Source of the DNA: Citricoccus sp. SGAir0253
GTDB taxonomy: Bacteria; Actinomycetota; Actinomycetes; Actinomycetales; Micrococcaceae
Assembly (NCBI RefSeq): GCF_005877055.1
Contig: NZ_CP039424.1
Location: 682,001-746,000, forward strand
Length of the DNA stretch: 64,000 nt
Direction of reading: 5' to 3'
Part shown: positions 1 to 64,000 of the stretch, piece by piece
Numbering within the stretch: position 1 is the stretch's first letter
Layout of the letters: the number at the start of each line of letters is the position of its first letter
Position numbers and translations under genes: made by a program
Notes under the pieces: generated by a model
Seen by the model: only the letters and a program-made list of their open reading frames with translations
Told to the model about the DNA's origin: nothing
The model's database searches: none

Positions 1-588
1 GTGCCAGTTGTCCCCGAGCAGGTAGCCGCCCCACACGAAGATCGTGTTCCACAGGGCCGAGCCGAGCAGGGTGTACAGCGAGAACAGCCACAGGTTCATC
101 CGCTCGATGCCGGCCGGGATGGAGATGAGCGAGCGGAAGATCGGCACCATCCGTCCGACGAACACGGTGAGGTAGCCGTGCCGGTTGAACCAGCGCTCCG
201 TCTTCTCCACGTCGTCGATGTCCACGAGCGGCAGCCAGTCGACGATGCGGTACATCCGCCGCCGGCCCAGCCACGCCCCGATGCCGTACAGCAGCAGGGC
301 GCCCAGCACGGAGCCCACGGTGGCCCAGACGGTCGCCTCCCACGGGCCGAAGGCCCCGCCCGCGGCGGTGAAGCCCGCCAGGGGGAGGATCAGCTCGGAG
401 GGGATGGGCGGGAAGAGGTTCTCCGCGAACACGGCCAGGGCGACGCCGACCGGGCCGATGGCCTCCATGACGGCGACCACGATGTCCCCGAGCCAGCCGT
501 AGGACTCCTGGCCGCCCCCGGACGCGGCGCTCGCCGCCAGGAGGGGTGAGGACAGGGCGGGTGGTCCGGAGGAGATCAGCAGGCTCAT
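1..588 (-). CDS. DedA/SNARE-associated family membrane protein (C-terminus cut by window edge)
   Basis: The minus-strand frame begins at ATG 588 and runs open off the window, giving the first 196 residues. It has several hydrophobic segments and the two DedA hallmarks. Near residues 54-66 there is an acidic-Asn-Phe-Pro-Pro-Ile-Pro-Ser-Glu stretch. Near residue 148 there is a Gly-Arg-Met-x-Pro-x-x-Arg ... Ala-Gly motif. DedA proteins are cytoplasmic-membrane proteins linked to lipid-carrier flipping and membrane homeostasis; the substrate cannot be told here. It is divergent from the hydrolase gene at 728. The plus-strand frames over this stretch are shadows. The family call is firm; the last roughly 10-30 residues are missing. 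Confidence 0.88.
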   Translation of the reverse strand, partial: MSLLISSGPPALSSPLLAASAASGGGQESYGWLGDIVVAVMEAIGPVGVALAVFAENLFPPIPSELILPLAGFTAAGGAFGPWEATVWATVGSVLGALLLYGIGAWLGRRRMYRIVDWLPLVDIDDVEKTERWFNRHGYLTVFVGRMVPIFRSLISIPAGIERMNLWLFSLYTLLGSALWNTIFVWGGYLLGDNWH

Positions 589-714
589 GACCGCCATTGT
601 CCCGGACGCGGCGTGCCATCGCCGAACCGACAGGCGCCGGACGCGCTGGGAGCATCCCGGGAACGCCGCCACGCGCGGGGCACGGCCGGGCACCGGACCG
701 GGGCGTGGCATGGG

Positions 715-720
715 CATAAT
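715..720 (+). promoter_or_regulatory. -10 element CATAAT, predicted leaderless start for the hydrolase gene
   Basis: CATAAT (one mismatch to TATAAT) lies 7 nt upstream of ATG 728, the same geometry as the TANNNT-N7-ATG sites elsewhere in the window. There is no Shine-Dalgarno sequence before ATG 728. Confidence 0.4.
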
Positions 721-727
721 GGACGGC

Positions 728-2389
728 ATGCGGCTGAGACCTGACGGGGCGGGACTGGCCGGTGCCCACGTCATGAGCTGGGTGTCCCTCTCCCCGAGCT
801 TCATCCCCCGCACGTGGTGGATGACCGCCGCGTCCACCGCCGTCTCCCAGACCTTCGGCTACGTCGTGGGCGCCACCGGCCGGGCCCTCGTGCGCCGCGC
901 CGGCCGGGCGCTGGGGGTCACGGTGACCGTGGACCCGGAGCGGATCCGGCCCCTCGAGCGCGCCGCCCCGTGGGTGATGTTCGGCATGAGCGGCATCTCG
1001 TGGCTGCGCAGCCTCAAGGCCCAGGCGGAGATCGCCGGGCTGATGGAGACCCGGCCCATCCGCACCCGTGAGCACGTCCTGGGGGTGGCGGGCGGCGTCG
1101 CCCTCACGGCCGGGCTCGTCGGCGTCGGGCGGGGCATCAACGGGGTCGCCGCCACCGCCGGCCGCGTCCTCAAGCCGGTCCTGCCCGCCCCGGTGGCCGC
1201 CGCCGTCGGGGCCGGGGCCACCGCCGCCGGCACCGCCTTCGTCCTGGACAAGGTGGTCTACCGGCAACTGCTCGAGCGGCTGTCCAAGGCCGCCCAGGAG
1301 ACCAACGCCCGGCTGCTGCCCGGACGGGTGCCGCCGGTCGAGCCGGAGCGCTCCGGCTCGGACGCCTCGTACGAGCCGTGGAGCACCCTCGGGGCCAAGG
1401 GCCAGGCGGTCGTCTCGGACGGCCCGCGCGCCGTGGACATCGAGGAGGCCACGGGCCGGCCGGCCATGACGCCGATCCGGGCCTACGCCGGCTGGCGCGA
1501 GGGCCGCGACCTGGAGGCCACCGCGGCGGCCGTCGTGGCCGAGCTGCACCGCACCGGCGCCTTCGAGCGCGAGGTGCTGCTCGTGCTGACCACCACGGGC
1601 ACGGGCTGGCTTCAGGAGTGGTCGGCGTCCTCGGTCGAGTTCCTGACCGGTGGGAACTGCGCCCTGGCCGCCATGCAGTACACCTACCTGCCCTCGGGGG
1701 TCGCGTTCTTCGCCGACCGCACCACGCCCGTGCTCGCCGCGACCGCCCTGCTGGGGGCGATCGAGGCGGAATTCGACCGCCTGCCGCCGGACCGCCGGCC
1801 GAAGCTGCTCGTGGGCGGGGAGTCCCTCGGCGCGCTCGGCGGCACCCAGGCCTTCGAGGGGCTGGAGGACATGATCGAGCGGGTGGACGGGGCCGTCTGG
1901 TCCGGGTTGCCCCGGTTCACCGAGTTCTGGCGCTCGCTGGTCCCGTTCCGGCGTCGCGGCACCCCGGAGATCGCCCCGGTGGTCGACGACGGCCGGCACG
2001 TCCGCTTCGCCACGCGCCCCCAGGACCTGGTCACCGACGTCAACGGCGTGCCGTTCGGCGAGTGGCACCGTCCGCGCATCGTGGTGGCCCAGCACGCCTC
2101 CGACCCCGTGGTGTGGTGGAGCCCGGAACTGATGTGGCGCAAGCCCGACTGGGCCAAGGAGAAGGCCGGCCTGGACGTGTCCCGGAACCTGCGCTGGCTG
2201 CCGTGGGTGACCTTCTGGCAGGTGGCCTCGGACATGCCGCAGTCGGTCGCGGTGCCCGGCGGCCACGGCCACCGGTACGTGGAGGACATGCTGCACCACT
2301 GGGCCGCCGTCCTGGGGCAGGACCCCCTGGACGACTACTCGCGCATCGCCCAGGCCATCCGCCGCACGATCGTGCCGAACTACGCCTGA
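728..2389 (+). CDS. Alpha/beta-hydrolase family membrane protein (Abhydrolase_9 type)
   Basis: The product is 553 residues if ATG 728 is used; in-frame starts also exist at 719, 710 and 587. The N-terminus contains the SPSFIPR-W patch and small-residue membrane segments typical of the N-terminal half of this family (Abhydrolase_9_N). The family usually has more transmembrane helices before this patch, so the N-terminus is short. The C-terminal half carries the hydrolase fold with a Gly-Glu-Ser-Leu-Gly nucleophile elbow (Ser about residue 363) and a late His in PGGHGH. It is predicted to be a membrane-anchored serine hydrolase or lipase of unknown substrate. I chose 728 because a -10-like CATAAT sits 7 nt upstream, suggesting a leaderless mRNA. 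Confidence 0.8.
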   Translation: MRLRPDGAGLAGAHVMSWVSLSPSFIPRTWWMTAASTAVSQTFGYVVGATGRALVRRAGRALGVTVTVDPERIRPLERAAPWVMFGMSGISWLRSLKAQAEIAGLMETRPIRTREHVLGVAGGVALTAGLVGVGRGINGVAATAGRVLKPVLPAPVAAAVGAGATAAGTAFVLDKVVYRQLLERLSKAAQETNARLLPGRVPPVEPERSGSDASYEPWSTLGAKGQAVVSDGPRAVDIEEATGRPAMTPIRAYAGWREGRDLEATAAAVVAELHRTGAFEREVLLVLTTTGTGWLQEWSASSVEFLTGGNCALAAMQYTYLPSGVAFFADRTTPVLAATALLGAIEAEFDRLPPDRRPKLLVGGESLGALGGTQAFEGLEDMIERVDGAVWSGLPRFTEFWRSLVPFRRRGTPEIAPVVDDGRHVRFATRPQDLVTDVNGVPFGEWHRPRIVVAQHASDPVVWWSPELMWRKPDWAKEKAGLDVSRNLRWLPWVTFWQVASDMPQSVAVPGGHGHRYVEDMLHHWAAVLGQDPLDDYSRIAQAIRRTIVPNYA

Positions 2390-2415
2390 GCACCACGCCC
2401 GGGCACCACGCCCGG
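2390..2415. repeat. Tandem duplication of a 13-bp unit
   Basis: GCACCACGCCCGG occurs twice back to back (2390-2402 and 2403-2415) immediately after the hydrolase stop codon. It looks like a local slippage duplication with no clear function. Confidence 0.7.
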
Positions 2416-2424
2416 GGCCCGTCA

Positions 2425-2445
2425 CCCGCGCGCCGGGTGCGCGGG
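2425..2445 (+). terminator. Possible hairpin after the hydrolase gene
   Basis: CCCGCGC (2425-2431) pairs with GCGCGGG (2439-2445) over a 7-nt loop. There is no T-tract. It sits just upstream of the ATPase -10 element, so it could be a weak terminator or a regulatory dyad. Confidence 0.3.
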
Positions 2446-2446
2446 G

Positions 2447-2452
2447 TATCCT
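2447..2452 (+). promoter_or_regulatory. -10 element TATCCT for the P-type ATPase gene
   Basis: TATCCT fits TANNNT. It would give a start of transcription near 2459 and a short leader containing the CAGGAG ribosome binding site before ATG 2486. Confidence 0.4.
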
Positions 2453-2485
2453 GCGCCCCAGAGCCCCCCAGCGCAGGAGTGCCCC

Positions 2486-5400
2486 ATGCCGGACGCCGTC
2501 CCGGACCCCGCCCGCAGCGCCTCTCCTCCCGGTCCTTCCCGTCCTTCCCGTCCTCCCGGTCCCGCCCGCCGGCGTGCCCGCCCCGCCCGCCGCCCCGCCG
2601 CGGGTCCCGGAACGGGGCCCGCCGCCGGTCCCGTCGACGACCCGGTCCCGTCCGCCGACTGGACGGTGACGGAGGCCGGCGCCGCGGCGCGGGCGCTCGG
2701 CACCGACCCGGAGCGGGGGCTGACCGTGGCCGAGGCGGCCGAGCGCGCGCGGCGCCACGGGCCCAACGAGCTGCTGTCCGCCCCGCCCGAGCCGGCCTGG
2801 CGGCGCTTCGCGCGCCAGTTCGCGGACCCCCTGGTGCGCCTGCTGCTGGCCGCCGTCGCGGTCTCGGTGCTCGCGTGGGCCGCGGAGGGGGCCGCCGGCG
2901 TGCCCGTGGACGCCGTGGTGATCCTGGCGATCGTGGTGTTCAACGCCGCCCTGGGCTACGCGCAGGAGGCCCGGGCCGCGGACGCGGTGGCCGCCCTGCG
3001 GGACCTGGCCGCCGTGACCGCCACGGTGGTGCGCGAGGGGCGCGCCGAGCGGGTGCCCGCCGCCGCGCTGGTCCCCGGGGACGTGCTGGCCCTGGCCGAG
3101 GGGGACTCCGTGGGCGCGGACGCCCGGCTGCTCGGCGCCTCGGCCCTGCAGGTCGCGGAGGCCTCCCTCACCGGCGAGTCGATGCCCGTGGCGAAGTCCC
3201 CGGCCGTCCTGCCCGCCCCCGTGCCCCTGGGGGACCGCGCGAACATGGTGTACCGGGGCACCGCCGTGGTGCAGGGGGTCGGCCGCGCCGTGGTGACGGC
3301 CACGGGCATGGACACCGAGATGGGGCGCATCGCCGCCCTGCTGGCCGGCACCGGGCGGGAGCCCACCCCGCTGGAGCGGGAGATCGCCGCGATCGGCCGG
3401 GCCCTGGGCCTGGCCGTGGCCGTCATCGCGGTGCTGGTCATGGCCGCCGTCGGCCTCTCGACCGGCATCTCGTCCCTGGGCGAGGCCGTGGACGTGCTGC
3501 TGCTCGGGGTCTCCCTGGCCGTGGCCGCGGTGCCGGAGGGACTGCCCGCGGTCCTGTCCGTGGTGCTGTCCCTCGGCGTGCAGGCGCTCAGCCGGCGCCG
3601 GGCGATCGTCAAGGAGCTGGCCTCGGTGGAGACCCTCGGCTCCGCCTCGGTCATCTGCACGGACAAGACCGGCACCCTGACCCGCAACGAGATGACCATG
3701 GTCCGGGTGCGCTCCAGCTCGGGGGAGTCCCACGTCACGGGGGTCGGCTACGCCCCCGAGGGGCAGGTGCTGCTCCACGGCACCCCGCTGCTGGAGCACG
3801 ACCCCGCCCTGGACCTGCGCGAGGAGGACATCGTGGTGCTCTCCGGCGGCACGCTCGCCTCGGACGCGGAGGTCCGCCGGGACGCGGACGGGCACTGGCG
3901 GGTGGTGGGGGACCCCACCGAGGCGGCGTTCGTGGTGGCCGAGCGCAAGGCGGGGCTGACCGCGCGCCGCGAGGCGCGCTTCGCCCGGGTGGCGCAGGTG
4001 CCCTTCACGTCCGAGCGCAAGATGATGTCCGTCGTCGTGGACGACCGGGAGCACCCGGCGGGCGAGGACGCCGCCGGCTGGCCCGGGACCGGCCGGCCCG
4101 TCCTGGTGGCCAAGGGGGCCCCGGACGTGCTCCTGCGGCACTGCACGCGCCGGCGCACCGGGGAGCGCGTGGCCCCGCTCACCGAGGCCGACCGGGCCGC
4201 CGTCGCCCGGGACGTGGAGTCGATGTCCGCCGAGGCACTGCGGACCCTGGGCGTGGCCTACCGGCCGCTGGCCCCGGCGGAGTACGCCGGCGCGCTGGGC
4301 CCGGACGGGGCCTTCGACGCCGAGGCCGGCCGCGCGCTCGAGCGGGACCTCGTCTACGTGGGCACGGTGGGGATCGTGGACCCGCCGCGTGCGGAGGCGG
4401 CCGAGGCCGTGGCCCGGGCGCACCGGGCCGGCATCCGGGTGGTGATGATCACGGGGGACCACCCGGCCACGGCGCTGCGGATCGCCCAGGAACTCGGGAT
4501 CGCGGCCGCCGGGGACCGTGCCGTCGCCGGTCCCGAGCTGGAGCGGATGGACGGGGAGCGGCTGCGCGCGGCCGCGCGGGAGGCGTCCGTGTTCGCGCGC
4601 GTGGCCCCGGAGCACAAGCTGCGGATCGTCACGGCCCTGCAGGCGGACGGGCACGTGGTGGCCATGACGGGCGACGGGGTGAACGACGCCCCGGCCCTGA
4701 AGCGCGCGGACATCGGCGTGGCCATGGGGATCACCGGGACGGAGGTCTCCAAGGAGGCCGCCGCCATGGTCCTGGCCGACGACGACTTCGCCACGATCGT
4801 GGCCGCGGTCCGCCAGGGACGGGTGATCTTCGGCAACATCCGCAAGGTCCTGCGCTACCTGCTCTCGTCCAACATGGGGGAGGTCCTGACCATGGTCCTG
4901 GGCGTGCTGCTGGCCGGGTTCCTGGGCCTGGCCGGCCACGGGGACGGGATGGTCGCGCCGCTGCTGGCCACCCAGATCCTGTGGGTCAACCTCGTGACGG
5001 ACGCGGGCCCGGCGCTCGCGATGGGGGTGGACCCGGAGACGGAGGACGTCATGGCCCGCCCGCCGCGCCGGCCCGGCGAGCGCGTGGTGGACCGCGCGCT
5101 GTGGGCCGGCATCCTCTCCACGGGCCTCGTGATGGCCGTGGTCACCCTGCTGGCGGTCGACCTGCACCTGCCGGGCGGTCTGGTGGCCGGGACCGGGACC
5201 GTGGAGCAGGCCCGCACCGCGGCGTTCACCACGCTCGTGCTCGCGCAGCTGTTCAATGCGCTGAACGCCCGCTCGGGCACCGCCTCGGCCCGCCACGGCC
5301 TGTTCACCAACCGCTGGCTGTGGGCGGCGATCGGCGCCGGGCTCGCCAGCCAGGTCCTCGTGGTGCACCTGCCGCCGCTGCAGGCCGCGTTCGGCACCGT

Positions 5401-5536
5401 CCCCCTCGGGCCGGGGCAGTGGCTGGCGTGCCTGGCGCTGGCCTCCGTGGTCCTGGGCGCCGAGGAGCTGCGCAAGGTGGTGCTGCGGGCGCACCCGGCG
5501 GGACAATGGACCCGCCGCGGCGCGGCACCCCGGTGA
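2486..5536 (+). CDS. P-type Ca2+-transporting ATPase (SERCA/PMR1-like, P2 type)
   Basis: A 1016-residue ion pump. After about 50 Pro/Arg/Ala-rich residues come the actuator motif TGES, the M4 motif PEGLP, the phosphorylation site DKTGTLT (Asp393), the nucleotide-domain KGAPD motif, and the hinge motifs TGDHP and TGDGVND. The calcium ligands known from SERCA can be matched: Glu in PEGLP, Asn and Glu in NMGEV (M5), and Asn, Thr and Asp in NLVTD (M6). This points to Ca2+ (possibly Mn2+) export across the cytoplasmic membrane using ATP. A good CAGGAG site precedes the ATG. The Pro/Arg-rich N-terminal tail is unusual and may be an over-extended start. The gene appears monocistronic; the VOC gene follows 49 nt later. 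Confidence 0.93.
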   Translation: MPDAVPDPARSASPPGPSRPSRPPGPARRRARPARRPAAGPGTGPAAGPVDDPVPSADWTVTEAGAAARALGTDPERGLTVAEAAERARRHGPNELLSAPPEPAWRRFARQFADPLVRLLLAAVAVSVLAWAAEGAAGVPVDAVVILAIVVFNAALGYAQEARAADAVAALRDLAAVTATVVREGRAERVPAAALVPGDVLALAEGDSVGADARLLGASALQVAEASLTGESMPVAKSPAVLPAPVPLGDRANMVYRGTAVVQGVGRAVVTATGMDTEMGRIAALLAGTGREPTPLEREIAAIGRALGLAVAVIAVLVMAAVGLSTGISSLGEAVDVLLLGVSLAVAAVPEGLPAVLSVVLSLGVQALSRRRAIVKELASVETLGSASVICTDKTGTLTRNEMTMVRVRSSSGESHVTGVGYAPEGQVLLHGTPLLEHDPALDLREEDIVVLSGGTLASDAEVRRDADGHWRVVGDPTEAAFVVAERKAGLTARREARFARVAQVPFTSERKMMSVVVDDREHPAGEDAAGWPGTGRPVLVAKGAPDVLLRHCTRRRTGERVAPLTEADRAAVARDVESMSAEALRTLGVAYRPLAPAEYAGALGPDGAFDAEAGRALERDLVYVGTVGIVDPPRAEAAEAVARAHRAGIRVVMITGDHPATALRIAQELGIAAAGDRAVAGPELERMDGERLRAAAREASVFARVAPEHKLRIVTALQADGHVVAMTGDGVNDAPALKRADIGVAMGITGTEVSKEAAAMVLADDDFATIVAAVRQGRVIFGNIRKVLRYLLSSNMGEVLTMVLGVLLAGFLGLAGHGDGMVAPLLATQILWVNLVTDAGPALAMGVDPETEDVMARPPRRPGERVVDRALWAGILSTGLVMAVVTLLAVDLHLPGGLVAGTGTVEQARTAAFTTLVLAQLFNALNARSGTASARHGLFTNRWLWAAIGAGLASQVLVVHLPPLQAAFGTVPLGPGQWLACLALASVVLGAEELRKVVLRAHPAGQWTRRGAAPR

Positions 5537-5585
5537 CACCCCCAGTGGCACCCCGTGGCGCGGGCCCCTCCGGAGAGGAGTCGTC

Positions 5586-6134
5586 ATGGACGACCCGGCA
5601 CGCCGTTCCCAGCTGGTGACCTGCCTGTGGTTCACGGGACAGGCGGAGGAGGCCGCGCGGTTCTACGTGGGGGCGTTCGCGGCCTACCGGCCGGGCTCGG
5701 CCGTGGACCAGGTCCAGCGCAACGCGGCCGACGTCGTCACCCCGGACGGCACGGTGCACGGACGGGCGGGGGAGGTGCAGGCCGTGTCCTTCACCCTCGA
5801 CGGGCAGCCGTTCGTGGCGCTCGACGACCCGGCCCGGCCCGTGGAGCACACGGACGCGGTGTCCTTCCAGGTGCTGTGCTCCACCCAGGAGGAGGTGGAC
5901 CACTTCTGGGACACCCTCTCCCTGGGCGGACGGGAGGTCGCCTGCGGGTGGCTCCAGGACCGCTACGGCGTGCGCTGGCAGGTGGTCCCCGCCGTGCTGC
6001 CCGAGCTGCTCGCCGGCGAGGACCGGGACGCCGCCGCGCGCGTCCAGCGCGTGCTGCAGGACATGGTCCGCCCGAGCATCGAGCGGCTCCTGGACGCCGC
6101 GCGGGACGCCTCCGGGGCCGACGAGGAGCAGTAG
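5586..6134 (+). CDS. VOC/PhnB-like (glyoxalase superfamily) protein
   Basis: The 182-residue protein starts with the family pattern of a short beta strand, Leu-Trp-Phe and then EEAARFY. It contains the Val-Ser-Phe-x-Leu-x-Gly-x-x-Phe core and the His-Thr-Asp-Ala-Val-Ser-Phe strand of the PF06983 group, once named 3-demethylubiquinone methyltransferase-like but better described as PhnB-like. A strong GGAGAGGAG site precedes ATG 5586. No metal-ligand set or substrate can be assigned. The last 25 residues are charged. It is convergent with the methyltransferase, with only 6 nt between the stops. Confidence 0.8.
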   Translation: MDDPARRSQLVTCLWFTGQAEEAARFYVGAFAAYRPGSAVDQVQRNAADVVTPDGTVHGRAGEVQAVSFTLDGQPFVALDDPARPVEHTDAVSFQVLCSTQEEVDHFWDTLSLGGREVACGWLQDRYGVRWQVVPAVLPELLAGEDRDAAARVQRVLQDMVRPSIERLLDAARDASGADEEQ

Positions 6135-6140
6135 CGGGGC

Positions 6141-6770
6141 CTAGCGCTCGAGCACGGCGACCAGGAAGTCCGCGGCCGCCGGGTCCTCCGGGAACGGGTC
6201 CAGCTGCCACGTGGAGTACCGGCCCTGCACCCGGAACCCGGCCCGGCCGGCGTCGTCCAGGAAGTCCGCGAAGTCGTAGCCGCGGCCCGCGCCGAAGCCG
6301 ATGACCGCCCGGCCGCCGTCCCGCAGCGCGTCCCGCAGGTGGCGCAGCACGTCCAGCCGCGAGCCGGGGGAGAGGAAGCCGAAGACGTTGCCGGCGGAGA
6401 AGACGAGGTCGAAGGGCTCGTCCTCGCCGAGGGCGGCGAGCGCCCCGGCGTCGAGGGTCTCGAGGTCCGCCACGAACCAGTCGCCCTCCGGGTGGTCCTC
6501 CCGGGCGACCTCGATGAGGTGCTCGTCCAGGTCCACCCCCGTCACGCGGTGACCGGCCCGGGCGAGGTGGCCGCCCACGCGCCCGGTGCCGCAGCCGGCG
6601 TCGAGCACGCGGGAGCCGCGCGCGCACATCGCGTCGATCAGCCGGGCCTCGCCGTCCAGGTCCATGCCCTGCGCGGCCAGGGTGCGCCAGCGCTCGGCGT
6701 AGCGGCGGGAGTGCTCGGGGTCGTCGGCCACCATGCGGGCCCACAGGTTCTCGCTCGGGTTCTCGCTCAT
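6141..6770 (-). CDS. Class I SAM-dependent methyltransferase
   Basis: A 209-residue Rossmann-fold methyltransferase. Motif I is VLDAGCGTGRVGGHLA (about residues 54-69), followed by an acidic end of strand 2 (GVDLDEHLI) and a motif IV region FDLVFSAGN. Proteins of this size usually methylate small molecules. The substrate is not predictable and neighbours give no pathway hint. No Shine-Dalgarno sequence precedes ATG 6770, but GATACT lies 6 nt upstream, consistent with a leaderless transcript. Confidence 0.85.
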   Translation of the reverse strand: MSENPSENLWARMVADDPEHSRRYAERWRTLAAQGMDLDGEARLIDAMCARGSRVLDAGCGTGRVGGHLARAGHRVTGVDLDEHLIEVAREDHPEGDWFVADLETLDAGALAALGEDEPFDLVFSAGNVFGFLSPGSRLDVLRHLRDALRDGGRAVIGFGAGRGYDFADFLDDAGRAGFRVQGRYSTWQLDPFPEDPAAADFLVAVLER

Positions 6771-6776
6771 GGGACC

Positions 6777-6782
6777 AGTATC
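6777..6782 (-). promoter_or_regulatory. Possible -10 element GATACT for the methyltransferase gene
   Basis: On the minus strand GATACT lies 6 nt before ATG 6770. It is a one-mismatch version of the TANNNT-N6-ATG arrangement seen at other genes here. Confidence 0.3.
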
Positions 6783-6812
6783 CCCGCCTGCACATCTGCG
6801 GCCGAGTGGTTA

Positions 6813-6818
6813 TAGGGT
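6813..6818 (+). promoter_or_regulatory. -10 element TAGGGT for the gene at 6857
   Basis: TAGGGT matches TANNNT and would start transcription near 6825. That leaves a roughly 30-nt leader carrying GGAAGGA before ATG 6857. No clear -35 is visible. Confidence 0.4.
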
Positions 6819-6856
6819 GTGGAGGGAACCAGCCCGTACACCGGAAGGACCTTGTC

Positions 6857-7450
6857 ATGAGCATCGCGCAGATCCCGCTTCGGCTGACCGCCGGCGCCTT
6901 CATCCTCAACTCGGGGATCAACAAGTCCAAGCTCACCGAGGAGCAGGCCGAGCAGTTGCGGGACATGGGCGCCAACGGCATGCCGTTCCTGAAGGACATG
7001 TCCCCGAAGCAGTTCAAGCAGTTCATCACCGCCTCGGAGATCGGCGTGGGCGCCGCCCTGCTGCTGCCGTTCGTGCCGGGCTGGCTCGCCGGCGCCGCGC
7101 TGACCGCCTTCTCCTCGGGCCTGCTGTCCATGTACAAGAACACCCCCGGGATGACCGAGGCCGACGGCATCCGGCCGAGCCAGGAGGGCACCGGCGTGGC
7201 CAAGGACGTGTTCCTGTTCGGCATCGGCTCCGCGCTGATGGTGGACGGCGCCGTGAACCGCGTGGGCCGCAAGAACGCGGCCGCGGACCGCCGGGCGAAG
7301 AAGCTCGGGGCCGCCGCCGAGTCCAAGGCCGAGGCCATCCGCGCCGCCGCCGAGGCCAAGGCCGCCGCGATCCACAAGGCCCGCGAGGAGCAGACCAAGG
7401 CCCTGCACGACGCCCGCGTGAAGATGCAGCAGACCCGCAAGAGCATCTGA
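6857..7450 (+). CDS. DoxX-like membrane protein with C-terminal coiled tail
   Basis: The 197-residue protein begins with a short hydrophobic segment and a conserved-looking GMPFLKDMSPKQF patch. Two or three membrane segments follow around residues 60-90 and 117-135. The C-terminus (about residues 145-197) is a highly charged Ala/Lys/Glu-rich helix with heptad-like spacing. The arrangement resembles DoxX-family proteins of actinobacteria whose function is unknown. A GGAAGGA site 9 nt before ATG 6857 fixes the start. The gene is followed by a strong hairpin at 7476-7512. Confidence 0.7.
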   Translation: MSIAQIPLRLTAGAFILNSGINKSKLTEEQAEQLRDMGANGMPFLKDMSPKQFKQFITASEIGVGAALLLPFVPGWLAGAALTAFSSGLLSMYKNTPGMTEADGIRPSQEGTGVAKDVFLFGIGSALMVDGAVNRVGRKNAAADRRAKKLGAAAESKAEAIRAAAEAKAAAIHKAREEQTKALHDARVKMQQTRKSI

Positions 7451-7475
7451 GGCGCGCGTCGGCCGACGCACCCCC

Positions 7476-7512
7476 CAGGGCCCGCCCCGGTTCCCACCGG
7501 TGGCGGGCCCTG
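7476..7512. terminator. Bidirectional terminator hairpin
   Basis: A perfect 11-bp stem (7476-7486 with 7502-7512) encloses a loop that can itself pair through CCGG/CCGG. It sits between the convergent stops of the DoxX-like gene and the acetyltransferase gene. There is no long T-tract, as is common in high-GC actinobacteria. Confidence 0.7.
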
Positions 7513-7517
7513 TGCCG

Positions 7518-8144
7518 TCAGGCGCCCTCGACCGCGATGCGGGACCAGCCGCCGTCGGGGTCCGCGGGCAGGTCCCGGACCACGCGGGCCGGCACGCCGA
7601 CGGCCACCACGTCCGCCGGCAGGTCGGAGACGACGACGGCCCCGGCGCCCACCACGGTGTTCTCGCCGATGCTCACCCCCGGCCCCACGATGACCCCGCC
7701 GCCGAGCCACACGTTGTCCCCGATCGAGATCGGCCGCGCGCCCTCCCACTTGTCCCGGCGCGGGCCCGGCTCCAGCGGGTGGGTGGCGGTGAGCAGTTGC
7801 ACGTCCGGGCCGATCTGCACGTCCGCGCCGATGCGGATGGGTGCGCAGTCCAGGGCCACGAGGTTGACGTTGGCGAAGGTGCGCTCGCCGACGTGCAGGT
7901 TGACGCCGTAGTCCACGCGCAGCGGCGGGCGGATGACGACGCCGGCCCCGACGGTGCCGAGCAGCTCGGCCAGCAGCTCGCGGCGGCGCTCCCGCTCAGT
8001 GACCGAGGTCGCGTTGTACCGCTCGGTGAGCAGCTCGGCGCGGGTGTTCATCTCCTCCAGCCGCGGGTCGTCGGCGAGGTAGGGCGCGCCGGCCAGCATC
8101 CGCTCGTGCATGGACCGGTCGTCGGGGAAGTACGGGGAGGCCAT
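7518..8144 (-). CDS. Maltose/galactoside O-acetyltransferase family (hexapeptide-repeat) enzyme
   Basis: A 208-residue acyltransferase of the Maa/LacA type. The N-terminal Mac domain (about 8-60, starting near HERMLAGAPY) is followed by left-handed beta-helix hexapeptide repeats such as IGADVQIGPDVQ and IGDNVWLGGGVIVGPGV. The expected catalytic histidine lies in ATHPL (His122). The enzyme would transfer acetyl from acetyl-CoA to a sugar hydroxyl in the cytoplasm. Length is normal for the family. On the minus strand CACGCT lies 6 nt upstream of ATG 8144, a near match to the leaderless-promoter pattern in this window. Confidence 0.9.
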   Translation of the reverse strand: MASPYFPDDRSMHERMLAGAPYLADDPRLEEMNTRAELLTERYNATSVTERERRRELLAELLGTVGAGVVIRPPLRVDYGVNLHVGERTFANVNLVALDCAPIRIGADVQIGPDVQLLTATHPLEPGPRRDKWEGARPISIGDNVWLGGGVIVGPGVSIGENTVVGAGAVVVSDLPADVVAVGVPARVVRDLPADPDGGWSRIAVEGA

Positions 8145-8228
8145 GGTCCCAGCGTGCCAGACCCCCGGGCCGACGGCGGCCGGTCACCCGCCCTTGAGGG
8201 ACACGGCCGCGACGGCCAGCATGGGGGG

Positions 8229-8741
8229 ATGGACCTCCTGGACGAGCCCCGCGACCCGACCGGCCACATCCTGCAGGGCCCGGAGGGCCCCGCCATCCGG
8301 ATCGAGCGGAGGCTGGACCACCCCGTCGAGGACGTGTGGGCGCACCTTTCCGATCCGGCCCTGCTGGCCCGCTGGTACGGCACGTACACCGGTGACCCGG
8401 CCTCGGGCAGCGTGCGGCTGGCCATGGCCGAGGCGCCGGACCGGCCGGGGGAGTGCACCATCGAGGCGTGCGAGCGACCGCACCGGCTCGCGGTGGTGCT
8501 GCGGGACGCCCCGGGGGCGGGCTGGCGCCTGCGCGTGAGCCTGGACTCCTCCGGCGTCGGGGCGGACACCCTGCTCGTGTTCACCCAGCCGATCGCCGGC
8601 GTCGAGGACCAGGCCGCGGACGTGGGACCGGGCTGGGAGTACTACCTCGACCGCCTGGAGGCGGCCCTGGACGGCGGGGACGTGGAGGCCGTGGACTTCG
8701 CCGACTACCACCCGGCCCTGCGGGAGCACTACACGCCGTGA
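8229..8741 (+). CDS. SRPBCC/AHSA1-like domain protein
   Basis: The 170-residue protein fits the Bet v1-like helix-grip fold. It has an early strand with a basic patch (IRIERRLDHPVEDVWAHL), the Trp-Tyr pair of AHSA1 proteins (LLARWYG), and a C-terminal long helix beginning PGWEYYLDRLEAAL. Such proteins bind small hydrophobic ligands or act as stress-related co-factors. No catalytic motif is visible. ATG 8229 sits after a G-run with only a weak ribosome binding site, so the start is moderately certain. It converges with the cupin gene 18 nt downstream. Confidence 0.75.
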   Translation: MDLLDEPRDPTGHILQGPEGPAIRIERRLDHPVEDVWAHLSDPALLARWYGTYTGDPASGSVRLAMAEAPDRPGECTIEACERPHRLAVVLRDAPGAGWRLRVSLDSSGVGADTLLVFTQPIAGVEDQAADVGPGWEYYLDRLEAALDGGDVEAVDFADYHPALREHYTP

Positions 8742-8759
8742 CCGGCGTGCAGGATGCGC

Positions 8760-9119
8760 TCAGCCGTGGCTGTCCTCCTCGACGCCGGTGACGGTGGTCA
8801 GCAGGAAGACGCTGTCCTCGTGGGCGAGCACCCCGTGGCGCTCCTTGGTCAGCGCCGCGAGCTGGCCGGCGGCCAGGCGCTGGGCGTCCCCGGACGCCGC
8901 GGTGACCTCGAGGGCGCCCCGCAGGACCTGCACGGTGGCGGCCGGGGGCGCGTTGTGGTCGGCGAGGCGGGAGCCCGCCGCCAGGGCGATCAGCGTCTGC
9001 CGCAGGTGCCCGTCCCGCAGCAGCAGCTCGGCGTGCCGGCCGTGGGCGTCGGCGCGGGCGCCCTCCAGCGCGCCGTCGGCCAGGGCGGTCAGGTCGTGGG
9101 GTCCCGTCACGGTGCTCAT
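8760..9119 (-). CDS. Small cupin-like protein
   Basis: A single 119-residue domain with the cupin-like pattern of a turn after SRLADHNAPPAATVQVLRG and a second turn around LAAGQLAAL and ERHGVLAHEDSVFLL. Only part of the usual metal-binding His/Glu set is present (His residues in ADHN, RHG and AHED), so metal binding is uncertain. Single-domain cupins of this type often sense or buffer small molecules. No Shine-Dalgarno sequence is visible. TACGGT lies 6 nt before ATG 9119, so translation probably begins on a leaderless mRNA. Confidence 0.7.
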   Translation of the reverse strand: MSTVTGPHDLTALADGALEGARADAHGRHAELLLRDGHLRQTLIALAAGSRLADHNAPPAATVQVLRGALEVTAASGDAQRLAAGQLAALTKERHGVLAHEDSVFLLTTVTGVEEDSHG

Positions 9120-9125
9120 GGGACC

Positions 9126-9131
9126 ACCGTA
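9126..9131 (-). promoter_or_regulatory. -10 element TACGGT, leaderless start of the cupin gene
   Basis: TACGGT, six nucleotides, then ATG 9119 on the minus strand. There is no ribosome binding site. Confidence 0.5.
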
Positions 9132-9151
9132 GCCCGCGGCCCCCGGCGGGG

Positions 9152-10303
9152 TCAGGGGCCCTGCGCCGCGCCGGGATCGCGCGGGGCGTGCGGGGCGCCG
9201 GTGGAGACCGGCCGGTCCACGGCGTCGATCGCCCACAGCGTGCCGGCCTCGGCGATCCACGGGCTGCGCGGCACGGTCACCGGCTCGCCCGTGCGCGCGG
9301 ACTCGGCCACGGCCCGGGCGGTCGAGCGGGCGCGCGCGGCGTCCTCGTCGAGGAACTCGAGCACCCCCGTGTAGCGCGTGCGCAGCTGCAGGACGTCCCA
9401 CGCGGGCAGCCCGGCGGCCAGCTGGCGGCCGCGCAGCAGCTCGGCGTCGAAGGCCGCCCCGGCCACGAGCACGATGTAGCCGATCCACAGCAGCACCATG
9501 ACCACCACGAGGCCGTTCAGGGTGCCCAGGACCTGGTCGAACGTCCCGAACCGGTCCGCGAGCCAGCCCAGCAGCACCGTCATCCCGAACAGCACGAGCA
9601 CGGCCGCCAGCCCGCCCCAGGACAGCCAGCGGAACGGCGGCTGCACCACGTTGGGGCCCCGGTGGTAGGCCGCCGTGACGGCCACGACGATCACCGCGAG
9701 GATCACGGGCCACTTCAGCAGGTTCCACGCGGCCACGGTGGTGGTGGGCAGCCCCAGCACGTCGCCCAGCCGCTCCGAGAGGCCGCCGCCCACCAGCACG
9801 AGCAGCAGGAGCGCGATCATCGCGATCATCAGCACGAGGGTCTCCAGGAAGACCACCGTGCGGAACCACAGGAACCGCCGCCCCTCCCGGGTGTCGTGGA
9901 TGCGGTGCATCGCGCGGTGGACGGAGGCCATCACGTTCGAGGCGGCCACGATCGAGCCGACCAGGCCCAGGACCACGCCGAGCACGCCGCCGGAGGTCTC
10001 GGACAGCGCGAGCAGGGTCGCGCTGGCCACCTCGGGGTCCACCCCGGGCAGCAGCTCGTGGACCAGCTCGGCGCCGGTGCGCACCGTCTCCTCCTCCAGG
10101 CCCAGCAGGGACACGATGGAGACCACGGAGATGGCCGCCGGCACGAGGGACAGCAGCGAGAAGAACGTCATGGACGCGGCCACGTCCCACACCTGCAGGT
10201 CCACGAGCTTCATCACGGTGCGGCGGATGACGTGGAACAGCGTGACGCGCGGCCGGTCCAGGGTCCGGACCGCGGCCGGTCGGCGGGACGGCAGGCGGGG
10301 CAT
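9152..10303 (-). CDS. YihY/virulence factor BrkB family membrane protein
   Basis: A 383-residue integral membrane protein with about six transmembrane segments. The first membrane region reads DVAASMTFFSLLSLVPAAI, which matches the start of the YihY/BrkB (PF03631) family. Later helices lie around residues 150-175, 190-215, 225-250 and 260-290. The family was once thought to be RNase BN, but it is a membrane protein of unresolved transport or envelope function. The C-terminal 90 residues are hydrophilic. Its start has the leaderless pattern TACGCT-N6-ATG. Confidence 0.88.
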   Translation of the reverse strand: MPRLPSRRPAAVRTLDRPRVTLFHVIRRTVMKLVDLQVWDVAASMTFFSLLSLVPAAISVVSIVSLLGLEEETVRTGAELVHELLPGVDPEVASATLLALSETSGGVLGVVLGLVGSIVAASNVMASVHRAMHRIHDTREGRRFLWFRTVVFLETLVLMIAMIALLLLVLVGGGLSERLGDVLGLPTTTVAAWNLLKWPVILAVIVVAVTAAYHRGPNVVQPPFRWLSWGGLAAVLVLFGMTVLLGWLADRFGTFDQVLGTLNGLVVVMVLLWIGYIVLVAGAAFDAELLRGRQLAAGLPAWDVLQLRTRYTGVLEFLDEDAARARSTARAVAESARTGEPVTVPRSPWIAEAGTLWAIDAVDRPVSTGAPHAPRDPGAAQGP

Positions 10304-10309
10304 GGGACG

Positions 10310-10315
10310 AGCGTA
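10310..10315 (-). promoter_or_regulatory. -10 element TACGCT, leaderless start of the YihY gene
   Basis: TACGCT, then six nucleotides, then ATG 10303 on the minus strand, with no ribosome binding site. Confidence 0.5.
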
Positions 10316-10329
10316 GCCGCCGGTCCCGC

Positions 10330-11124
<795 letters not shown>

Positions 11125-11153
11125 GGGATCACGTCGGCTTTCTGGGGTTCTCG

Positions 11154-11978
11154 TCAGGCCTTGGCACCGCGGGCGCTGCGCGACTCGAAGCGGCGGGCCA
11201 GCAGGGACAGCGGCACGGTGATGATGAGGTACATCAGCCCCGCCACCAGCACGGGCGTCAGCCCGGCGCCGAGGGCGGTGATCCCGTCCCGGCCGAACTT
11301 GGTCAGCTCGTACTCGTGCGCGGCCAGCCCCAGGACGTAGACGAGGGAGGAGTCCTTCGTCAGCAGGATGACCTCGTTGGTCAGCGGCGGCAGCACGAGC
11401 CGGAAGGCCTGGGGGATGACGATCGTGACCATCGCGCGCCAGCCGGGCATGCCCAGCGAGCGGGCCGCCTCGTACTGGCCCTTGGGCACCGCCTGCAGCC
11501 CGGCGCGCAGCGTCTCGGAGATGTACGCGGCGGAGACCAGTCCGAGGGAGGCCATGACGACCACGGGGATCGGCCACTGCACCCCGAAGGCGAACGGCAC
11601 GCCGTAGCCGAAGGCCAGGAACACCAGCAGGGCGGGCACGCCGCGGAAGAACTCGGTGTACACGGTGGCGAGCCAGCGGTACGGCGGGAAGGCGGACATC
11701 CGCATGAGGGCCAGCAGCATGCCGCCCACCAGGCCGACCGCGAACGAGGTCACCGTGTAGAGCAGGGTGTTGCCGAAGCCCACGAGGATGATGTCCGGGA
11801 ACATCGGGGCCACGGCGCCGAAGTTGAACACCGACTCGCCCATGGTCTTCCAGTCGACGGCGACCAGCACGGCGACGATGACCGCCACGAACACGGCGGC
11901 CTGGATGCCCAGGGAGATCCGGCGCCGGCGCCGGGCGCCGCCACGGCGGGGGGTCACGTCCAGGGTCTTCTCGCTCAC
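11154..11978 (-). CDS. Polar amino-acid ABC importer, permease subunit
   Basis: A 274-residue HEQRo/His-type permease. After an Arg-rich cytoplasmic N-terminus it has about five to six membrane helices. The coupling-helix region reads [23 protein letters not shown], the EAA loop that contacts the ATPase. The GTG start at 11978 overlaps the binding-protein stop by 4 nt (GTGA), so translation is coupled. It is a cytoplasmic-membrane component; the substrate is probably a polar amino acid such as Glu, Gln or Cys. Confidence 0.92.
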
Positions 11979-12796
11979 CGCACGGCCTCCTCGCCGAACC
12001 AGCGGACCCGGGACTCGTCCAGGGAGCCGTCCTTCTCCATGTCGAGCAGCGTCTGGTTGACGGCGCTCAGCAGCAGGGCGTTGTCCGGCGAGACGCCGAT
12101 GCCCAGCTGCTCCCCCGTGGCGAAGGTCTCCACCACGGTGTACTCGGGGTCGTCCTTGAGCTGGTACAGCAGCACGGAGCCGTTGCCGAGCACCGCGTCC
12201 GCGCCGCCCGAGCGCAGGCCCTCGACCTGCATGCCGCCGTCCTCGTACTGGACGATGTCCAGGCCCTTCTCCTCGGCGAAGAACTGGCCCGTGGTGTCCT
12301 GCTGGACGCCGACGCGCTTGCCCTTCGCCGACTCCAGGTCCGTGATGCCCGAGTCCTTCGGGGCCACCAGCACGAGGTCGTCGTCCAGGTAGGGGACGGA
12401 GAACGCCATGGTCTGGCGCCGCTCGTCCGTGATGGTGATCGAGGAGACGTTCAGGTCGCAGCCGGTCAGGGACGCCCCGGACTGGATGCCCTCGAACGAG
12501 GAGTCCACGACGTTCAGGTCCGCGCCGAGGTCGTCGGCGATCCGCTGGACGATGTCGATGTCGTAGCCGACGACCTTCCCGTCCTGCTGGAACTCGAAGG
12601 GCGGGTAGGGGATGTCCGAGCACACGGAGAGCTGGCCCTCGGCCAGCAGCGGCACTGACCGGTCGGGGTCGGTCGTGCCGCCGGCGCCCGCTCCACCCCC
12701 GCCGCCGGGGCCGAGCACCGCGCACCCGGACAGGACCAGGGTGCCGGCGCAGAGGACGGTCGCGGCGAGGCGCGGCCGGACGCGTGAGGATGACAT
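11975..12796 (-). CDS. Polar amino-acid ABC importer, solute-binding lipoprotein
   Basis: A 273-residue binding protein with a lipoprotein signal: a basic start, a hydrophobic stretch and the lipobox LSGC (Cys25). A Gly-rich linker follows, then the SBP_bac_3 fold with the signature YPPFEF and [13 protein letters not shown]. It would be exported, lipid-anchored outside the membrane, and deliver a polar amino acid to the permease. A GGAAGG site precedes ATG 12796. The overlap with the permease shows it is the first gene of the operon. Ligand identity cannot be read from the sequence. Confidence 0.92.
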
Positions 12797-12884
12797 GGTC
12801 TGCCTTCCGGTGGGACGGGCATGGTGGACTGGCCGGTCGGGCCGGCCCGCGGGCGTGGTCCCTGTGGGGCGCTCCAAGGCAGTC

Positions 12885-12890
12885 ATGATA
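12885..12890 (-). promoter_or_regulatory. -10 element TATCAT for the amino-acid importer operon
   Basis: TATCAT on the minus strand would start transcription near 12878. The resulting leader of about 80 nt carries the GGAAGG site before ATG 12796. No -35 consensus is evident. Confidence 0.35.
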
Positions 12891-13058
12891 GTGCCCGGCG
12901 TGGGAGGACGTCGACGACGGGGCCGGGACACACCGGCCCGGGCGCGTCCTGCGCCTCCTGACAGGGGCGCGCGGCGGCGGGCACACTGGCCGGGTGGGGG
13001 CGCGGGCCGCGGGGAACGCCGGGGGAACGCCGGGGGGAATACGGGGTGCCGATCGCAG

Positions 13059-13079
13059 GTTGAGTGGAGTAGGCTCAAC
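13059..13079 (+). promoter_or_regulatory. HAIR operator (HspR binding site) upstream of clpB
   Basis: GTTGAGT, a 7-nt spacer, then GCTCAAC. This matches the known HspR-associated inverted repeat CTTGAGT-N7-ACTCAAG in the core and in the exact spacer length. The left arm TTGAGT can double as a -35 element, which would let HspR occlude the promoter. A second, overlapping dyad (GCTCAA, CT, TTGAGC) covers 13073-13086. It lies 58 nt before the clpB start. HspR itself is not in the window. Confidence 0.8.
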
Positions 13080-13136
13080 TTTGAGCACGGACCCAATGCC
13101 GATGTCCCCGACACCGCGGGACGGGAGGAGTACGCC

Positions 13137-15749
<2,613 letters not shown>

Positions 15750-15763
15750 GCGCCCCGGCGCCC

Positions 15764-16405
15764 TCAGGCGTCGTCGTGGTCCGACCAGTCCTGGAACGCG
15801 GGCTCCTCCACGAGGGACCCGGTGAGGACGCCGTCGTGGGCCACGGCGACGCAGTCCACGCGGCGGTCCCCGGCGGCCCAGGTTCCCTCGGTGGGGTGGG
15901 AGACCTCCACGGTCACCTGGGCGTCCGGGATCCCCGCCAGCGCGATCGCCCCGCAGAACTCCTCGGCGGCCGCCCGCATCCCCTCGCCCGGGAACGCGCG
16001 GTCCGTGGGCCAGAGCTTGCGTCCCACCAGCTGCGCCTCGTGCTCGCGGCTGCACTCCACCACCGTGGCCGGCGCCTGGACGCCCTCGAGGTCCGTCAGG
16101 CAGTCCCCGGGGCGCACCTGCGCCGGCGGCACCGCGCGGGCCACGATGCCGTCCAGGCCCGGGTCCGGGTCGCGGGACACGGTCGGCTGGGGCGTGCCGG
16201 GGTCCCCGGCGGGCGGGGCCGGCGGGGCCAGCAGGGGCCACAGCAGCACCACGAGGACCGCGAGCACCGCGAGGGCGCCGAGGGGTAGCCACCAGGCGGG
16301 GCGGCGTCGGGGGGCGGGGTCCTCGCCGACCGGGCGCGGAGGGAGGTAGGGGACGGGGCCGGCGTCGCCCCCGGGGCCCTCCGGGCGGTCGTGCTGCGGG
16401 TCCAT
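15764..16405 (-). CDS. Septum formation family protein (single-pass membrane)
   Basis: A 213-residue protein with a Pro-rich cytoplasmic tail (1-35), one transmembrane helix (about 37-58), a Pro/Thr-rich linker, and an extracellular domain with the GDCLTDL...VVECSREHEAQLVG pattern. That pattern of paired cysteines and CxxxHEAQ is typical of the actinobacterial Septum_form (PF13845) domain. The role is not defined beyond a suggested link to septation. A GGAAGGA site precedes ATG 16405. It converges on clpB, with the stops 14 nt apart. Confidence 0.8.
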   Translation of the reverse strand: MDPQHDRPEGPGGDAGPVPYLPPRPVGEDPAPRRRPAWWLPLGALAVLAVLVVLLWPLLAPPAPPAGDPGTPQPTVSRDPDPGLDGIVARAVPPAQVRPGDCLTDLEGVQAPATVVECSREHEAQLVGRKLWPTDRAFPGEGMRAAAEEFCGAIALAGIPDAQVTVEVSHPTEGTWAAGDRRVDCVAVAHDGVLTGSLVEEPAFQDWSDHDDA

Positions 16406-16483
16406 GGGGGTCCTTCCGGGTGGCGGTCGTCGGTGGCGGCCGCGTGCGGCCGGGACCGGCGCCACGGCGTGCTGAAACATGTT

Positions 16484-16489
16484 AACCTA
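16484..16489 (-). promoter_or_regulatory. Possible -10 element TAGGTT for the septum-formation gene
   Basis: TAGGTT on the minus strand lies in an unusually A/T-rich patch (about 16475-16520) between two divergent genes. It would give a leader of roughly 70 nt. Overlapping palindromes AACATGTT (16476-16483) and GTTAAC are next to it. Confidence 0.3.
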
Positions 16490-16515
16490 GTGAGCACGAA
16501 CCATCATGATCAGTG

Positions 16516-16521
16516 CATACT
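16516..16521 (+). promoter_or_regulatory. Possible -10 element CATACT for the DUF3073 gene
   Basis: CATACT is a near match to TANNNT and lies 62 nt before ATG 16583, in the A/T-rich patch shared with the divergent septum-formation gene. Confidence 0.3.
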
Positions 16522-16582
16522 CCGGTCCAGCCCTGCCTAGAAGCTGACCACCCGGAGACGGAGAACAAAGGGGGTCACGCTC

Positions 16583-16801
16583 ATGGGGCGCGGCCGTCAA
16601 AAGGCGAAAGCAACCAAGCAGGCCCGGGACATGAAGTACTTCTCCCCGGCCACTGACCTGTCGGCGCTCGAACGCGAGCTCGCCGGCAACAGCGGTTCCC
16701 GCCATGACGATGACCAGTACATCGACTATGCGGACAAGTACGCGGACTTCGGAGGCGAAGCCGACGGCGATGAGGACGACGGTCCCCGCTACGCGGGTTG
16801 A
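16583..16801 (+). CDS. DUF3073 domain protein
   Basis: A 72-residue, highly charged protein with the DUF3073 signature: a start MGRGRQKAKATKQAR, then KYFSPATDLSALERELAG, then an acidic Asp/Tyr-rich tail. The family is confined to actinobacteria and has no known biochemical role. The basic head and acidic tail suggest nucleic-acid or ribosome association, which is inference. GGAGACGGAG precedes the ATG. The Sir2 gene starts 8 nt after its stop codon and may be co-transcribed. Confidence 0.9.
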   Translation: MGRGRQKAKATKQARDMKYFSPATDLSALERELAGNSGSRHDDDQYIDYADKYADFGGEADGDEDDGPRYAG

Positions 16802-16809
16802 GCGTCGCC

Positions 16810-17802
16810 ATGTCCCCCGCGTCTCCCCAGGATCCTGACGGGGTCCCCGGCGTGGGCGCCGGGCTCCCGGGTTCCCCCCTGCGCACCGGTCATCCCGCGG
16901 CGGACGGCCACCGTGCCGCGCTGCGCTCGATCGCGCGCCTGGTGGAGGACTCGGCCCCGCCCCAGGACCCCGGGGTGGCGCGGGCGGGCATCCTCTCCCT
17001 GCTCCGGGACCACCGGCCCCTCGTCATCACCGGCGCCGGTGTCTCCACGGACTCCGGCATCCCGGACTACCGCGGGCCCGGCGGGTCGCTGCGGCGGCAC
17101 CGGCCGATGACCTACCAGGAGTTCCGGCACGACCCCGGCGCCCGGCACCGCTACTGGGCCCGCTCCTTCGTGGGCTGGCGGCAGATGGACGCCGCCGTGC
17201 CCAACGCCGCCCACCACGTCCTGGCCGGGTGGCAGCGCGCGGGCCTCCTCGCCGGCCTCGTCACCCAGAACGTGGACGGGCTCCACGCCGCCGCCGGGAC
17301 CCCGCGGGTCATCGCCCTGCACGGGGACCTGGACCGGGTCATCTGCCTGCACTGCGGTGCCGTGGAGGACCGGCGCTCCTTCGACGCCCGGCTGGTCGCG
17401 GCCAACCCCGGCTACCTCGAGGCCGTCCGCGTGGACCCCTCGCTCGTGAACCCGGACGGGGACGTGACCCTGGACCAGGAGTGGGTGGACCGGTTCCGGA
17501 TGGCCCCGTGCCGGGCGTGCGGGTCCCTCGAGCTCAAGCCGGACGTGGTCTACTTCGGCGAGAACGTGCCCGCCGCGCGCAAGGCCGCCGCGCGCGAGGC
17601 CTTCGAGCGGGCCGGCGCGGTGCTCGCGATCGGGACCTCACTGGCCGTGATGAGCGGTTTCCGCTTCGTGCTCGACGCCGTGCGCGCCGGCAAGCCCGTG
17701 GCCGTGCTCAACGGCGGCCCCACGCGGGCGGACTCCCGGGCCGACTACCGGTGGCGCACCCGCGTGGCCCCGGCCCTGGACTGGCTCGACGCCCGGCGCT
17801 GA
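16810..17802 (+). CDS. Sir2-family NAD-dependent protein deacylase
   Basis: A 330-residue sirtuin if ATG 16810 is used; an in-frame TTG at 16798 overlaps the DUF3073 stop. Motifs in order are GAGVSTDSGIPDYRG (NAD-binding), TQNVDGLH, the catalytic His in ALHGDL, a zinc site made of CLHCG and CRACG cysteine pairs, and the late Gly-Thr-Ser-Leu of the NAD pocket. It removes acyl groups from lysines using NAD. In bacteria a main target is acetyl-CoA synthetase, and an acsA gene lies at 41732-43765. About 55 extra N-terminal residues precede the core. Confidence 0.93.
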   Translation: MSPASPQDPDGVPGVGAGLPGSPLRTGHPAADGHRAALRSIARLVEDSAPPQDPGVARAGILSLLRDHRPLVITGAGVSTDSGIPDYRGPGGSLRRHRPMTYQEFRHDPGARHRYWARSFVGWRQMDAAVPNAAHHVLAGWQRAGLLAGLVTQNVDGLHAAAGTPRVIALHGDLDRVICLHCGAVEDRRSFDARLVAANPGYLEAVRVDPSLVNPDGDVTLDQEWVDRFRMAPCRACGSLELKPDVVYFGENVPAARKAAAREAFERAGAVLAIGTSLAVMSGFRFVLDAVRAGKPVAVLNGGPTRADSRADYRWRTRVAPALDWLDARR

Positions 17803-17812
17803 GCGCGCCGCC

Positions 17813-17905
17813 CCCACCCCTCGGCAACTGGCGGTCGATTCCGCCCCGGAACGGCGTGCCGAGGGGCCCGATCCGGGGCGGAATCGACCGCCAGATGAGG
17901 GTGGG
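17813..17905 (+). repeat. Structured palindromic repeat, copy 1 (GGCAA-bulge hairpin)
   Basis: A perfect 23-bp inverted repeat (17828-17850 with 17872-17894) encloses a 21-nt loop. Outside it an outer stem pairs CCCACCCCTC (17813-17822) with GAGGGTGGG (17897-17905), leaving GGCAA unpaired on the left side. The arm core is GGTCGATTCCGCCCCGG. A second copy with the same arm length, loop length and GGCAA bulge is at 19825-19908. The two copies differ by compensating base changes. It lies 10 nt after the Sir2 stop. It may act as a terminator, a REP-like element or a mobile palindrome. Confidence 0.85.
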
Positions 17906-17977
17906 AGGTGCCGGGTACGGGCGGGCCGGCCCCGGGGGCGCTGGCGCCGGGGCCCCGGCTGCGGGAGAGTGGCCGTC

Positions 17978-19817
17978 ATGGCCCTCACCCCCGCCCCCGG
18001 CTTCACGACGCGCCCCACCCTGCGGGGCTCCTTCGGGATGGCGGCCTCCACGCACTGGCTGGCCACCGCCACCGCGCAGTCGGTCCTCGAGCGCGGGGGC
18101 AACGCCTTCGACGCCGCCACGGCCGCCGCCTTCGTGCTGCACGTGGTCGAGCCGCACCTCAACGGCCCCGGGGGCGACCTCGTGGGCCTCTTCGCCACGG
18201 CCGGGGAGCCCGGACGCCCGGTGGTGCTGATGGGCCAGGGCCCGGCCCCCGCCGGCGCCTCGCCGGCGCGCTTCCGCGCCGAGGGCCTCGAGCTGGTGCC
18301 GGGCTCCGGGGCGCTGGCGGCCGCGGTCCCGGGGGCGGTGGACGCCTGGCTGGTCCTGCTGCGGGACCACGGCACGTGGGAGCTGGAGGCGGTCCTCGCG
18401 TACGCGGTCCACTACGCGCGCCACGGCCACGAGGCGGGGGAGCGGGTCGCCGCGACCATCGCCACCGTGCGGGACCTCTTCGCCGTGCACTGGCCCACCT
18501 CGGCCGCCCTGTGGATGCCGCACGGGCGGCCGCCGCGGCCGGGGGAGCGGATCGTCAACACCGCCTACGCCGCGGTGCTGGACCGGCTCGTCGCGCAGGG
18601 CCGGGGCCGCCCGGGCCGGTCGGCGCGCATCGAGGCGGCCCGCGCCGCGTGGCGCACCGGCTTCGTGGCGGAGGCCGTCGTGGCGTTCGCCGCCCGGCCG
18701 CACCACCACGCCACCGGGCACTCCACCGGTGACGCCGCGGGCCGCTCCGCCGGTCACCTCCCGGGCAGCGTCCACGCCGGGGTGATCTCCCGGGAGGACC
18801 TCGCCGGCTTCGAGGCGGGCTACGAGCCGGCGGTGACGGTGGAGTTCCGCGGCCACACGATCGCCAAGTCCGGACCGTGGGGCCAGGGGCCGGTCCTGCT
18901 GCAGGCACTGCGCCTCCTGGACGGGCTCGACGACGACCGGCTCGACCCCTCGACCGGCCGGGGCGCCCACGCCGTCCTCGAGGCCGAGAAGCTCGCGCTG
19001 GCCGACCGCGAGGCCTACTACGGCGACGGCGACGTCCCGCTGGCCACGCTGCTGTCCGCGCCGTACGCCGAGCGCCGCCGCGCCCTGCTCGGCGAGGTGG
19101 CCTCGCGCGAGTTCCGCCCCGGCCGGATCGACGGCGTCCCGGCCTTCGTCCCGCCCCTGCGCCGCGCGGGGGACGTCCCGGCGGGCCCCGGCGGGACCGG
19201 CGAGCCCACGGTCTCGCCCGGGGGCCGCACGCGCGGGGACACGTGCCACCTCGACGTCGTGGACCGCTGGGGGAACATGATCGCGGTGACGCCCTCCGGG
19301 GGATGGCTGCAGTCCTCCCCGGCGATCCCCGGGCTCGGGTTCTGCCTCGGCACGCGCCTGCAGATGACCTGGCTCGAGCCGGGCTCGCCCTCGACGCTGG
19401 TCCCCGGGGCGCGCCCGCGCACCACGCTCTCGCCGACCCTCGTCCTGCGCGGGGCCATCCGGTCGCGGCCCTGGGCTCGCCCGGCGGTGACCAGCAGGAC
19501 CAGTGGCAGCTGCCCTACCTGCTGCGCACGATCGTCGGCGGGTACGAGCCGCAGCAGGCGGTCGACGCGCCCACCTTCCACACGACCTCGGTCCCGGAGT
19601 CGTTCTGGCCACGCACGTGGACGCCCGGCGGGGCCGTGGCCGAGTCGCGGCTCGGGGACGAGGTCCTCGACGAGTTGGAGCGGCGCGGGCACCGGCTGAC
19701 CCGGACCGGGCCGTGGTCGCTGGGCCGGCTGTGCGTGGTGACGCGGGATCCGCGCACCGGCGCCCTCGGGGCCGCCGCCACCCCCGCGGTGGCCAGGGCT
19801 ACGCCGCCGGGCGCTGA
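17978..19817 (+). pseudogene. Gamma-glutamyltransferase family gene with two frameshifts
   Basis: The frame from ATG 17978 (GGGAGAG site) encodes a gamma-glutamyltranspeptidase-like Ntn-hydrolase. It has the N-terminal MAASTHWLATATAQSVLERGGNAFDAA pattern and the processing/catalytic threonine in GDTCHLDVVD (Thr422). At the G-run 19451-19454 the reading frame breaks, and the correct continuation (GHPVAALGSPGGDQQDQWQ) is in the -1-base frame. It breaks again at the C-run 19781-19785, after which the family-typical ending NPRGGQGYAAGR-like is restored with a TGA at 19815-19817. One missing G and one missing C would give a normal protein of about 613 residues. Both breaks are homopolymer contractions, so sequencing error or recent inactivation are both possible. 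Confidence 0.85.
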
Positions 19818-19824
19818 GCCGGCC

Positions 19825-19908
19825 CCCCATGGCAACGGGCGGTCGATTCCGCCCCGGAACGGCGCCCCGGGGGGACGGATCCGGGGCGGAATCGACCGCC
19901 CGATGGGG
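19825..19908 (+). repeat. Structured palindromic repeat, copy 2 (GGCAA-bulge hairpin)
   Basis: The perfect 23-bp inverted repeat is 19836-19858 with 19880-19902, with a 21-nt loop beginning ACGGCG as in copy 1. The outer stem CCCCAT (19825-19830) pairs with ATGGGG (19903-19908), again leaving GGCAA unpaired on the left. It lies between the convergent stops of the gamma-glutamyltransferase gene and purM, where it could serve as a bidirectional terminator. Confidence 0.85.
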
Positions 19909-19927
19909 AAGGGAGGGGAGGGGTGTG

Positions 19928-21124
19928 TCAGGCGCGGGCGTAGTCGCCCGTGAGCAGGACCGCGCCGCCGTCGACGCCCTTGGCGCCCTGCATGAAGTCC
20001 AGCCCGGCGGCCGCCGCCTCGTCGGTGACGCGGCCGACGGTGCCGGCGACCCACGAGGCCACCCCGCGCGAGGTCAGCCGGGCCACGGCCTCGTCCGCCG
20101 CGGCGGGATCCACCACGGCGACCATGCCCACGCCGAGGTTGAGGGTGCGCTCGAGGTCGGACCGCGGCACCCGGCCGAGCTGCGCGATGAGCTCGAACAC
20201 CGCCGGCAGCGACCACGTGCCGCGGTCCACGGTGGCCATGAGGCCCTGCGGCAGGACGCGGGCCAGGTTCGCGGCCAGCCCGCCGCCGGTGACGTGGGAG
20301 AAGCCGTGCAGTGCCGGCTCGCCCGAGGCGGTGGACACCGCGGCGGCGGTGCCGGCCAGCGGGTCGCCGTTGAGGTGCCGGACCAGGTCCAGGCAGTCCG
20401 CGGCGTAGATGCGGGTGGGCTCGAGCAGCTCCTCGCCGAGGGTGCGGCCGAAGTCCGTGACCTCGCGGTCCAGGGACCAGCCGGCCGCGTTGATGACCCG
20501 GCGCACGAGCGAGTACCCGTTGGAGTGGATGCCGGAGGAGGCCATGGCGATCACCACGTCGCCCTCGCGCACCCGCTCGGGGCCGAGCAGGGCCGAGGCC
20601 TCGACCACGCCCGTGGCCGCCCCGGCCACGTCGTACTCGTCCACGCCCAGCAGGCCCGGGTGCTCGGCGGTCTCCCCGCCCACCAGGGCGGTGCCGGCGG
20701 CGGCGCAGCCGGCGGCGATGCCGCGGACGATGTCCGCGATCCGCTCCGGGACGACCTTGCCGCACGCGATGTAGTCGGTCATGAACAGCGGCTCGGCGCC
20801 GACCACGACGATGTCGTCCACCACCATGCCGACCAGGTCGAAGCCGATCGTGTCGTGGGTGTCCATGGCCTGGGCGATGGCGACCTTCGTGCCGACCCCG
20901 TCCGTGGAGGTGGCCAGCAGCGGCCGGGAGTACCGCAGCAGCGCCGAGACGTCGTAGAGCCCGGCGAAGCCGCCGAAGCCGCCGACCACGTCGGCGCCGT
21001 GGGTGGCCTTGACGGCCTCCTTCATCAGCTCCACGGCGCGGTCGCCGGCCTCCACGTCCACCCCGGCGGCGGCGTAGGTGATGCCGGGGGCCCCGGCGGG
21101 GGAGGGGGTCACGGGATCGGTCAC
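19928..21124 (-). CDS. purM: Phosphoribosylformylglycinamidine cyclo-ligase
   Basis: The 398-residue AIR synthetase makes 5-aminoimidazole ribonucleotide from FGAM with ATP, step five of purine synthesis. The conserved blocks [26 protein letters not shown] and [13 protein letters not shown] are all present, followed by the THVTGGG-like block [13 protein letters not shown]. The GTG start at 21124 overlaps the purF stop by 4 nt (GTGA), so the two genes are translationally coupled. The first 15 residues are a Pro-rich extension. Length is slightly above the usual 345-360. Confidence 0.96.
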
Positions 21125-22719
21125 AGCGGGGTCCTGTCGGTCTCGGTCAGCAGGTCTTCGAGGGCGGCGTCGGGGCCCGGGTCGCAGCCGTTGGACCCGG
21201 CGTTGGCCCCGGAGTCCTCGGCCACGGGGATCTCCTGCGGCTCCGCCGGGGCGGTGGGCACCGGCTTCTCCAGCAGGTGCTTGCCCCGCTCGTCCTCGCG
21301 CGGCAGCGGGATGGGGTACTCGCCGGTGAAGCAGGCCGTGCACAGCCCGGAGCGCGGCTGCTGGGTGGCCTGGATCATCCCGTCCTCGGAGATGTACTCG
21401 AGGGAGTCCGCGCCGATCGAGGCGGCGATCTCCGCCACGCCGGCGCCGTTGGCGATCAGCTCCGCGCGCGAGGCGAAGTCGATGCCGTAGAAGCAGGGCC
21501 ACTTCACGGGCGGGGAGGAGATGCGCACGTGCACCTCGCGGGCCCCGGCCTCCCGCAGCATCCGCACGATCGCGCGCTGGGTGTTGCCGCGCACGATCGA
21601 GTCGTCCACCACCACCACGCGCTTGCCGGCCACCACGGCCGGCTGCACGTTGAGCTTGAGCCGGATGCCGAGCTGGCGCAGCGTCTGCGAGGGCTGGATG
21701 AAGGTGCGGCCCACGTAGGCGTTCTTCACGAAGCCCTGGCCGAACGGGATGCCGGACTCCTCGGCGTAGCCGACCGCCGCGGGGGTGCCGGACTCCGGGA
21801 CGGGGATGACGACGTCGGCCTCCACCGGGTTCTCCCGGGCCAGCGCCCGGCCCATCTCCCCGCGGGACTCGTAGACCGAGCGGCCGTTGATGGCCGCGTC
21901 CGGGCGGGCGAGGTAGACGTACTCGAACACGCAGTGCGCGGGCGTGGACTCGGCGAAGCGGGTGGAGCGCACGCCCTCCTCGTCGATCGCGATGAGCTCG
22001 CCCGGGGCGACCTCGCGGATGAAGCTGGCGCCCACGGTCGCCAGCGCGGACTGCTCGGAGGCGACCACCCAGCCGCGGTCCAGCCGGCCCAGCACGAGCG
22101 GGCGCACGCCGTGCGGGTCGCGCGCGGCGTAGAGGGTGTGCTCGTCCATGAAGACGAAGCTGAAGGCGCCGCGGATCTGCGGCAGCAGGGCCTGGGCGGT
22201 CTCCTCGAGGGTGGCGCCCTCCTCGCCCTGCAGCAGGGCGGTCACGAGCGCCGTGTCCGTGGTGTTGCCCTGGGCCAGCTCGCCGCGGCTCTGCTCGCCG
22301 TAGCGCTCCTGGACCATGCGGTAGAGCTCGGCGGAGTTCACCAGGTTCCCGTTGTGCCCGAGCGCGACGGTGCCGGCCGAGGTGGCCCCCAGGGTGGGCT
22401 GGGCGTTGGCCCAGTTGTTCCCGCCCGTGGTGGAGTACCGGCAGTGCCCGACGGCGATGTGCCCCACCAGGGTGTTCAGGGTCGCCTCGTCGAAGACCTG
22501 GGAGACCAGGCCGAGGTCCTTGTAGACGGCGATGCGCTGGCCGTCCGAGGCGGCGATGCCCGCGGACTCCTGGCCGCGGTGCTGCAGCGCGTACAGCCCG
22601 TAGTAGGCCAGCTTGGCGACGTCCTCGCCGGGGGCCCAGACGCCGAAGACGCCGCACTCGTCCTGCGGGCCCTTCTCCCCGGGGTCGAGATCGTGGTTGA
22701 GCAGACCGTCACCGCGCAT
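21121..22719 (-). CDS. purF: Amidophosphoribosyltransferase
   Basis: The 532-residue first committed enzyme of purine synthesis transfers Gln nitrogen to PRPP. With ATG 22719 a 21-residue propeptide precedes the catalytic Cys (Cys22 in DECGVFG). The glutaminase domain contains [10 protein letters not shown]. The phosphoribosyltransferase domain has the PRPP loop [13 protein letters not shown]. Cysteines in PCFYGIDFA and [10 protein letters not shown] indicate the Bacillus-type 4Fe-4S cluster. An in-frame ATG at 22737 has its purine-rich sequence directly abutting; 22719 has AAGGA 10 nt upstream and is preferred. The start overlaps the upstream membrane-protein gene. Confidence 0.96.
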
Positions 22720-23122
22720 CGTTCTCACGTCCTTCATCCTCCCACTTCTGGCTCCACTGCTGCAGGTCGCCGGAGCCGACGGCCCAGTCGGCCTCGGCCG
22801 CGTCCGTGACGGCCCGGGCGTGCACCGTGTAGGCGCGCTTCCGCGACCGCCGGTCCAGCACCAGCCAGACGAGCGCGCCCACGGCCACCCCCACGATGCC
22901 GAACACCACGAGGAAGTACCCGAAGGTCGAGCCGAACGTGAACTCGGGGTTGTCCGAACCGGTGGCCGCCACGGCGAGGGCCGCGATCGCCCCCAGCAGG
23001 GCCCCGCCCAGCAGGAACACCTGCACCCGGGGGGCTCGGCGGACCAGCAGGTCGCGGTGTTCCAGGGCGTCCGGTGCCGGCCGCGCGGGGTCGTCCGCGG
23101 GCCCGTCGGGGGCAGAAGTCAT
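22709..23122 (-). CDS. Small two-helix membrane protein upstream of purF
   Basis: A 137-residue protein with a Pro/Asp-rich N-terminus, two transmembrane segments (about 34-55 and 66-90), an Arg/Lys-rich loop after the second helix, and an acidic Trp-containing tail (WAVGSGDLQQWSQKW). I do not recognise a named domain; similar two-helix proteins occur next to purF in related actinobacteria. Its stop overlaps the purF start by 11 nt, so it probably drives purF translation. An in-frame ATG at 23131 is possible, but TACCAT-N7 precedes ATG 23122 and fits a leaderless start. Confidence 0.65.
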   Translation of the reverse strand: MTSAPDGPADDPARPAPDALEHRDLLVRRAPRVQVFLLGGALLGAIAALAVAATGSDNPEFTFGSTFGYFLVVFGIVGVAVGALVWLVLDRRSRKRAYTVHARAVTDAAEADWAVGSGDLQQWSQKWEDEGRENDAR

Positions 23123-23129
23123 GCCGTCC

Positions 23130-23135
23130 ATGGTA
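23130..23135 (-). promoter_or_regulatory. -10 element TACCAT for the membrane protein-purF-purM operon
   Basis: TACCAT, seven nucleotides, then ATG 23122 on the minus strand. It predicts a leaderless mRNA that would include purF and purM. Confidence 0.45.
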
Positions 23136-23183
23136 CTGGGAGCGGGGCGTCCCTCCCGCAGTGCGTCGGCGCCCTGCGGGGCC

Positions 23184-23570
23184 CTACCGGGCCAGCGGCA
23201 GCCACGCGGACAGGTCGGCCCGTGAGCCGGAGGCGAGCACCCGTCCGGAGCCCACGGCGTCCGCCCAGCCCAGCCGGCCCGTGGCCAGGTCCAGCCACGT
23301 CGCGGGGTCCGTCTCCACGACGTTCGGGGGCGTGCCGCGCGTGTGGCGCGGCCCGGCGATGCACTGGCACACCCCGAACGGGGGCACCCGGACCTCCACC
23401 GAGGTGCCGGGGGCGCGCTCGGCCAGTTCCTCGAGCAGGTAGCGCACGGCCGTGGCCCGCGTGGCCCGGGGCAGGGCGGCGGCGTCCTCGGCGCCCGCGG
23501 CGCGGGCGCGCGACCACTGCCCGACGGCGGCGGTGCCGGCGTCCTCGGCGATGCGGCGCTTGGTGGCCAT
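23184..23570 (-). CDS. Sterol carrier family protein
   Basis: A 128-residue protein of the actinobacterial family usually annotated as sterol carrier or MDMPI-C-like. Recognisable features are a basic start, the helix [17 protein letters not shown], the strand [10 protein letters not shown], the [21 protein letters not shown] block and the final [25 protein letters not shown]. The fold would form a hydrophobic pocket, but no ligand is known. GGGAGGACC precedes ATG 23570. It is on the same strand as the purF operon and may be read with it; the gap to the next start is about 60 nt. Confidence 0.82.
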
Positions 23571-23613
23571 GGTCCTCCCTCGGTCCCGTGCCCTGGTCCT
23601 CTGCCCATCCCGT

Positions 23614-23637
23614 CCGGCCGCGGTGGGAGGCGGCCGG
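23614..23637 (-). terminator. Hairpin after the asparaginase gene
   Basis: CCGGCCGC (23614-23621) pairs perfectly with GCGGCCGG (23630-23637) over an 8-nt loop, 42 nt past the asparaginase stop codon. There is no T-tract. A 15-bp direct repeat of GGTGCGGCGGTGGTC-like sequence lies between it and the gene. Confidence 0.5.
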
Positions 23638-23678
23638 TCCGGCAGGGGTCCGTGCGGCGGTGGTCGGTGCGGCGGTGG

Positions 23679-24743
23679 TCAGTCCAGCAGGTCCAGCACG
23701 GGCCGGGCCAGGTGCACCCGGCCCACCGGCTCGCCGCGGCCCAGGATCCGGGGGACCACGGTCTCCAGCACGCCCGGCAGGGCCTCGAGGTCCACCTGGC
23801 CCGGGGCGAACTGGGCCAGCAGGGCCAGGGCCACGAGGTTGCCGGCGCGCGTGCCGCCGTCGAGCGCCTTGACCGCCACGGCCGTGCCGTCCGGGGCGGC
23901 CATGGCCATCACGCCGTCCGCGCCGAGCTTGGCCAGCACGCCCAGCTCGCGGATGACCACGGTGTTGCTGTTGGTCTCCCCGTGCACCGCCCAGGGGTGC
24001 TCGAGCATGGCGGTGGCCACCGTGGCGGCGTGCACCTCGGCGTCCCGGCGCTGCGGGGCGGCGGCCACCCGGCCGATGCCCCGGGCCAGCCCGGCCAGGG
24101 ACAGCACGGGGGCGGGGGCGCCGCAGCCGTCCACGCCCCAGTGGGCCACGGGCTCGCCGCAGTACTGCTCCAGGACGGCGGCGACCTCGCGCTGCACCGG
24201 GTGGTCGGGGTCGAGGTAGGCGTGCACGTCGTGCCCGCCGTGGCGCGCCGCGGAGAGGAAGCCGGCGTGCTTGCCGGAGCAGTTGTACGCCAGCGGCGTC
24301 TGCCCGGGGCCGGCGGGGCCGGCGTCGCGCGCCAGCTGGACGATCCCGGCGGGGTCCGCGGGCCAGGCCGGCGGGCACTGCAGGAAGGAGGCATCCAGTC
24401 CCGCCGCGGAGAGGGCGGCGGCCGCCGTGGCCCGGTGCCGGGCCGTGCCGCGGTGCGATCCGCAGGCCAGGGCCACCTGCTCGTCCGTGAGCCGGGCGCC
24501 CCGGCGCAGCGAGGCGATGGCCTGCAGGGGCTTGAGCGTGGAGCGGGGGTAGACGGGGGCCCCGGGGCTACCCAGGGCGGCCAGCACGGACCCGTCCGGG
24601 GCGGTCACCACGGCCGAGCCGGTGGACCGGGACTCGATGAAGCCGTTGCGCACCACATGGACGAGCTCCACGGCCTCGGGGACGGAGAAGGTGGCGGTCG
24701 GCGCCGGGGGGGCGGCCTGGGGGGACGCGGTGTGCGAGGACAT
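23679..24743 (-). CDS. L-asparaginase II family protein
   Basis: A 354-residue member of PF06089, the thermolabile asparaginase II type found in Rhizobium etli and actinobacteria, unrelated to the EcAI/EcAII fold. Family blocks seen are VVRNGFIESRSTGSAVV, PRSTLKPLQA, ALACGSHRGTARH, AYNCSGKHAGFL and VDGCGAPAP. It would hydrolyse asparagine to aspartate and ammonia in the cytoplasm. ATG 24743 is preceded by TAGAGT-N7 with no ribosome binding site. A GTG nine bases upstream is less likely. Confidence 0.9.
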   Translation of the reverse strand: MSSHTASPQAAPPAPTATFSVPEAVELVHVVRNGFIESRSTGSAVVTAPDGSVLAALGSPGAPVYPRSTLKPLQAIASLRRGARLTDEQVALACGSHRGTARHRATAAAALSAAGLDASFLQCPPAWPADPAGIVQLARDAGPAGPGQTPLAYNCSGKHAGFLSAARHGGHDVHAYLDPDHPVQREVAAVLEQYCGEPVAHWGVDGCGAPAPVLSLAGLARGIGRVAAAPQRRDAEVHAATVATAMLEHPWAVHGETNSNTVVIRELGVLAKLGADGVMAMAAPDGTAVAVKALDGGTRAGNLVALALLAQFAPGQVDLEALPGVLETVVPRILGRGEPVGRVHLARPVLDLLD

Positions 24744-24750
24744 GGGGACC

Positions 24751-24756
24751 ACTCTA
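24751..24756 (-). promoter_or_regulatory. -10 element TAGAGT, leaderless start of the asparaginase gene
   Basis: TAGAGT, seven nucleotides, then ATG 24743 on the minus strand. No Shine-Dalgarno sequence is present. Confidence 0.5.
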
Positions 24757-24776
24757 GGCCGCGGGCCGGGGCCGGC

Positions 24777-25067
24777 TCAGCGCCGGCGGCGGGCCCAGGC
24801 GGTGAGGGCGACCGCCGCCACGAGCGAGACGGCCAGCGAGGTCACCGCCGCGCCGAGGTGGCCCCGCTCGAAGCCCAGCAGCCGCGTGCCGAACCCCATG
24901 ATGAGCGCCGTGGTGAACCAGACGAGCACGAACGTGTAGACGGCGGACAGCCGCGTCGGGCGGCCGCCCGGGCGCGGGGCGCGGCCGTACAGCCGGCCGG
25001 GGGCGTAGTCGAGGTGCGGCGGGCGGCGGGGGTCGTCGCCGGCCGGCCCCGGGGACGGGGTGCTCAT
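24777..25067 (-). CDS. Small membrane protein, unknown
   Basis: A 96-residue protein with a Pro/Arg-rich N-terminal half that includes PHLDYAPGRLYGR, then two transmembrane helices (about 42-60 and 70-90) and a basic end. I recognise no domain. A membrane topology with both ends inside is likely from the Arg clusters. It starts with the leaderless pattern TACGCT-N6-ATG and is divergent from purD. The third-position GC bias and clean start support it being a real gene. Confidence 0.6.
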   Translation of the reverse strand: MSTPSPGPAGDDPRRPPHLDYAPGRLYGRAPRPGGRPTRLSAVYTFVLVWFTTALIMGFGTRLLGFERGHLGAAVTSLAVSLVAAVALTAWARRRR

Positions 25068-25073
25068 GGGCCC

Positions 25074-25079
25074 AGCGTA
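25074..25079 (-). promoter_or_regulatory. -10 element TACGCT, leaderless start of the small membrane protein
   Basis: TACGCT, six nucleotides, then ATG 25067 on the minus strand, without a ribosome binding site. Confidence 0.5.
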
Positions 25080-25147
25080 CGGGAGGGCCCCGGGGCCGGG
25101 CCCGGGACCGGCGCCGTCGCGGTGACCCGGCGCGCCCGCGGAGCGTC

Positions 25148-25153
25148 TAGGCT
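25148..25153 (+). promoter_or_regulatory. -10 element TAGGCT, leaderless start of purD
   Basis: TAGGCT, eight nucleotides, then GTG 25162. No Shine-Dalgarno sequence is visible upstream of the GTG. Confidence 0.5.
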
Positions 25154-25161
25154 GGGGCACC

Positions 25162-26451
25162 GTGAAGATCCTCGTCCTCGGCTCCGGCGGCCGTGAACAC
25201 GCCATCGTCCGCGCCCTGCTGCGCGACCCCTCCGTCCGCGAGGTCCACGCGGCCCCGGGCAACGCCGGCATCGCCGGTGACGTCCCCGTGCACGCGGTGG
25301 ACGCCACGGATGCCACGGGCGTCACCGAACTGGCCGGGGAGCTGGGAGCCGACCTCGTCGTCGTCGGTCCCGAGGCCCCCCTGGCCGCCGGCGTCTCCGA
25401 TGCCCTGCGCGAGGCCGGGTTCACCGTCTTCGGCCCCTCCCGGGCCGCCGCCACCCTCGAGGCCTCCAAGTCCTTCGCCAAGGACGTCATGGACCAGGCC
25501 GGCGTGCCGACCGCCGCCGCCCACGCGTGCGCCACCCGCGCCGAGGCCGAGGCCGCGCTCGACGAGTTCGGGGCCCCCTACGTGGTCAAGGACGACGGCC
25601 TGGCCGCCGGCAAGGGCGTGGTGGTCACCTCCGACCGCGCCGAGGCCCTGGCCCACGCCGAGTCCTGCTTCGCGGCCAACGGCACCGTGGTCATCGAGGA
25701 GTTCCTGGACGGCCCCGAGGTCTCCCTCTTCGTCATCTCCGACGGCACCAACTGCGTCCCGCTCGTGCCCGCCCAGGACTTCAAGCGGATCGCCGACGGG
25801 GACGCCGGCCCCAACACGGGCGGCATGGGCGCCTACACCCCGCTGGACTGGCTGCCCGAGGGCTTCACCGAGGAGGTCATGGCCGAGGTCGCCCGCCCGG
25901 TCATCGCCACCATGGCCGACCGCGGCACCCCGTTCTCCGGCGTGCTGTACTGCGGGCTCGCGCTGACCTCGCGCGGCGTGCGCGTCATCGAGTTCAACGT
26001 GCGCTTCGGCGACCCCGAGACCCAGGCCGTGCTGGCCCGGCTGCGCACGCCCCTGGGCCGGCTGCTCATGGACGCGGCGACCGGCTGCCTCGCCGGGGTG
26101 CGCTCGCTGGACTGGCGCCCCGAGTACGCCGTGGACGTGGTGGTGGCCGCCGAGGGGTACCCCGACTCGCCCCGGAAGGGCGGGGCCGTGACCGGCGTCG
26201 AGGAGGCGGAGGCGCTCGAGGGCGTGTCCGTGCTGCACGCGGGCACCGCCACCGGTCCCGACGGCGGGCTGGTCGCCGCCGGCGGGCGGGTGCTGGCCGT
26301 CGTCGGGCTGGGGGAGTCCCTCGCCGCGGCGCGCGAGCGCGCCTACGCGGGCGTGGAGCGCATCCGCCTGGAGGGGTCGCAGCACCGCACCGACATCGGC
26401 CTGCGGGCCGAGCGCGGGCAGGTCACCGTCCCGGCCGGGGAGGCCCGCTGA
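25162..26451 (+). CDS. purD: Phosphoribosylamine-glycine ligase
   Basis: The 429-residue GAR synthetase joins phosphoribosylamine and glycine using ATP, the second purine step. The start KILVLGSGGREHAI is the PurD N-domain signature. The ATP-grasp core shows VVKDDGLAAGKGVVV, and the catalytic region FNVRFGDPETQ is intact. The GTG start at 25162 is fixed by the N-terminal motif, and TAGGCT lies 8 nt upstream, suggesting a leaderless mRNA. Its TGA overlaps the purC ATG by one base, so the two genes form an operon. Confidence 0.97.
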   Translation: MKILVLGSGGREHAIVRALLRDPSVREVHAAPGNAGIAGDVPVHAVDATDATGVTELAGELGADLVVVGPEAPLAAGVSDALREAGFTVFGPSRAAATLEASKSFAKDVMDQAGVPTAAAHACATRAEAEAALDEFGAPYVVKDDGLAAGKGVVVTSDRAEALAHAESCFAANGTVVIEEFLDGPEVSLFVISDGTNCVPLVPAQDFKRIADGDAGPNTGGMGAYTPLDWLPEGFTEEVMAEVARPVIATMADRGTPFSGVLYCGLALTSRGVRVIEFNVRFGDPETQAVLARLRTPLGRLLMDAATGCLAGVRSLDWRPEYAVDVVVAAEGYPDSPRKGGAVTGVEEAEALEGVSVLHAGTATGPDGGLVAAGGRVLAVVGLGESLAAARERAYAGVERIRLEGSQHRTDIGLRAERGQVTVPAGEAR

Positions 26452-27362
26452 TGGCCGGGGTGGGCAAGGGCCTGGACACGACCGCCCCGGAGCTGCCCGG
26501 CTGGCGGCACGTGTACTCCGGCAAGGTCCGGGACCTGTACGAGCCGGCCGACGCCGCGCCGGGCACCTCCGCGACGCTGCTCGTGGTGGCCTCGGACCGG
26601 ATCAGCGCCTACGACTTCGTGCTGGACACCGAGATCCCGGACAAGGGCGCGGTGCTGACCCAGCTGTCCCTGTGGTGGTTCGAGCAGCTGGGCGTCCCGC
26701 ACCACGTGGTGTCCGTGGACGTGCCCGCCGCGGTGGCCGGCCGGGCGATGGTGGTCAAGCGCCTGGACATGTTCGAGGTCGAGTGCATCGCGCGCGGCTA
26801 CCTCACCGGCTCCGGCCTGGCGGAGTACCGCGAGTCCGGGACCGTGACCGGGATCGCGCTGCCGCCCGGGCTCGTGGACGGCTCCCGGCTGGAGGAGGCG
26901 ATCTTCACCCCCTCGGCCAAGGCGGAGGTGGGCGAGCACGACGAGAACATCACCTTCGAGCAGATGGCCCGGCTCATCGGGGAGACCCCCGCGCGGCGGC
27001 TGCGGGAGCTCACGCTGGACGTGTACACGCGGGCCGAGGCGATCGCGCGGGAGCGCGGGATCATCCTGGCGGACACCAAGGTCGAGTACGGACTGGACGC
27101 CGACGGGCGGATCGTGCTCGGCGACGAGGTCCTCACCCCGGACTCCTCCCGCTTCTGGGACGTGGACGACTACGAGCCCGGCCGCGCCCAGCCCTCCTTC
27201 GACAAGCAGTTCGTCCGCGACTGGCTGACCTCGCCGGCCTCCGGCTGGGACCGCCGCTCGGGCGAGGCCCCGCCGGCCCTGCCCGAGGACGTGGTGGCGC
27301 GCACCCGCGCCCGCTACGTCGAGGCCTACGAGCGCCTGACGGGCCGCACCTTCACCCCCTGA
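26451..27362 (+). CDS. purC: Phosphoribosylaminoimidazole-succinocarboxamide synthase
   Basis: The 303-residue SAICAR synthetase joins CAIR with aspartate. Motifs are YSGKVRDLYE (ATP site), ASDRISAYDF, the ECIARGYLTGSG block, and ADTKVEYGLD with DEVLTPDSSRFW. The fold is SAICAR synthetase, related to ATP-grasp and kinases. Translation restarts on TGATG at the purD stop. Length is typical of actinobacteria. A loosely paired hairpin overlaps its stop codon (27339-27376). Confidence 0.97.
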   Translation: MAGVGKGLDTTAPELPGWRHVYSGKVRDLYEPADAAPGTSATLLVVASDRISAYDFVLDTEIPDKGAVLTQLSLWWFEQLGVPHHVVSVDVPAAVAGRAMVVKRLDMFEVECIARGYLTGSGLAEYRESGTVTGIALPPGLVDGSRLEEAIFTPSAKAEVGEHDENITFEQMARLIGETPARRLRELTLDVYTRAEAIARERGIILADTKVEYGLDADGRIVLGDEVLTPDSSRFWDVDDYEPGRAQPSFDKQFVRDWLTSPASGWDRRSGEAPPALPEDVVARTRARYVEAYERLTGRTFTP

Positions 27363-27376
27363 CCCGGCGGCCCCGT
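27339..27376 (+). terminator. Weak hairpin at the end of purC
   Basis: ACGGGCCGC (27339-27347) pairs with GCGGCCCCGT (27367-27376) with one bulge, over a 19-nt loop that contains the purC stop codon. The palindrome at 27486-27546 is the stronger termination candidate. Confidence 0.3.
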
Positions 27377-27422
27377 CCCTCACCTCCACCCTCCGAGTCT
27401 CATCTCGCCGTGCCGCAGCCCC

Positions 27423-27472
27423 GTCCACCCCTCCGCGCCGCACCCCCGTCCACCCCTCCGCGCCGCACCCCC
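27423..27472. repeat. Tandem 25-bp direct repeat
   Basis: Two exact copies of a 25-bp unit beginning GTCCACCCCTCCGCGCCGCA run head to tail (27423-27447, 27448-27472), with a few bases of a third copy. It is non-coding and lies between purC and the palindrome. Confidence 0.75.
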
Positions 27473-27485
27473 GTCCTGGCCTCCC

Positions 27486-27546
27486 GCTCCCGGGTCGCGA
27501 ACCACGGGTGTGGATCACGTTCATCCGCGGTTCACGACCCGGGAGC
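27486..27546. repeat. 61-bp palindromic repeat, copy A
   Basis: 18-bp arms (27486-27503 and 27529-27546) with a single mismatch flank a 25-nt loop containing GGGTGT. The left arm reads GCTCCCGGGTCGCGAACC. A second copy with identical arm and loop lengths is at 28701-28761, on the other side of the nuclease gene. Copy A lies between convergent purC and nuclease stops. Confidence 0.8.
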
Positions 27547-27578
27547 ATCCGGACGAGGGGGGAGCGCAGGGGAGGACG

Positions 27579-28580
27579 TCAACGGCCGTGGGACGCCATG
27601 CGCTCGCGGACCAGGCGGACGACCCGGCGGAAACCGTTCCGCAGGTCGGCGCCCGTGACCTTGATGACGAGCCACCCGTGCACCTGGAACCAGGCGTCGC
27701 GGTAGGCGTCCAGCTCCTGTTGGCGCGCATCCCGGTGGTGATGCCCCTCGTACTGGAGGGCGATCCGCCACGGCACCAGCCCCAGGTCGGCCCGCGGCGA
27801 GGAGGGGTCGTCCGGGTCGGCCGGTACCTGCAGTCCGGGTTCGGGGAGCCCCGCGTCGACCAGGGCCAGCCGCAGCCGGGTCTCCGGCGGCGAGTCCGCG
27901 CCCACGCGCACCAGGTCCAGGGCCTCCCGGGCGGCGACGATCCCGCGGAATCGGCCGGCGCGGTGCAGCGCCGCCCGGACCTCCGTGACGGTGGTGAGGG
28001 GATCCGTCCGCCCCTCTCCCCTCACCCAGGGGTGCCGGACGAGGTGGTCCCCGGCGACGACCAGGTCGTCCCGGTCGAGACGGGGCCACAGGGCGGCGAG
28101 GTCCAGCCACGTGCGGGCGGCGCTCGTCACGCGCAGGCCCAGCCGCGAGGTGACGTCGGCGTCCGGCACGGCTCGGCGGTGGGCGACGACGCCCTCCCGG
28201 CGGATGCGGGATCCATCGTGGGGGACCGAGAGATGGAGCGACCCCGGGCCGGCGGGCGACCGGCCGGCCGGCGACGCGGTGAGGCCTCGCGGAAGCGGCA
28301 CCCGGTAGAGGTGGGCCGCCGACAGGTGCGACACCACCGCATCGGGGCGGAGGCGCAGGAGGGCCCGAACGTCCTGCGGTGAGAGGCCGTGACCGGGATC
28401 CTCCAGCCCGCAGGCCTGCCAGGACGGGCCGGAGGGGCCGGCCCCCCGATAGAGCCCGTGGGAGAACCGCTGCACGTCGCGGGCGTTGGTGCGGGCGAGG
28501 CCGAGGCCCGCGGCGCGGAGCTCGGCGGTGGAGAAGGACTGGCCTTCGAGGTGCGGGGGCAGGGGCCGACGGGCGATCAT
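27579..28580 (-). CDS. Predicted PD-(D/E)XK endonuclease-like protein (DUF559/AbiEi-like)
   Basis: A 333-residue protein. The N-terminal 100 residues contain a helix-rich DNA-binding-like region and the LRPDAVVSHLSAAHLYRVPLP patch common to actinobacterial AbiEi-like proteins. The C-terminal third fits a PD-(D/E)XK/Vsr-like core with Glu233 (PPETRLRL), Asp265 (PRADLGL) and Glu278 (ALQYEGHHH), then a late Trp-Leu-Val strand (HGWLVIKV). It could be an orphan nuclease or a defence or toxin-antitoxin relic; no partner gene is adjacent. It is flanked on both sides by copies of a 61-bp palindrome. ATG 28580 is preferred (GACGCT-N6); GTG 28595 is an alternative. Confidence 0.72.
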   Translation of the reverse strand: MIARRPLPPHLEGQSFSTAELRAAGLGLARTNARDVQRFSHGLYRGAGPSGPSWQACGLEDPGHGLSPQDVRALLRLRPDAVVSHLSAAHLYRVPLPRGLTASPAGRSPAGPGSLHLSVPHDGSRIRREGVVAHRRAVPDADVTSRLGLRVTSAARTWLDLAALWPRLDRDDLVVAGDHLVRHPWVRGEGRTDPLTTVTEVRAALHRAGRFRGIVAAREALDLVRVGADSPPETRLRLALVDAGLPEPGLQVPADPDDPSSPRADLGLVPWRIALQYEGHHHRDARQQELDAYRDAWFQVHGWLVIKVTGADLRNGFRRVVRLVRERMASHGR

Positions 28581-28700
28581 CCCCCCAGCGTCCACGGATC
28601 ATGGCCGGGCGGCGCGGTCAGCGGTGGTGCACGTGGCCGGCCCGCCCGGGGAGGGCCGCTGTGGAGCGGGTCCGCCGAGCACCGCCCGGCCCCGCCCGCT

Positions 28701-28761
28701 GCTCCCGGGTCACGGACCGAGGGTGTTGGCCGCTCGAACCCATGGTTTGTGACCCGGGAGC
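28701..28761. repeat. 61-bp palindromic repeat, copy B
   Basis: Arms 28701-28718 and 28744-28761 pair with two mismatches around a 25-nt loop that carries GGGTGT at the same position as copy A. The outer eleven bases of each arm (GCTCCCGGGTC) are identical to copy A. It lies between the nuclease gene and the ABC exporter operon. Confidence 0.8.
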
Positions 28762-28818
28762 ACGACGCACGGGCGGGGCGGCCACGGGTGACCCGGGACC
28801 ACGACGCACGGGCGGGGC
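28750..28818. repeat. Two 30-bp direct repeats extending from palindrome copy B
   Basis: A 30-bp stretch at 28750-28779 (TGACCCGGGAGCACGACGCA and ten more bases) recurs at 28789-28818 with one mismatch. The unit begins inside the right arm of the 61-bp palindrome, so half of the element has been duplicated next to the ABC exporter stop codon. Confidence 0.75.
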
Positions 28819-28833
28819 CGGGACCGGGGGCGG

Positions 28834-30669
28834 TCAGGAGACGAGGGAGGCCTTCCACGCCGCATGGAGCTCGGCGAAGCGCCCGCCCGCGGCGACCAGG
28901 TCGGCGGGGGCCCCGTCCTCCACGATCCGCCCGTCGTGGACCACGAGCACGCGGTCCGCGATCTCCACGGTGGACAGCCGGTGCGCGATGATCAGCGCGG
29001 TCCGGTCGCCCAGCAGCCGCTCCAGGCCGGACTGCACGAGCCGCTCGCTCGGCAGGTCCAGGGAACTGGTGGCCTCGTCGAGGATGAGCACGGCGGGGTC
29101 GGCCAGGAAGGCGCGGGCGAAGGACACCAGCTGCCGCTGCCCCGCGGACAGCCGCCCGCCGCGCTTGGTGACGTCCGTGGCGTAGCCCTCGGGCAGCGCC
29201 TCGATGAACCCGTCGGCGCCCACGGCCCGCGCCGCGGCCCGGATCTCCGCCTCCGTGGCGTCCGGCCGGCCCAGCGCGATGTTCTCGGCCACGGAGCCGG
29301 AGAACAGGAACGCCTCCTGGGTCACCATCACCACGTGCCGGCGCAGGTCGGCCGCGGACAGCCGCCGCAGCTCCACCCCGTCCAGGGTGAGCGAACCGGC
29401 GCTGAGGTCGTAGAACCGGGCGATGAGCTTGACGAGCGTGGACTTGCCGGCCCCGGTCTGCCCCACCACGGCCACGGTCTGCCCGGCGGGGATGACCAGG
29501 TCGAAGCGTGGCAGCACCACGCTGCCGGCGCCGTAGCCGAACTCGGCATCCCGGAACTCCAGCCGCCCCACGGCCCGCGGCAGCGGCACCGGCCGCTCGG
29601 GCTCGCGCACGGAGGGGGACTCCTCGAGCAGGCCGGAGACCTTCTCCAGGGCCGCGGTGGCGGACTGGAAGGAGGAGTAGAACATGGCCACCTGCTCCAT
29701 CGGCTGGAACACGCGCTTGCCCGCCAGCAGCAGCGCCACCAGCACGCCGACGGCGAGCGTGCCGTCCAGCACCCTGAAGCCGCCGAGGACCAGCAGGGCC
29801 ACCACGGTGAGGTTGCCCGTGACCAGCAGGGTCGGCTGGAGCACGCCGAACAGGTTGAGCGAGTCCACCATGTCGTCGCGGTACCGCGTGGCCAGGCCCT
29901 CGTAGGCCTCGTCGTTGGCGCGCTGCCGGCGGAACGCCTGCACCGCGCGGATCCCGGTCATGGTCTCCACGAAGTGCACGATCATCCGCGCCGAGGACAC
30001 CCGCGAGCGGCGGTACACCGCCTCGGAGCGCACCTGGTACCAGCGCACGGCGACCGCCACGGGCACGAAGGCGCCCAGCAGCACGAGCCCGGAGCGCCAG
30101 TCGAGCACGAACACGGAGATCGTGGTGAACACCATGAACATCAGGCCGGACACGAGCGCGGACACGCCCTGGTCCAGCAGCTCGCGCAGCGAGTCCAGGT
30201 CCGAGGTCTGCCGGGAGATCACCCGGCCGGAGGTGTACCGCTCGTGGAACTCCAGCGAGAGCCGCTGGGTGTGCCGGAAGACCCAGACGCGCAGGTCCAG
30301 CAGCATCGCCTGGCTCACCCGGGCGGTCAGCCACGTGTAGGTGCCCAGCAGCAGCCCGGCGGCCAGCCCGGCCGCCACGTAGGTGCCCCCGACGGCGGCC
30401 ACCACCGGGGTGGGGGAGCCCCCGGCCTCCAGCGTGGAGACGACCTGCGGCAGCCCCCAGTCGATGCCCCACGCGATGATCAGCGGGAACGACGCGCGCG
30501 CGGCGTTCGAGACCACGACGAGCACCGCCGTCAGCAGCAGTTGCCACCGCACCGGCCGGGCGAGGTCCTTGAGCAGCCGCCACGACCGGGCCCGGACGTA
30601 CCGGCGCTCCTCGGCGCTGAGGTCGAGCCGCTCCTCGCCCCGCGTGCCGACCGGTCCGGGGCCCCTCAT
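28834..30669 (-). CDS. ABC exporter half-transporter with canonical ATPase site
   Basis: A 611-residue type IV ABC exporter subunit. Six membrane helices (about 35-320) are followed by an ATPase domain with Walker [10 protein letters not shown], signature LSAGQ, Walker [12 protein letters not shown] (catalytic Glu present) and H-loop IAHRLST. It overlaps the upstream exporter gene by 4 nt (ATGA), so the two halves form a heterodimer. The cargo (lipid, peptide or drug) cannot be told. Palindrome copy B lies just past the stop codon. Confidence 0.93.
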
Positions 30670-32657
30670 CGCCGGCCCCCGTCCACCACGCCGTCCACGG
30701 CGGCGCCCGCCGCGTCCCCCTCGACCACGGGCGTCGTCCCCGTGATGGCCCCGGAGTCCAGGACGGACTCGATGGAGCGGTCCCGGCCGAGGCTCGAGAT
30801 GATCGCCCGGTACGGCGCGGACCGGCCCAGCAGCTCGGCGTGCGTGCCGACGTCGGCGATCCGGCCGTCCTGCAGGACGGCCACCCGGTCCGCGAGGGCC
30901 ACGGTGGAGGGCCGGTGGGCGACGATGAGCGTGGTGGTCCCGGCCAGCACGTGGCGCAGCCGCCGGGTGACCTCCTCCTCGGTGCGCACGTCCAGGGCCG
31001 AGAGCGGGTCGTCGAGCACGAGGACCTCGGGCCGGGCGGCGATCGCCCGGGCCAGGGCGATGCGCTGGCGCTGGCCGCCGGACAGGCTCAGCCCCTCCTC
31101 GCCGATCTCCGTGTCCACTCCCTCCGGCAGCCCGTGCACGAAGCCGGCCCGTGCCGTGTCCAGGGCCGCCGCCAGCAGGGCATCGGCCGCCGCGGGGTCG
31201 GCACGGACCTCCTCGGGCGCGCCGAGCAGCACGTTGTCCCGGACCGTGTCCGAGAACAGGGTGGCGTCCTCGAAGGCGATCGACACCCGTCGGCGCAGCT
31301 CCGTCAGCGGGACCTCGCGCACGTCGCGCCCGTCCACCAGGACGCGGCCCGCGCTGACGTCGTAGAGCCGGGGCACGAGCTGCACGAGCGTGGACTTGCC
31401 CGAGCCGGTCAGCCCCACGAGCGCCATCGTCTCGCCGGGCTCCAGCGCCAGGGTGACGTCCCGCAGCAGGGGCGGGGCGCCGGCGGGGGCGTCGGGGTAG
31501 CGGAAGGCCACGCCCTCGAAGGCGAGGGACCCGCGGGGTGCCGGGGCGCCGTCGTCGGGACCGCCGGGACCCGCCCCCGGACCGGTGGCCGGGGCCGGGC
31601 CCGCGCCGCCCGCCGGGCCCGCGCCGTCCAGCGGGTCCGCGATCGTCACCGGGGTGTCCATGACCTCGAGGTGGCGGTCGATCGCGGTCTTGGCGGACAG
31701 GGACATGCCCATGAGCTGGCCCACCGACTCGACCGGGCCCGCGAGCACGGCCGTGGTGGCGAAGAACCCGGCGATCGCGCCCACCGTGAGCTCGCCCGTG
31801 GCCACGAGGTACACCCCGGTGGCCAGGGAGAGGCCGATCACCGTCTCCGGCAGGGCCACGATGAGCGCGATGAACCGGGACAGCACGGCGGCCTTGTGGA
31901 CCTCCGTGCCGCGCAGCGTGTCCGCCTGCCCGCGGAAGCCCTCGAGCGCCTCGCCGCCGCGGCCGAACGCCTTGAGCACGCGGATGCCGTGCACGGACTC
32001 CTCCACGGTGGTGGCCAGGTCCCCGGCCTGGTCCTGGGAGAGCCGGGAGGCGGCCCGGAAGTCGGTGCGGAAGGCGTAGGAGTGCCACATGATCGGCGCC
32101 GCGCCGGCCAGGTAGATGAGCGCGAGCACCCAGGACGTGCTGAACAGCAGGACCAGCCCCACGGCGATCGTCACGATCGAGACCACGAACATCACCGTGC
32201 CGAACGCGATCCACCGCCGCAGCAGGGACAGGTCGCCCACCGCCCGGGAGAGCAGCTGGCCGGACGGCCAGGTGTCGTGGAAGGAGACGGGGAGCCGCTG
32301 CAGCCGGCGGAACAGGGCCACGCGGGCGCGCTGCTCCACGTTCGCCGCGGGCGGCAGGATGAAGAACCGGCGCAGGTAGACCAAGGCACCCTCGGCCACG
32401 CCGAGGACCGCCATGACCGCCACCGCCGTCCACACGTCCCGCGCGTCGCCGCCGGGGCGCAGCACCGAGTTCACGAGCTGCTGGATCACCTGCGGGATGG
32501 CCAGGGCCACGAGGCCGGCGAGCATCGCGGACGCCAGCCCGGCCACCCAGCGCCAGCGGACGCCCTCGAGGTAGGGGGAGAGGCGGCGGACCGACGCGGC
32601 GAGGCCGCGCTCCCCGTCCCGGGCGCGGCGCGGCACGGGACGGGCGGGCGTGCGCAC
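30666..32657 (-). CDS. ABC exporter half-transporter with degenerate Walker B
   Basis: The partner subunit is 663 residues from GTG 32657. It has six membrane helices, a Gly/Pro/Ala-rich linker of about 35 residues before the ATPase domain, Walker [10 protein letters not shown] and signature [15 protein letters not shown]. Its Walker B reads [12 protein letters not shown], so Asp replaces the catalytic Glu. This is the usual asymmetry of heterodimeric exporters such as TM287/288. I chose GTG 32657 because GGAGGT lies exactly 6 nt upstream and a TAGGAT -10 element (32695-32700) overlaps the alternative ATG at 32696. Confidence 0.9.
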
Positions 32658-32694
32658 GGGCGGACCTCCGGGGTGGGGCGGGGACGGAGCCTCC

Positions 32695-32700
32695 ATCCTA
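32695..32700 (-). promoter_or_regulatory. -10 element TAGGAT for the ABC exporter operon
   Basis: TAGGAT on the minus strand would start transcription near 32688, leaving a leader of about 30 nt with a GGAGGT site before GTG 32657. It overlaps the ATG at 32696, which argues against that start codon. Confidence 0.45.
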
Positions 32701-32701
32701 C

Positions 32702-32718
32702 GGTCGCCCGGGGCGACC
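32702..32718. promoter_or_regulatory. Operator-like dyad upstream of the ABC exporter operon
   Basis: GGTCGCC, three bases, then GGCGACC forms a perfect 7-3-7 palindrome. It occupies the spacer directly upstream of the -10 element, where a repressor or MerR-type regulator would bind. No regulator gene is adjacent. Confidence 0.4.
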
Positions 32719-32821
32719 TGAAAGACTCCTTGAACCTTCTCGGCCCGGGGGGACCGCTGCCCGCCGGCGCCGGCGGCGCCGGCGGTGCCGGAGGTCCCGG
32801 CGGCTCGCGCGGGGGCCGGCG

Positions 32822-33724
32822 TCAGGGGGCGACGACGTCCAGCACCACGGCCTCCGGGCGGCACGCGAAGCGCACGGGCGCCGTGGGGGACGTGCCGATG
32901 CCGGCGGACACCTCGAGCGGGACGGTGCGGCCCCGGTGGGTCCACTCACTCAGCCCCGAGGCCTGGCGCGTCGGCAGGTCGCAGTTGGTCACGAGTGCGC
33001 CCACCCCGGGCACGCACACCTGGCCGCCGTGGGTGTGGCCGGCGAAGATGACGTCCGCGCCGTCGTCCACCATGGCGTCCAGGACCCGCCGGTAGGGCGC
33101 GTGGGTCACGCCGAGGCGCAGGGCCCGGCCCGTCGTCGCGCTGCCGCCGGGGAAGCCGGGCCAGTCGTCCCGGCCCAGGTGCGGGTCGTCCGTGCCGGCC
33201 GCGTCGAGGCGGATCCGGTGCACCACGGTGCTCGCCCCGCGGTTCGTCAGGTCCGTCCAGCCGCGCGTGGCGAAGGCGTCGAACAGCCTCGCCGAGGGCA
33301 GGCGCTGCCGGTCGGGGTCCTGCCGGGAGGGCCCGGCGAGGTAGCGCAGGGGGTTGGCGAAGGTCGGCCCGTAGTAGTCGTTGGAGCCCGGGACGAACAG
33401 CCCGGGCACGTCGAGCAGGGGACCGAGGGCCTCCAGCAGCGGCTCGATCGCGGCGGCGGAGGCGATGTTGTCCCCGGTGTCCACCACGAGGTCCGGCTGG
33501 TACCGGGAGAGCGTGGAGAGCCACTCGAGCTTGTCCTCCTGGCGGGGGTCCAGGTGGATGTCGGACAGGTGCAGGATCCGGAACGGCAGCCCGCCGGCCG
33601 GCAGGACGGGCAGTCGCTCGGTGCGGACGGTGAAGTTGCGGGCCTCCACGAGGGAGCCCCAGGCCAGGGCCCCGGCGCCGGCGGCGGCCAGGGTCCCCAC
33701 CGCGGCGGCGGTCGTGCGCAGCAT
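32822..33724 (-). CDS. Membrane-anchored metallophosphoesterase
   Basis: A 300-residue calcineurin-like phosphoesterase. An N-terminal hydrophobic anchor (about 5-25) precedes the metal-binding blocks LHLSDIHLD, VDTGDNIAS, VPGSNDYYG (Asn in place of the usual Asn-His, read as GSNDYYG), VTHAPYRR and FAGHTHGGQ. It probably acts outside or at the membrane on a phosphodiester, as in the YkuE/LpxH-like group. The PBP stop is 11 nt upstream, so it is co-transcribed with the cell-wall enzyme. The same pair (ponA2 and Rv3683) is adjacent in Mycobacterium tuberculosis. Confidence 0.9.
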   Translation of the reverse strand: MLRTTAAAVGTLAAAGAGALAWGSLVEARNFTVRTERLPVLPAGGLPFRILHLSDIHLDPRQEDKLEWLSTLSRYQPDLVVDTGDNIASAAAIEPLLEALGPLLDVPGLFVPGSNDYYGPTFANPLRYLAGPSRQDPDRQRLPSARLFDAFATRGWTDLTNRGASTVVHRIRLDAAGTDDPHLGRDDWPGFPGGSATTGRALRLGVTHAPYRRVLDAMVDDGADVIFAGHTHGGQVCVPGVGALVTNCDLPTRQASGLSEWTHRGRTVPLEVSAGIGTSPTAPVRFACRPEAVVLDVVAP

Positions 33725-33735
33725 GCCCGTGCCCC

Positions 33736-35928
33736 TCACTCCGTGGACACCACGGTCGAGTCGTCGTGGTACGGCTGCGGCCCCGGCCGCGGCTCGTCGA
33801 GCTTCACGGTCGTGCCGCCCTCGCGCTCGCCCTCGGTGCGCGGGTCGGACTCCGGGCCGTCGAACGGCGTGAACTCGGCGGTCTCGTAGCGGCCGGCCAC
33901 GGTGCCCATGTAGTCCGCCCACATCGGCCCGGCGATGATCGAACCCCACACGTCCTCGAACTCCACGCCGCCGATGGTGCGGCCCTCGAGGCTGCCCAGG
34001 CCCTTGTAGTTGCCGACCCACGAGGCCGTGGTCAGGCCCGTGGTGGAGCCGATGAACCACGTGGACGAGGAGGTGTTGTTCGTTCCGGTCTTGCCCGCGA
34101 TGGGGAAGGGGATGTCCTTGGCGATGCGCTCGGAGGCGATCGCCTTCAGGGTGTTGTTCAGCTCCGCGACCTGTTGGGTGTCCGCCACCTTCTCGCAGGC
34201 CACCGGGGGCACCTGGTAGGAGTTGCCGCGGGTGTCCGTGACCTCGGCGAGCACGCGCGGCTCGCAGTAGTTGCCGTCGTCCGCGAGCGTGGCGTAGGCC
34301 GAGGCCATGGTCATCGGGGAGACCTCCTCGGAGCCCAGCACGAAGGAGGGCTGGCCGGGGTCGATCCCGTTGCCGTTGTCCGCCCGGTGGATCCCCACGC
34401 GGTTGGTCATGTCCGTGATGGCGCACAGGTCCATCAGGTAGGTGGCGGCCACGGTGGCGGTGTTGATCGACCAGTACAGGCCGTAGTCCGCCCGCATCGG
34501 CTTGGTCATGTCCCGGATGGCGTTGCGCACGGTCCAGCCGTTCTCGTCCGGGATGTGCACGTCGCCGTCCTCCTCGCAGGAGGCCTTGAACTCGGTCCAC
34601 TGGGGGTACTTGTTGTTCTTCGCGTCCAGGGTGTCCACCATCGAGTGGCCGGACTCGATCCAGGTGAGGAAGACGAACGGCTTGAGGGTCGAGCCGGCCT
34701 GGAAGCCGTTGCCGCCGCCCATCGGCTTGTCCACGTTGAAGTTCAGGGTCGTCTGGCCCTGGCCCTCGGCGGTGTCGTAGCGGGTGTTCTGGGCCATGGC
34801 GCGGACATTGCCGGTGCCCGGCTCGACCGTCACCAGGGAGGCCCCCACGCCGTCGGACTCGTCGTTCGGCACGTGCTCCAGGACGGTCTTCTCGGCCTGC
34901 TTCTGCAGGGTGGAGTCCAGCGTGGTGCGGATCTGCAGGCCGCCGCGGTCCAGCAGGCGCTGGCGGGACTCCACGTCCGGGCCGAAGGCCTCGTTGTCCA
35001 GGACCGCGCGCTGGACGTAGTCGCAGAAGTAGTTGCCGTAGGCCGCGGACATGCAGCCCGAGGCCAGCGGGGTGACGTCCAGGCCCAGGTCCGTGGCCAC
35101 GGCCTCGTCGTGCTGGGCCTGGGTGATCTTGCCGGTGCGCAGCATGGCCGCCAGCACCGTGTTGCGCCGCTGGGTGGCCCCCTCGGGGTTGTTCACCGGG
35201 TTGTAGCCGTTGGGGGACTGCACCATGCCGGCGAGCATGGCCGACTCGGGGATGGTCAGGTCCGCCGCGGCCTTGTCGAAGAAGTAGCGCGAGGCGGCCT
35301 CGACGCCGTACACGCGACCGGAGAACAGGACGATGTTGAGGTAGCCCTCGAGGATCTCGTCCTTGGACATCTCCTTCTCCACGGCCACGGCCAGCTTCAT
35401 CTCGCGCAGCTTGTCCGCCACGTTCTTGGTGCCGGAGATCGTGGTGCGCTCGTTGTTGAGGTACTGCGCGTTGACCAGCACGTTGTTGACGTACTGCTGG
35501 GTGATCGTGGAGGCGCCCTGCGTGGAGGAGGAGGTGGCGTTGTTGACGAGAGCGCGGGTCAGGCCGCGCGCGTCCACGCCGCCGTGCTGGTAGAACCGCT
35601 CGTCCTCGATCGCGATGATCGCGTCCTGCATGTTCTTCGAGATCTTGTCCAGCGTGACCGGCACGCGGTTCTCGGCGTAGAACGTGGCCAGGACGGTGCC
35701 GTCCTTGTCCAGGATCCGGGAGGGCACCGAGAGCGGCTCCTCCTTGAGCTCGGCGGGCAGCTGCTCGAGCATGTCCCCGCCGGCGGTGGCCGTGGCCCCG
35801 CCCATCGCGGCGGCGGGCAGCAGCAGCCCCGCCGCGAGCACGCCGCACAGGGCGCTGACGCCCAGGAAGGCGACGATCTTGCCCAGTGTCGTGGCAGTGT
35901 CGAAGAAGGGGGACGTGCGCTTGGCCAT
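33736..35928 (-). CDS. Class A penicillin-binding protein (bifunctional transglycosylase/transpeptidase)
   Basis: The 730-residue peptidoglycan synthase has a single membrane anchor (about 17-42). Next comes the GT51 glycosyltransferase with its catalytic Glu in IEDERFYQHGGVD (about residue 108) and motif STITQQYVNN. The transpeptidase follows, with STLK (nucleophile Ser413), SIN (in YWSINTAT) and KTGT. The tail is acidic and Pro-rich with no PASTA domain. It resembles PonA2 of mycobacteria. On the minus strand TAGAAT lies 7 nt before ATG 35928 and no ribosome binding site is present, so the mRNA is probably leaderless. Confidence 0.95.
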   Translation of the reverse strand: MAKRTSPFFDTATTLGKIVAFLGVSALCGVLAAGLLLPAAAMGGATATAGGDMLEQLPAELKEEPLSVPSRILDKDGTVLATFYAENRVPVTLDKISKNMQDAIIAIEDERFYQHGGVDARGLTRALVNNATSSSTQGASTITQQYVNNVLVNAQYLNNERTTISGTKNVADKLREMKLAVAVEKEMSKDEILEGYLNIVLFSGRVYGVEAASRYFFDKAAADLTIPESAMLAGMVQSPNGYNPVNNPEGATQRRNTVLAAMLRTGKITQAQHDEAVATDLGLDVTPLASGCMSAAYGNYFCDYVQRAVLDNEAFGPDVESRQRLLDRGGLQIRTTLDSTLQKQAEKTVLEHVPNDESDGVGASLVTVEPGTGNVRAMAQNTRYDTAEGQGQTTLNFNVDKPMGGGNGFQAGSTLKPFVFLTWIESGHSMVDTLDAKNNKYPQWTEFKASCEEDGDVHIPDENGWTVRNAIRDMTKPMRADYGLYWSINTATVAATYLMDLCAITDMTNRVGIHRADNGNGIDPGQPSFVLGSEEVSPMTMASAYATLADDGNYCEPRVLAEVTDTRGNSYQVPPVACEKVADTQQVAELNNTLKAIASERIAKDIPFPIAGKTGTNNTSSSTWFIGSTTGLTTASWVGNYKGLGSLEGRTIGGVEFEDVWGSIIAGPMWADYMGTVAGRYETAEFTPFDGPESDPRTEGEREGGTTVKLDEPRPGPQPYHDDSTVVSTE

Positions 35929-35935
35929 GGGGAGG

Positions 35936-35941
35936 ATTCTA
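35936..35941 (-). promoter_or_regulatory. -10 element TAGAAT, leaderless start of the PBP gene
   Basis: TAGAAT, seven nucleotides, then ATG 35928 on the minus strand. The divergent DUF4177 promoter lies 39 bp away. Confidence 0.55.
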
Positions 35942-35979
35942 CCGGCCGGGGTATCCACCGCGCGGGAGGCCGGTCCGGC

Positions 35980-35985
35980 TAGGGT
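35980..35985 (+). promoter_or_regulatory. -10 element TAGGGT, leaderless start of the DUF4177 gene
   Basis: TAGGGT, seven nucleotides, then ATG 35993. A purine stretch GGGAG sits between them but would be too close to the ATG for a normal ribosome binding site. Confidence 0.5.
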
Positions 35986-35992
35986 GGGAGCC

Positions 35993-36145
35993 ATGACAAC
36001 CTGGGAATACCTCATCACCCCGTTGCCCCTGCACACCCCCAAGCAGGTCCTCGACCTGCACGGATCCGAGGGCTGGGAGCTGGTCACCGTGCTGACCGGT
36101 CCCGAGGGCGGGGCCGTGGCCTACCTGAAGCGGCCGAAGCAGTGA
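35993..36145 (+). CDS. Small DUF4177 protein
   Basis: A 50-residue protein starting MTTWEYLITPL and ending with a GSEGWELVTVL strand, the pattern of DUF4177. Its function is unknown. It overlaps the RidA gene by 4 nt (GTGA), so the two are translationally coupled. The same small gene sits beside a RidA gene in Mycobacterium tuberculosis (Rv3678A/Rv3678c). The start is clear because the preceding 64 bp contain only the divergent promoters. Confidence 0.85.
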   Translation: MTTWEYLITPLPLHTPKQVLDLHGSEGWELVTVLTGPEGGAVAYLKRPKQ

Positions 36146-36606
36146 CCGGCGTCGTCGAGGCCCGCCTGGCGGAGCTGGGCCTGGAGCTGCCCCCGGTGGC
36201 CGCCCCCGTGGCCGCCTACGTGCCGGCCGTGGTCCAGGGCGAGCTCGTCCACACCTCCGGCCAGCTGCCGTTCCAGGGCGGCCAGCTGCCGGCCACGGGC
36301 AAGGTGGGCGCCGGCGTGGACCCGGACCGGGCCGCCGAGCTGGCCGCCGTGTGCGCCGTCAATGCGCTGGCCGCCGTGAAGTCCGTGATCGGGGACCTGG
36401 ACCGCGTGGAGCAGGTCGTCAAGGTCGTCGGCTTCGTCGCCTCCGATCCGGCGTTCACCGGGCAGCCCCAGGTCGTCAACGGCGCCTCGGAGCTGCTGGG
36501 CAAGGTCTTCGGCGAGGCCGGCGCCCACGCGCGCTCCGCCGTCGGGGTGGCCGTGCTCCCGCTCGACGCGCCGGTCGAGGTCGAGATCACCGTCCGCTTC
36601 CGCTGA
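36142..36606 (+). CDS. RidA/YjgF-family protein
   Basis: A 154-residue member of the Rid family, which hydrolyses reactive enamine/imine intermediates of amino-acid metabolism. The fold is visible from the early Val-Pro-Ala-Val-Val strand, HTSGQLPFQGGQLPATGKVG, the helix AAELAAVCAVNALAAVKSV, and the C-terminal EVEITVRF. The active-site Arg of true RidA (usually in the C-terminal third as C-IEAR or similar) is not obvious; the end reads VGVAVLPLDAPVEVEI, so this may be a divergent Rid subgroup. The GTG start overlaps the DUF4177 stop. Confidence 0.85.
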   Translation: MTGVVEARLAELGLELPPVAAPVAAYVPAVVQGELVHTSGQLPFQGGQLPATGKVGAGVDPDRAAELAAVCAVNALAAVKSVIGDLDRVEQVVKVVGFVASDPAFTGQPQVVNGASELLGKVFGEAGAHARSAVGVAVLPLDAPVEVEITVRFR

Positions 36607-36625
36607 GCCGGAGGGAGCCGCGGCC

Positions 36626-37606
36626 ATGCCCGAGCAGGAGTACCCGGCGCGCACGGGCGTGGCCGTCGGCCACGGGCCGGTGCACCGGCCCGAGGGGGCG
36701 CCGGAGCGCCGGCTGTTCGAGTTGCCCGAGGACCAGCACGCCGCCGCGCGCAGCTGGCTGGTCCACGGGGAGCGCCGGCCGCGGGCGGCGCGCCGGGCCT
36801 CCTCCGTGGCGGTCGTGCGCGACGGCTTGCGGGGCGTGGAGACCCTGCTGCGCTACCGCGCCGGGTCCACGCCCCTGGGGGCGGTGGCCTTCCCCGGCGG
36901 TTCGCTCGAGACCTTCGACGAGGACGAGTGCGCCTGGTTCGGCCCGACGCCGGCCCAGTGGGCCCGGGTGCTCGGGCTTGACGACCACCGGCTGGCCCGC
37001 CGCCACGTGGCCGGCGCGATCCGCGAGCTCTTCGAGGAGACGGGGATCCTGCTGGCCGGCACGGACGAGCACTCGGTGGTGGAGAACCCCGGCGGCGGGG
37101 AGTGGATGGAGGCCCGGCAGGCCCTCGACGAGCAGCAGACCACGCTCGCGGCCCTGCTGAACCGGCGCGGCCACGGGCTGCGCACCGACCTGCTGCGCGC
37201 GGTCGGCCGCTGGCACAGCCCGCACTTCGCCCACCGCCGCTTCGACACCCAGTACTTCGCAGTCGCCGTCCCGCACGCACAGGACACCACGCTGCTGGCC
37301 GGCAAGGGGCTGTGGGCCGACTGGGTCCCGGCCGCCTGGGTGCTCGCCGGGCGGAACGGCACGCGGCTGGGGGACGCGATCGGCCGGCCGGAGACGGTCG
37401 GGCGCCGCCTGGGCCAGCTCACCGTGCCGCCCGTGGAACTGCTGCTGGAGCGGATGGCCGCGGCCGGGTCCACGGTGGAGTTCCTCATGGACCTGACCAT
37501 CCGCGGCCGGGTCCCCGAGTACACCCCGGAGCTGCAGGGCGCCCCGGACGGGGAGGGGGACTTCCGGCTCGGGGTGAGCCTGCCGGGCGGCCGCTGGGGC
37601 CGCTAG
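36626..37606 (+). CDS. NUDIX hydrolase (NUDT19-like, interrupted box)
   Basis: A 326-residue NUDIX protein. The Nudix box is split: FPGGSLETFDEDE is followed by about 30 extra residues before the core REL-EET-G helix (AGAIRELFEETGILLAG). That insertion is characteristic of the NUDT19-like CoA diphosphatase group. It probably hydrolyses a nucleotide-diphosphate-linked cofactor such as CoA. Nothing else in the sequence shows the substrate. A GGAGGGAG site lies upstream of ATG 36626, and it follows RidA by 19 nt in the same operon. It is convergent with crp. Confidence 0.85.
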   Translation: MPEQEYPARTGVAVGHGPVHRPEGAPERRLFELPEDQHAAARSWLVHGERRPRAARRASSVAVVRDGLRGVETLLRYRAGSTPLGAVAFPGGSLETFDEDECAWFGPTPAQWARVLGLDDHRLARRHVAGAIRELFEETGILLAGTDEHSVVENPGGGEWMEARQALDEQQTTLAALLNRRGHGLRTDLLRAVGRWHSPHFAHRRFDTQYFAVAVPHAQDTTLLAGKGLWADWVPAAWVLAGRNGTRLGDAIGRPETVGRRLGQLTVPPVELLLERMAAAGSTVEFLMDLTIRGRVPEYTPELQGAPDGEGDFRLGVSLPGGRWGR

Positions 37607-37616
37607 GCGGACCGGC

Positions 37617-38294
37617 TCAGCGGGAGCGCTGGCGCAGCCGCTGCAGGTCCAGCACCACGACGGCGCGGTTCTCCAGGCGGATCCAGCCGCGCTGCACGAA
37701 CTCGGCCAGGGCCTTGTTCACCGTCTCGCGGGAGGCGCCGACGAGCTGGGCCAGCTCCTCCTGGGTCAGGTCGTGGGCCACGAGCAGGCCGTCGGTGGCC
37801 GGCCGGCCGAAGCGGTCCGCGAGGTCCAGCAGGGCCTTGGCGACGCGGCCCGGGACGTCGGAGAAGACGAGGTCGGCGAGGGACTCGTTGGTCTTGGACA
37901 GCCGCTGGGCGAGGGCCCGGAGCAGCTGCATGGAGACCTCGGGGGTGGACTGGATGACCTTGCGCAGGTTGTCGTGGCGCAGGCCGGCCAGGCGGGTCGC
38001 GGACACGGCGGTCGCCGAGGCGGTGCGGGGCGCCGGGTTGAACAGGGCCATCTCGCCGAAGACCTCTCCCGGGCCGAGGATGGCCAGCAGGTTCTCGCGG
38101 CCGTCCGGGGCGGTGCGGCCCAGCTTGATCTTGCCGGACATGATGACGTAGAGCTGGTCGCCCTGGTCGCCCTCGTGGAAGGCCGAGGCGCCGCGGGACA
38201 GCTCGACCTCGGTCAGCTCCGAGGTGAGGGCCGTGAAGACCTCGTCATCCAGGTTGGTGAACAGCGGGGCCTTGCGCAGTACCTCGAGATCCAT
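37617..38294 (-). CDS. crp: Crp/Fnr-family transcriptional regulator
   Basis: A 225-residue regulator. The cyclic-nucleotide domain (1-120) has GEVFGEMALFNPAPRTASATA, close to the cAMP-binding phosphate cassette of mycobacterial Crp (Rv3676) and corynebacterial GlxR. The C-terminal winged helix reads TQEELAQLVGASRETVNKALAEF. It is predicted to be a cAMP-responsive global regulator. AAGGACAC precedes ATG 38294. Its position next to marP, nth and acs matches the conserved actinobacterial order, and acs is a known Crp/GlxR target in relatives; no clean site is seen here. Confidence 0.93.
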   Translation of the reverse strand: MDLEVLRKAPLFTNLDDEVFTALTSELTEVELSRGASAFHEGDQGDQLYVIMSGKIKLGRTAPDGRENLLAILGPGEVFGEMALFNPAPRTASATAVSATRLAGLRHDNLRKVIQSTPEVSMQLLRALAQRLSKTNESLADLVFSDVPGRVAKALLDLADRFGRPATDGLLVAHDLTQEELAQLVGASRETVNKALAEFVQRGWIRLENRAVVVLDLQRLRQRSR

Positions 38295-38404
38295 GTGTCC
38301 TTCGTCCTCCGTGTCGGGGATGTACCGGTGTGCCGCAGGCCGGCGGGAGCCGTGCCTGCGATGACTCGCAGTCCATTCTGCCCCATCCGTCGCCATCGTA
38401 ACGG

Positions 38405-38410
38405 TAAACT
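38405..38410 (+). promoter_or_regulatory. Possible -10 element TAAACT for the MarP gene
   Basis: TAAACT fits TANNNT and lies 46 nt before GTG 38457. A purine-rich GGATGGA follows at 38444-38450. Confidence 0.35.
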
Positions 38411-38456
38411 CGGTGACCACGCGTGCGCCGGCGCCGGGGCGCAGGATGGAGATGCA

Positions 38457-39650
38457 GTGGTACTGGGACTGGCCTGGCTGGACTGGGCGCTCGTCGTCGT
38501 CCTGCTGCTGGCCCTGCTGGGCGGCTACCGCCGCGGCTTCTGGGTCACCCTCGGCACGGTGTCCGGGCTCGTGGCCGGGGCCGCCGCCGCGTTCTTCTCC
38601 ATCCCCCTCGTCTCGGAGTGGGTCCCGGACCCCGCCTGGCGCATCCTGGCGATCATCGCCGCGGCCCTCGTGCTGGTGTTGGCCGGCCAGGCCATCGGCG
38701 CCGGCATCGGCCGCGCCATCCGGCTGCGGATGGCCCTGCCGGTCCTGCGCACCGTGGACCGGGCCGCCGGTGCCGTGGTCAACACCGCGGTGGCCGCGGC
38801 CCTCGTCTCGCTCGTGGCCTTCTCCGCCTCTTCGATGGGCATCCCGCCGGTGACCTCGGCGATCTCCGAGTCCCGGGTCATCACGGCGATCAACCGCCTC
38901 GCCCCGGACGCCGCGAAGTCGCTCGTGGCGCGCGTGCGCTCCGAGGTGGCCGGCTCGGACGTGGTGCCCGTGCTCGAGGAGCCGGTGGTGCGCGAGGTGC
39001 CCACCGCCGAGCCCTCGGCGCCCGAGCCGGGGGACCGGATCGAGGAGGCTCGGGCGGCGGTGGTGCGCATCAGCGGCACCGCCTACGCGTGCGGGCAGAA
39101 CCAGACCGGCTCCGGGTTCGCCGTGGCTCCCGACCGGGTGGTGACGAACGCGCACGTGGTCTCGGGCCTGGCGGAGCCCGCCGTGGAGGACTCCCGGGGC
39201 ACCGTCTACGCCGGCCGGGTGGTGCACTTCGACGTCGCGCGCGACCTGGCGGTGATCGCGGTGGACGGGGCGGAGCTGCCCACGGTGCCGAGCGGGGCGG
39301 ACCTGGCCGACGGGGAGGCCGGCTACATCATGGGCTATCCCTCCGGGGGACCGTTCTCGATGGACCCGGCGGAGGTCCAGGCCCGCGGCGCCGTGACGGT
39401 GGAGAACATCTACGGGGGCGAGCCGGGCCTGCTGGACATCTACCAGCTCAACGCGGACGTCCAGCTGGGCAACTCCGGCGGCCCGCTGCTGGACGAGACC
39501 GGCACGGTGGCCGGCGTCGTCTTCGCCCGCGCCCCGGGGGACGTCAAGGTCGGCTTCGCCGTCACGGGGGACGAGGCCGGGGAGGTCCTCACGGGGGCGG
39601 GGGAGATGGAGGACACCGTCTCCACCGGCCAGTGCGTGCAGGGCGGCTGA
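38457..39650 (+). CDS. MarP-like membrane serine protease (CvpA + trypsin)
   Basis: A 397-residue protein with four transmembrane helices of the CvpA type in the first 130 residues. A linker and an extracellular trypsin-like protease follow, with the triad His233 (TNAHVV), Asp263 (VARDLAVI) and Ser340 (GNSGGPL). Cysteines in YACGQNQTG and near the C-terminus could form the redox-sensitive disulfide described for mycobacterial MarP (Rv3671c), which is needed for acid resistance. GTG 38457 is preceded by GGATGGA. It lies next to crp as in mycobacteria. Confidence 0.92.
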   Translation: MVLGLAWLDWALVVVLLLALLGGYRRGFWVTLGTVSGLVAGAAAAFFSIPLVSEWVPDPAWRILAIIAAALVLVLAGQAIGAGIGRAIRLRMALPVLRTVDRAAGAVVNTAVAAALVSLVAFSASSMGIPPVTSAISESRVITAINRLAPDAAKSLVARVRSEVAGSDVVPVLEEPVVREVPTAEPSAPEPGDRIEEARAAVVRISGTAYACGQNQTGSGFAVAPDRVVTNAHVVSGLAEPAVEDSRGTVYAGRVVHFDVARDLAVIAVDGAELPTVPSGADLADGEAGYIMGYPSGGPFSMDPAEVQARGAVTVENIYGGEPGLLDIYQLNADVQLGNSGGPLLDETGTVAGVVFARAPGDVKVGFAVTGDEAGEVLTGAGEMEDTVSTGQCVQGG

Positions 39651-39698
39651 GCGGCCGCGTCCCGCGCTGACGTGCGCGGAACCGGTGGACCGGCCGTG

Positions 39699-39704
39699 TA
39701 CGCT
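39699..39704 (+). promoter_or_regulatory. -10 element TACGCT for metP
   Basis: TACGCT fits TANNNT and would leave a leader of roughly 115 nt before GTG 39827. A second hexamer TACTGT at 39721-39726 is an alternative. Confidence 0.35.
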
Positions 39705-39826
39705 GGACCGCCGACTGCACTACTGTGGTCGCCACCACTTCACGCACCGTAGCGCGGGTCCCCGCCGGCTCCGATCCTCCTGGCCGGCACCGGTCCGCGC
39801 GACCACGGCACTGACCGGGAGGGACC

Positions 39827-41482
39827 GTGTCAACCAATACCGCATCACCCCAGAGGACGAGCCGCGAGCAATGGGGCGGCCGCTGGGCCTTCATCTTCGC
39901 CGCGATCGGCTCCGCCGTCGGGCTCGGGAACATCTGGCGCTTCCCGTACGTGGCCTACGAGAACGGCGGCGGCGCCTTCATCGTCCCCTACCTCGTCGCG
40001 CTGCTCACCGCGGGCATCCCGCTGCTGTTCTTCGACTACGCGATCGGCCACCGCTTCAAGGGCTCGCCGCCCCTGGCGTTCCGCCGGCTGACCCGGTGGA
40101 CCGAGTCCATCGGCTGGTGGCAGGTCCTGATCTGCTTCGTCATCGGCGTCTACTACGCGGCGATCATCGCCTGGGCGGCCATGTACACCTTCTTCTCCGT
40201 GACCAAGGCCTGGGGGGACGACCCGGAGGCCTTCTTCTTCGGCGACTACCTCCAGGTGGCCGAGGACGTCACGCCCAACCTCGAGTTCGTGCCCGGGGTG
40301 TTCTGGCCGATGCTGGCCACGTGGGTGATCCTGCTGGTCATCCTCGGCGCCGGCGTGCAGAAGGGCATCGCGCGGGCCTCGCTCGTCGGCATCCCGGTAC
40401 TCGTGGTCATGTTCGTCGTCCTGGTCATCGTGGCCCTGACCCTGCCGGGCGCCCTGCAGGGCCTGGACGCCCTGTTCACCCCGAACTGGTCGGTGCTGAC
40501 CGACCCCTCGGTGTGGATCGCCGCCTACGGGCAGATCTTCTTCTCGCTGTCCGTGGGCTTCGGCATCATGATCACCTACTCCTCGTACCTCAAGCGCCGC
40601 ACGAACCTCACGGGGTCCGGCCTCATGGTCGGCTTCTCGAACTCCAGCTTCGAGATCCTCGCCGGCATCGGCGTCTTCGCGGCCCTCGGCTTCATGGCCC
40701 AGGCCAACGGGGTGGCCGTGGCGGACGTCGTGAGCAACGGCATCGGGCTGGCGTTCGTGGCCTTCCCGACGATCATCTCCCAGGCCCCGCTCGGCGCGCT
40801 GATCGGCGTGCTGTTCTTCGCCTCCCTGGTCTTCGCCGGCTTCACGTCCCTGATCTCCATCCTCGAGGTCGTCGTCTCGGCCGTGAAGGACAAGCTCGGC
40901 TGGAGCCGGTGGACCACGGTGATCGTCGTCGTCGGGATCTCCGGAGCCCTGTCCCTGCTGCTGTTCAGCACCACCTCGGGCATCAACCTGCTGGACGTGA
41001 CGGACGCCTTCGCCAACAACTTCGGCATCGTGGGCGCCGCGCTCGTGGCCGTCATCGTGGTCTCGTGGCTGCTGCGCCGGCTCGGCGGGATGGTGGACCA
41101 CCTCAACGCGGTCTCCTCGTTCCGGGTGGGCACCGTCTACAAGGTGCTCGTCGCCGTGGTCATGCCGATCGTCCTGGCGTACATGTTCATCGCGGACGTG
41201 GTGAAGAAGGCCACCGAGGGCTACGGCGGGCTGCCGGCCTGGTTCGTGGGCACCTTCGGCTGGGGCATGTCGATCGCGCTGATCGTGCTCGCCATCGTCC
41301 TGGCGCTGCTGCCGTGGGCGCCGAACTCGGCGCTGCACCGGGAGTACAACGAGAACCTCGAGCCCGCCCCCGTGGACGCGCACGAGGGCCTCGGCGTCGC
41401 GTGGGAGGGCGTGGGGGAGCGACACCCCCACGGCGCCCACACCGCCCGTCCCCGCACCGACGACCCCCAGAGAGGAGCCTGA
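39827..41482 (+). CDS. metP: NSS-family Na+-dependent methionine/alanine importer, large subunit
   Basis: A 551-residue sodium:neurotransmitter symporter with about 11-12 helices. The first helix has the NSS sodium/substrate signature AAIGSAVGLGNIWRFPYVAYENGGGAF. A charged C-terminal tail follows the last helix. GGGAGGGA precedes GTG 39827. A 46-residue small membrane protein starts one base after its stop, which is the hallmark of the MetPS system of Corynebacterium glutamicum (methionine/alanine uptake). That neighbour is the main support for the substrate. Confidence 0.92.
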   Translation: MSTNTASPQRTSREQWGGRWAFIFAAIGSAVGLGNIWRFPYVAYENGGGAFIVPYLVALLTAGIPLLFFDYAIGHRFKGSPPLAFRRLTRWTESIGWWQVLICFVIGVYYAAIIAWAAMYTFFSVTKAWGDDPEAFFFGDYLQVAEDVTPNLEFVPGVFWPMLATWVILLVILGAGVQKGIARASLVGIPVLVVMFVVLVIVALTLPGALQGLDALFTPNWSVLTDPSVWIAAYGQIFFSLSVGFGIMITYSSYLKRRTNLTGSGLMVGFSNSSFEILAGIGVFAALGFMAQANGVAVADVVSNGIGLAFVAFPTIISQAPLGALIGVLFFASLVFAGFTSLISILEVVVSAVKDKLGWSRWTTVIVVVGISGALSLLLFSTTSGINLLDVTDAFANNFGIVGAALVAVIVVSWLLRRLGGMVDHLNAVSSFRVGTVYKVLVAVVMPIVLAYMFIADVVKKATEGYGGLPAWFVGTFGWGMSIALIVLAIVLALLPWAPNSALHREYNENLEPAPVDAHEGLGVAWEGVGERHPHGAHTARPRTDDPQRGA

Positions 41483-41483
41483 G

Positions 41484-41624
41484 ATGAGCGGCATCGCGAT
41501 CCTGTTCCTGGTCATCGCCATCGTGGTGGTGTGGGGCGGCATGGTGGCCTCCCTGGTCCACCTGATGCGCAACCCCGACCACCTCTCGGGTGACGAGGGC
41601 ATCGCCCCCGGCCCGACCACCTGA
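41484..41624 (+). CDS. metS: MetS-like small subunit of the NSS transporter
   Basis: This 46-residue protein starts at ATG 41484 with an AGAGGAG site that overlaps the end of metP. It has one hydrophobic helix (about 4-27, Ile/Val-rich with a Trp-Gly-Gly kink) and an acidic, Pro-rich tail. Short proteins of this kind (MaAIMP_sms family) are required partners of MetP in corynebacteria. The region ends in a very strong terminator hairpin. Confidence 0.85.
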   Translation: MSGIAILFLVIAIVVVWGGMVASLVHLMRNPDHLSGDEGIAPGPTT

Positions 41625-41663
41625 TCCCCGGTCCCCGCCGCTGCCGGCCGCCGGGAGCGGCGG

Positions 41664-41729
41664 GGACCGCACGCGAGAGGCCCGGGCCCCTGGAGCGATC
41701 CAGGGGCCCGGGCCTCTCGCGTGCGGTCC
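41664..41729. terminator. Perfect 30-bp hairpin between metS and acsA (bidirectional terminator)
   Basis: Arms 41664-41693 and 41700-41729 are perfectly complementary over 30 bp with a 6-nt loop (AGCGAT). The hairpin lies between convergent stops and begins 39 nt past metS and 2 nt past acsA. No other stem in the window is as long. Confidence 0.8.
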
Positions 41730-41731
41730 GG

Positions 41732-43765
41732 CTACTTGCGCAGGGACTCGGCGATCTGCTGCATGATCGTCGGGTCGGACAAGGTCGAGGCATCGCCCGG
41801 GTCACGGCCCTCGGCCACGTCCTTGAGCAGCCGCCGCATGATCTTGCCCGAGCGGGTCTTGGGCAGCTCGGGCACCACGAGGATGTGCTTGGGCTTGGCG
41901 ATCGCGCCGATCTCCGAGGCCACGTGCGCCCGGAGCTGCTGCTCGGCCTCGGCCGGGTCCACCTCGCCGGCCTCCTCGGTGAGGATGACGAAGGCGACGA
42001 CGGCCTGGCCGGTCGTGGCGTCGGCGGCCCCGACCACGGCGGACTCCGCGACGATCCGGTGCGAGACGAGCGCGGACTCGATCTCCGAGGTGGACAGCCG
42101 GTGCCCGGAGACGTTCATGACGTCGTCCACGCGGCCGGTGACCCAGATGTCCCCGTCCTCGTCCTTCCGGGCGCCGTCCCCGGCGAAGTACATGTCCTCG
42201 AAGCGCGACCAGTACGTGTCCCTGTAGCGCTGCGGGTCGCCCCAGATGCCGCGCAGCATGGCCGGCCACGGGTCGCGGATCACCAGGAAGCCGGCCGAGT
42301 CGTTGCCGAGCGAGGCGCCCGTCTCGTCCACCACGTCCACGGTGATGCCCGGCACGGGGACCTGGGCGGAACCCGGCTTGGTGGCGGTGACGCCCGGCAA
42401 CGGGGCGATCATGTGCGCGCCCGTCTCGGTCTGCCACCACGTGTCGACGATCGGGGCCGGGTGCTCCTTGCGGGCACCCGGGGTGACGGAGCCGTCGTCG
42501 TTCCTGGTCCCGGCCCCCGCATTGGCGCCGATGACCTCGCGGTACCACATCCAGGCCTCGGGGTTGATGGGCTCGCCCACCGAGCCCAGCACGCGCACCG
42601 AGGACAGGTCGTAGGAGTCCGGGACGGCCCGGCCCCACTTCATCATGGTGCGGATCGCGGTGGGGGCGGTGTAGACGATCGAGACCCGGTACTTCTCCAC
42701 GATCTCCCACCAGCGCCCGTTGTGCGGGAAGTCCGGGGTGCCCTCGTAGAGCACCTGGGTGGCGCCGTTGACCAGCGGGGCGTAGGTGACGTAGGAGTGC
42801 CCGGTGACCCAGCCGACGTCGGCGGTGCACCAGTACACGTCCGACTCGGGGTGCAGGTCGAAGGTGTCCCGGTGGGTGACCGCGGTCTGGACCAGGTAGC
42901 CGCCGGTGGTGTGCAGGATGCCCTTGGGCTTCCCGGTGGTGCCGGAGGTGTAGAGGATGAACAGCGGGTGCTCGGCGTCGTGCCAGGCGAGGGCGTGCTC
43001 GTCCGAGGCGGCGCCGACCACGTCGTGCCACCACAGGTCCCGGCCCTCGGTCCACTCGACGTCCTGCTCGTTGCGGCGCACGACCACCACGTTGCCCACG
43101 GAGTGGCCGGGGGCGGACAGGGCCGCGTCCACGGCGGGCTTGAGCATGGAGGGCTTGCCGCGGCGCCAGGAGCCGTCCGCGGTGACCACGAGCTTCGCCT
43201 CGGCGTCGTCGATGCGCGAGCGCAGGGCGTCGGCGGAGAAGCCGCCGAACACCACGGAGTGCACGGCGCCGATGCGGGCGCACGCCAGCATGGTGATGAC
43301 GGCCTCGGGGATCATCGGCAGGTACACGGCCACGCGGTCGCCCTTGGCCACGCCGAGGGACTCGAAGGCGTTGGCGGCCCGGCGGACCTCGATGGCCAGC
43401 TCGGCGTAGGTCCAGGTCCGGGTGTCGCCGGGCTCGCCCTCGAAGTACAGGGCCACCCGGTCGCCGCGGCCGGCCTCCACGTGCCGGTCCAGGGCGTTGT
43501 AGGCGGCGTTGGTGGTGCCGCCCACGAACCACTTCGCGAACGGGGCGTCCGACCAGTCCAGGACCTCCGAGAAGTCCTGCTCCCAGTGCAGGACCTGGCG
43601 TGCCTGGTCCGCCCAGTAGCCCAGGCGGTCGGCGGAGGCCTGCTCGTAGCGCTCGGCGGTGGCCACGGCGGCGGCGGCGAAGTCCTCGGAGGGCGGGAAG
43701 GTCCGCCGCTCCTCGAGGAGGTGGTCCATGGTGTCGCTCGGCTGGCCGGAGGCGGACGTCGTCAT
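41732..43765 (-). CDS. acsA: Acetyl-CoA synthetase
   Basis: The 677-residue AMP-forming ligase converts acetate, ATP and CoA to acetyl-CoA. Motifs are [12 protein letters not shown] (P-loop), the acetate-pocket Trp region (WWQTETGAH), [11 protein letters not shown], and the C-terminal [11 protein letters not shown] with the adenylation lysine Lys641. Acetylation of that lysine inactivates Acs in bacteria and sirtuins reverse it; a Sir2 gene lies 25 kb away. GAAGGAGC precedes ATG 43765. It is normally under Crp/GlxR control in relatives. Length is standard (about 650). Confidence 0.96.
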
Positions 43766-43847
43766 GCGTGCTCCTTCAGGGCGTGGGTGCAGGGAACGGT
43801 CCCGGTCGGGAGGTGCGGTGTGCTGCCCGTCACAGGTCCGCAGTGAC

Positions 43848-43853
43848 AGCCTA
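43848..43853 (-). promoter_or_regulatory. -10 element TAGGCT for acsA
   Basis: TAGGCT on the minus strand, 82 nt before ATG 43765. A GTCAC...GTGAC inverted repeat (43829-43833, 43843-43847) lies just downstream, near the predicted start of transcription, and could be an operator. Confidence 0.35.
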
Positions 43854-43936
43854 GCGCCATCGCCCGGGCCGTGGTCGCGAGTGTGACGGGCCACAACGGG
43901 ACCCTCCCGGCGCGGGGGCCCGGAGGACTGATTGAA

Positions 43937-43942
43937 TAGGAT
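43937..43942 (+). promoter_or_regulatory. -10 element TAGGAT for the operon starting at 44001
   Basis: TAGGAT, with a leader of about 50 nt that includes the AGGAGGAAAC ribosome binding site before ATG 44001. Confidence 0.4.
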
Positions 43943-44000
43943 CCGGAACCGTCCACGACCCCGCACCCCGGCCCCCGGCCGCGTGCCCAGGAGGAAACGC

Positions 44001-45008
44001 ATGAGCACCGCACCGCACCCCGGGCCGTCCACCCGCTGGGACCTCGGCTTCCTGGTCTCGGTCCTGGTCATCCTGCTGGGATCGGTCCTGCCCCTGTCCG
44101 CCCTGCGGCAGAACCTGTGGAACACCCCGGGCCTGTTCTTCCTCGGCGTGGGCGTGCTCGCCCCGCTCGTGGCCGCGGGCCTGGTGCTGGCCCGGATCGC
44201 GGCCCGCGGGGCGGGTCCGCGCGTGGGGTCCCTGGGCACGGAGCAGTTCGCCCACGTGGCCTCGTGGCTCGCGCTCGCGTTCTTCTTCCTGTCCGTCGCG
44301 ACCTCCCTCAACCCCGTCTTCCTGGTCGGCCTGCTCGGGGCGCTCGGCATGGTCGCCACCTCGCCGCTGCGGGCGCTCGTGGCCCGCGCCCTGCACTCCG
44401 CGGCCACGCGCCGGTCGCGGCCGACCGCCGTCGGGAGCCCGACGCCGGCCCCCGCCGGGACGGCCCGGACGGAGCCGGAGGCGTCCACGACGGCCGCCGG
44501 CGGCCCGCACGTGCCCGGGACGCTCCGGGCGGAGCCGGCCGAGGCGGAGCCGGCGGACCGGGAGCGGGCCACCGCGGACGAGCCGGTCCGGGCCACCCGG
44601 CCGCACCCGGCCGTGGCCGGGCGGGAGTACGGGGACACGGCGCACGCGGAGCCGACGGGTACGGAGCCGGGGGATGCCGGGTGGACGGACGCGGAGCCGG
44701 CCGACGCGCGCGCCGCCGCCGAGCCGTCCGGGCCGGCCCCCGCGGCCCACGGATCGGTCGCCGCGACGGCAGCGGCTCCCGAGACGACCGCCGGGGGACC
44801 CGTCCCGGAGCAGGTCCACGAGGCCTTCTGGTTCGCGGTCGGCACCCGGCGCACGACCGTGGACCCCGAGGACGGCAGCCCGGCCTTCCCCCTCGAGCCC
44901 GGCGCCTGGATCCTTGCCCTCGAGGACCGGGGGGACGAGTTCCTGGTGCAGGACACGGACGGGCGCACCGCGGTGCTGCGGGACCTGTCCGACATCGAGC
45001 GCGCATGA
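44001..45008 (+). CDS. Membrane protein with long disordered linker
   Basis: A 335-residue protein. Four likely transmembrane helices occur before residue 135. An Ala/Pro/Glu/Thr-rich stretch of about 120 residues follows, with repeated Glu-Pro-Ala-Asp/Glu-Pro motifs, then a compact C-terminal domain (about 272-335) starting [22 protein letters not shown] recognise no named family. The C-terminal domain is conserved-looking and probably cytoplasmic. AGGAGG precedes ATG 44001. It overlaps nth by 4 nt, so a role linked to the nth-NUDIX operon is possible but unproven. Confidence 0.65.
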
Positions 45009-45784
45009 CGGAGACGCGGCTGGCGCTCGTGCGCCGGGCCCGCCGGATCAACCGGGTCCTGGCGGAGGCGTATCCCTACGCCGTGGCGGAGCTCGACTTC
45101 CGCAACCCCTTCGAGCTGCTCGTCGCCACGGTCCTGTCCGCCCAGACCACGGACGTGCGCGTCAACGCGACCACGCCCGCGCTCTTCGCCCGGTTCCCGG
45201 ACGCGGAGGCGATGGCCCACGCGGACGAGCGCGAGCTGCAGGAGATCGTGCGGCCGCTCGGCTTCTTCCGGGCCAAGGCCGCGGCCGTCCAGGGCCTGTC
45301 CCGTTCCCTCGTGGAGCGCCACGGCGGCGAGGTGCCCGGGCGGCTCGAGGACCTCGTGGCGCTGCCCGGGGTGGGCCGCAAGACGGCGTTCGTCGTGCTC
45401 GGCAACGCCTTCGGCGTCCCGGGGCTCACGGTGGACACGCACTTCGGCCGGCTGGCCCGCCGCCTCGGGTTCACCACCGAGCAGGACCCGGTGAAGGTGG
45501 AGCGGGACGTCGCCGAGCTCTTCGAGCCGCGCGACTGGACCATGCTCTCGCACCGCCTCGTCTTCCACGGACGGAGGGTGTGCCACGCCAAGCGCCCGGC
45601 CTGCGGGGCCTGCCCCATCACGCGGTGGTGCCCGTCCTACGGCACGGGGGAGACCGACCCCGAGGCCGCCGCCCGGCTGCTGAAGTACGAGCTCGCGCCG
45701 GGACGCGAGGAGCTGCTGGCGCGGATGCGGGCCGGGGCCACGCGCGCGGAGCTGCGCGCCGAGGGCCACGGCCTGGGGGCATGA
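45005..45784 (+). CDS. nth: Endonuclease III
   Basis: The 259-residue DNA glycosylase/AP lyase removes oxidised pyrimidines in base-excision repair. The helix-hairpin-helix LPGVGRKTA carries the catalytic Lys. The Asp is in [13 protein letters not shown]. The 4Fe-4S cluster follows the spacing C-x6-C-x2-C-x5-C ([17 protein letters not shown]). ATG 45005 overlaps the upstream membrane-protein gene (ATGA) and its own stop overlaps the NUDIX gene (ATGA), so three genes are coupled. The C-terminal extension of about 35 residues is typical of actinobacteria. Confidence 0.96.
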
Positions 45785-46572
45785 TGCACGCGGAGGGAGC
45801 ACTGGCCGACCTGCGGGCCCTCGTGGCCCGGTACGGGACCCCGGACCCGGCCCTGCCGCCCCGGCCGGGCGGGGAGGTGCCGGACCGGCTGCCCGACGAC
45901 GGCCGGGGCTGGGACTTCGGCGTGGACCCGGGACCCGGCGGGGAGACCCCGGCCGAGTCGGCCGTGCTGGTGCTGTTCGGCGCCCTGGACCGGCGGCCCT
46001 CCCACTTCCACGCCGAGGCCGTGCCCGAGGACCTCGACCTGTTGCTCACCCAGCGCGCCCTGCACCTGCGCAAGCACCCCGGGCAGGTCGCCTTCCCGGG
46101 CGGGCGCAAGGACCCCGAGGACCGCGACCACGTGGCCACCGCCCTGCGCGAGGCGCAGGAGGAGACCGGGTTGGACCCGCAGGGCGTGAAGGTCCTCGGC
46201 TCGCTCCCGCCGGCGCCGCTGACCGTGACGAACTTCCGCGTGACCCCCGTGGTGGGCTGGTGGGACCGCCCCTCGGACGTATTCGTGGTGGACGAGGGCG
46301 AGGCCTCGCGCGTGTTCCGCGTCCCCGTGGCGGACCTGGTGGACCCCGCCAACCGCGTCGTCACGAGCCGGGAGGCCGTCCCGCCCGTGCGCGCGGGGCG
46401 GTTCCGCGGCCCCGGCTTCCTCGTCTCGGACACGCTGGTGTGGGGCTTCACCGCGATCGTCATCGACCGGATCCTGGAGCTGCTCGGCTGGGCCCAGGAC
46501 TGGGACCGCGGGCGCGTCGTGGACATCACCGGCTGGGACGCCTCCCTGCCGGTGCCCCCGCTCGGCGGCTGA
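45781..46572 (+). CDS. CoA pyrophosphatase-type NUDIX hydrolase
   Basis: A 263-residue NUDIX enzyme. The CoA-type signature [15 protein letters not shown] and the Nudix box [25 protein letters not shown] are contiguous and intact. It probably splits CoA or CoA derivatives into 3'-phospho-AMP and phosphopantetheine, as the nth-linked Rv3672c protein of mycobacteria is thought to do. ATG 45781 overlaps the nth stop by 4 nt; a second ATG follows directly at 45784. The first 50 residues are a variable Gly/Pro/Asp-rich region. Confidence 0.92.
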
Positions 46573-46665
46573 GCCGCTCCTGCACAGCCCGGTGGTCCCC
46601 GGGCGCCGTCCCCGGCGGCCCCGCGGCCGCGGCGCGGGCGGGGACGGCGGCGGCAGGATCGGGCC

Positions 46666-47793
46666 ATGACCGCCTCGACCGCCGCCCCGTTGCCCGTGCT
46701 GTACCTGTCCCCGGCCGGCCCGCCGGGGCTGGTGGACGACCTGCTGCTCGGGGAGGTGGCGGCCTGCGTGGCCGCCGTCGGGCACCGGCTGCACGTGGCC
46801 CCGCCCGGGTCGGCGCACGAGGCCGTGGCACGCTGGACCGCCGAGGCCGGGCGGGAGCCCGTCGTGGTGCTGGCCGGGCGGACGGGCCCGGCCGGCGGCC
46901 CGGACCGCGTGAGGACCCCCTCCGGGCGCGCCGTGCCCGTGGTGGGGGTGGCGCTGGACGGCACGGGGGCCGCCGACCTCACGCTGCCGCGCCGGTCCCG
47001 GTCCCTGTGCCGGCTGCTGGCCCACGGTGCCCGGGGGCCGGGGGAGGGCGGGCTGCCCGGCCGGGCCGTCGTCCTGCTCCACCACGGACCGGGAGGCGGC
47101 GGGGACGACGACTGGCCGGGACTGGCGTGGGGACTGGCGCTGCTGCTGGCCGGTCCCGGCCGCGGCGCGCTGCTGGACCTGCAGGGCCCGGAGGGAACCC
47201 TGCGCGGGCGGCTGGGCCCGACCGGCGACCCGGCTCCCGGGGCGCAGGGACCGCCGGTGCTGGGCTCCGCCGTGGTCCCCGTCCCGGGGCCGGCGTTCGC
47301 CGCGCGACTGCCGGCGGCCGGGCCCGTGCGCTGGTGGGGGACCGGTGGCGAGCGTCCGGACCCCCGGGCACCGGAGCTGCTCGGCGGCCTCGGGGCGGTG
47401 CTCGACACCTTCGACTGGGCCGTGCTGGACGCCGGCCGGGACGCCGCCCTGGCCGGCGCCCTGGGAGCCGAGGGATTGCCGGTGCTGGAGTGCGCCCGCC
47501 CGGGACCGCGGGTGCGGCGGCGGGGCGCCCCGGCGGACACCGCCGTGGACCTCGGGGTGCGGGACTGGTCGGGGCGCTCGTGGGCCTCGTGGTCGCGGGC
47601 CGCCCGGCGGCGGCCGGGACTCGGCCTCGGGGCGCGGCTGGCGGCCGTCCTCGCCGGGCCCACGGGCACCCCGGGGGCCGGCCGGCCCCCGGGCCCCGCC
47701 CCCTCCCCGGTCCTGGCCGACCCTGCCGCCGCGACCGATCCCGCCGACCCTGCCGGCCCCGCCGGTCCCCGGCGCGTGGCGGCGGGCGCCTGA
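46666..47793 (+). CDS. CpaE-like protein of the Tad locus, ATPase motifs degenerate
   Basis: A 375-residue protein at the position always held by the CpaE/SsD-like protein of actinobacterial Tad clusters (Rv3660c-like). A receiver-like N-terminal half includes VLYLSP and a VAAVGHRLHVA strand. The expected Walker A (GGxGG-GA/KS) has become GPGGGGDDDWPG, and the Walker B/switch Asp region reads ALLDLQGPEG, so ATP hydrolysis is unlikely. The last 60 residues are Ala/Pro-rich. It may retain a scaffold role in pilus placement. Its TGA overlaps the TadA ATG by one base (TGATG). Confidence 0.75.
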   Translation: MTASTAAPLPVLYLSPAGPPGLVDDLLLGEVAACVAAVGHRLHVAPPGSAHEAVARWTAEAGREPVVVLAGRTGPAGGPDRVRTPSGRAVPVVGVALDGTGAADLTLPRRSRSLCRLLAHGARGPGEGGLPGRAVVLLHHGPGGGGDDDWPGLAWGLALLLAGPGRGALLDLQGPEGTLRGRLGPTGDPAPGAQGPPVLGSAVVPVPGPAFAARLPAAGPVRWWGTGGERPDPRAPELLGGLGAVLDTFDWAVLDAGRDAALAGALGAEGLPVLECARPGPRVRRRGAPADTAVDLGVRDWSGRSWASWSRAARRRPGLGLGARLAAVLAGPTGTPGAGRPPGPAPSPVLADPAAATDPADPAGPAGPRRVAAGA

Positions 47794-49049
47794 TGGGCCG
47801 CGGCTGGGCCCCCGCGCCGCCGCCGGCCCCGCGGGACGGGCACGACCGCGCCCGCCGGTGGCTGGCCGGCCGCCTGGCCGCCGCCGACGCCGCCGGGCGC
47901 GGATCCCGCCCCGGCGGGGAGGGGAGTGCCGTCCCGCCCGCCGAGCTCCTCGCCGAGGCGGTCCGGCGTCACCTGCCGGTCCACACCCCGGAGGACGCCG
48001 CGCGGCAGATGACCGCGCTGGCCGACGGGCTCGCCGGGCTGGGCCCCCTCGCGGAGCCGGCCCGGCACGCCGGGGTCACGGACGTGCTCGTCGACGGCAC
48101 CGGGACCGTGTGGACGGACGGGGACGGCGGGCTGCGCCGCACCGGGCGGCGGCTCTCCGCGGACGAGGCGCGGCACCTGGCCGTGCGGCTGCTGGCGCAG
48201 GGCGGGCGGCGGCTGGACGAGGGCCAGCCCTTCGGGGACGCCCAGGTCACGGGCGCCCGCGTGCACGCCGTCCTGCCCCCCATCGCCGCTGGCGGCACGC
48301 AGATCAGCGTGCGGCTGCCCGCCGCCGAGCCGCCGACCCTGGCCGAGCTCGCCGAGCGGTGGCCGCACGGCGAGCGCTGGCTGGCGGTGCTGCGGCACGT
48401 GCTGGCCGTCCGCGCCAACCTGCTCATCTCGGGGGCCACGGGCTCGGGCAAGACCACGCTGCTCACCGCGCTGCTGTCCGAGGTGCCGGCGGGCGAGCGC
48501 ATCATCACGGTGGAGGACACCCGCGAGCTGTGCCCGCGCCACGGGCACGTGGTCTCGCTCCAGGCACGCGGCGGCAACGCCGAGGGAGCCGGGGCGGTCA
48601 CGCTCGCCGACCTCGTCCGCCAAGCCCTGAGGATGCGGCCGGACCGGCTGGTGGTGGGCGAGTGCCGCGGGGCCGAGGTGGCCGACTTCCTCGCGGCCAT
48701 GAACACCGGGCACCGCGGGGCGGCCGGGACGCTGCACGCCAACGCCGCCCGCGACGTGCCCGCCCGCCTGCAGGCCATGGGCGCGCTCGCGGGACTCGGC
48801 CCCGGGGCCACCGCCCTGCAGGCGGCCAGCGCCGTGGACGCGGTCCTGCACGTCGAGCGCACCACAGCCGGGCGCGCGCCCGTGGAACTGGCCGTCCTGG
48901 ACCGGTCGGAGGGCCCCGGGCCGACCGGGCTGCGCGTCGTGCCGGCCGTGACTACCGGCCGGGACGGCCTGCGCGTGGGCCCGGGCCTGGACGTCCTCGA
49001 GTCCCTGGCGCCGGCCGCCGGCGGAGGACGCCATGCGCTGGGGACGTGA
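47793..49049 (+). CDS. TadA/CpaF-type pilus assembly ATPase
   Basis: A 418-residue secretion ATPase. The N-terminal domain includes GVTDVLVDG and the RxxGRRLDEGQPF patch. The motor has Walker A GATGSGKTT (Lys220), the Asp box VEDTRELC, Walker B-type LVVGECRG, and the His box HRGAAGTLHANA. It would form a cytoplasmic hexamer driving pilus assembly with the two T2SF proteins that follow. The end overlaps the next gene by 17 nt, so the cluster is one operon. Confidence 0.93.
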   Translation: MGRGWAPAPPPAPRDGHDRARRWLAGRLAAADAAGRGSRPGGEGSAVPPAELLAEAVRRHLPVHTPEDAARQMTALADGLAGLGPLAEPARHAGVTDVLVDGTGTVWTDGDGGLRRTGRRLSADEARHLAVRLLAQGGRRLDEGQPFGDAQVTGARVHAVLPPIAAGGTQISVRLPAAEPPTLAELAERWPHGERWLAVLRHVLAVRANLLISGATGSGKTTLLTALLSEVPAGERIITVEDTRELCPRHGHVVSLQARGGNAEGAGAVTLADLVRQALRMRPDRLVVGECRGAEVADFLAAMNTGHRGAAGTLHANAARDVPARLQAMGALAGLGPGATALQAASAVDAVLHVERTTAGRAPVELAVLDRSEGPGPTGLRVVPAVTTGRDGLRVGPGLDVLESLAPAAGGGRHALGT

Positions 49050-49656
49050 GGCCGGGGCCGTGTGGCTCCCCGGCGGCGCCCGACGGCAGCGCGAACGCCG
49101 GGCGGAGGAGTTCATCGTGCTGCTGCGCCGGTCGGCCGCCCTGCTCCAGGCCGGGCGGCGCCCCGACGCCGTGTGGGCCGAGCTCGCCGGGCTGCACGAG
49201 CCGTGTCCCCGGCCGGCCGCGGAGGCCGGCTGCTGCCTGCACCACGCGCTCCTCGGGGCGCACGCCACGGTCCTGCTCGGCGAGCCGGCCTGGGAGGGCC
49301 AGCCGGGACCGGGGGACCCGCAGCACTGGCAGCAACTGGCCGGGTGCCTGGCCGTCAGCCGCGTGGCGGGCGTCCCCCTCGCCGGGTTGCTGGAGCGGCT
49401 GGCGGACGCCCTGGAGGACGGCCAGGACGCCCACCAGGCCCGCCGTGCCGCGTCCGCCGGCCCGCGCTCGACCGGGCGGTTGCTCGGGCTGCTGCCCCTG
49501 GCCGGCCTCGGGCTGTCCGCGGCGGCCGGGTCCCCGCCGGCCGAACTGCTCACCGGACCGCCCGGCTGGCTGGTGCTCGCCACCGGGGGCGGGCTGGCCG
49601 TCGTCGGGCATCTGTGGACCCGGGCGCTCGTCCGCCGGGCCGAGGCCCCCTCGTGA
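49033..49656 (+). CDS. TadB-like type II secretion F-domain membrane protein
   Basis: A 207-residue protein of the actinobacterial TadB type. It has a basic N-terminus, a cytoplasmic helical domain (RRSAALLQAGRRPDAVWAELA, then CLAVSRVAGVPLAGLLERLADALED) and two C-terminal membrane helices (about 147-163 and 171-195). It would sit in the membrane as a platform for TadA. It overlaps both neighbours. It is about two thirds the length of classical TadB, as is usual for the Rv3658c-like subgroup. Confidence 0.82.
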   Translation: MRWGREAGAVWLPGGARRQRERRAEEFIVLLRRSAALLQAGRRPDAVWAELAGLHEPCPRPAAEAGCCLHHALLGAHATVLLGEPAWEGQPGPGDPQHWQQLAGCLAVSRVAGVPLAGLLERLADALEDGQDAHQARRAASAGPRSTGRLLGLLPLAGLGLSAAAGSPPAELLTGPPGWLVLATGGGLAVVGHLWTRALVRRAEAPS

Positions 49657-50096
49657 CGGGCCCGGGACCGGCCACGCCGGACGCGGCGCTGGCCCTCGAC
49701 CTGCTGGCGGGCCTGCTCGACGCGGGCCAGGGGTTCCTCCCCGCCCTGGAGCTGCTGGGCGCGCACCTGCCCGGGACCGGACCCGTGCGCGGCGTCGCCG
49801 CCCTGCTGCGCCTCGGCGTGGACTGGGACGAGGCGTGGAGCCCGCCGGAGGCGGAGCCCCCCGATCCCGAACTGCTGGTGCTCGCCGCCGAGCTGCGCTT
49901 CGCGTTCCACACGGGCGCCCCCACCGCGGCGCTGCTGCGCTCCGCGGCGACCGCCCTGCGACGACGGCGCCGGCGCGAGGCCGAGGTCCGGGCGGCCGAG
50001 CTCGCCACCCGGCTCGTGCTGCCGCTGGGGCTGTGCCAGCTGCCCTCCTTCCTGTGCTTGGGGGTCGTGCCGCTCGTCCTGGCGCTGCTGCCGTGA
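49653..50096 (+). CDS. TadC-like T2SF protein (short)
   Basis: A 147-residue protein starting at GTG 49653, which overlaps the TadB stop (GTGA). A helical region with a LLDAGQGFLPALELLGAHL pattern precedes a basic stretch (RRRRRREAEVRAAELATRL) and one hydrophobic C-terminal helix. It matches half of a T2SF domain and corresponds to the Rv3657c-like member. It is smaller than usual but its reading frame is intact. The next 242 bp to the pilin have no gene. Confidence 0.75.
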   Translation: MTGPGPATPDAALALDLLAGLLDAGQGFLPALELLGAHLPGTGPVRGVAALLRLGVDWDEAWSPPEAEPPDPELLVLAAELRFAFHTGAPTAALLRSAATALRRRRRREAEVRAAELATRLVLPLGLCQLPSFLCLGVVPLVLALLP

Positions 50097-50338
50097 GCCG
50101 GGGCGCCCCGGGCCGGTCGCCCGACCCGGCCTCGTCCGCGCTCGTCCACCCGGTCCTCCACCCGCTCGCCCACCGGCTGGTCCGTCCGGTCCTCCACACC
50201 GGGCCACTGCTCCCGGACCGTCCAGAACGGCCCGCCCGGGGCCCCCACCGCCACGCGCCGGCCAGCAGTCTGGAACCGGGGCGCCGGACCGACCGGCACG
50301 CAGCACCGACCCCCATCACCCCGACCGGAGGAGACACC
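50097..50338. other. Non-coding gap between TadC and the pilin gene
   Basis: 242 bp with no credible start or ribosome binding site until GGAGGAG just before the pilin. A 12-bp direct repeat CCGGTCCTCCAC occurs at 50150-50161 and 50186-50197. It could hold an internal promoter or an RNA-processing site that raises pilin expression. Confidence 0.4.
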
Positions 50339-50659
50339 ATGAACCGCGCATCCACCGCCCCCGCAGCCGACCTCACACCCGACCTCGCGACGGCGCCCGT
50401 CCCCGCCACCGCGCCCGGCGCCGGACGGCGGCCGACCGGGTCCGGGCCGAGCGGCCTCGGCCCGGCGGGCTCCGCGCCCACCGGTCCGGTCGCGACCGGA
50501 CCGGACTGGTCGGACGAGACCGGCGCCCAGACCGCCGAGTACGGCATCGTGACCCTCGCCGCCGTCGGCTTCGCCGGGGTGCTGGCCGTCATCCTGGCCG
50601 GAGCCGACGTGCAGGGACTGCTGCTGGACCTCGTCAAGGGCGCCCTGAGCCTCGGCTGA
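50339..50659 (+). CDS. Flp-type pilin (DUF4244) with long leader
   Basis: A 106-residue pilin. The class III signal lies late: after 62 Ala/Pro/Thr-rich residues comes Gly62 then AQTAEYG, matching the G-x4-E-Y prepilin cleavage site. A hydrophobic helix (IVTLAAVGFAGVLAVILAG) and a short tail follow. The mature pilin would be 44 residues. The leader is much longer than the usual 10-30. No prepilin peptidase is in the window. GGAGGAG precedes ATG 50339. Confidence 0.85.
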   Translation: MNRASTAPAADLTPDLATAPVPATAPGAGRRPTGSGPSGLGPAGSAPTGPVATGPDWSDETGAQTAEYGIVTLAAVGFAGVLAVILAGADVQGLLLDLVKGALSLG

Positions 50660-50860
50660 CCGGCCGGCACCGGGCCGCCCCGGGTGATGCGGGCGACCCC
50701 GCCGACCCGACGGTCGGCGGATCCCCGGCAGGCCCGTCCGGTCCCGGGGCCCGCCCGGTCCCGCACCGGACGGGCCCCGGGCTCCCGCGCCGCCCACCAC
50801 CCTGCCCCCGAGAACCCCGAGAGCCCCGAGAACTCCCGCCGCAGACCCCGAGGAGCACCG

Positions 50861-51235
50861 ATGCCCGAGCATCCCACCGCCGATCGTGGATCGGTGACGG
50901 CCGAGTACGCCGTCCTGCTGCCCGCCGCCGTCGTCGTGCTCGCGGGGGCCCTGCTGGGGGGCGCGGCCACCCTCCAGCAGGTCCGGCTCGAGGAGGCCGC
51001 CGCCGCCACGGTGCGCCAGCTGGCCCGCGGGGAGGACACCGCCCGGGCCTCCGCCACGGCGCGGCGCATGGCGGGGGAGGGCTCACGGCTGGACAGCGAC
51101 CGCGGCGGCGGCTGGGTGTCGGTGACGGTCAGCCACGCCCCGCCGGGGCCGGCGGACTGGTGGGGCGGCTGGCGCCAGGAGGCCACCGCCCACGCCCCGG
51201 ACCAGTGGGCCGTCCCGCCGGCGGCCACGCCGTGA
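50861..51235 (+). CDS. TadE-family pseudopilin
   Basis: A 124-residue protein with a class III-type start (DRGSVTAEYAVLLPAAVVVLAG: Gly, four residues, Glu, Tyr) and one membrane helix. A hydrophilic extracellular tail ends WWGGWRQEA-like. TadE proteins are processed by the prepilin peptidase and incorporated as minor subunits. AGGAG precedes ATG 50861. Its stop overlaps the next TadE-like gene (GTGA). Confidence 0.85.
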   Translation: MPEHPTADRGSVTAEYAVLLPAAVVVLAGALLGGAATLQQVRLEEAAAATVRQLARGEDTARASATARRMAGEGSRLDSDRGGGWVSVTVSHAPPGPADWWGGWRQEATAHAPDQWAVPPAATP

Positions 51236-51579
51236 GCGGCGAGCGCGGCGCGGGCAGCGTCACGGTGCTGCTCACCATCCTCGTCACCCTCACGCTGCTC
51301 GGCGCCGCGCTGGCCCTCGGCTCGGCGGCCGTCGCCGCGGCGCGGGCCGGGGCGGCAGCGGACCTGGCCTCCCTCGCCGCCGCGGACGCGGCGCGCGGCC
51401 TCGTCGCGGCGGACCCGTGCGTCCTCGCCGGCGCCGTCGCGGACCGCCACGGGGCCGTGCTCACCGAGTGCACGCCGGGCGGCCGCGGGACGGTCCTGGT
51501 CCGGACGCGCTACGCCTCGTCGCTGCCCTGGCCCGCCGAGGGGGTCTCCCGGGCCGGGCCGCCCCCGGTGTCCGGATGA
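51232..51579 (+). CDS. TadE-like protein of the helicase/secretion neighbourhood
   Basis: A 115-residue protein. A single helix (GAGSVTVLLTILVTLTLLGAA) follows a Gly-rich start. The DLASLAAADAARG stretch and CVLA...CTPGG cysteines are typical of the Rv3654c-like group. GTG 51232 overlaps the TadE stop. Its last 70 bp overlap, in antisense, the 3' end of the convergent helicase gene (51510-53837). It is probably a membrane or secreted component of the pilus. Confidence 0.82.
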   Translation: MSGERGAGSVTVLLTILVTLTLLGAALALGSAAVAAARAGAAADLASLAAADAARGLVAADPCVLAGAVADRHGAVLTECTPGGRGTVLVRTRYASSLPWPAEGVSRAGPPPVSG

Positions 51580-53837
51580 GCGCGCAACCGGCCCAGGACG
51601 AAGTCCAGCAGCGTCGCGGCCCCGGCCTTGTCCAGCGGGTTGTTGCGGTTGCCGCACTTGGGGGACTGCACGCAGGACGGGCACCCGTCCGGGCACGCGC
51701 AGGACCGGACGGTGTCCAGGGTGGCCTGCAGCCACGTCTCGGCCTGGGCGAAGCCGCGCTCGGCGAAGCCGGCGCCCCCCGGGTGGCCGTCGTAGACGAA
51801 CACGGCCGGTTCCCCGGTGTCCGGGTGCAGCGCCATGGACACCCCGCCGATGTCCCAGCGGTCGTTCGAGGCCACGAGCGGCAGCAGCCCGATCATGGCG
51901 TGCTCGGCCGCGTGCAGGGCCCCGGGCAGCCGGTCCATGGTCAGCCCCGCCGCCACGAGCACCTCCGAGGGGCAGTGGAACCAGACGGCCGTGGTGAACA
52001 GCTCGCGGGCGTCCAGGTCGAGCGGCTCCTCGCCGAGGACCTCGCCGGAGACGAGCGCCTTGCGCTGGAAGGACACCACCTGGGTGGTCACCTTCACCGG
52101 CCCGGTGCACCACTGCAGGTCCCGGGCCGACCGGCGGTGCACCGTCTCCAGGACCTCGATCTCCGTGATGTCCCGGGCCTGCGTGTAGTAGTCCGGCCAG
52201 GCCCGGGTGACGAGCACCGCGTGGGCGTCCTCGTCGAGCTCCTCCACCAGGTAGGTGCGGTCCTGGTGCACGTACACCGCCCCGGGATGGGCCTGGTAGT
52301 GCGTCTGCGGCGAGCCCATGGTGCCGAGCACGGCGCCCGTGCCGGCGTCGATGATCTCCACCGGCCCGCCGCCGTCGTCCCGCAGGGACACCAGGGCCGC
52401 CGCGTGCTCGGGATGGGTCCAGAACCACCCCGCCGGCCGGCGGCGCAGGTAGCCCTGCCCGGTCAGCTGCTCCACGAGCTCCCGGACCCGCGCGGGGTCC
52501 CCGAACGCGGCGAGCCCGTCCGGCACGAGCGGCAGCTCGGCGGCCGCGGCGCACAGGTGGGGGGCCAGGATGTGCGGGTTGGCCGGGTCCGTGACGGAGT
52601 CCTCCACGGCCAGCTCGAAGACGGCCTCCGGGTGGTGCACCACGAACGTGTCCAGGGGGTCGTCGCCGGCCACGTACAGGGCCACGGACTCCTGGCCGGC
52701 CCGCCCCGCGCGGCCCACCTGCTGGAAGAACGAGGCCCGGGTGCCCGGCCAGCCGGCCACGACCACGGCGTCGAGCCCGGCGATGTCGATGCCCAGCTCG
52801 AGGGCCGGCGTGGACGCCACGCCCAACAGCCGGCCGGTGCGCAGGGCGGTCTCCACCTCGCGGCGTTCCTCGGGCAGGTACCCGGCCCGGTAGGCCGCGA
52901 CCCGGGGCGGCAGGGACGGGTCCACCTCGGCGAGCTCGCGCTTGGCGGCCGAGGCCATCGCCTCGGCGCCGCGGCGGGAGCGGATGAACGCGATCGTCCG
53001 CGTGCCGCGCACCGCGAGGTCGGCCATCATGCCCGCGGCCTCGGCGGTGGCGGACCGGCGCAGCGGGGCACCGTTCTCCCCGCGCCGGTCCGTCAGCTCC
53101 GGCTCCCAGAACCCCACCGTGACGGCCCCGTGCGGGGAGGCGTCCTCGGTCACGGCCTCGGCCGGCGCCCCGACCAGCCGGGAGAAGGAGGCGGCCGGGT
53201 CCGCGCTCGTGGCGGAGGCGCCGATGAACACGGGCCCGCCCCGGTAGTGGGCGCACACGCGGGCGAGCCGGCGCAGCAGCACGGCCACGTGCGAGCCGAA
53301 GACCCCGCGGTACACGTGGGCCTCGTCCACGATCACGTAGCGCAGCCGGCGCAGGAACCGGGCCCAGCGCTCGTGGTGGGGCAGGATCCCCACGTGCAGC
53401 ATGTCCGGGTTGGTCAGCAGGACGTTGGCGTGCTCGCGCGCCCATGCGCGGTCGGCGGGGGCGGTGTCGCCGTCGTAGGGCGCCGGGCGCAGCCAGTCGG
53501 CGCCGTCACGGGCCAGGGCCCGCCACGCGACGAGCTGGTCCGCGGCCAGCGCCTTCGTGGGGGAGAGGTACAGCACGGTGGCCACGGGGTCCTGCGCCAG
53601 CGCGGTGCCCGCGGCGAGCTGGTAGCCCAGCGACTTCCCGGAGGCGGTGCCGGTGGCCAGCACCACGTGCCGGCCGGCCGCGGCGAGCTGCGCGGCCCGC
53701 ACCTGGTGGCGCCAGGGCTCGAGCACCCCGGAGCCGCCGAAGGCCCGGACCAGGCCCTCCGGCGTCCCCTCCGGCCAGGCCTCGGTGACGGCGGGCCGCT
53801 CCGGCAGGTGCCGGACGTGCACCAGCTGCCTCGGCAC
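51510..53837 (-). CDS. DEAH-box helicase of the helicase/secretion neighbourhood (Rv3649-like)
   Basis: A 775-residue superfamily 2 helicase. Motif I is ATGTASGKSLGYQL, motif II is VDEAHVY (DEAH), motif III is GASATSADP, and the C-terminal lobe has IAFIRSRRGAE and QQVGRAGRAGQ. A cysteine cluster near the end (CACPDGCPSCVQSPKCGN) may bind zinc or an iron-sulphur cluster. It corresponds to the DEAH helicase that neighbours Tad genes in most actinobacteria (related to MrfA/Rv3649, DNA repair). GTG 53837 has no ribosome binding site; no earlier start exists in frame. Confidence 0.92.
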   Translation of the reverse strand: MPRQLVHVRHLPERPAVTEAWPEGTPEGLVRAFGGSGVLEPWRHQVRAAQLAAAGRHVVLATGTASGKSLGYQLAAGTALAQDPVATVLYLSPTKALAADQLVAWRALARDGADWLRPAPYDGDTAPADRAWAREHANVLLTNPDMLHVGILPHHERWARFLRRLRYVIVDEAHVYRGVFGSHVAVLLRRLARVCAHYRGGPVFIGASATSADPAASFSRLVGAPAEAVTEDASPHGAVTVGFWEPELTDRRGENGAPLRRSATAEAAGMMADLAVRGTRTIAFIRSRRGAEAMASAAKRELAEVDPSLPPRVAAYRAGYLPEERREVETALRTGRLLGVASTPALELGIDIAGLDAVVVAGWPGTRASFFQQVGRAGRAGQESVALYVAGDDPLDTFVVHHPEAVFELAVEDSVTDPANPHILAPHLCAAAAELPLVPDGLAAFGDPARVRELVEQLTGQGYLRRRPAGWFWTHPEHAAALVSLRDDGGGPVEIIDAGTGAVLGTMGSPQTHYQAHPGAVYVHQDRTYLVEELDEDAHAVLVTRAWPDYYTQARDITEIEVLETVHRRSARDLQWCTGPVKVTTQVVSFQRKALVSGEVLGEEPLDLDARELFTTAVWFHCPSEVLVAAGLTMDRLPGALHAAEHAMIGLLPLVASNDRWDIGGVSMALHPDTGEPAVFVYDGHPGGAGFAERGFAQAETWLQATLDTVRSCACPDGCPSCVQSPKCGNRNNPLDKAGAATLLDFVLGRLRAHPDTGGGPARETPSAGQGSDEA

Positions 53838-53905
53838 CGAGGGCCGCCCGAGGGAGCGGGCCAGGGCCTCCGCGTCCCGGGGATCGTCGGTCCGGGCGTG
53901 GGGGT

Positions 53906-54619
53906 TCAGCTGTTGTCCGAGTGGGAGGGGTTCTCGGTGTGGTCCTCGGGGGCGCCGAAGACGGTGACGTCGGCCAGCTCGGTCCAGCCCAGGTGCCCGT
54001 ACAGGGCCTGGCCGTCGGCGCTGGCCACGAGCAGGCCCTGCTCCACGTCGTGCTCGAGGGCGAGCGAGGCCAGGTAGCGCATGACGAGGGAGCCCAGTCC
54101 CTGGCGGCGGAAGTCGGGGGAGGTCCAGATCCGGTCGAACACGGCGTAGCCCTCCACGGCGGCCACGCGGCCGCGGGCGGCCACGGCACCGGCCCCGGCC
54201 GGGTGCTCGTCCGAGGTGGTGATGGTCAGCAGGAACCAGTCGGGCTCGTTGCGCTCCACGGTGGCCTCGAACTCCTCGGGCACGCGCGGGGCCTCGACGT
54301 CCTGGCCGTTCATGTCCACCACCATGAGCTTCTCGCCCCAGGACACGCGCTTGAGGGGCACGCCCGCGGGCACGGCGGGGGCGGTGCCCACCACGGTCAG
54401 CAGCCGCCCCGGGTGCTCCTGGACCTCGCGGGAGACGGCCTCCAGGGCCCGCTCGTCCGGGTTGGCGAGGATGTACTCCCAGTCCTGGCCGTCGGTGGAC
54501 TGGTGGCCCGTGCGCAGGGAGGCGTGCACGGGACCGTCGTGGCGCACCTCGAAGTCACGGCACCGGGACCATCCGGTGACCCACGTGCTGACCAGAGCGT
54601 CGTTCAGGGCGGAAGTCAT
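53906..54619 (-). CDS. GNAT-family N-acetyltransferase
   Basis: A 237-residue protein. The N-terminal 120 residues are a variable domain starting NDALVSTWVTGWSRCRDFEVRH. The C-terminal half is the GNAT fold with the acetyl-CoA loop FRRQGLGSLVMRYLAS. The substrate is unknown. ATG 54619 is preceded by TACTCT-N6 and has no ribosome binding site, so the mRNA is likely leaderless. The helicase start lies 68 nt past its stop; the two may be co-transcribed. Confidence 0.85.
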   Translation of the reverse strand: MTSALNDALVSTWVTGWSRCRDFEVRHDGPVHASLRTGHQSTDGQDWEYILANPDERALEAVSREVQEHPGRLLTVVGTAPAVPAGVPLKRVSWGEKLMVVDMNGQDVEAPRVPEEFEATVERNEPDWFLLTITTSDEHPAGAGAVAARGRVAAVEGYAVFDRIWTSPDFRRQGLGSLVMRYLASLALEHDVEQGLLVASADGQALYGHLGWTELADVTVFGAPEDHTENPSHSDNS

Positions 54620-54625
54620 GGCACG

Positions 54626-54631
54626 AGAGTA
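54626..54631 (-). promoter_or_regulatory. -10 element TACTCT, leaderless start of the GNAT gene
   Basis: TACTCT, six nucleotides, then ATG 54619 on the minus strand, without a ribosome binding site. Confidence 0.5.
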
Positions 54632-54761
54632 GCCGGTGCGGGGGATCACCCGCACGGTGGCACCGGTGATGGCGCCCAAAACGTCATCCGTCCGTAGTCT
54701 GCGGTCCACGTCCCGTCCTGGCAATGACCCGCGCCCCCGGGCCCCGCCGCGGATCGCCCAC

Positions 54762-54767
54762 TACCCT
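54762..54767 (+). promoter_or_regulatory. -10 element TACCCT, leaderless start of trhO
   Basis: TACCCT, seven nucleotides, then GTG 54775. No Shine-Dalgarno sequence is present. Confidence 0.5.
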
Positions 54768-54774
54768 TGATGCG

Positions 54775-55674
54775 GTGAGCCAGTCGAAGATCGCCCTGTA
54801 CTACCGCTTCGCCCCCGTGGCCGACCCGGAGGCGGTCCGGCTGTGGCAGTCGGCCCTCGCCGAGCGCTGGGGGCTGCGGGGCCGGATCATCGTCTCCCCA
54901 CAGGGCCTGAACGGCACCGTGGGCGGGCCGCTGGACGCGGTCAAGCAGTACCTCAAGGCCACGCGCGCCTACCCGGCCTTCGCCGGCCTGGACGTGAAGT
55001 GGTCGGACGGCTCGGCGGAGGACTTCCCCCGGCTGTCGGTCAAGGTGCGGCCCGAGCTGGTCGCCTTCGACGCCGCGGACGAGGTGACGGTCACGGCGGA
55101 CGGGGTCGAGGGCGCCGGGACCCACGTGGGCCCCGCCGAGCTCCACCGGCTGGTCGAGGAGCGCTCCGCCGCGGGCGACCCGGTGGTCTTCTTCGACGGC
55201 CGCAACGCCGTGGAGGCCCGCATCGGCCGGTTCCGCGGCGCCGTGGTGCCGGACACCACCACCACGCGCGACTTCGTGGCCGAGCTGGACTCCGGCCGCT
55301 ACGACCACCTCAAGGACCGTCCCGTGGTGACGTACTGCACCGGCGGCGTCCGCTGCGAGGTGCTCAGCGCCCTGATGCGCCGGCGCGGCTTCGCGGAGGT
55401 CTACCAGCTCGAGGGCGGGATCGCCCGCTACGGCGAGGCCTACGGCGACGGCGGGCTGTGGGAGGGCTCGCTCGCCGTGTTCGACCGGCGGATGCGGGTG
55501 GAGTTCTCCGACCGGGCGGCGGTCGTGGGCCGCTGCAGCCTGTGCGCGGCGCCCACCGCGGACCTGCGCAACTGCGCCGACCCGTCCTGCCGCACCCTGG
55601 ACACCGTGTGCGCCGGCTGTGCCGCCGACCGGCCCGAGCGCGTGTGCCCGGCGTGCGCGGCGGTGGCCTCGTGA
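54775..55674 (+). CDS. trhO: tRNA uridine(34) hydroxylase-type rhodanese protein
   Basis: The 299-residue protein matches the UPF0176/TrhO family that hydroxylates U34 of tRNAs using oxygen. The N-terminal domain ([18 protein letters not shown], then [16 protein letters not shown]) precedes a rhodanese domain with the active-site Cys188 in YCTGGVRCE. The C-terminus carries a cysteine-rich zinc-like motif. It starts at GTG 54775 with TACCCT-N7 upstream. Its stop overlaps the methyltransferase gene (GTGA). Confidence 0.92.
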
Positions 55675-57266
55675 GCGCCCCGCTCGTGCCCGTCTCCGCC
55701 GACCGGGCGGCCGTGGCCGCGCTCGCCGAGGACCTGGCCGCCCTGCCGTACACGACCGAGGCCGTGGCCGGCCTGCTCGGGGACCAGGCCGCCGCGGCGC
55801 TGGACCGGGAGCAGGCCGAGCCGGCCCGGTGGCGGGTGGGGATGGTGCTGGACGACGACGGCGCCCCCGGCCCGCGGCGCGCGCTCGCCGCCGTCGTGTC
55901 CGCCTGGATGCTGGGCGACCCCGTGCCGGCGGCGCTGCTGGACGCGGCCCTGCCGCGCACCGGCGCCGCGGGCGCCGCGGCGGCCGGGCTCGGGTGGGTG
56001 CGGGACGGGGCGTTCCACCCGGCGGTCGACCTCTCGCCCTATGCCACCGACGTGCTCGGGGACCTGTGGGTCGCGAGCGACCAGACCGCCCTGCAGCGCC
56101 GGGCGGCCCTGCCGGACTGGCACGTGCTGGGCATCGGCCGGGCCTCGCTGACCCTCGCCGGCACCGTGGTGCGCCGTCCCGTGGACACCGCCCTGGACCT
56201 CGGCACCGGCTGCGGGATCCAGGCGCTGCACCTGCTGGCCCACGCCGGGCACGTCACGGCCACCGACCTGTCCGGTCGGGCGCTCGCCTTCACCGCCTTC
56301 AACCTCGTGCTCAACGCCGGGGCGCTCGGCCTGGCCGCAGACGAGGACCCCTGGGCCGAGGGCGGCCGGGTCACCCTCCGGGAGGGCGACCTGCTCGAGC
56401 CCGTGGCCGGGCGCCGCTTCGACCTGGTCGTGTCCAACCCGCCCTTCGTCATCACCCCGCGCGCCGGGGACGGGCCGGGGACGGCGGACCCCGCGGTGCT
56501 GACCTACCGCGACGGCGGGCGGCCCGGCGACGAGCTGCTGGCCGGGCTCGTCGCCGCCCTGCCCGGGCACCTCACCGCGGGCGGCACCGCCCAGCTGCTG
56601 GGCAACTGGGAGGTCCACGGCGACGACGCCTGGGACGACCGGCTGCGCGCGTGGGTCCCGGCGGGCACGGACGCGTGGATCGTCCAGCGGGACCTGCTGG
56701 ACGCGGCCGGCTACGCCGAGACGTGGCTGCGGGACTCCTCCGAGCAGCACGACCCGCGCGCCTACGCGGCCGGGTACCGGCGCTACCTGGAGGACTTCGC
56801 GGCCCGGGGGGTGGCCGCCGTCGGGTTCGGCTACCTCTGGCTGCGCCGGCCCGCGACGGACCGCCCCGGGCGCGTCCGCACCGAGGAGCTCGCCGGAGAC
56901 CTGCAGCAGCCGCTCGGCCCGGCCTGGGGCGAGGCGGTCGAGCGCTGGGACCTCGTGGCCGGGGGCCTCGAGGCCGTGCGCGGGCTGCACGTGCGGGTCC
57001 CGGGGGACGTCACCGAGGAGCGGCACCAGCGCTTCGGCGCCGACCACCCCGAGGTCATCCTCGCCCGGCAGGGGGGCGGGTTCCGGCGCACCGCGACCCT
57101 GGACACCGCCACGGCCGGGTTCCTGTCCGCCGCGGACGGGGAGTTCACCGCCGGGCAGCTCGCCGGCGCCGTGGCCGGGCTGCTGGGGCTGGACGAGGAC
57201 GGCCAGCGGGCCCTGCTGGAGGCGGTGGGCCGGCTGCTCGAGGACGGCTTCCTCGTCCCGCGGTGA
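55671..57266 (+). CDS. Class I methyltransferase with N6-adenine/glutamine-type NPPF motif
   Basis: A 531-residue protein. The first 140 residues are a helical domain of unknown role. The methyltransferase core has motif [15 protein letters not shown], an acidic strand ([12 protein letters not shown]) and motif IV NPPF (Asn256-Phe259), which methylates amino groups of adenine, guanine or glutamine. The last 150 residues resemble a winged-helix-like extension and end with a short Arg-tipped helix. It may modify rRNA, tRNA or a protein; context with trhO suggests RNA. It is coupled to trhO by a 4-nt overlap. Confidence 0.82.
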
Positions 57267-57306
57267 GCGGTGTGAACCAGGCCACCCGGAACGTGAAGCG
57301 ACTGCC

Positions 57307-57312
57307 TAGAAT
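57307..57312 (+). promoter_or_regulatory. -10 element TAGAAT, leaderless start of the winged-helix regulator
   Basis: TAGAAT, eight nucleotides, then ATG 57321, with no ribosome binding site. Confidence 0.55.
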
Positions 57313-57320
57313 GTCTGTCC

Positions 57321-57944
57321 ATGACAGAGAGTGAGAGCCCGCGCCTGCCGGTGGTCATCTCCGACCCCCAGGCGATCCGGGCCCTGGCCCACGAGGCCCG
57401 GCTGGAGGCGCTCGAGGAGCTCTACGCCTCCCAGTCGACCCGCACGGCCACGGAGCTGGCCTCCCGCTGCGGGCTCTCGCCCTCGGCCATGAGCTACCAC
57501 CTGCGCGCGCTGGAGAAGTACGGGTTCGTGGAGCGATCCCCGTCCGAGGGCGACGGGCGCGAGCGGCGCTGGAAGGCCGCGGGCCACTCGCTGCTGGTGG
57601 ACTCGCTGGACCACACCCCCGCCTCCAAGCTGGCGTTCATCGACGTCCAGCTCACCACCTTCCGCGACCGCATCATGAAGGAGGTCGCCCGGCGCGAGGC
57701 GGAGGACCAGGCCCACCCGGTCCCCGAGGGGGACCCGGCCCCGCCCGGCCGGCGCCGGCCGCCCGTGCTGTCCACCGGGATGATCTTCCTCGACGCCGGC
57801 CAGCGCGCCGAGTTCCAGTCCCGCCTGGCGGCGCTGATCGACGAGTTCGAGCAGCTCAACCCGGCCGCCGAGCGCTCGGTGGACGCCGAGCGCGTCTACT
57901 ACCTCGTGTCGGTGCTGGCGGACGCCCCGGGCGCCGGGGACTGA
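57321..57944 (+). CDS. ArsR-like winged-helix transcriptional regulator
   Basis: A 207-residue regulator. The winged helix (about 15-90) reads HEARLEALEELYASQSTRTATELASRCGLSPSAMSYHLRALEKYGFV, typical of ArsR/GntR-like helix-turn-helix proteins. The C-terminal half is helical and Pro-rich with no recognised ligand site. It is unlinked to a metal operon, so the signal is unknown. It is transcribed from its own leaderless promoter, TAGAAT-N8-ATG. The topA gene follows 111 nt later. Confidence 0.82.
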   Translation: MTESESPRLPVVISDPQAIRALAHEARLEALEELYASQSTRTATELASRCGLSPSAMSYHLRALEKYGFVERSPSEGDGRERRWKAAGHSLLVDSLDHTPASKLAFIDVQLTTFRDRIMKEVARREAEDQAHPVPEGDPAPPGRRRPPVLSTGMIFLDAGQRAEFQSRLAALIDEFEQLNPAAERSVDAERVYYLVSVLADAPGAGD

Positions 57945-57969
57945 CCCGCCCTGGCCGGGCCCCCCGGCG

Positions 57970-57994
57970 GGTGCCGTTACATTAGTAGGGCACC
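57970..57994. promoter_or_regulatory. Dyad around the topA promoter
   Basis: GGTGCC (57970-57975) and GGCACC (57989-57994) flank 13 nt that include TACATT (57978-57983), a TANNNT -10 candidate for topA. The arrangement could be an operator or a supercoiling-sensitive discriminator; it is too short to be certain. Confidence 0.35.
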
Positions 57995-58055
57995 GGGCGG
58001 TCCGCCTGGCAGTCATCGGCGGACGCGACCCGCCCGGCGACCCGAAGGAGCCTGA

Positions 58056-60830
58056 GTGTCCGAGAAGACGTCCGAGAAGACCACGCCCCCCGGTGACGGG
58101 ACCAAGCTGGTCATCGTGGAGTCCCCCGCCAAGAGCAAGTCCATCGCCAAGTACCTCGGCGAGGGATGGGTGGTGGACGCCTCGGCCGGCCACATCAGGG
58201 ACCTGCCCCAGCCCCGGGACCTGCCCACGGAGATGAAGAAGGGCCCGTACGGCAAGTTCGCCGTGGACGTGGCCAACGGCTTCCAGCCCTACTACGTCGT
58301 CTACCCGGACAAGAAGAAGCGCGTCGCGGAGCTCAAGCGAGCCCTCAAGGACGCCTCCGCGCTCTACCTGGCCACCGACGCCGACCGCGAGGGCGAGGCC
58401 ATCGCGTGGCACCTGTACCAGGAACTCAAGCCCAAGGTCCCCGTCTACCGGATGACCTTCACCGAGATCACCCGCGAGGGCATCCAGCGCGGGCTGGAGT
58501 CCGTCCGCGAGATCGACGCCGACCTCGTGGACGCCCAGGAGACCCGGCGCATCCTCGACCGGCTGTTCGGCTACGAGATCTCCCCGGTGCTCTGGCGCAA
58601 GGTGGCCAGCGGGCTGTCCGCGGGCCGCGTCCAGTCGGTCGCCACCCGCCTCGTCGTCGAGCGCGAGCGCGAGCGCATGGCGTTCGTGCCGGCGTCGTAC
58701 TGGGACCTGGACGGGACGTTCACGGCCCAGGAGGGCCCCGGGGCGGGGGAGTCCTTCGCCGCCCGCCTGGCGACCGTGGACGGCGCCCGGGTCGCGACCG
58801 GCCGGGACTTCACGGACCGCGGCGAGCTCAAGGACTCCGCGCGCGGCAAGGTGGCCACGCTCACCGAGGCCACCGCGACCGCGCTCGCCGAGGGCCTGCA
58901 GGGCGCCGCCTTCACCGTGGACTCGGTCGAGGACAAGCCGTACACGCGCCGGCCCGCCGCCCCGTTCACCACCTCCACGCTGCAGCAGGAGGCCTCCCGC
59001 AAGCTGCGGTTCTCCTCGCGCGTGACCATGCAGGTGGCCCAGCGGCTGTACGAGAACGGCTACATCACCTACATGCGTACCGACTCGGTCATGCTCTCGG
59101 ACGAGGCCATCACGGCGGCCCGCCGGCAGGCCACCGAGCTCTACGGCCCCGAGTCGATCCCGCAGGCCAAGCGCGTGTACAAGGCCAAGAACGACTCGGC
59201 GCAGGAGGCCCACGAGGCCATCCGCCCCGCCGGTGACTCCTTCCGCACCCCCGGGCAGGTCGCCGGGTCCCTGCGCGGGGACGAGTTCCGCCTCTACGAG
59301 CTGATCTGGAAGCGCACGATCGCCTCCCAGATGGCGGACGCCAAGGGGTACACGGCCACCGTGCGCCTCTCCGGCGCGGCGAGCACCGGCCAGCGGGCCG
59401 GCTTCGCGGCCTCCGGCACCGTCATCACCTTCCCCGGCTTCCTCGCCGCCTACGAGGAGGGCCGGGACGCGGACGCCGAGAAGCAGGAGGCCAAGGAGGG
59501 CCGCGAGGCCAAGGACAAGCGCCTGCCGGACCTGGCCGCGGGCCAGTCCCTGTCCGGCCGGGACATCGTGGCCTCCGGCCACGAGACCAGCCCGCCCCCG
59601 CGCTACACCGAGGCCTCGATCGTGGCCGAGCTGGAGAAGCGCGAGATCGGCCGCCCCTCCACCTACGCGCCCACGATCTCCACGATCATGGACCGCGGCT
59701 ACGTCACCAAGCGCGGCAACGCCCTCGTCCCGTCCTGGACGGCCTTCAGCGTCATCCGCCTGCTGGAGGAGCACTTCGGCCGGTACGTCGACTACGACTT
59801 CACCGCCCGCATGGAGGACGACCTGGACCGCATCGCCGCCGGCGAGCTGCAGCGGGAGGCCTGGCTGCAGGCGTTCTACTTCGGCGCCCCCTCCGGGGAG
59901 GAGGGGCTCAAGGCCGTCGTGGACAACCTGGGGGACATCGACGCCCGGGCGGTCAACTCCATCCCGGTGGCGGACGGCATCACGCTGCGCGTCGGCAAGT
60001 TCGGCCCCTACCTGGAGAAGGACGTCCCGGCCGGCTCGCCGGAGGGCACCGATCCCGAGCGGGCCAACGTGCCCGAGGACCTGGCCCCGGACGAGCTGAC
60101 CCCGGAGAAGGCCGAGGAGCTGTTCGCCACGGCCGGCCCGTCCGAGCGCGTCCTCGGCGTGGACCCGGAGACGGGCCGGACCATCGTGGCCAAGGACGGG
60201 CGCTACGGCCCCTACGTCACCGAGGTGATCCACGAGATGACCGAGGAGGAGCTGCAGGCGTGGCTGGAGGCCCAGCCCACCGAGTACTACAAGAACGGCA
60301 AGCCCAAGCCGAAGAAGAAGCCCGCCAAGGAGAAGCCGCGGACCGGCTCGCTGTTCAAGTCCATGTCCGTGGACACGGTCACCCTCGAGGACGCCCTGCG
60401 GCTGATGAGCCTGCCGCGCGTGCTGGGCCAGGACGCCGAGGGCACCGAGATCACCGTGCAGAACGGCCGGTTCGGGCCCTACCTGAAGAAGGGCACCGAC
60501 TCCCGGTCGCTCGAGTCCGAGGAGCAGATCTTCACGATCACCCTGGAGGAGGCCCTGGCCATCTACGCCCAGCCCAAGCAGCGCGGCCGCGGCGCGGCCA
60601 AGCCGCCGCTGGCCGAGTTCGCCGAGGACCCCGTGTCCGGCAAGAGGGTCGTGGTCAAGGAGGGGCGCTTCGGCCCCTACGTCACGGACGGCCAGACCAA
60701 CATCACGGTGCCCCGGTCCATGGACCCCGAGGGGCTGACCGCGGAGCAGGCGTACCAGCTGCTCGCCGAGAAGCGGGCGAAGGGTCCGGCCAAGAAGCCG
60801 GCCCGGTCGAAGACGGCGGCGAAGAGGTAA
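58056..60830 (+). CDS. topA: DNA topoisomerase I
   Basis: The 924-residue type IA topoisomerase relaxes negative supercoils. The Toprim domain starts KLVIVESPAKSKSI (Glu22) and includes ATDADREGEAIAW. The nucleophile is Tyr339 in GYITYMRTDS. Three to four basic C-terminal repeats with GRFGPY/DGRYGPY motifs replace the zinc fingers of enteric TopA, as in other actinobacteria, and the end is Lys/Ala-rich. GAAGGAG precedes GTG 58056. It heads an operon that continues with the Ppx-like gene 2 nt after its stop. Confidence 0.96.
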   Translation: MSEKTSEKTTPPGDGTKLVIVESPAKSKSIAKYLGEGWVVDASAGHIRDLPQPRDLPTEMKKGPYGKFAVDVANGFQPYYVVYPDKKKRVAELKRALKDASALYLATDADREGEAIAWHLYQELKPKVPVYRMTFTEITREGIQRGLESVREIDADLVDAQETRRILDRLFGYEISPVLWRKVASGLSAGRVQSVATRLVVERERERMAFVPASYWDLDGTFTAQEGPGAGESFAARLATVDGARVATGRDFTDRGELKDSARGKVATLTEATATALAEGLQGAAFTVDSVEDKPYTRRPAAPFTTSTLQQEASRKLRFSSRVTMQVAQRLYENGYITYMRTDSVMLSDEAITAARRQATELYGPESIPQAKRVYKAKNDSAQEAHEAIRPAGDSFRTPGQVAGSLRGDEFRLYELIWKRTIASQMADAKGYTATVRLSGAASTGQRAGFAASGTVITFPGFLAAYEEGRDADAEKQEAKEGREAKDKRLPDLAAGQSLSGRDIVASGHETSPPPRYTEASIVAELEKREIGRPSTYAPTISTIMDRGYVTKRGNALVPSWTAFSVIRLLEEHFGRYVDYDFTARMEDDLDRIAAGELQREAWLQAFYFGAPSGEEGLKAVVDNLGDIDARAVNSIPVADGITLRVGKFGPYLEKDVPAGSPEGTDPERANVPEDLAPDELTPEKAEELFATAGPSERVLGVDPETGRTIVAKDGRYGPYVTEVIHEMTEEELQAWLEAQPTEYYKNGKPKPKKKPAKEKPRTGSLFKSMSVDTVTLEDALRLMSLPRVLGQDAEGTEITVQNGRFGPYLKKGTDSRSLESEEQIFTITLEEALAIYAQPKQRGRGAAKPPLAEFAEDPVSGKRVVVKEGRFGPYVTDGQTNITVPRSMDPEGLTAEQAYQLLAEKRAKGPAKKPARSKTAAKR

Positions 60831-60832
60831 CC

Positions 60833-61861
60833 ATGCGCCTCGGCGTGCTGGACATCGGCTCGAACACCGTCCACCTGCTGCTGGTGGACGCGCACCCGGG
60901 CGCGCGCCCGTCCGCGTACGCCGACCACAAGCGCTCGCTGTCCCTGCTGCAGCACCAGGACGAGGCCGGGCGCATCCTGGCCTCGGGGCAGGACGCGCTG
61001 GTCTCCTTCATCCAGGAGGCGGTGCGCTTCGCGGTGGCCAACGGGGCCGAGGACCTGATCGCGTTCTGCACCTCGGCCATCCGGGAGTCCGCCAACGGCG
61101 CCGAGGTGCTGGACCGGGTCACGCGCGAGACCTCGGTGCACCTCACCGAGCTCTCCGGGGACCAGGAGGCGGCGATGACCTACTTCGCCGTCCGCCGCTG
61201 GCAGGGCTGGGACGTCGGCTCCATCCTCAACTTCGACATCGGCGGCGGCTCGTTCGAGATCGCCTACGGCACCGACGAGCTGCCCAGCTACGCGGCCTCG
61301 ATCCCGCTCGGGGCGGGCCGCCTGACCCGTGACTGGCTGCCGGACGACCCGCCGACGCCCAAGTCCGTCAAGAAGCTGCGCAAGTACGTCCGTGCCACCA
61401 TGGCCGAGGCCGCGGACGGCTTCCCCGCACTGACGGCCCCGGTGCTGGTGACCGGCACGTCCAAGACCTTCCGCTCGCTCGCCCGGATCACGGGGGCCGC
61501 GCCGCTGGCCGCCGGCCCGTTCGTCAAGAGGCACCTGCGGATCGAGGACCTCAAGCTGTGGGTCAACCGGATGGCGGCCATGACGGCGGCCGAGCGGGCG
61601 GGGCTGCCCGGGGTCTCCGAGGTCCGCGCGGCCCAGATGCTCGCGGGCGGGATCGCCGCCGAGGCCGCGATGGAGCGGTTCGGGATCGCCCAGCTGGAGA
61701 TCTGCCCGTGGGCGCTGCGGGAGGGACTGATCATGCGTAGGCTGGATGCCCTGGTGCAGGAGGGCATCCTGGGCCAGGAGAACGTCCGGGGCGTCGGGAA
61801 CGTCCGGCTCAACCCGGACCCGATGCTGCCGGGCTTCTCGGTGGGGGTGACCAGTGACTGA
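60833..61861 (+). CDS. Ppx/GppA-family phosphatase
   Basis: A 342-residue protein of the short actinobacterial exopolyphosphatase/pppGpp phosphatase type. It has the sugar-kinase-like motifs DIGSNTVHLLLVD at the start and FDIGGGSFEIAYG around residue 140. It has only the two N-terminal domains and no C-terminal HD domain, like mycobacterial Ppx1. The substrate could be polyphosphate or pppGpp. GAAGAGG overlaps the topA stop. Its TGA overlaps the next gene by 8 nt. Confidence 0.9.
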   Translation: MRLGVLDIGSNTVHLLLVDAHPGARPSAYADHKRSLSLLQHQDEAGRILASGQDALVSFIQEAVRFAVANGAEDLIAFCTSAIRESANGAEVLDRVTRETSVHLTELSGDQEAAMTYFAVRRWQGWDVGSILNFDIGGGSFEIAYGTDELPSYAASIPLGAGRLTRDWLPDDPPTPKSVKKLRKYVRATMAEAADGFPALTAPVLVTGTSKTFRSLARITGAAPLAAGPFVKRHLRIEDLKLWVNRMAAMTAAERAGLPGVSEVRAAQMLAGGIAAEAAMERFGIAQLEICPWALREGLIMRRLDALVQEGILGQENVRGVGNVRLNPDPMLPGFSVGVTSD

Positions 61862-62951
61862 CCAGGACGACGGCGAGGCCCTCGCCCACCGGGCCGAGGA
61901 CGCCGCGGAGGAGGCGGCGCGGCGGTCCGGTCCCTGGGGCGGCGCGCTCGCCGAGCGCGAGTCCCGCCCCGCCCGCGTCCGGGAGGGCGCGACGGCGACC
62001 CTCGGCGGCTCCGCCCGGCCCGCCCTCGGCCCGGGCCGGCTGACGTCCGCCCTCGCCCCGGCCACGCTGCTCCCGCCGCCCGCGAGGGAGGCCGCCGGGG
62101 CCGCCGTCGGGCCCGCGGCGCCCCGGGAGGTCCCGGTGACGCTGTCCTCCTCCTCGGTGTTCCCGCTGGGCACCCAGGACGTCTTCGCCATGGCCGAGGA
62201 CCTCGGCTACGACGGCGTGGAGGTCATGGTGACCCACAACTCGTGGTCCCAGGACGGCGCCCAGCTGAACCGGCTGGCGCAGCGGCACTCCATGCCGATC
62301 CACTCCATCCACGCCCCCACGCTGCTGTTCACCCAGCAGGTGTGGGGCTCGGCGTGGAACAAGCTCGCCAAGAGCGCGGACCTGGCCCGCGAGGTGGGCG
62401 CCGAGGTGGTCGTGGCCCACCCGCCGTTCCGCTGGCAGGGCAACTACGCCTCGGGCTTCGCCGAGGGCATCCAGGAGCTCATGGAGGCCACGGGCGTGCT
62501 GATCTGCGTGGAGAACATGTACCCGTGGCGCGCCGGTGGACGCGAGGCCAAGATGTACCTGCCGCACTGGGACCCCGTGTCCCAGGGCTACGAGCACGTG
62601 ACGTGGGACTTCTCCCACGCGGCGATCGCCCAGGAGGACTCCCTGGACGCGTTCCGCGCGCTCGGGTCCCGGCTGCGGCACGTCCACCTGACGGACGGCA
62701 CCGCCAACGGCAAGGACGAGCACATGCTCCCGGGCGAGGGCGACCAGCCCGTGGCCGAGGCGCTGCGGTTCCTGGGCGAGTCCGGCTGGGACGGCGCCGT
62801 GTGCGTCGAGGTGGGCACCCGCCGGGCCAAGTACGCCGGGGAGCGCGAGGAGATGCTCGCCTACTGCCTCGACTTCGCCCGCACCAGCCTCGCCGCCGGG
62901 GCCGCGACCGCGGCCGGCGGCACCGAACCGACCGAGAGGACCACCGCGTGA
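61854..62951 (+). CDS. Sugar phosphate isomerase/epimerase-like TIM-barrel protein
   Basis: A 365-residue reading of an AP-endonuclease-2-type TIM barrel. The barrel starts at about residue 95 (VTLSSSSVFPLGTQDVFAMAEDLGYDGVEV) and contains the metal-ligand patches HAPTLLF, VVAHPPF, CVENMYPW and HVHLTDG. The substrate is unknown. GTG 61854 overlaps ppx, but the first 94 residues are low-complexity. An in-frame GTG at 62136 has GGGAGG 5 nt upstream and would give a normal 271-residue protein, so 62136 is a serious alternative start. It overlaps proC by 4 nt. Confidence 0.8.
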   Translation: MTDQDDGEALAHRAEDAAEEAARRSGPWGGALAERESRPARVREGATATLGGSARPALGPGRLTSALAPATLLPPPAREAAGAAVGPAAPREVPVTLSSSSVFPLGTQDVFAMAEDLGYDGVEVMVTHNSWSQDGAQLNRLAQRHSMPIHSIHAPTLLFTQQVWGSAWNKLAKSADLAREVGAEVVVAHPPFRWQGNYASGFAEGIQELMEATGVLICVENMYPWRAGGREAKMYLPHWDPVSQGYEHVTWDFSHAAIAQEDSLDAFRALGSRLRHVHLTDGTANGKDEHMLPGEGDQPVAEALRFLGESGWDGAVCVEVGTRRAKYAGEREEMLAYCLDFARTSLAAGAATAAGGTEPTERTTA

Positions 62952-63775
62952 AGATCGCCCTGCTGGGACTGGGGAACATGAACGGCGCCATCCTGGCCGG
63001 GATGCTCGCCGCGGGCACGGAGCCGTCCTCCGTGTGCGCGACCGTGCACTCCGAGGACAGCGCCCGCGCCGCCGAGGAGCGCCACGGGATCGCCGTGCAC
63101 TCCACGGAGCGCAACCCGGAGGCCAACCGGAACTCGGCCTCGGGGGCGGACGTGGTGGTGCTGGGCGTGAAGCCCCGGTACATCCTCACCCTGTGCCGGG
63201 AGATCGCCGGCTCGCTGTCCCCGGACGCCGTGGTGGTCTCCGTGGCGGCGGGCATCCCCCTCGGCGCGATGGCCGCGCAGCTGCCCGAGGGCCAGCCGGT
63301 GGTGCGCACCATGCCGAACACCCCGCTCACCGTGGGCCTGGGCACCGTGGGCCTGGCCGCCGGGCCGTCCGTGACCGAGGCGCAGGCGGACCGGGCCGCC
63401 GCCCTGTTCGAGGGCTCGGGGACCGTGCACCGCGTGCCCGAGGACCAGCTCGACGCCGTGGCCGCCGTCTCCGGCTCGGGCCCGGCCTACGCGTTCCTGC
63501 TGGCCGAGCTGATGGCCGCCGGGGGAGAGGAACTCGGCCTGGACGCGGGGCTGGCGCGGGAGCTGGCCCGCTCCACGGTGGCCGGCGCCGGCCGGATGCT
63601 GGCCGAGCCCGGGGTGGACCCGGCGGCCCTGCGGCGCGCGGTGACGAGCCCGAACGGGACCACCGAGGCCGCGGTGACCTCGTTCCTGGACGCGGGGCTG
63701 GCGCGGCTGCTCGCGGACGGCATGCGCGCCTCCGCCGCGCGCAGCGCCGAGATCAGCCGCGAGTTCGCCGGCTGA
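62948..63775 (+). CDS. proC: Pyrroline-5-carboxylate reductase
   Basis: The 275-residue final enzyme of proline synthesis reduces P5C with NAD(P)H. The Rossmann start KIALLGLGNMNGAI, the VVLGVKPRYI strand, VVRTMPNTP, and the C-terminal SGSGPAYAFLLAELM plus TSPNGTTEAAV signature are all present. GTG 62948 overlaps the preceding gene (GTGA). It ends the topA-ppx-isomerase-proC run. G/C-rich paired sequence lies in the 63-nt gap to the converging TrkA gene (weak GAGCCGGC/GCCGGCTC, 63786-63840). Confidence 0.95.
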   Translation: MKIALLGLGNMNGAILAGMLAAGTEPSSVCATVHSEDSARAAEERHGIAVHSTERNPEANRNSASGADVVVLGVKPRYILTLCREIAGSLSPDAVVVSVAAGIPLGAMAAQLPEGQPVVRTMPNTPLTVGLGTVGLAAGPSVTEAQADRAAALFEGSGTVHRVPEDQLDAVAAVSGSGPAYAFLLAELMAAGGEELGLDAGLARELARSTVAGAGRMLAEPGVDPAALRRAVTSPNGTTEAAVTSFLDAGLARLLADGMRASAARSAEISREFAG

Positions 63776-63838
63776 CCCGGCGGGGGAGCCGGCGCGGTCC
63801 TGCCCCCGTGGGCCGGCACCGGGGCCGGCCCGGCCGGC

Positions 63839-64000
63839 TCAGGGCCGGGCCGCGAACCGCTCCAGCAGGTCGGTGTGGCCCGAGACGATGAGCGTGTCCC
63901 GCGGCCCGACCTTCGTGTCCGGCTGGGCGTAGGTGAAGTCCTCGCCCGGGGTCTTCACGCCCACGATCGTCACCCCGTACTTGGCGCGGATGTTGGACTC
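63839..64000 (-). CDS. TrkA-type K+ transport regulator, C-terminal fragment
   Basis: Only the last 53 codons are in the window. They read as the end of an RCK/TrkA-C domain (KYGVTIVGVKTPGEDFTYA, then RDTLIVSGHTDLLERFA). The rest lies beyond the window edge. Such proteins bind nucleotides or c-di-AMP and gate potassium channels or transporters. The family call is limited by the small size. Confidence 0.8.
   Translation of the reverse strand, partial: ESNIRAKYGVTIVGVKTPGEDFTYAQPDTKVGPRDTLIVSGHTDLLERFAARP

Follow-up and report, generated by a model that had tools for sequence, protein, structure and literature searches.

The palindromes described here are probably (at a rough probability of 0.6) short repeats that have a nuclease of two domains as their partner, in a role like that of REP sequences and RAYTs, here built on an unrelated nuclease. 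Two copies of one such repeat, family A, are located in the window, the whole 64-kb stretch of DNA that was analysed (C1:682001-746000 of the source chromosome, genome G000). A broken gamma-glutamyltransferase (GGT) gene lies between them.

17813..17905, no strand assigned: family-A palindrome copy 1, with 23-bp arms at 17828-17850 and 17872-17894, a 21-nt loop, and an outer C-rich/G-rich stem (genome place C1:699833)
17833..17848, + strand: left half-site of copy 1, GGTCGAWWSYGCMCCG, its start 41 nt ahead of that of the inverted half-site
17874..17889, - strand: right half-site of copy 1 (half-site search)
17969..19699, + strand: broken GGT frame, a bystander between copies 1 and 2, with a Pfam match over residues 38-494 and the remainder in another frame
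19825..19908, no strand assigned: family-A palindrome copy 2, with 23-bp arms at 19836-19858 and 19880-19902 (genome place C1:701841)
19841..19856, + strand: left half-site of copy 2 (half-site search)
19882..19897, - strand: right half-site of copy 2 (half-site search)

Both copies were confirmed by a hairpin scan of the window, with a 23-bp stem that is perfect in each and a loop of 21 nt that begins with ACGGCG. Reading the sequence confirmed that the arms start with CTGG in copy 1 and CGGG in copy 2, with matching partners, and that the outer stems are real. An earlier sequence-only reading held that the copies differ where the stem demands it. This is correct for the two window copies; across all 13 copies of the family, mismatches between the arms are frequent at variable positions (e.g., in the copies at 26807, 203767, and 656289). 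The polarity given to the element, with an unpaired GGCAA on the left and the same orientation of both copies, is not sustained. GCAA, CAT, and similar variants occur at either end and, as both ends use one common set of end variants, the element is symmetric and has no real polarity. At 41664-41729, the window also contains a hairpin of 31 perfectly paired bp, closed by the 4-nt loop GCGA.

Family A comprises 13 chromosomal copies, each made of two inverted half-sites. In the source genome, the half-site GGTCGAWWSYGCMCCG, with one mismatch allowed, has 32 matches, versus two for a reversed-pattern control. Twenty-six of these pair into 13 inverted pairs, with starts exactly 41 nt apart in all 13, and the sequence of the loop varies freely. 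A chance duplication, the reading to be adopted if no further copies existed, is ruled out by this dispersal. Within the window, a 17-base half-site with up to three mismatches has six matches against 1.7 expected, four of them belonging to the two copies. A separate whole-genome search with the palindrome scored the best 40 of 65 candidates, and its counts are lower bounds. The copies are extragenic inverted doublets, with the exception of one of the 13, which lies within an ORF. Ten of the 13 are at most 75 nt from a called stop codon, and no called stop is that near for two. At C1:656289 (L016:2978-3058), the copy within an ORF has an ABC_tran domain match on either side. When gaps of 15 to 35 were allowed, three of 395 Micrococcaceae genomes had the strict pattern, all three in the source genus; one family-A copy in G005 has a spacing of 42.

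The GGT frame is broken as had been claimed: the Pfam match ends at residue 494 of one frame and resumes in a different one. The frame-changed gene spans 17969-19820 of the window. By the neighbouring SIR2 gene, the nearest named relatives are mostly Citricoccus, which suggests that the source is a Citricoccus-like member of the Micrococcaceae. At the SIR2-purM junction (purM identity assigned by Pfam), GGT and palindromes are both absent from four relatives; in Micrococcus terreus, GGT is present and the palindromes are absent. Being missing at the same place in the five relatives compared, the family-A copies of the window are lineage-specific.

Among the interpretations first offered, a REP-like element or small non-autonomous mobile palindrome fits best, given the 13 dispersed copies, their nearness to stop codons in ten cases, and their absence in five relatives. 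The expected RAYT partner is the part that failed. No Y1_Tnp domain was detected in any of the eight genomes of the genus (PF01797 at E <= 0.001; the control was found in five of 14 named genomes). GTAG occurs in 0/26 and CTAC in 1/26 of the outer 30-nt flanks of the family-A half-sites. As neither a Y1 domain nor a GTAG tag was found, the family is not assigned to the RAYT system; another kind of nuclease gene stands in the partner's position. One gene of this type is present in the window.

27486..27546, no strand assigned: family-B palindrome on one side of the nuclease gene (hairpin scan)
27579..28595, - strand: AbiEi-like plus Vsr/EDxHD-like nuclease gene, 338 aa, a homologue of gene A, which is bracketed by family A
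28700..28762, no strand assigned: family-B palindrome on the other side of the nuclease gene (hairpin scan), with more copies elsewhere on the chromosome

The source genome carries five genes of the AbiEi plus Vsr/EDxHD type. Gene A, within the longest ORF at C1:2783738-2784790 (minus strand), is bracketed by family-A palindromes at 2783657 and 2784796. Its protein is homologous to that of the window gene, with 36% identity. Family B occupies eight places among the matches listed, one of the window pair included. Two further nuclease genes are adjoined by palindrome families C and D, which are also dispersed, with at least 18 and at least 16 listed places. The fifth gene, at 633396, has a palindrome with a score of at least 14 on one side only, and no other copy of it reached the threshold among the matches listed. 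For families C and D and the gene at 633396, the best 40 of 58 candidates were scored, and these counts are lower bounds. A family-C copy is located at C1:681681-681724, about 280-320 bp before the window start, and two family-D palindromes stand in tandem at C1:1013061-1013234, upstream of the nuclease gene at 1013406.

The predicted model of the window protein shows an AbiEi fold over residues 7-230 and a Vsr/EDxHD fold over residues 235-334. In this model, the closest solved fold to the nuclease part is the homing endonuclease I-Bth0305I. PADLOC matches AbiEi in 23 of 23 members, DUF559 was found in eight of the 23, and REase_MTES_1575 in 12. For the window protein itself, no Pfam match reaches E 0.01, and DUF559 (0.046) falls below the cut-off. 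Acidic and His positions are conserved in the alignment of homologues; any DNA cleavage activity of the Vsr/EDxHD-like part is putative. No AbiEii toxin was found next to the window gene, the neighbours of which match purD, SAICAR synthetase, and an ABC transporter. Beside gene A, the one neighbour checked, a phosphorylase, gave no AbiEii-type match. To our knowledge, no function is known for these AbiEi-plus-nuclease homologues.

Homologues are widespread. The window protein has 33 places in all eight genomes of the genus, and the searches detected homologues in 78 of the 100 genomes covered for Micrococcaceae and in 27 of the 149 covered for the phylum. As for plasmid carriage, distant homologues were found in five of 72,556 records. 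The flanks were surveyed at 65 loci of other Micrococcaceae genera, which are the top-ranked listed places rather than a random draw and include some mutual orthologues; the short locus L162 was dropped, and a contig-edge place (G072:C7) was left out. At a score of at least 15 and within 400 bp, palindromes are present on both sides of 35 of the 64 remaining loci, on any side of 43, and on no side of 21. In comparison, the far flanks of the same loci gave zero and two (both sides and any side), and dinucleotide shuffles gave none. Within the genus, six of 28 loci (30 minus L134 and L138) have palindromes on both sides and 16 on any side, with controls at zero. Because the far-flank control is often coding DNA, SIR2 genes were added as a further control: among 65 loci (15 of 80 dropped for length), none has palindromes on both sides and 15 have one on one side. 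One-sided hairpins are hence common at ordinary gene ends, and the both-sided signal alone is trusted. Beyond Micrococcaceae, the signal is weak. After removal of five short loci and the own-genome locus from 27, nine of 21 have a palindrome with a score of at least 13 on any side and two on both (far controls 0); at a score of at least 15, these numbers are seven and zero.

The palindromes are usually specific to the gene they surround. The two sides of one locus have a median similarity of 33, versus 6 for different loci, and the own partner ranks first at 35 of 44 loci. Unlike palindromes on the two sides were seen at three of the 44 (L183, L192, and L196; similarity 5-7). Protein and palindrome similarity are correlated (Mantel r 0.55, reached by none of 2000 permutations). 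The palindrome type is the same for all 11 protein pairs with more than 0.75 of the self score, for nine of 18 at 0.6-0.75, and for few below. The signal comes from close proteins, as the Spearman coefficient over all 2080 pairs is 0.09, and it may partly result from joint descent of gene and flanks. In the genus, with 30 of 33 places compared over eight genomes, the genomes with gene-A orthologues (G000, G005, and G007) are those three in which the strict family-A pattern occurs. G001 and G004 have weaker family-A-like matches, and the places compared there showed no orthologue of gene A.

The solitary copies were followed in two close genomes, G052 and G094, of which the orthologous flanks are 86-98% identical. 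Twenty regions each were taken from 31 (G052) and 22 (G094) listed places. The internal spacing is identical in all 41 copies read (25-45 allowed), equal length being favoured since the copies were found by similarity to one copy. Eighteen of the 41 lie between convergent gene ends, 12 between co-directed genes, and none between divergent starts; 11 were not fully called. A called 3' end is at most 80 nt away for 34. The ORFs were called by a simple composition rule, and three copies fall within such an ORF.

These positions bear on the idea that the palindromes are operators, with which an AbiEi-like protein regulates its own gene, the dispersed copies being a regulon or chromosome-organising sites rather than mobile DNA. 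The constant half-site spacing and the copy often found on each side of the nuclease gene agree with it, and AbiEi and Rv2827c repress their own promoters via pairs of 23-bp inverted repeats, as stated in the excerpt of PMC7319586. However, the solitary copies stand behind stop codons and not in promoters (0/41 between divergent starts), one of the two gene-flanking palindromes is downstream of the gene, and the presence of palindromes differs among relatives. Operators are an unlikely explanation.

Compensating changes in the arms had been put forward as a sign of selection on a folded DNA or RNA. For family A, they are at most a weak signal: 90.1% of cells pair versus 87.2% in shuffles, five covariation measures were reached by 14, 17, 26, 138, and 177 of 500 shuffles, and a separate permutation test gave p values of 0.06-0.17. 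In the G052/G094 family (41 copies), the arms pair above shuffles (p 0.00025 and 0.001). The claim is marginal in the first family, significant only in the second, and not decisive. The view that strong covariation proves a functional fold does not hold for family A; it does hold for the G052/G094 family.

This pairing in the G052/G094 family is in line with bidirectional terminators or stabilisers of mRNA 3' ends, which would have spread by selection for that role, the nuclease being incidental. So is the closeness to gene ends, both of the 34 copies in these genomes and of ten in family A. The hairpins are very stable in both transcripts; when folded as + strand RNA, copies 1 and 2 have z values of -9.8 and -4.8, and none of 200 shuffles is equally good. 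Nevertheless, no T-run follows copy 1 or copy 2, a purine-rich stretch being present instead, so that neither has the GC hairpin and U-tract of an intrinsic terminator. Rfam has no match at gathering score in the 64-kb window. The whole window contains 11 hairpins with arms of at least 12, and most genes therefore manage without one. Such a role does not require the loop length and half-site sequence to be kept, and it leaves unexplained why the genes of one family have matching palindromes on either side. It is quite improbable as the main explanation.

At 13 orthologous sites of G052 and G094, the loop is the same in six, inverted in place in four, and assigned to neither class in three. The inverted loops have reverse identities of 14, 14, 14, and 16 of 17; among 387 non-orthologous pairs compared in reverse, seven reach 14 and none 16. 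The inverted site pairs are L225/L244, L228/L252, L238/L254, and L241/L253. A clean insertion or target duplication was not found in the flanks of 10 copies searched and four sites aligned. The copies of L226 and L234 are absent in G094, but the surrounding sequence is altered as well. L233 is filled by a copy in all three genomes, and L229 in both genomes aligned.

A homing-type cassette would consist of the nuclease gene and two palindromes entering sites that the nuclease cuts, with solitary palindromes as footprints after gene loss. The predicted resemblance to I-Bth0305I is compatible with this, and recombination between the similar palindromes that bracket a gene could delete it and leave one copy. 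The solitary copies, however, far outnumber the genes, and orthologous genes retain orthologous palindromes across species, which makes homing a very doubtful explanation.

The preferred reading remains a repeat partnered with its nuclease. RAYTs have been proposed to act on REPINs (PMC3116915, in the part available), and the simplest account, by analogy, is a nuclease whose AbiEi-like part binds the paired half-sites and whose substrate is the palindrome. Many of the nuclease genes carry a gene-specific palindrome type at both ends, and solitary copies of that type are scattered over the genome, mostly just behind stop codons. Two protein molecules may bind the two inverted half-sites, as AbiEi does on 23-bp inverted repeats, and the fixed spacing would set the geometry of the two bound proteins. 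The Vsr/EDxHD-like part could then nick or cut the palindrome, which would probably be in cruciform or hairpin form. Such a cut would allow the palindrome to flip in place and, rarely, to be copied to another gene end. The two family-A copies of the window would be of the solitary kind, with the gene within C1:2783738-2784790 serving them in trans.

More tentatively, at odds close to even, these may represent a widespread, undescribed class of actinobacterial elements, each palindrome type being recognised, flipped, and spread by its own AbiEi-Vsr fusion nuclease. In that case, antitoxin and repair or homing nuclease parts would have given rise, independently, to a role like that of RAYTs. The association of AbiEi-Vsr genes with palindromes was not found in print in the open-licence PMC literature. 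If the surrounding palindromes do belong to the homologues, these proteins acquire a function, and a second type of dedicated enzyme, unrelated to the first, is added for short palindromic repeats. Moreover, the many gene types and many palindrome types form a natural set for studying the joint change of a nuclease and its DNA site.

Several known systems are comparable. The CGTC-tagged REPs are also palindromic dispersed repeats and are described, in the excerpt of PMC3733652, as being without a dedicated transposase. The palindromes described here have no consistent CGTC tag (CGTC in 3/26 family-A half-sites, at three different offsets), and a candidate dedicated enzyme exists. The AbiE type IV toxin-antitoxin systems share the AbiEi-like fold, the PADLOC AbiEi matches, and inverted-repeat sites of ~23 bp (PMC7319586, in excerpt). 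They differ in that, here, a C-terminal nuclease is added, no AbiEii is present among the neighbours checked, and the repeats are dispersed genome-wide. I-Bth0305I and the DUF559/REase_MTES_1575 proteins resemble the nuclease part, in predicted fold and by Pfam matches in some members; here, this part is joined to an AbiEi-like one and paired with palindromes.

The closest likeness in organisation is with REP/REPIN-RAYT (REPtron; IS200/IS605-like Y1 transposase). As described in the excerpts of PMC3116915 and PMC3733652, the inverted half-sites are dispersed and extragenic, the cognate enzyme gene is flanked by the same repeats, and the enzyme genes are repeat-specific where a genome has several families. 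The flanking by the same repeats is found here at many loci, not at every locus. On the contrary, the partner is an AbiEi plus Vsr/EDxHD protein and not a Y1 enzyme, the GTAG tag is lacking, and each family has about 9 to 31 listed copies, whereas REPs usually exceed 100 (PMC2817692, in excerpt). By architecture alone, the system would be a variant of REP/RAYT; the partnership is counted as a new kind because none of the repeat-enzyme partnerships compared uses this type of nuclease.
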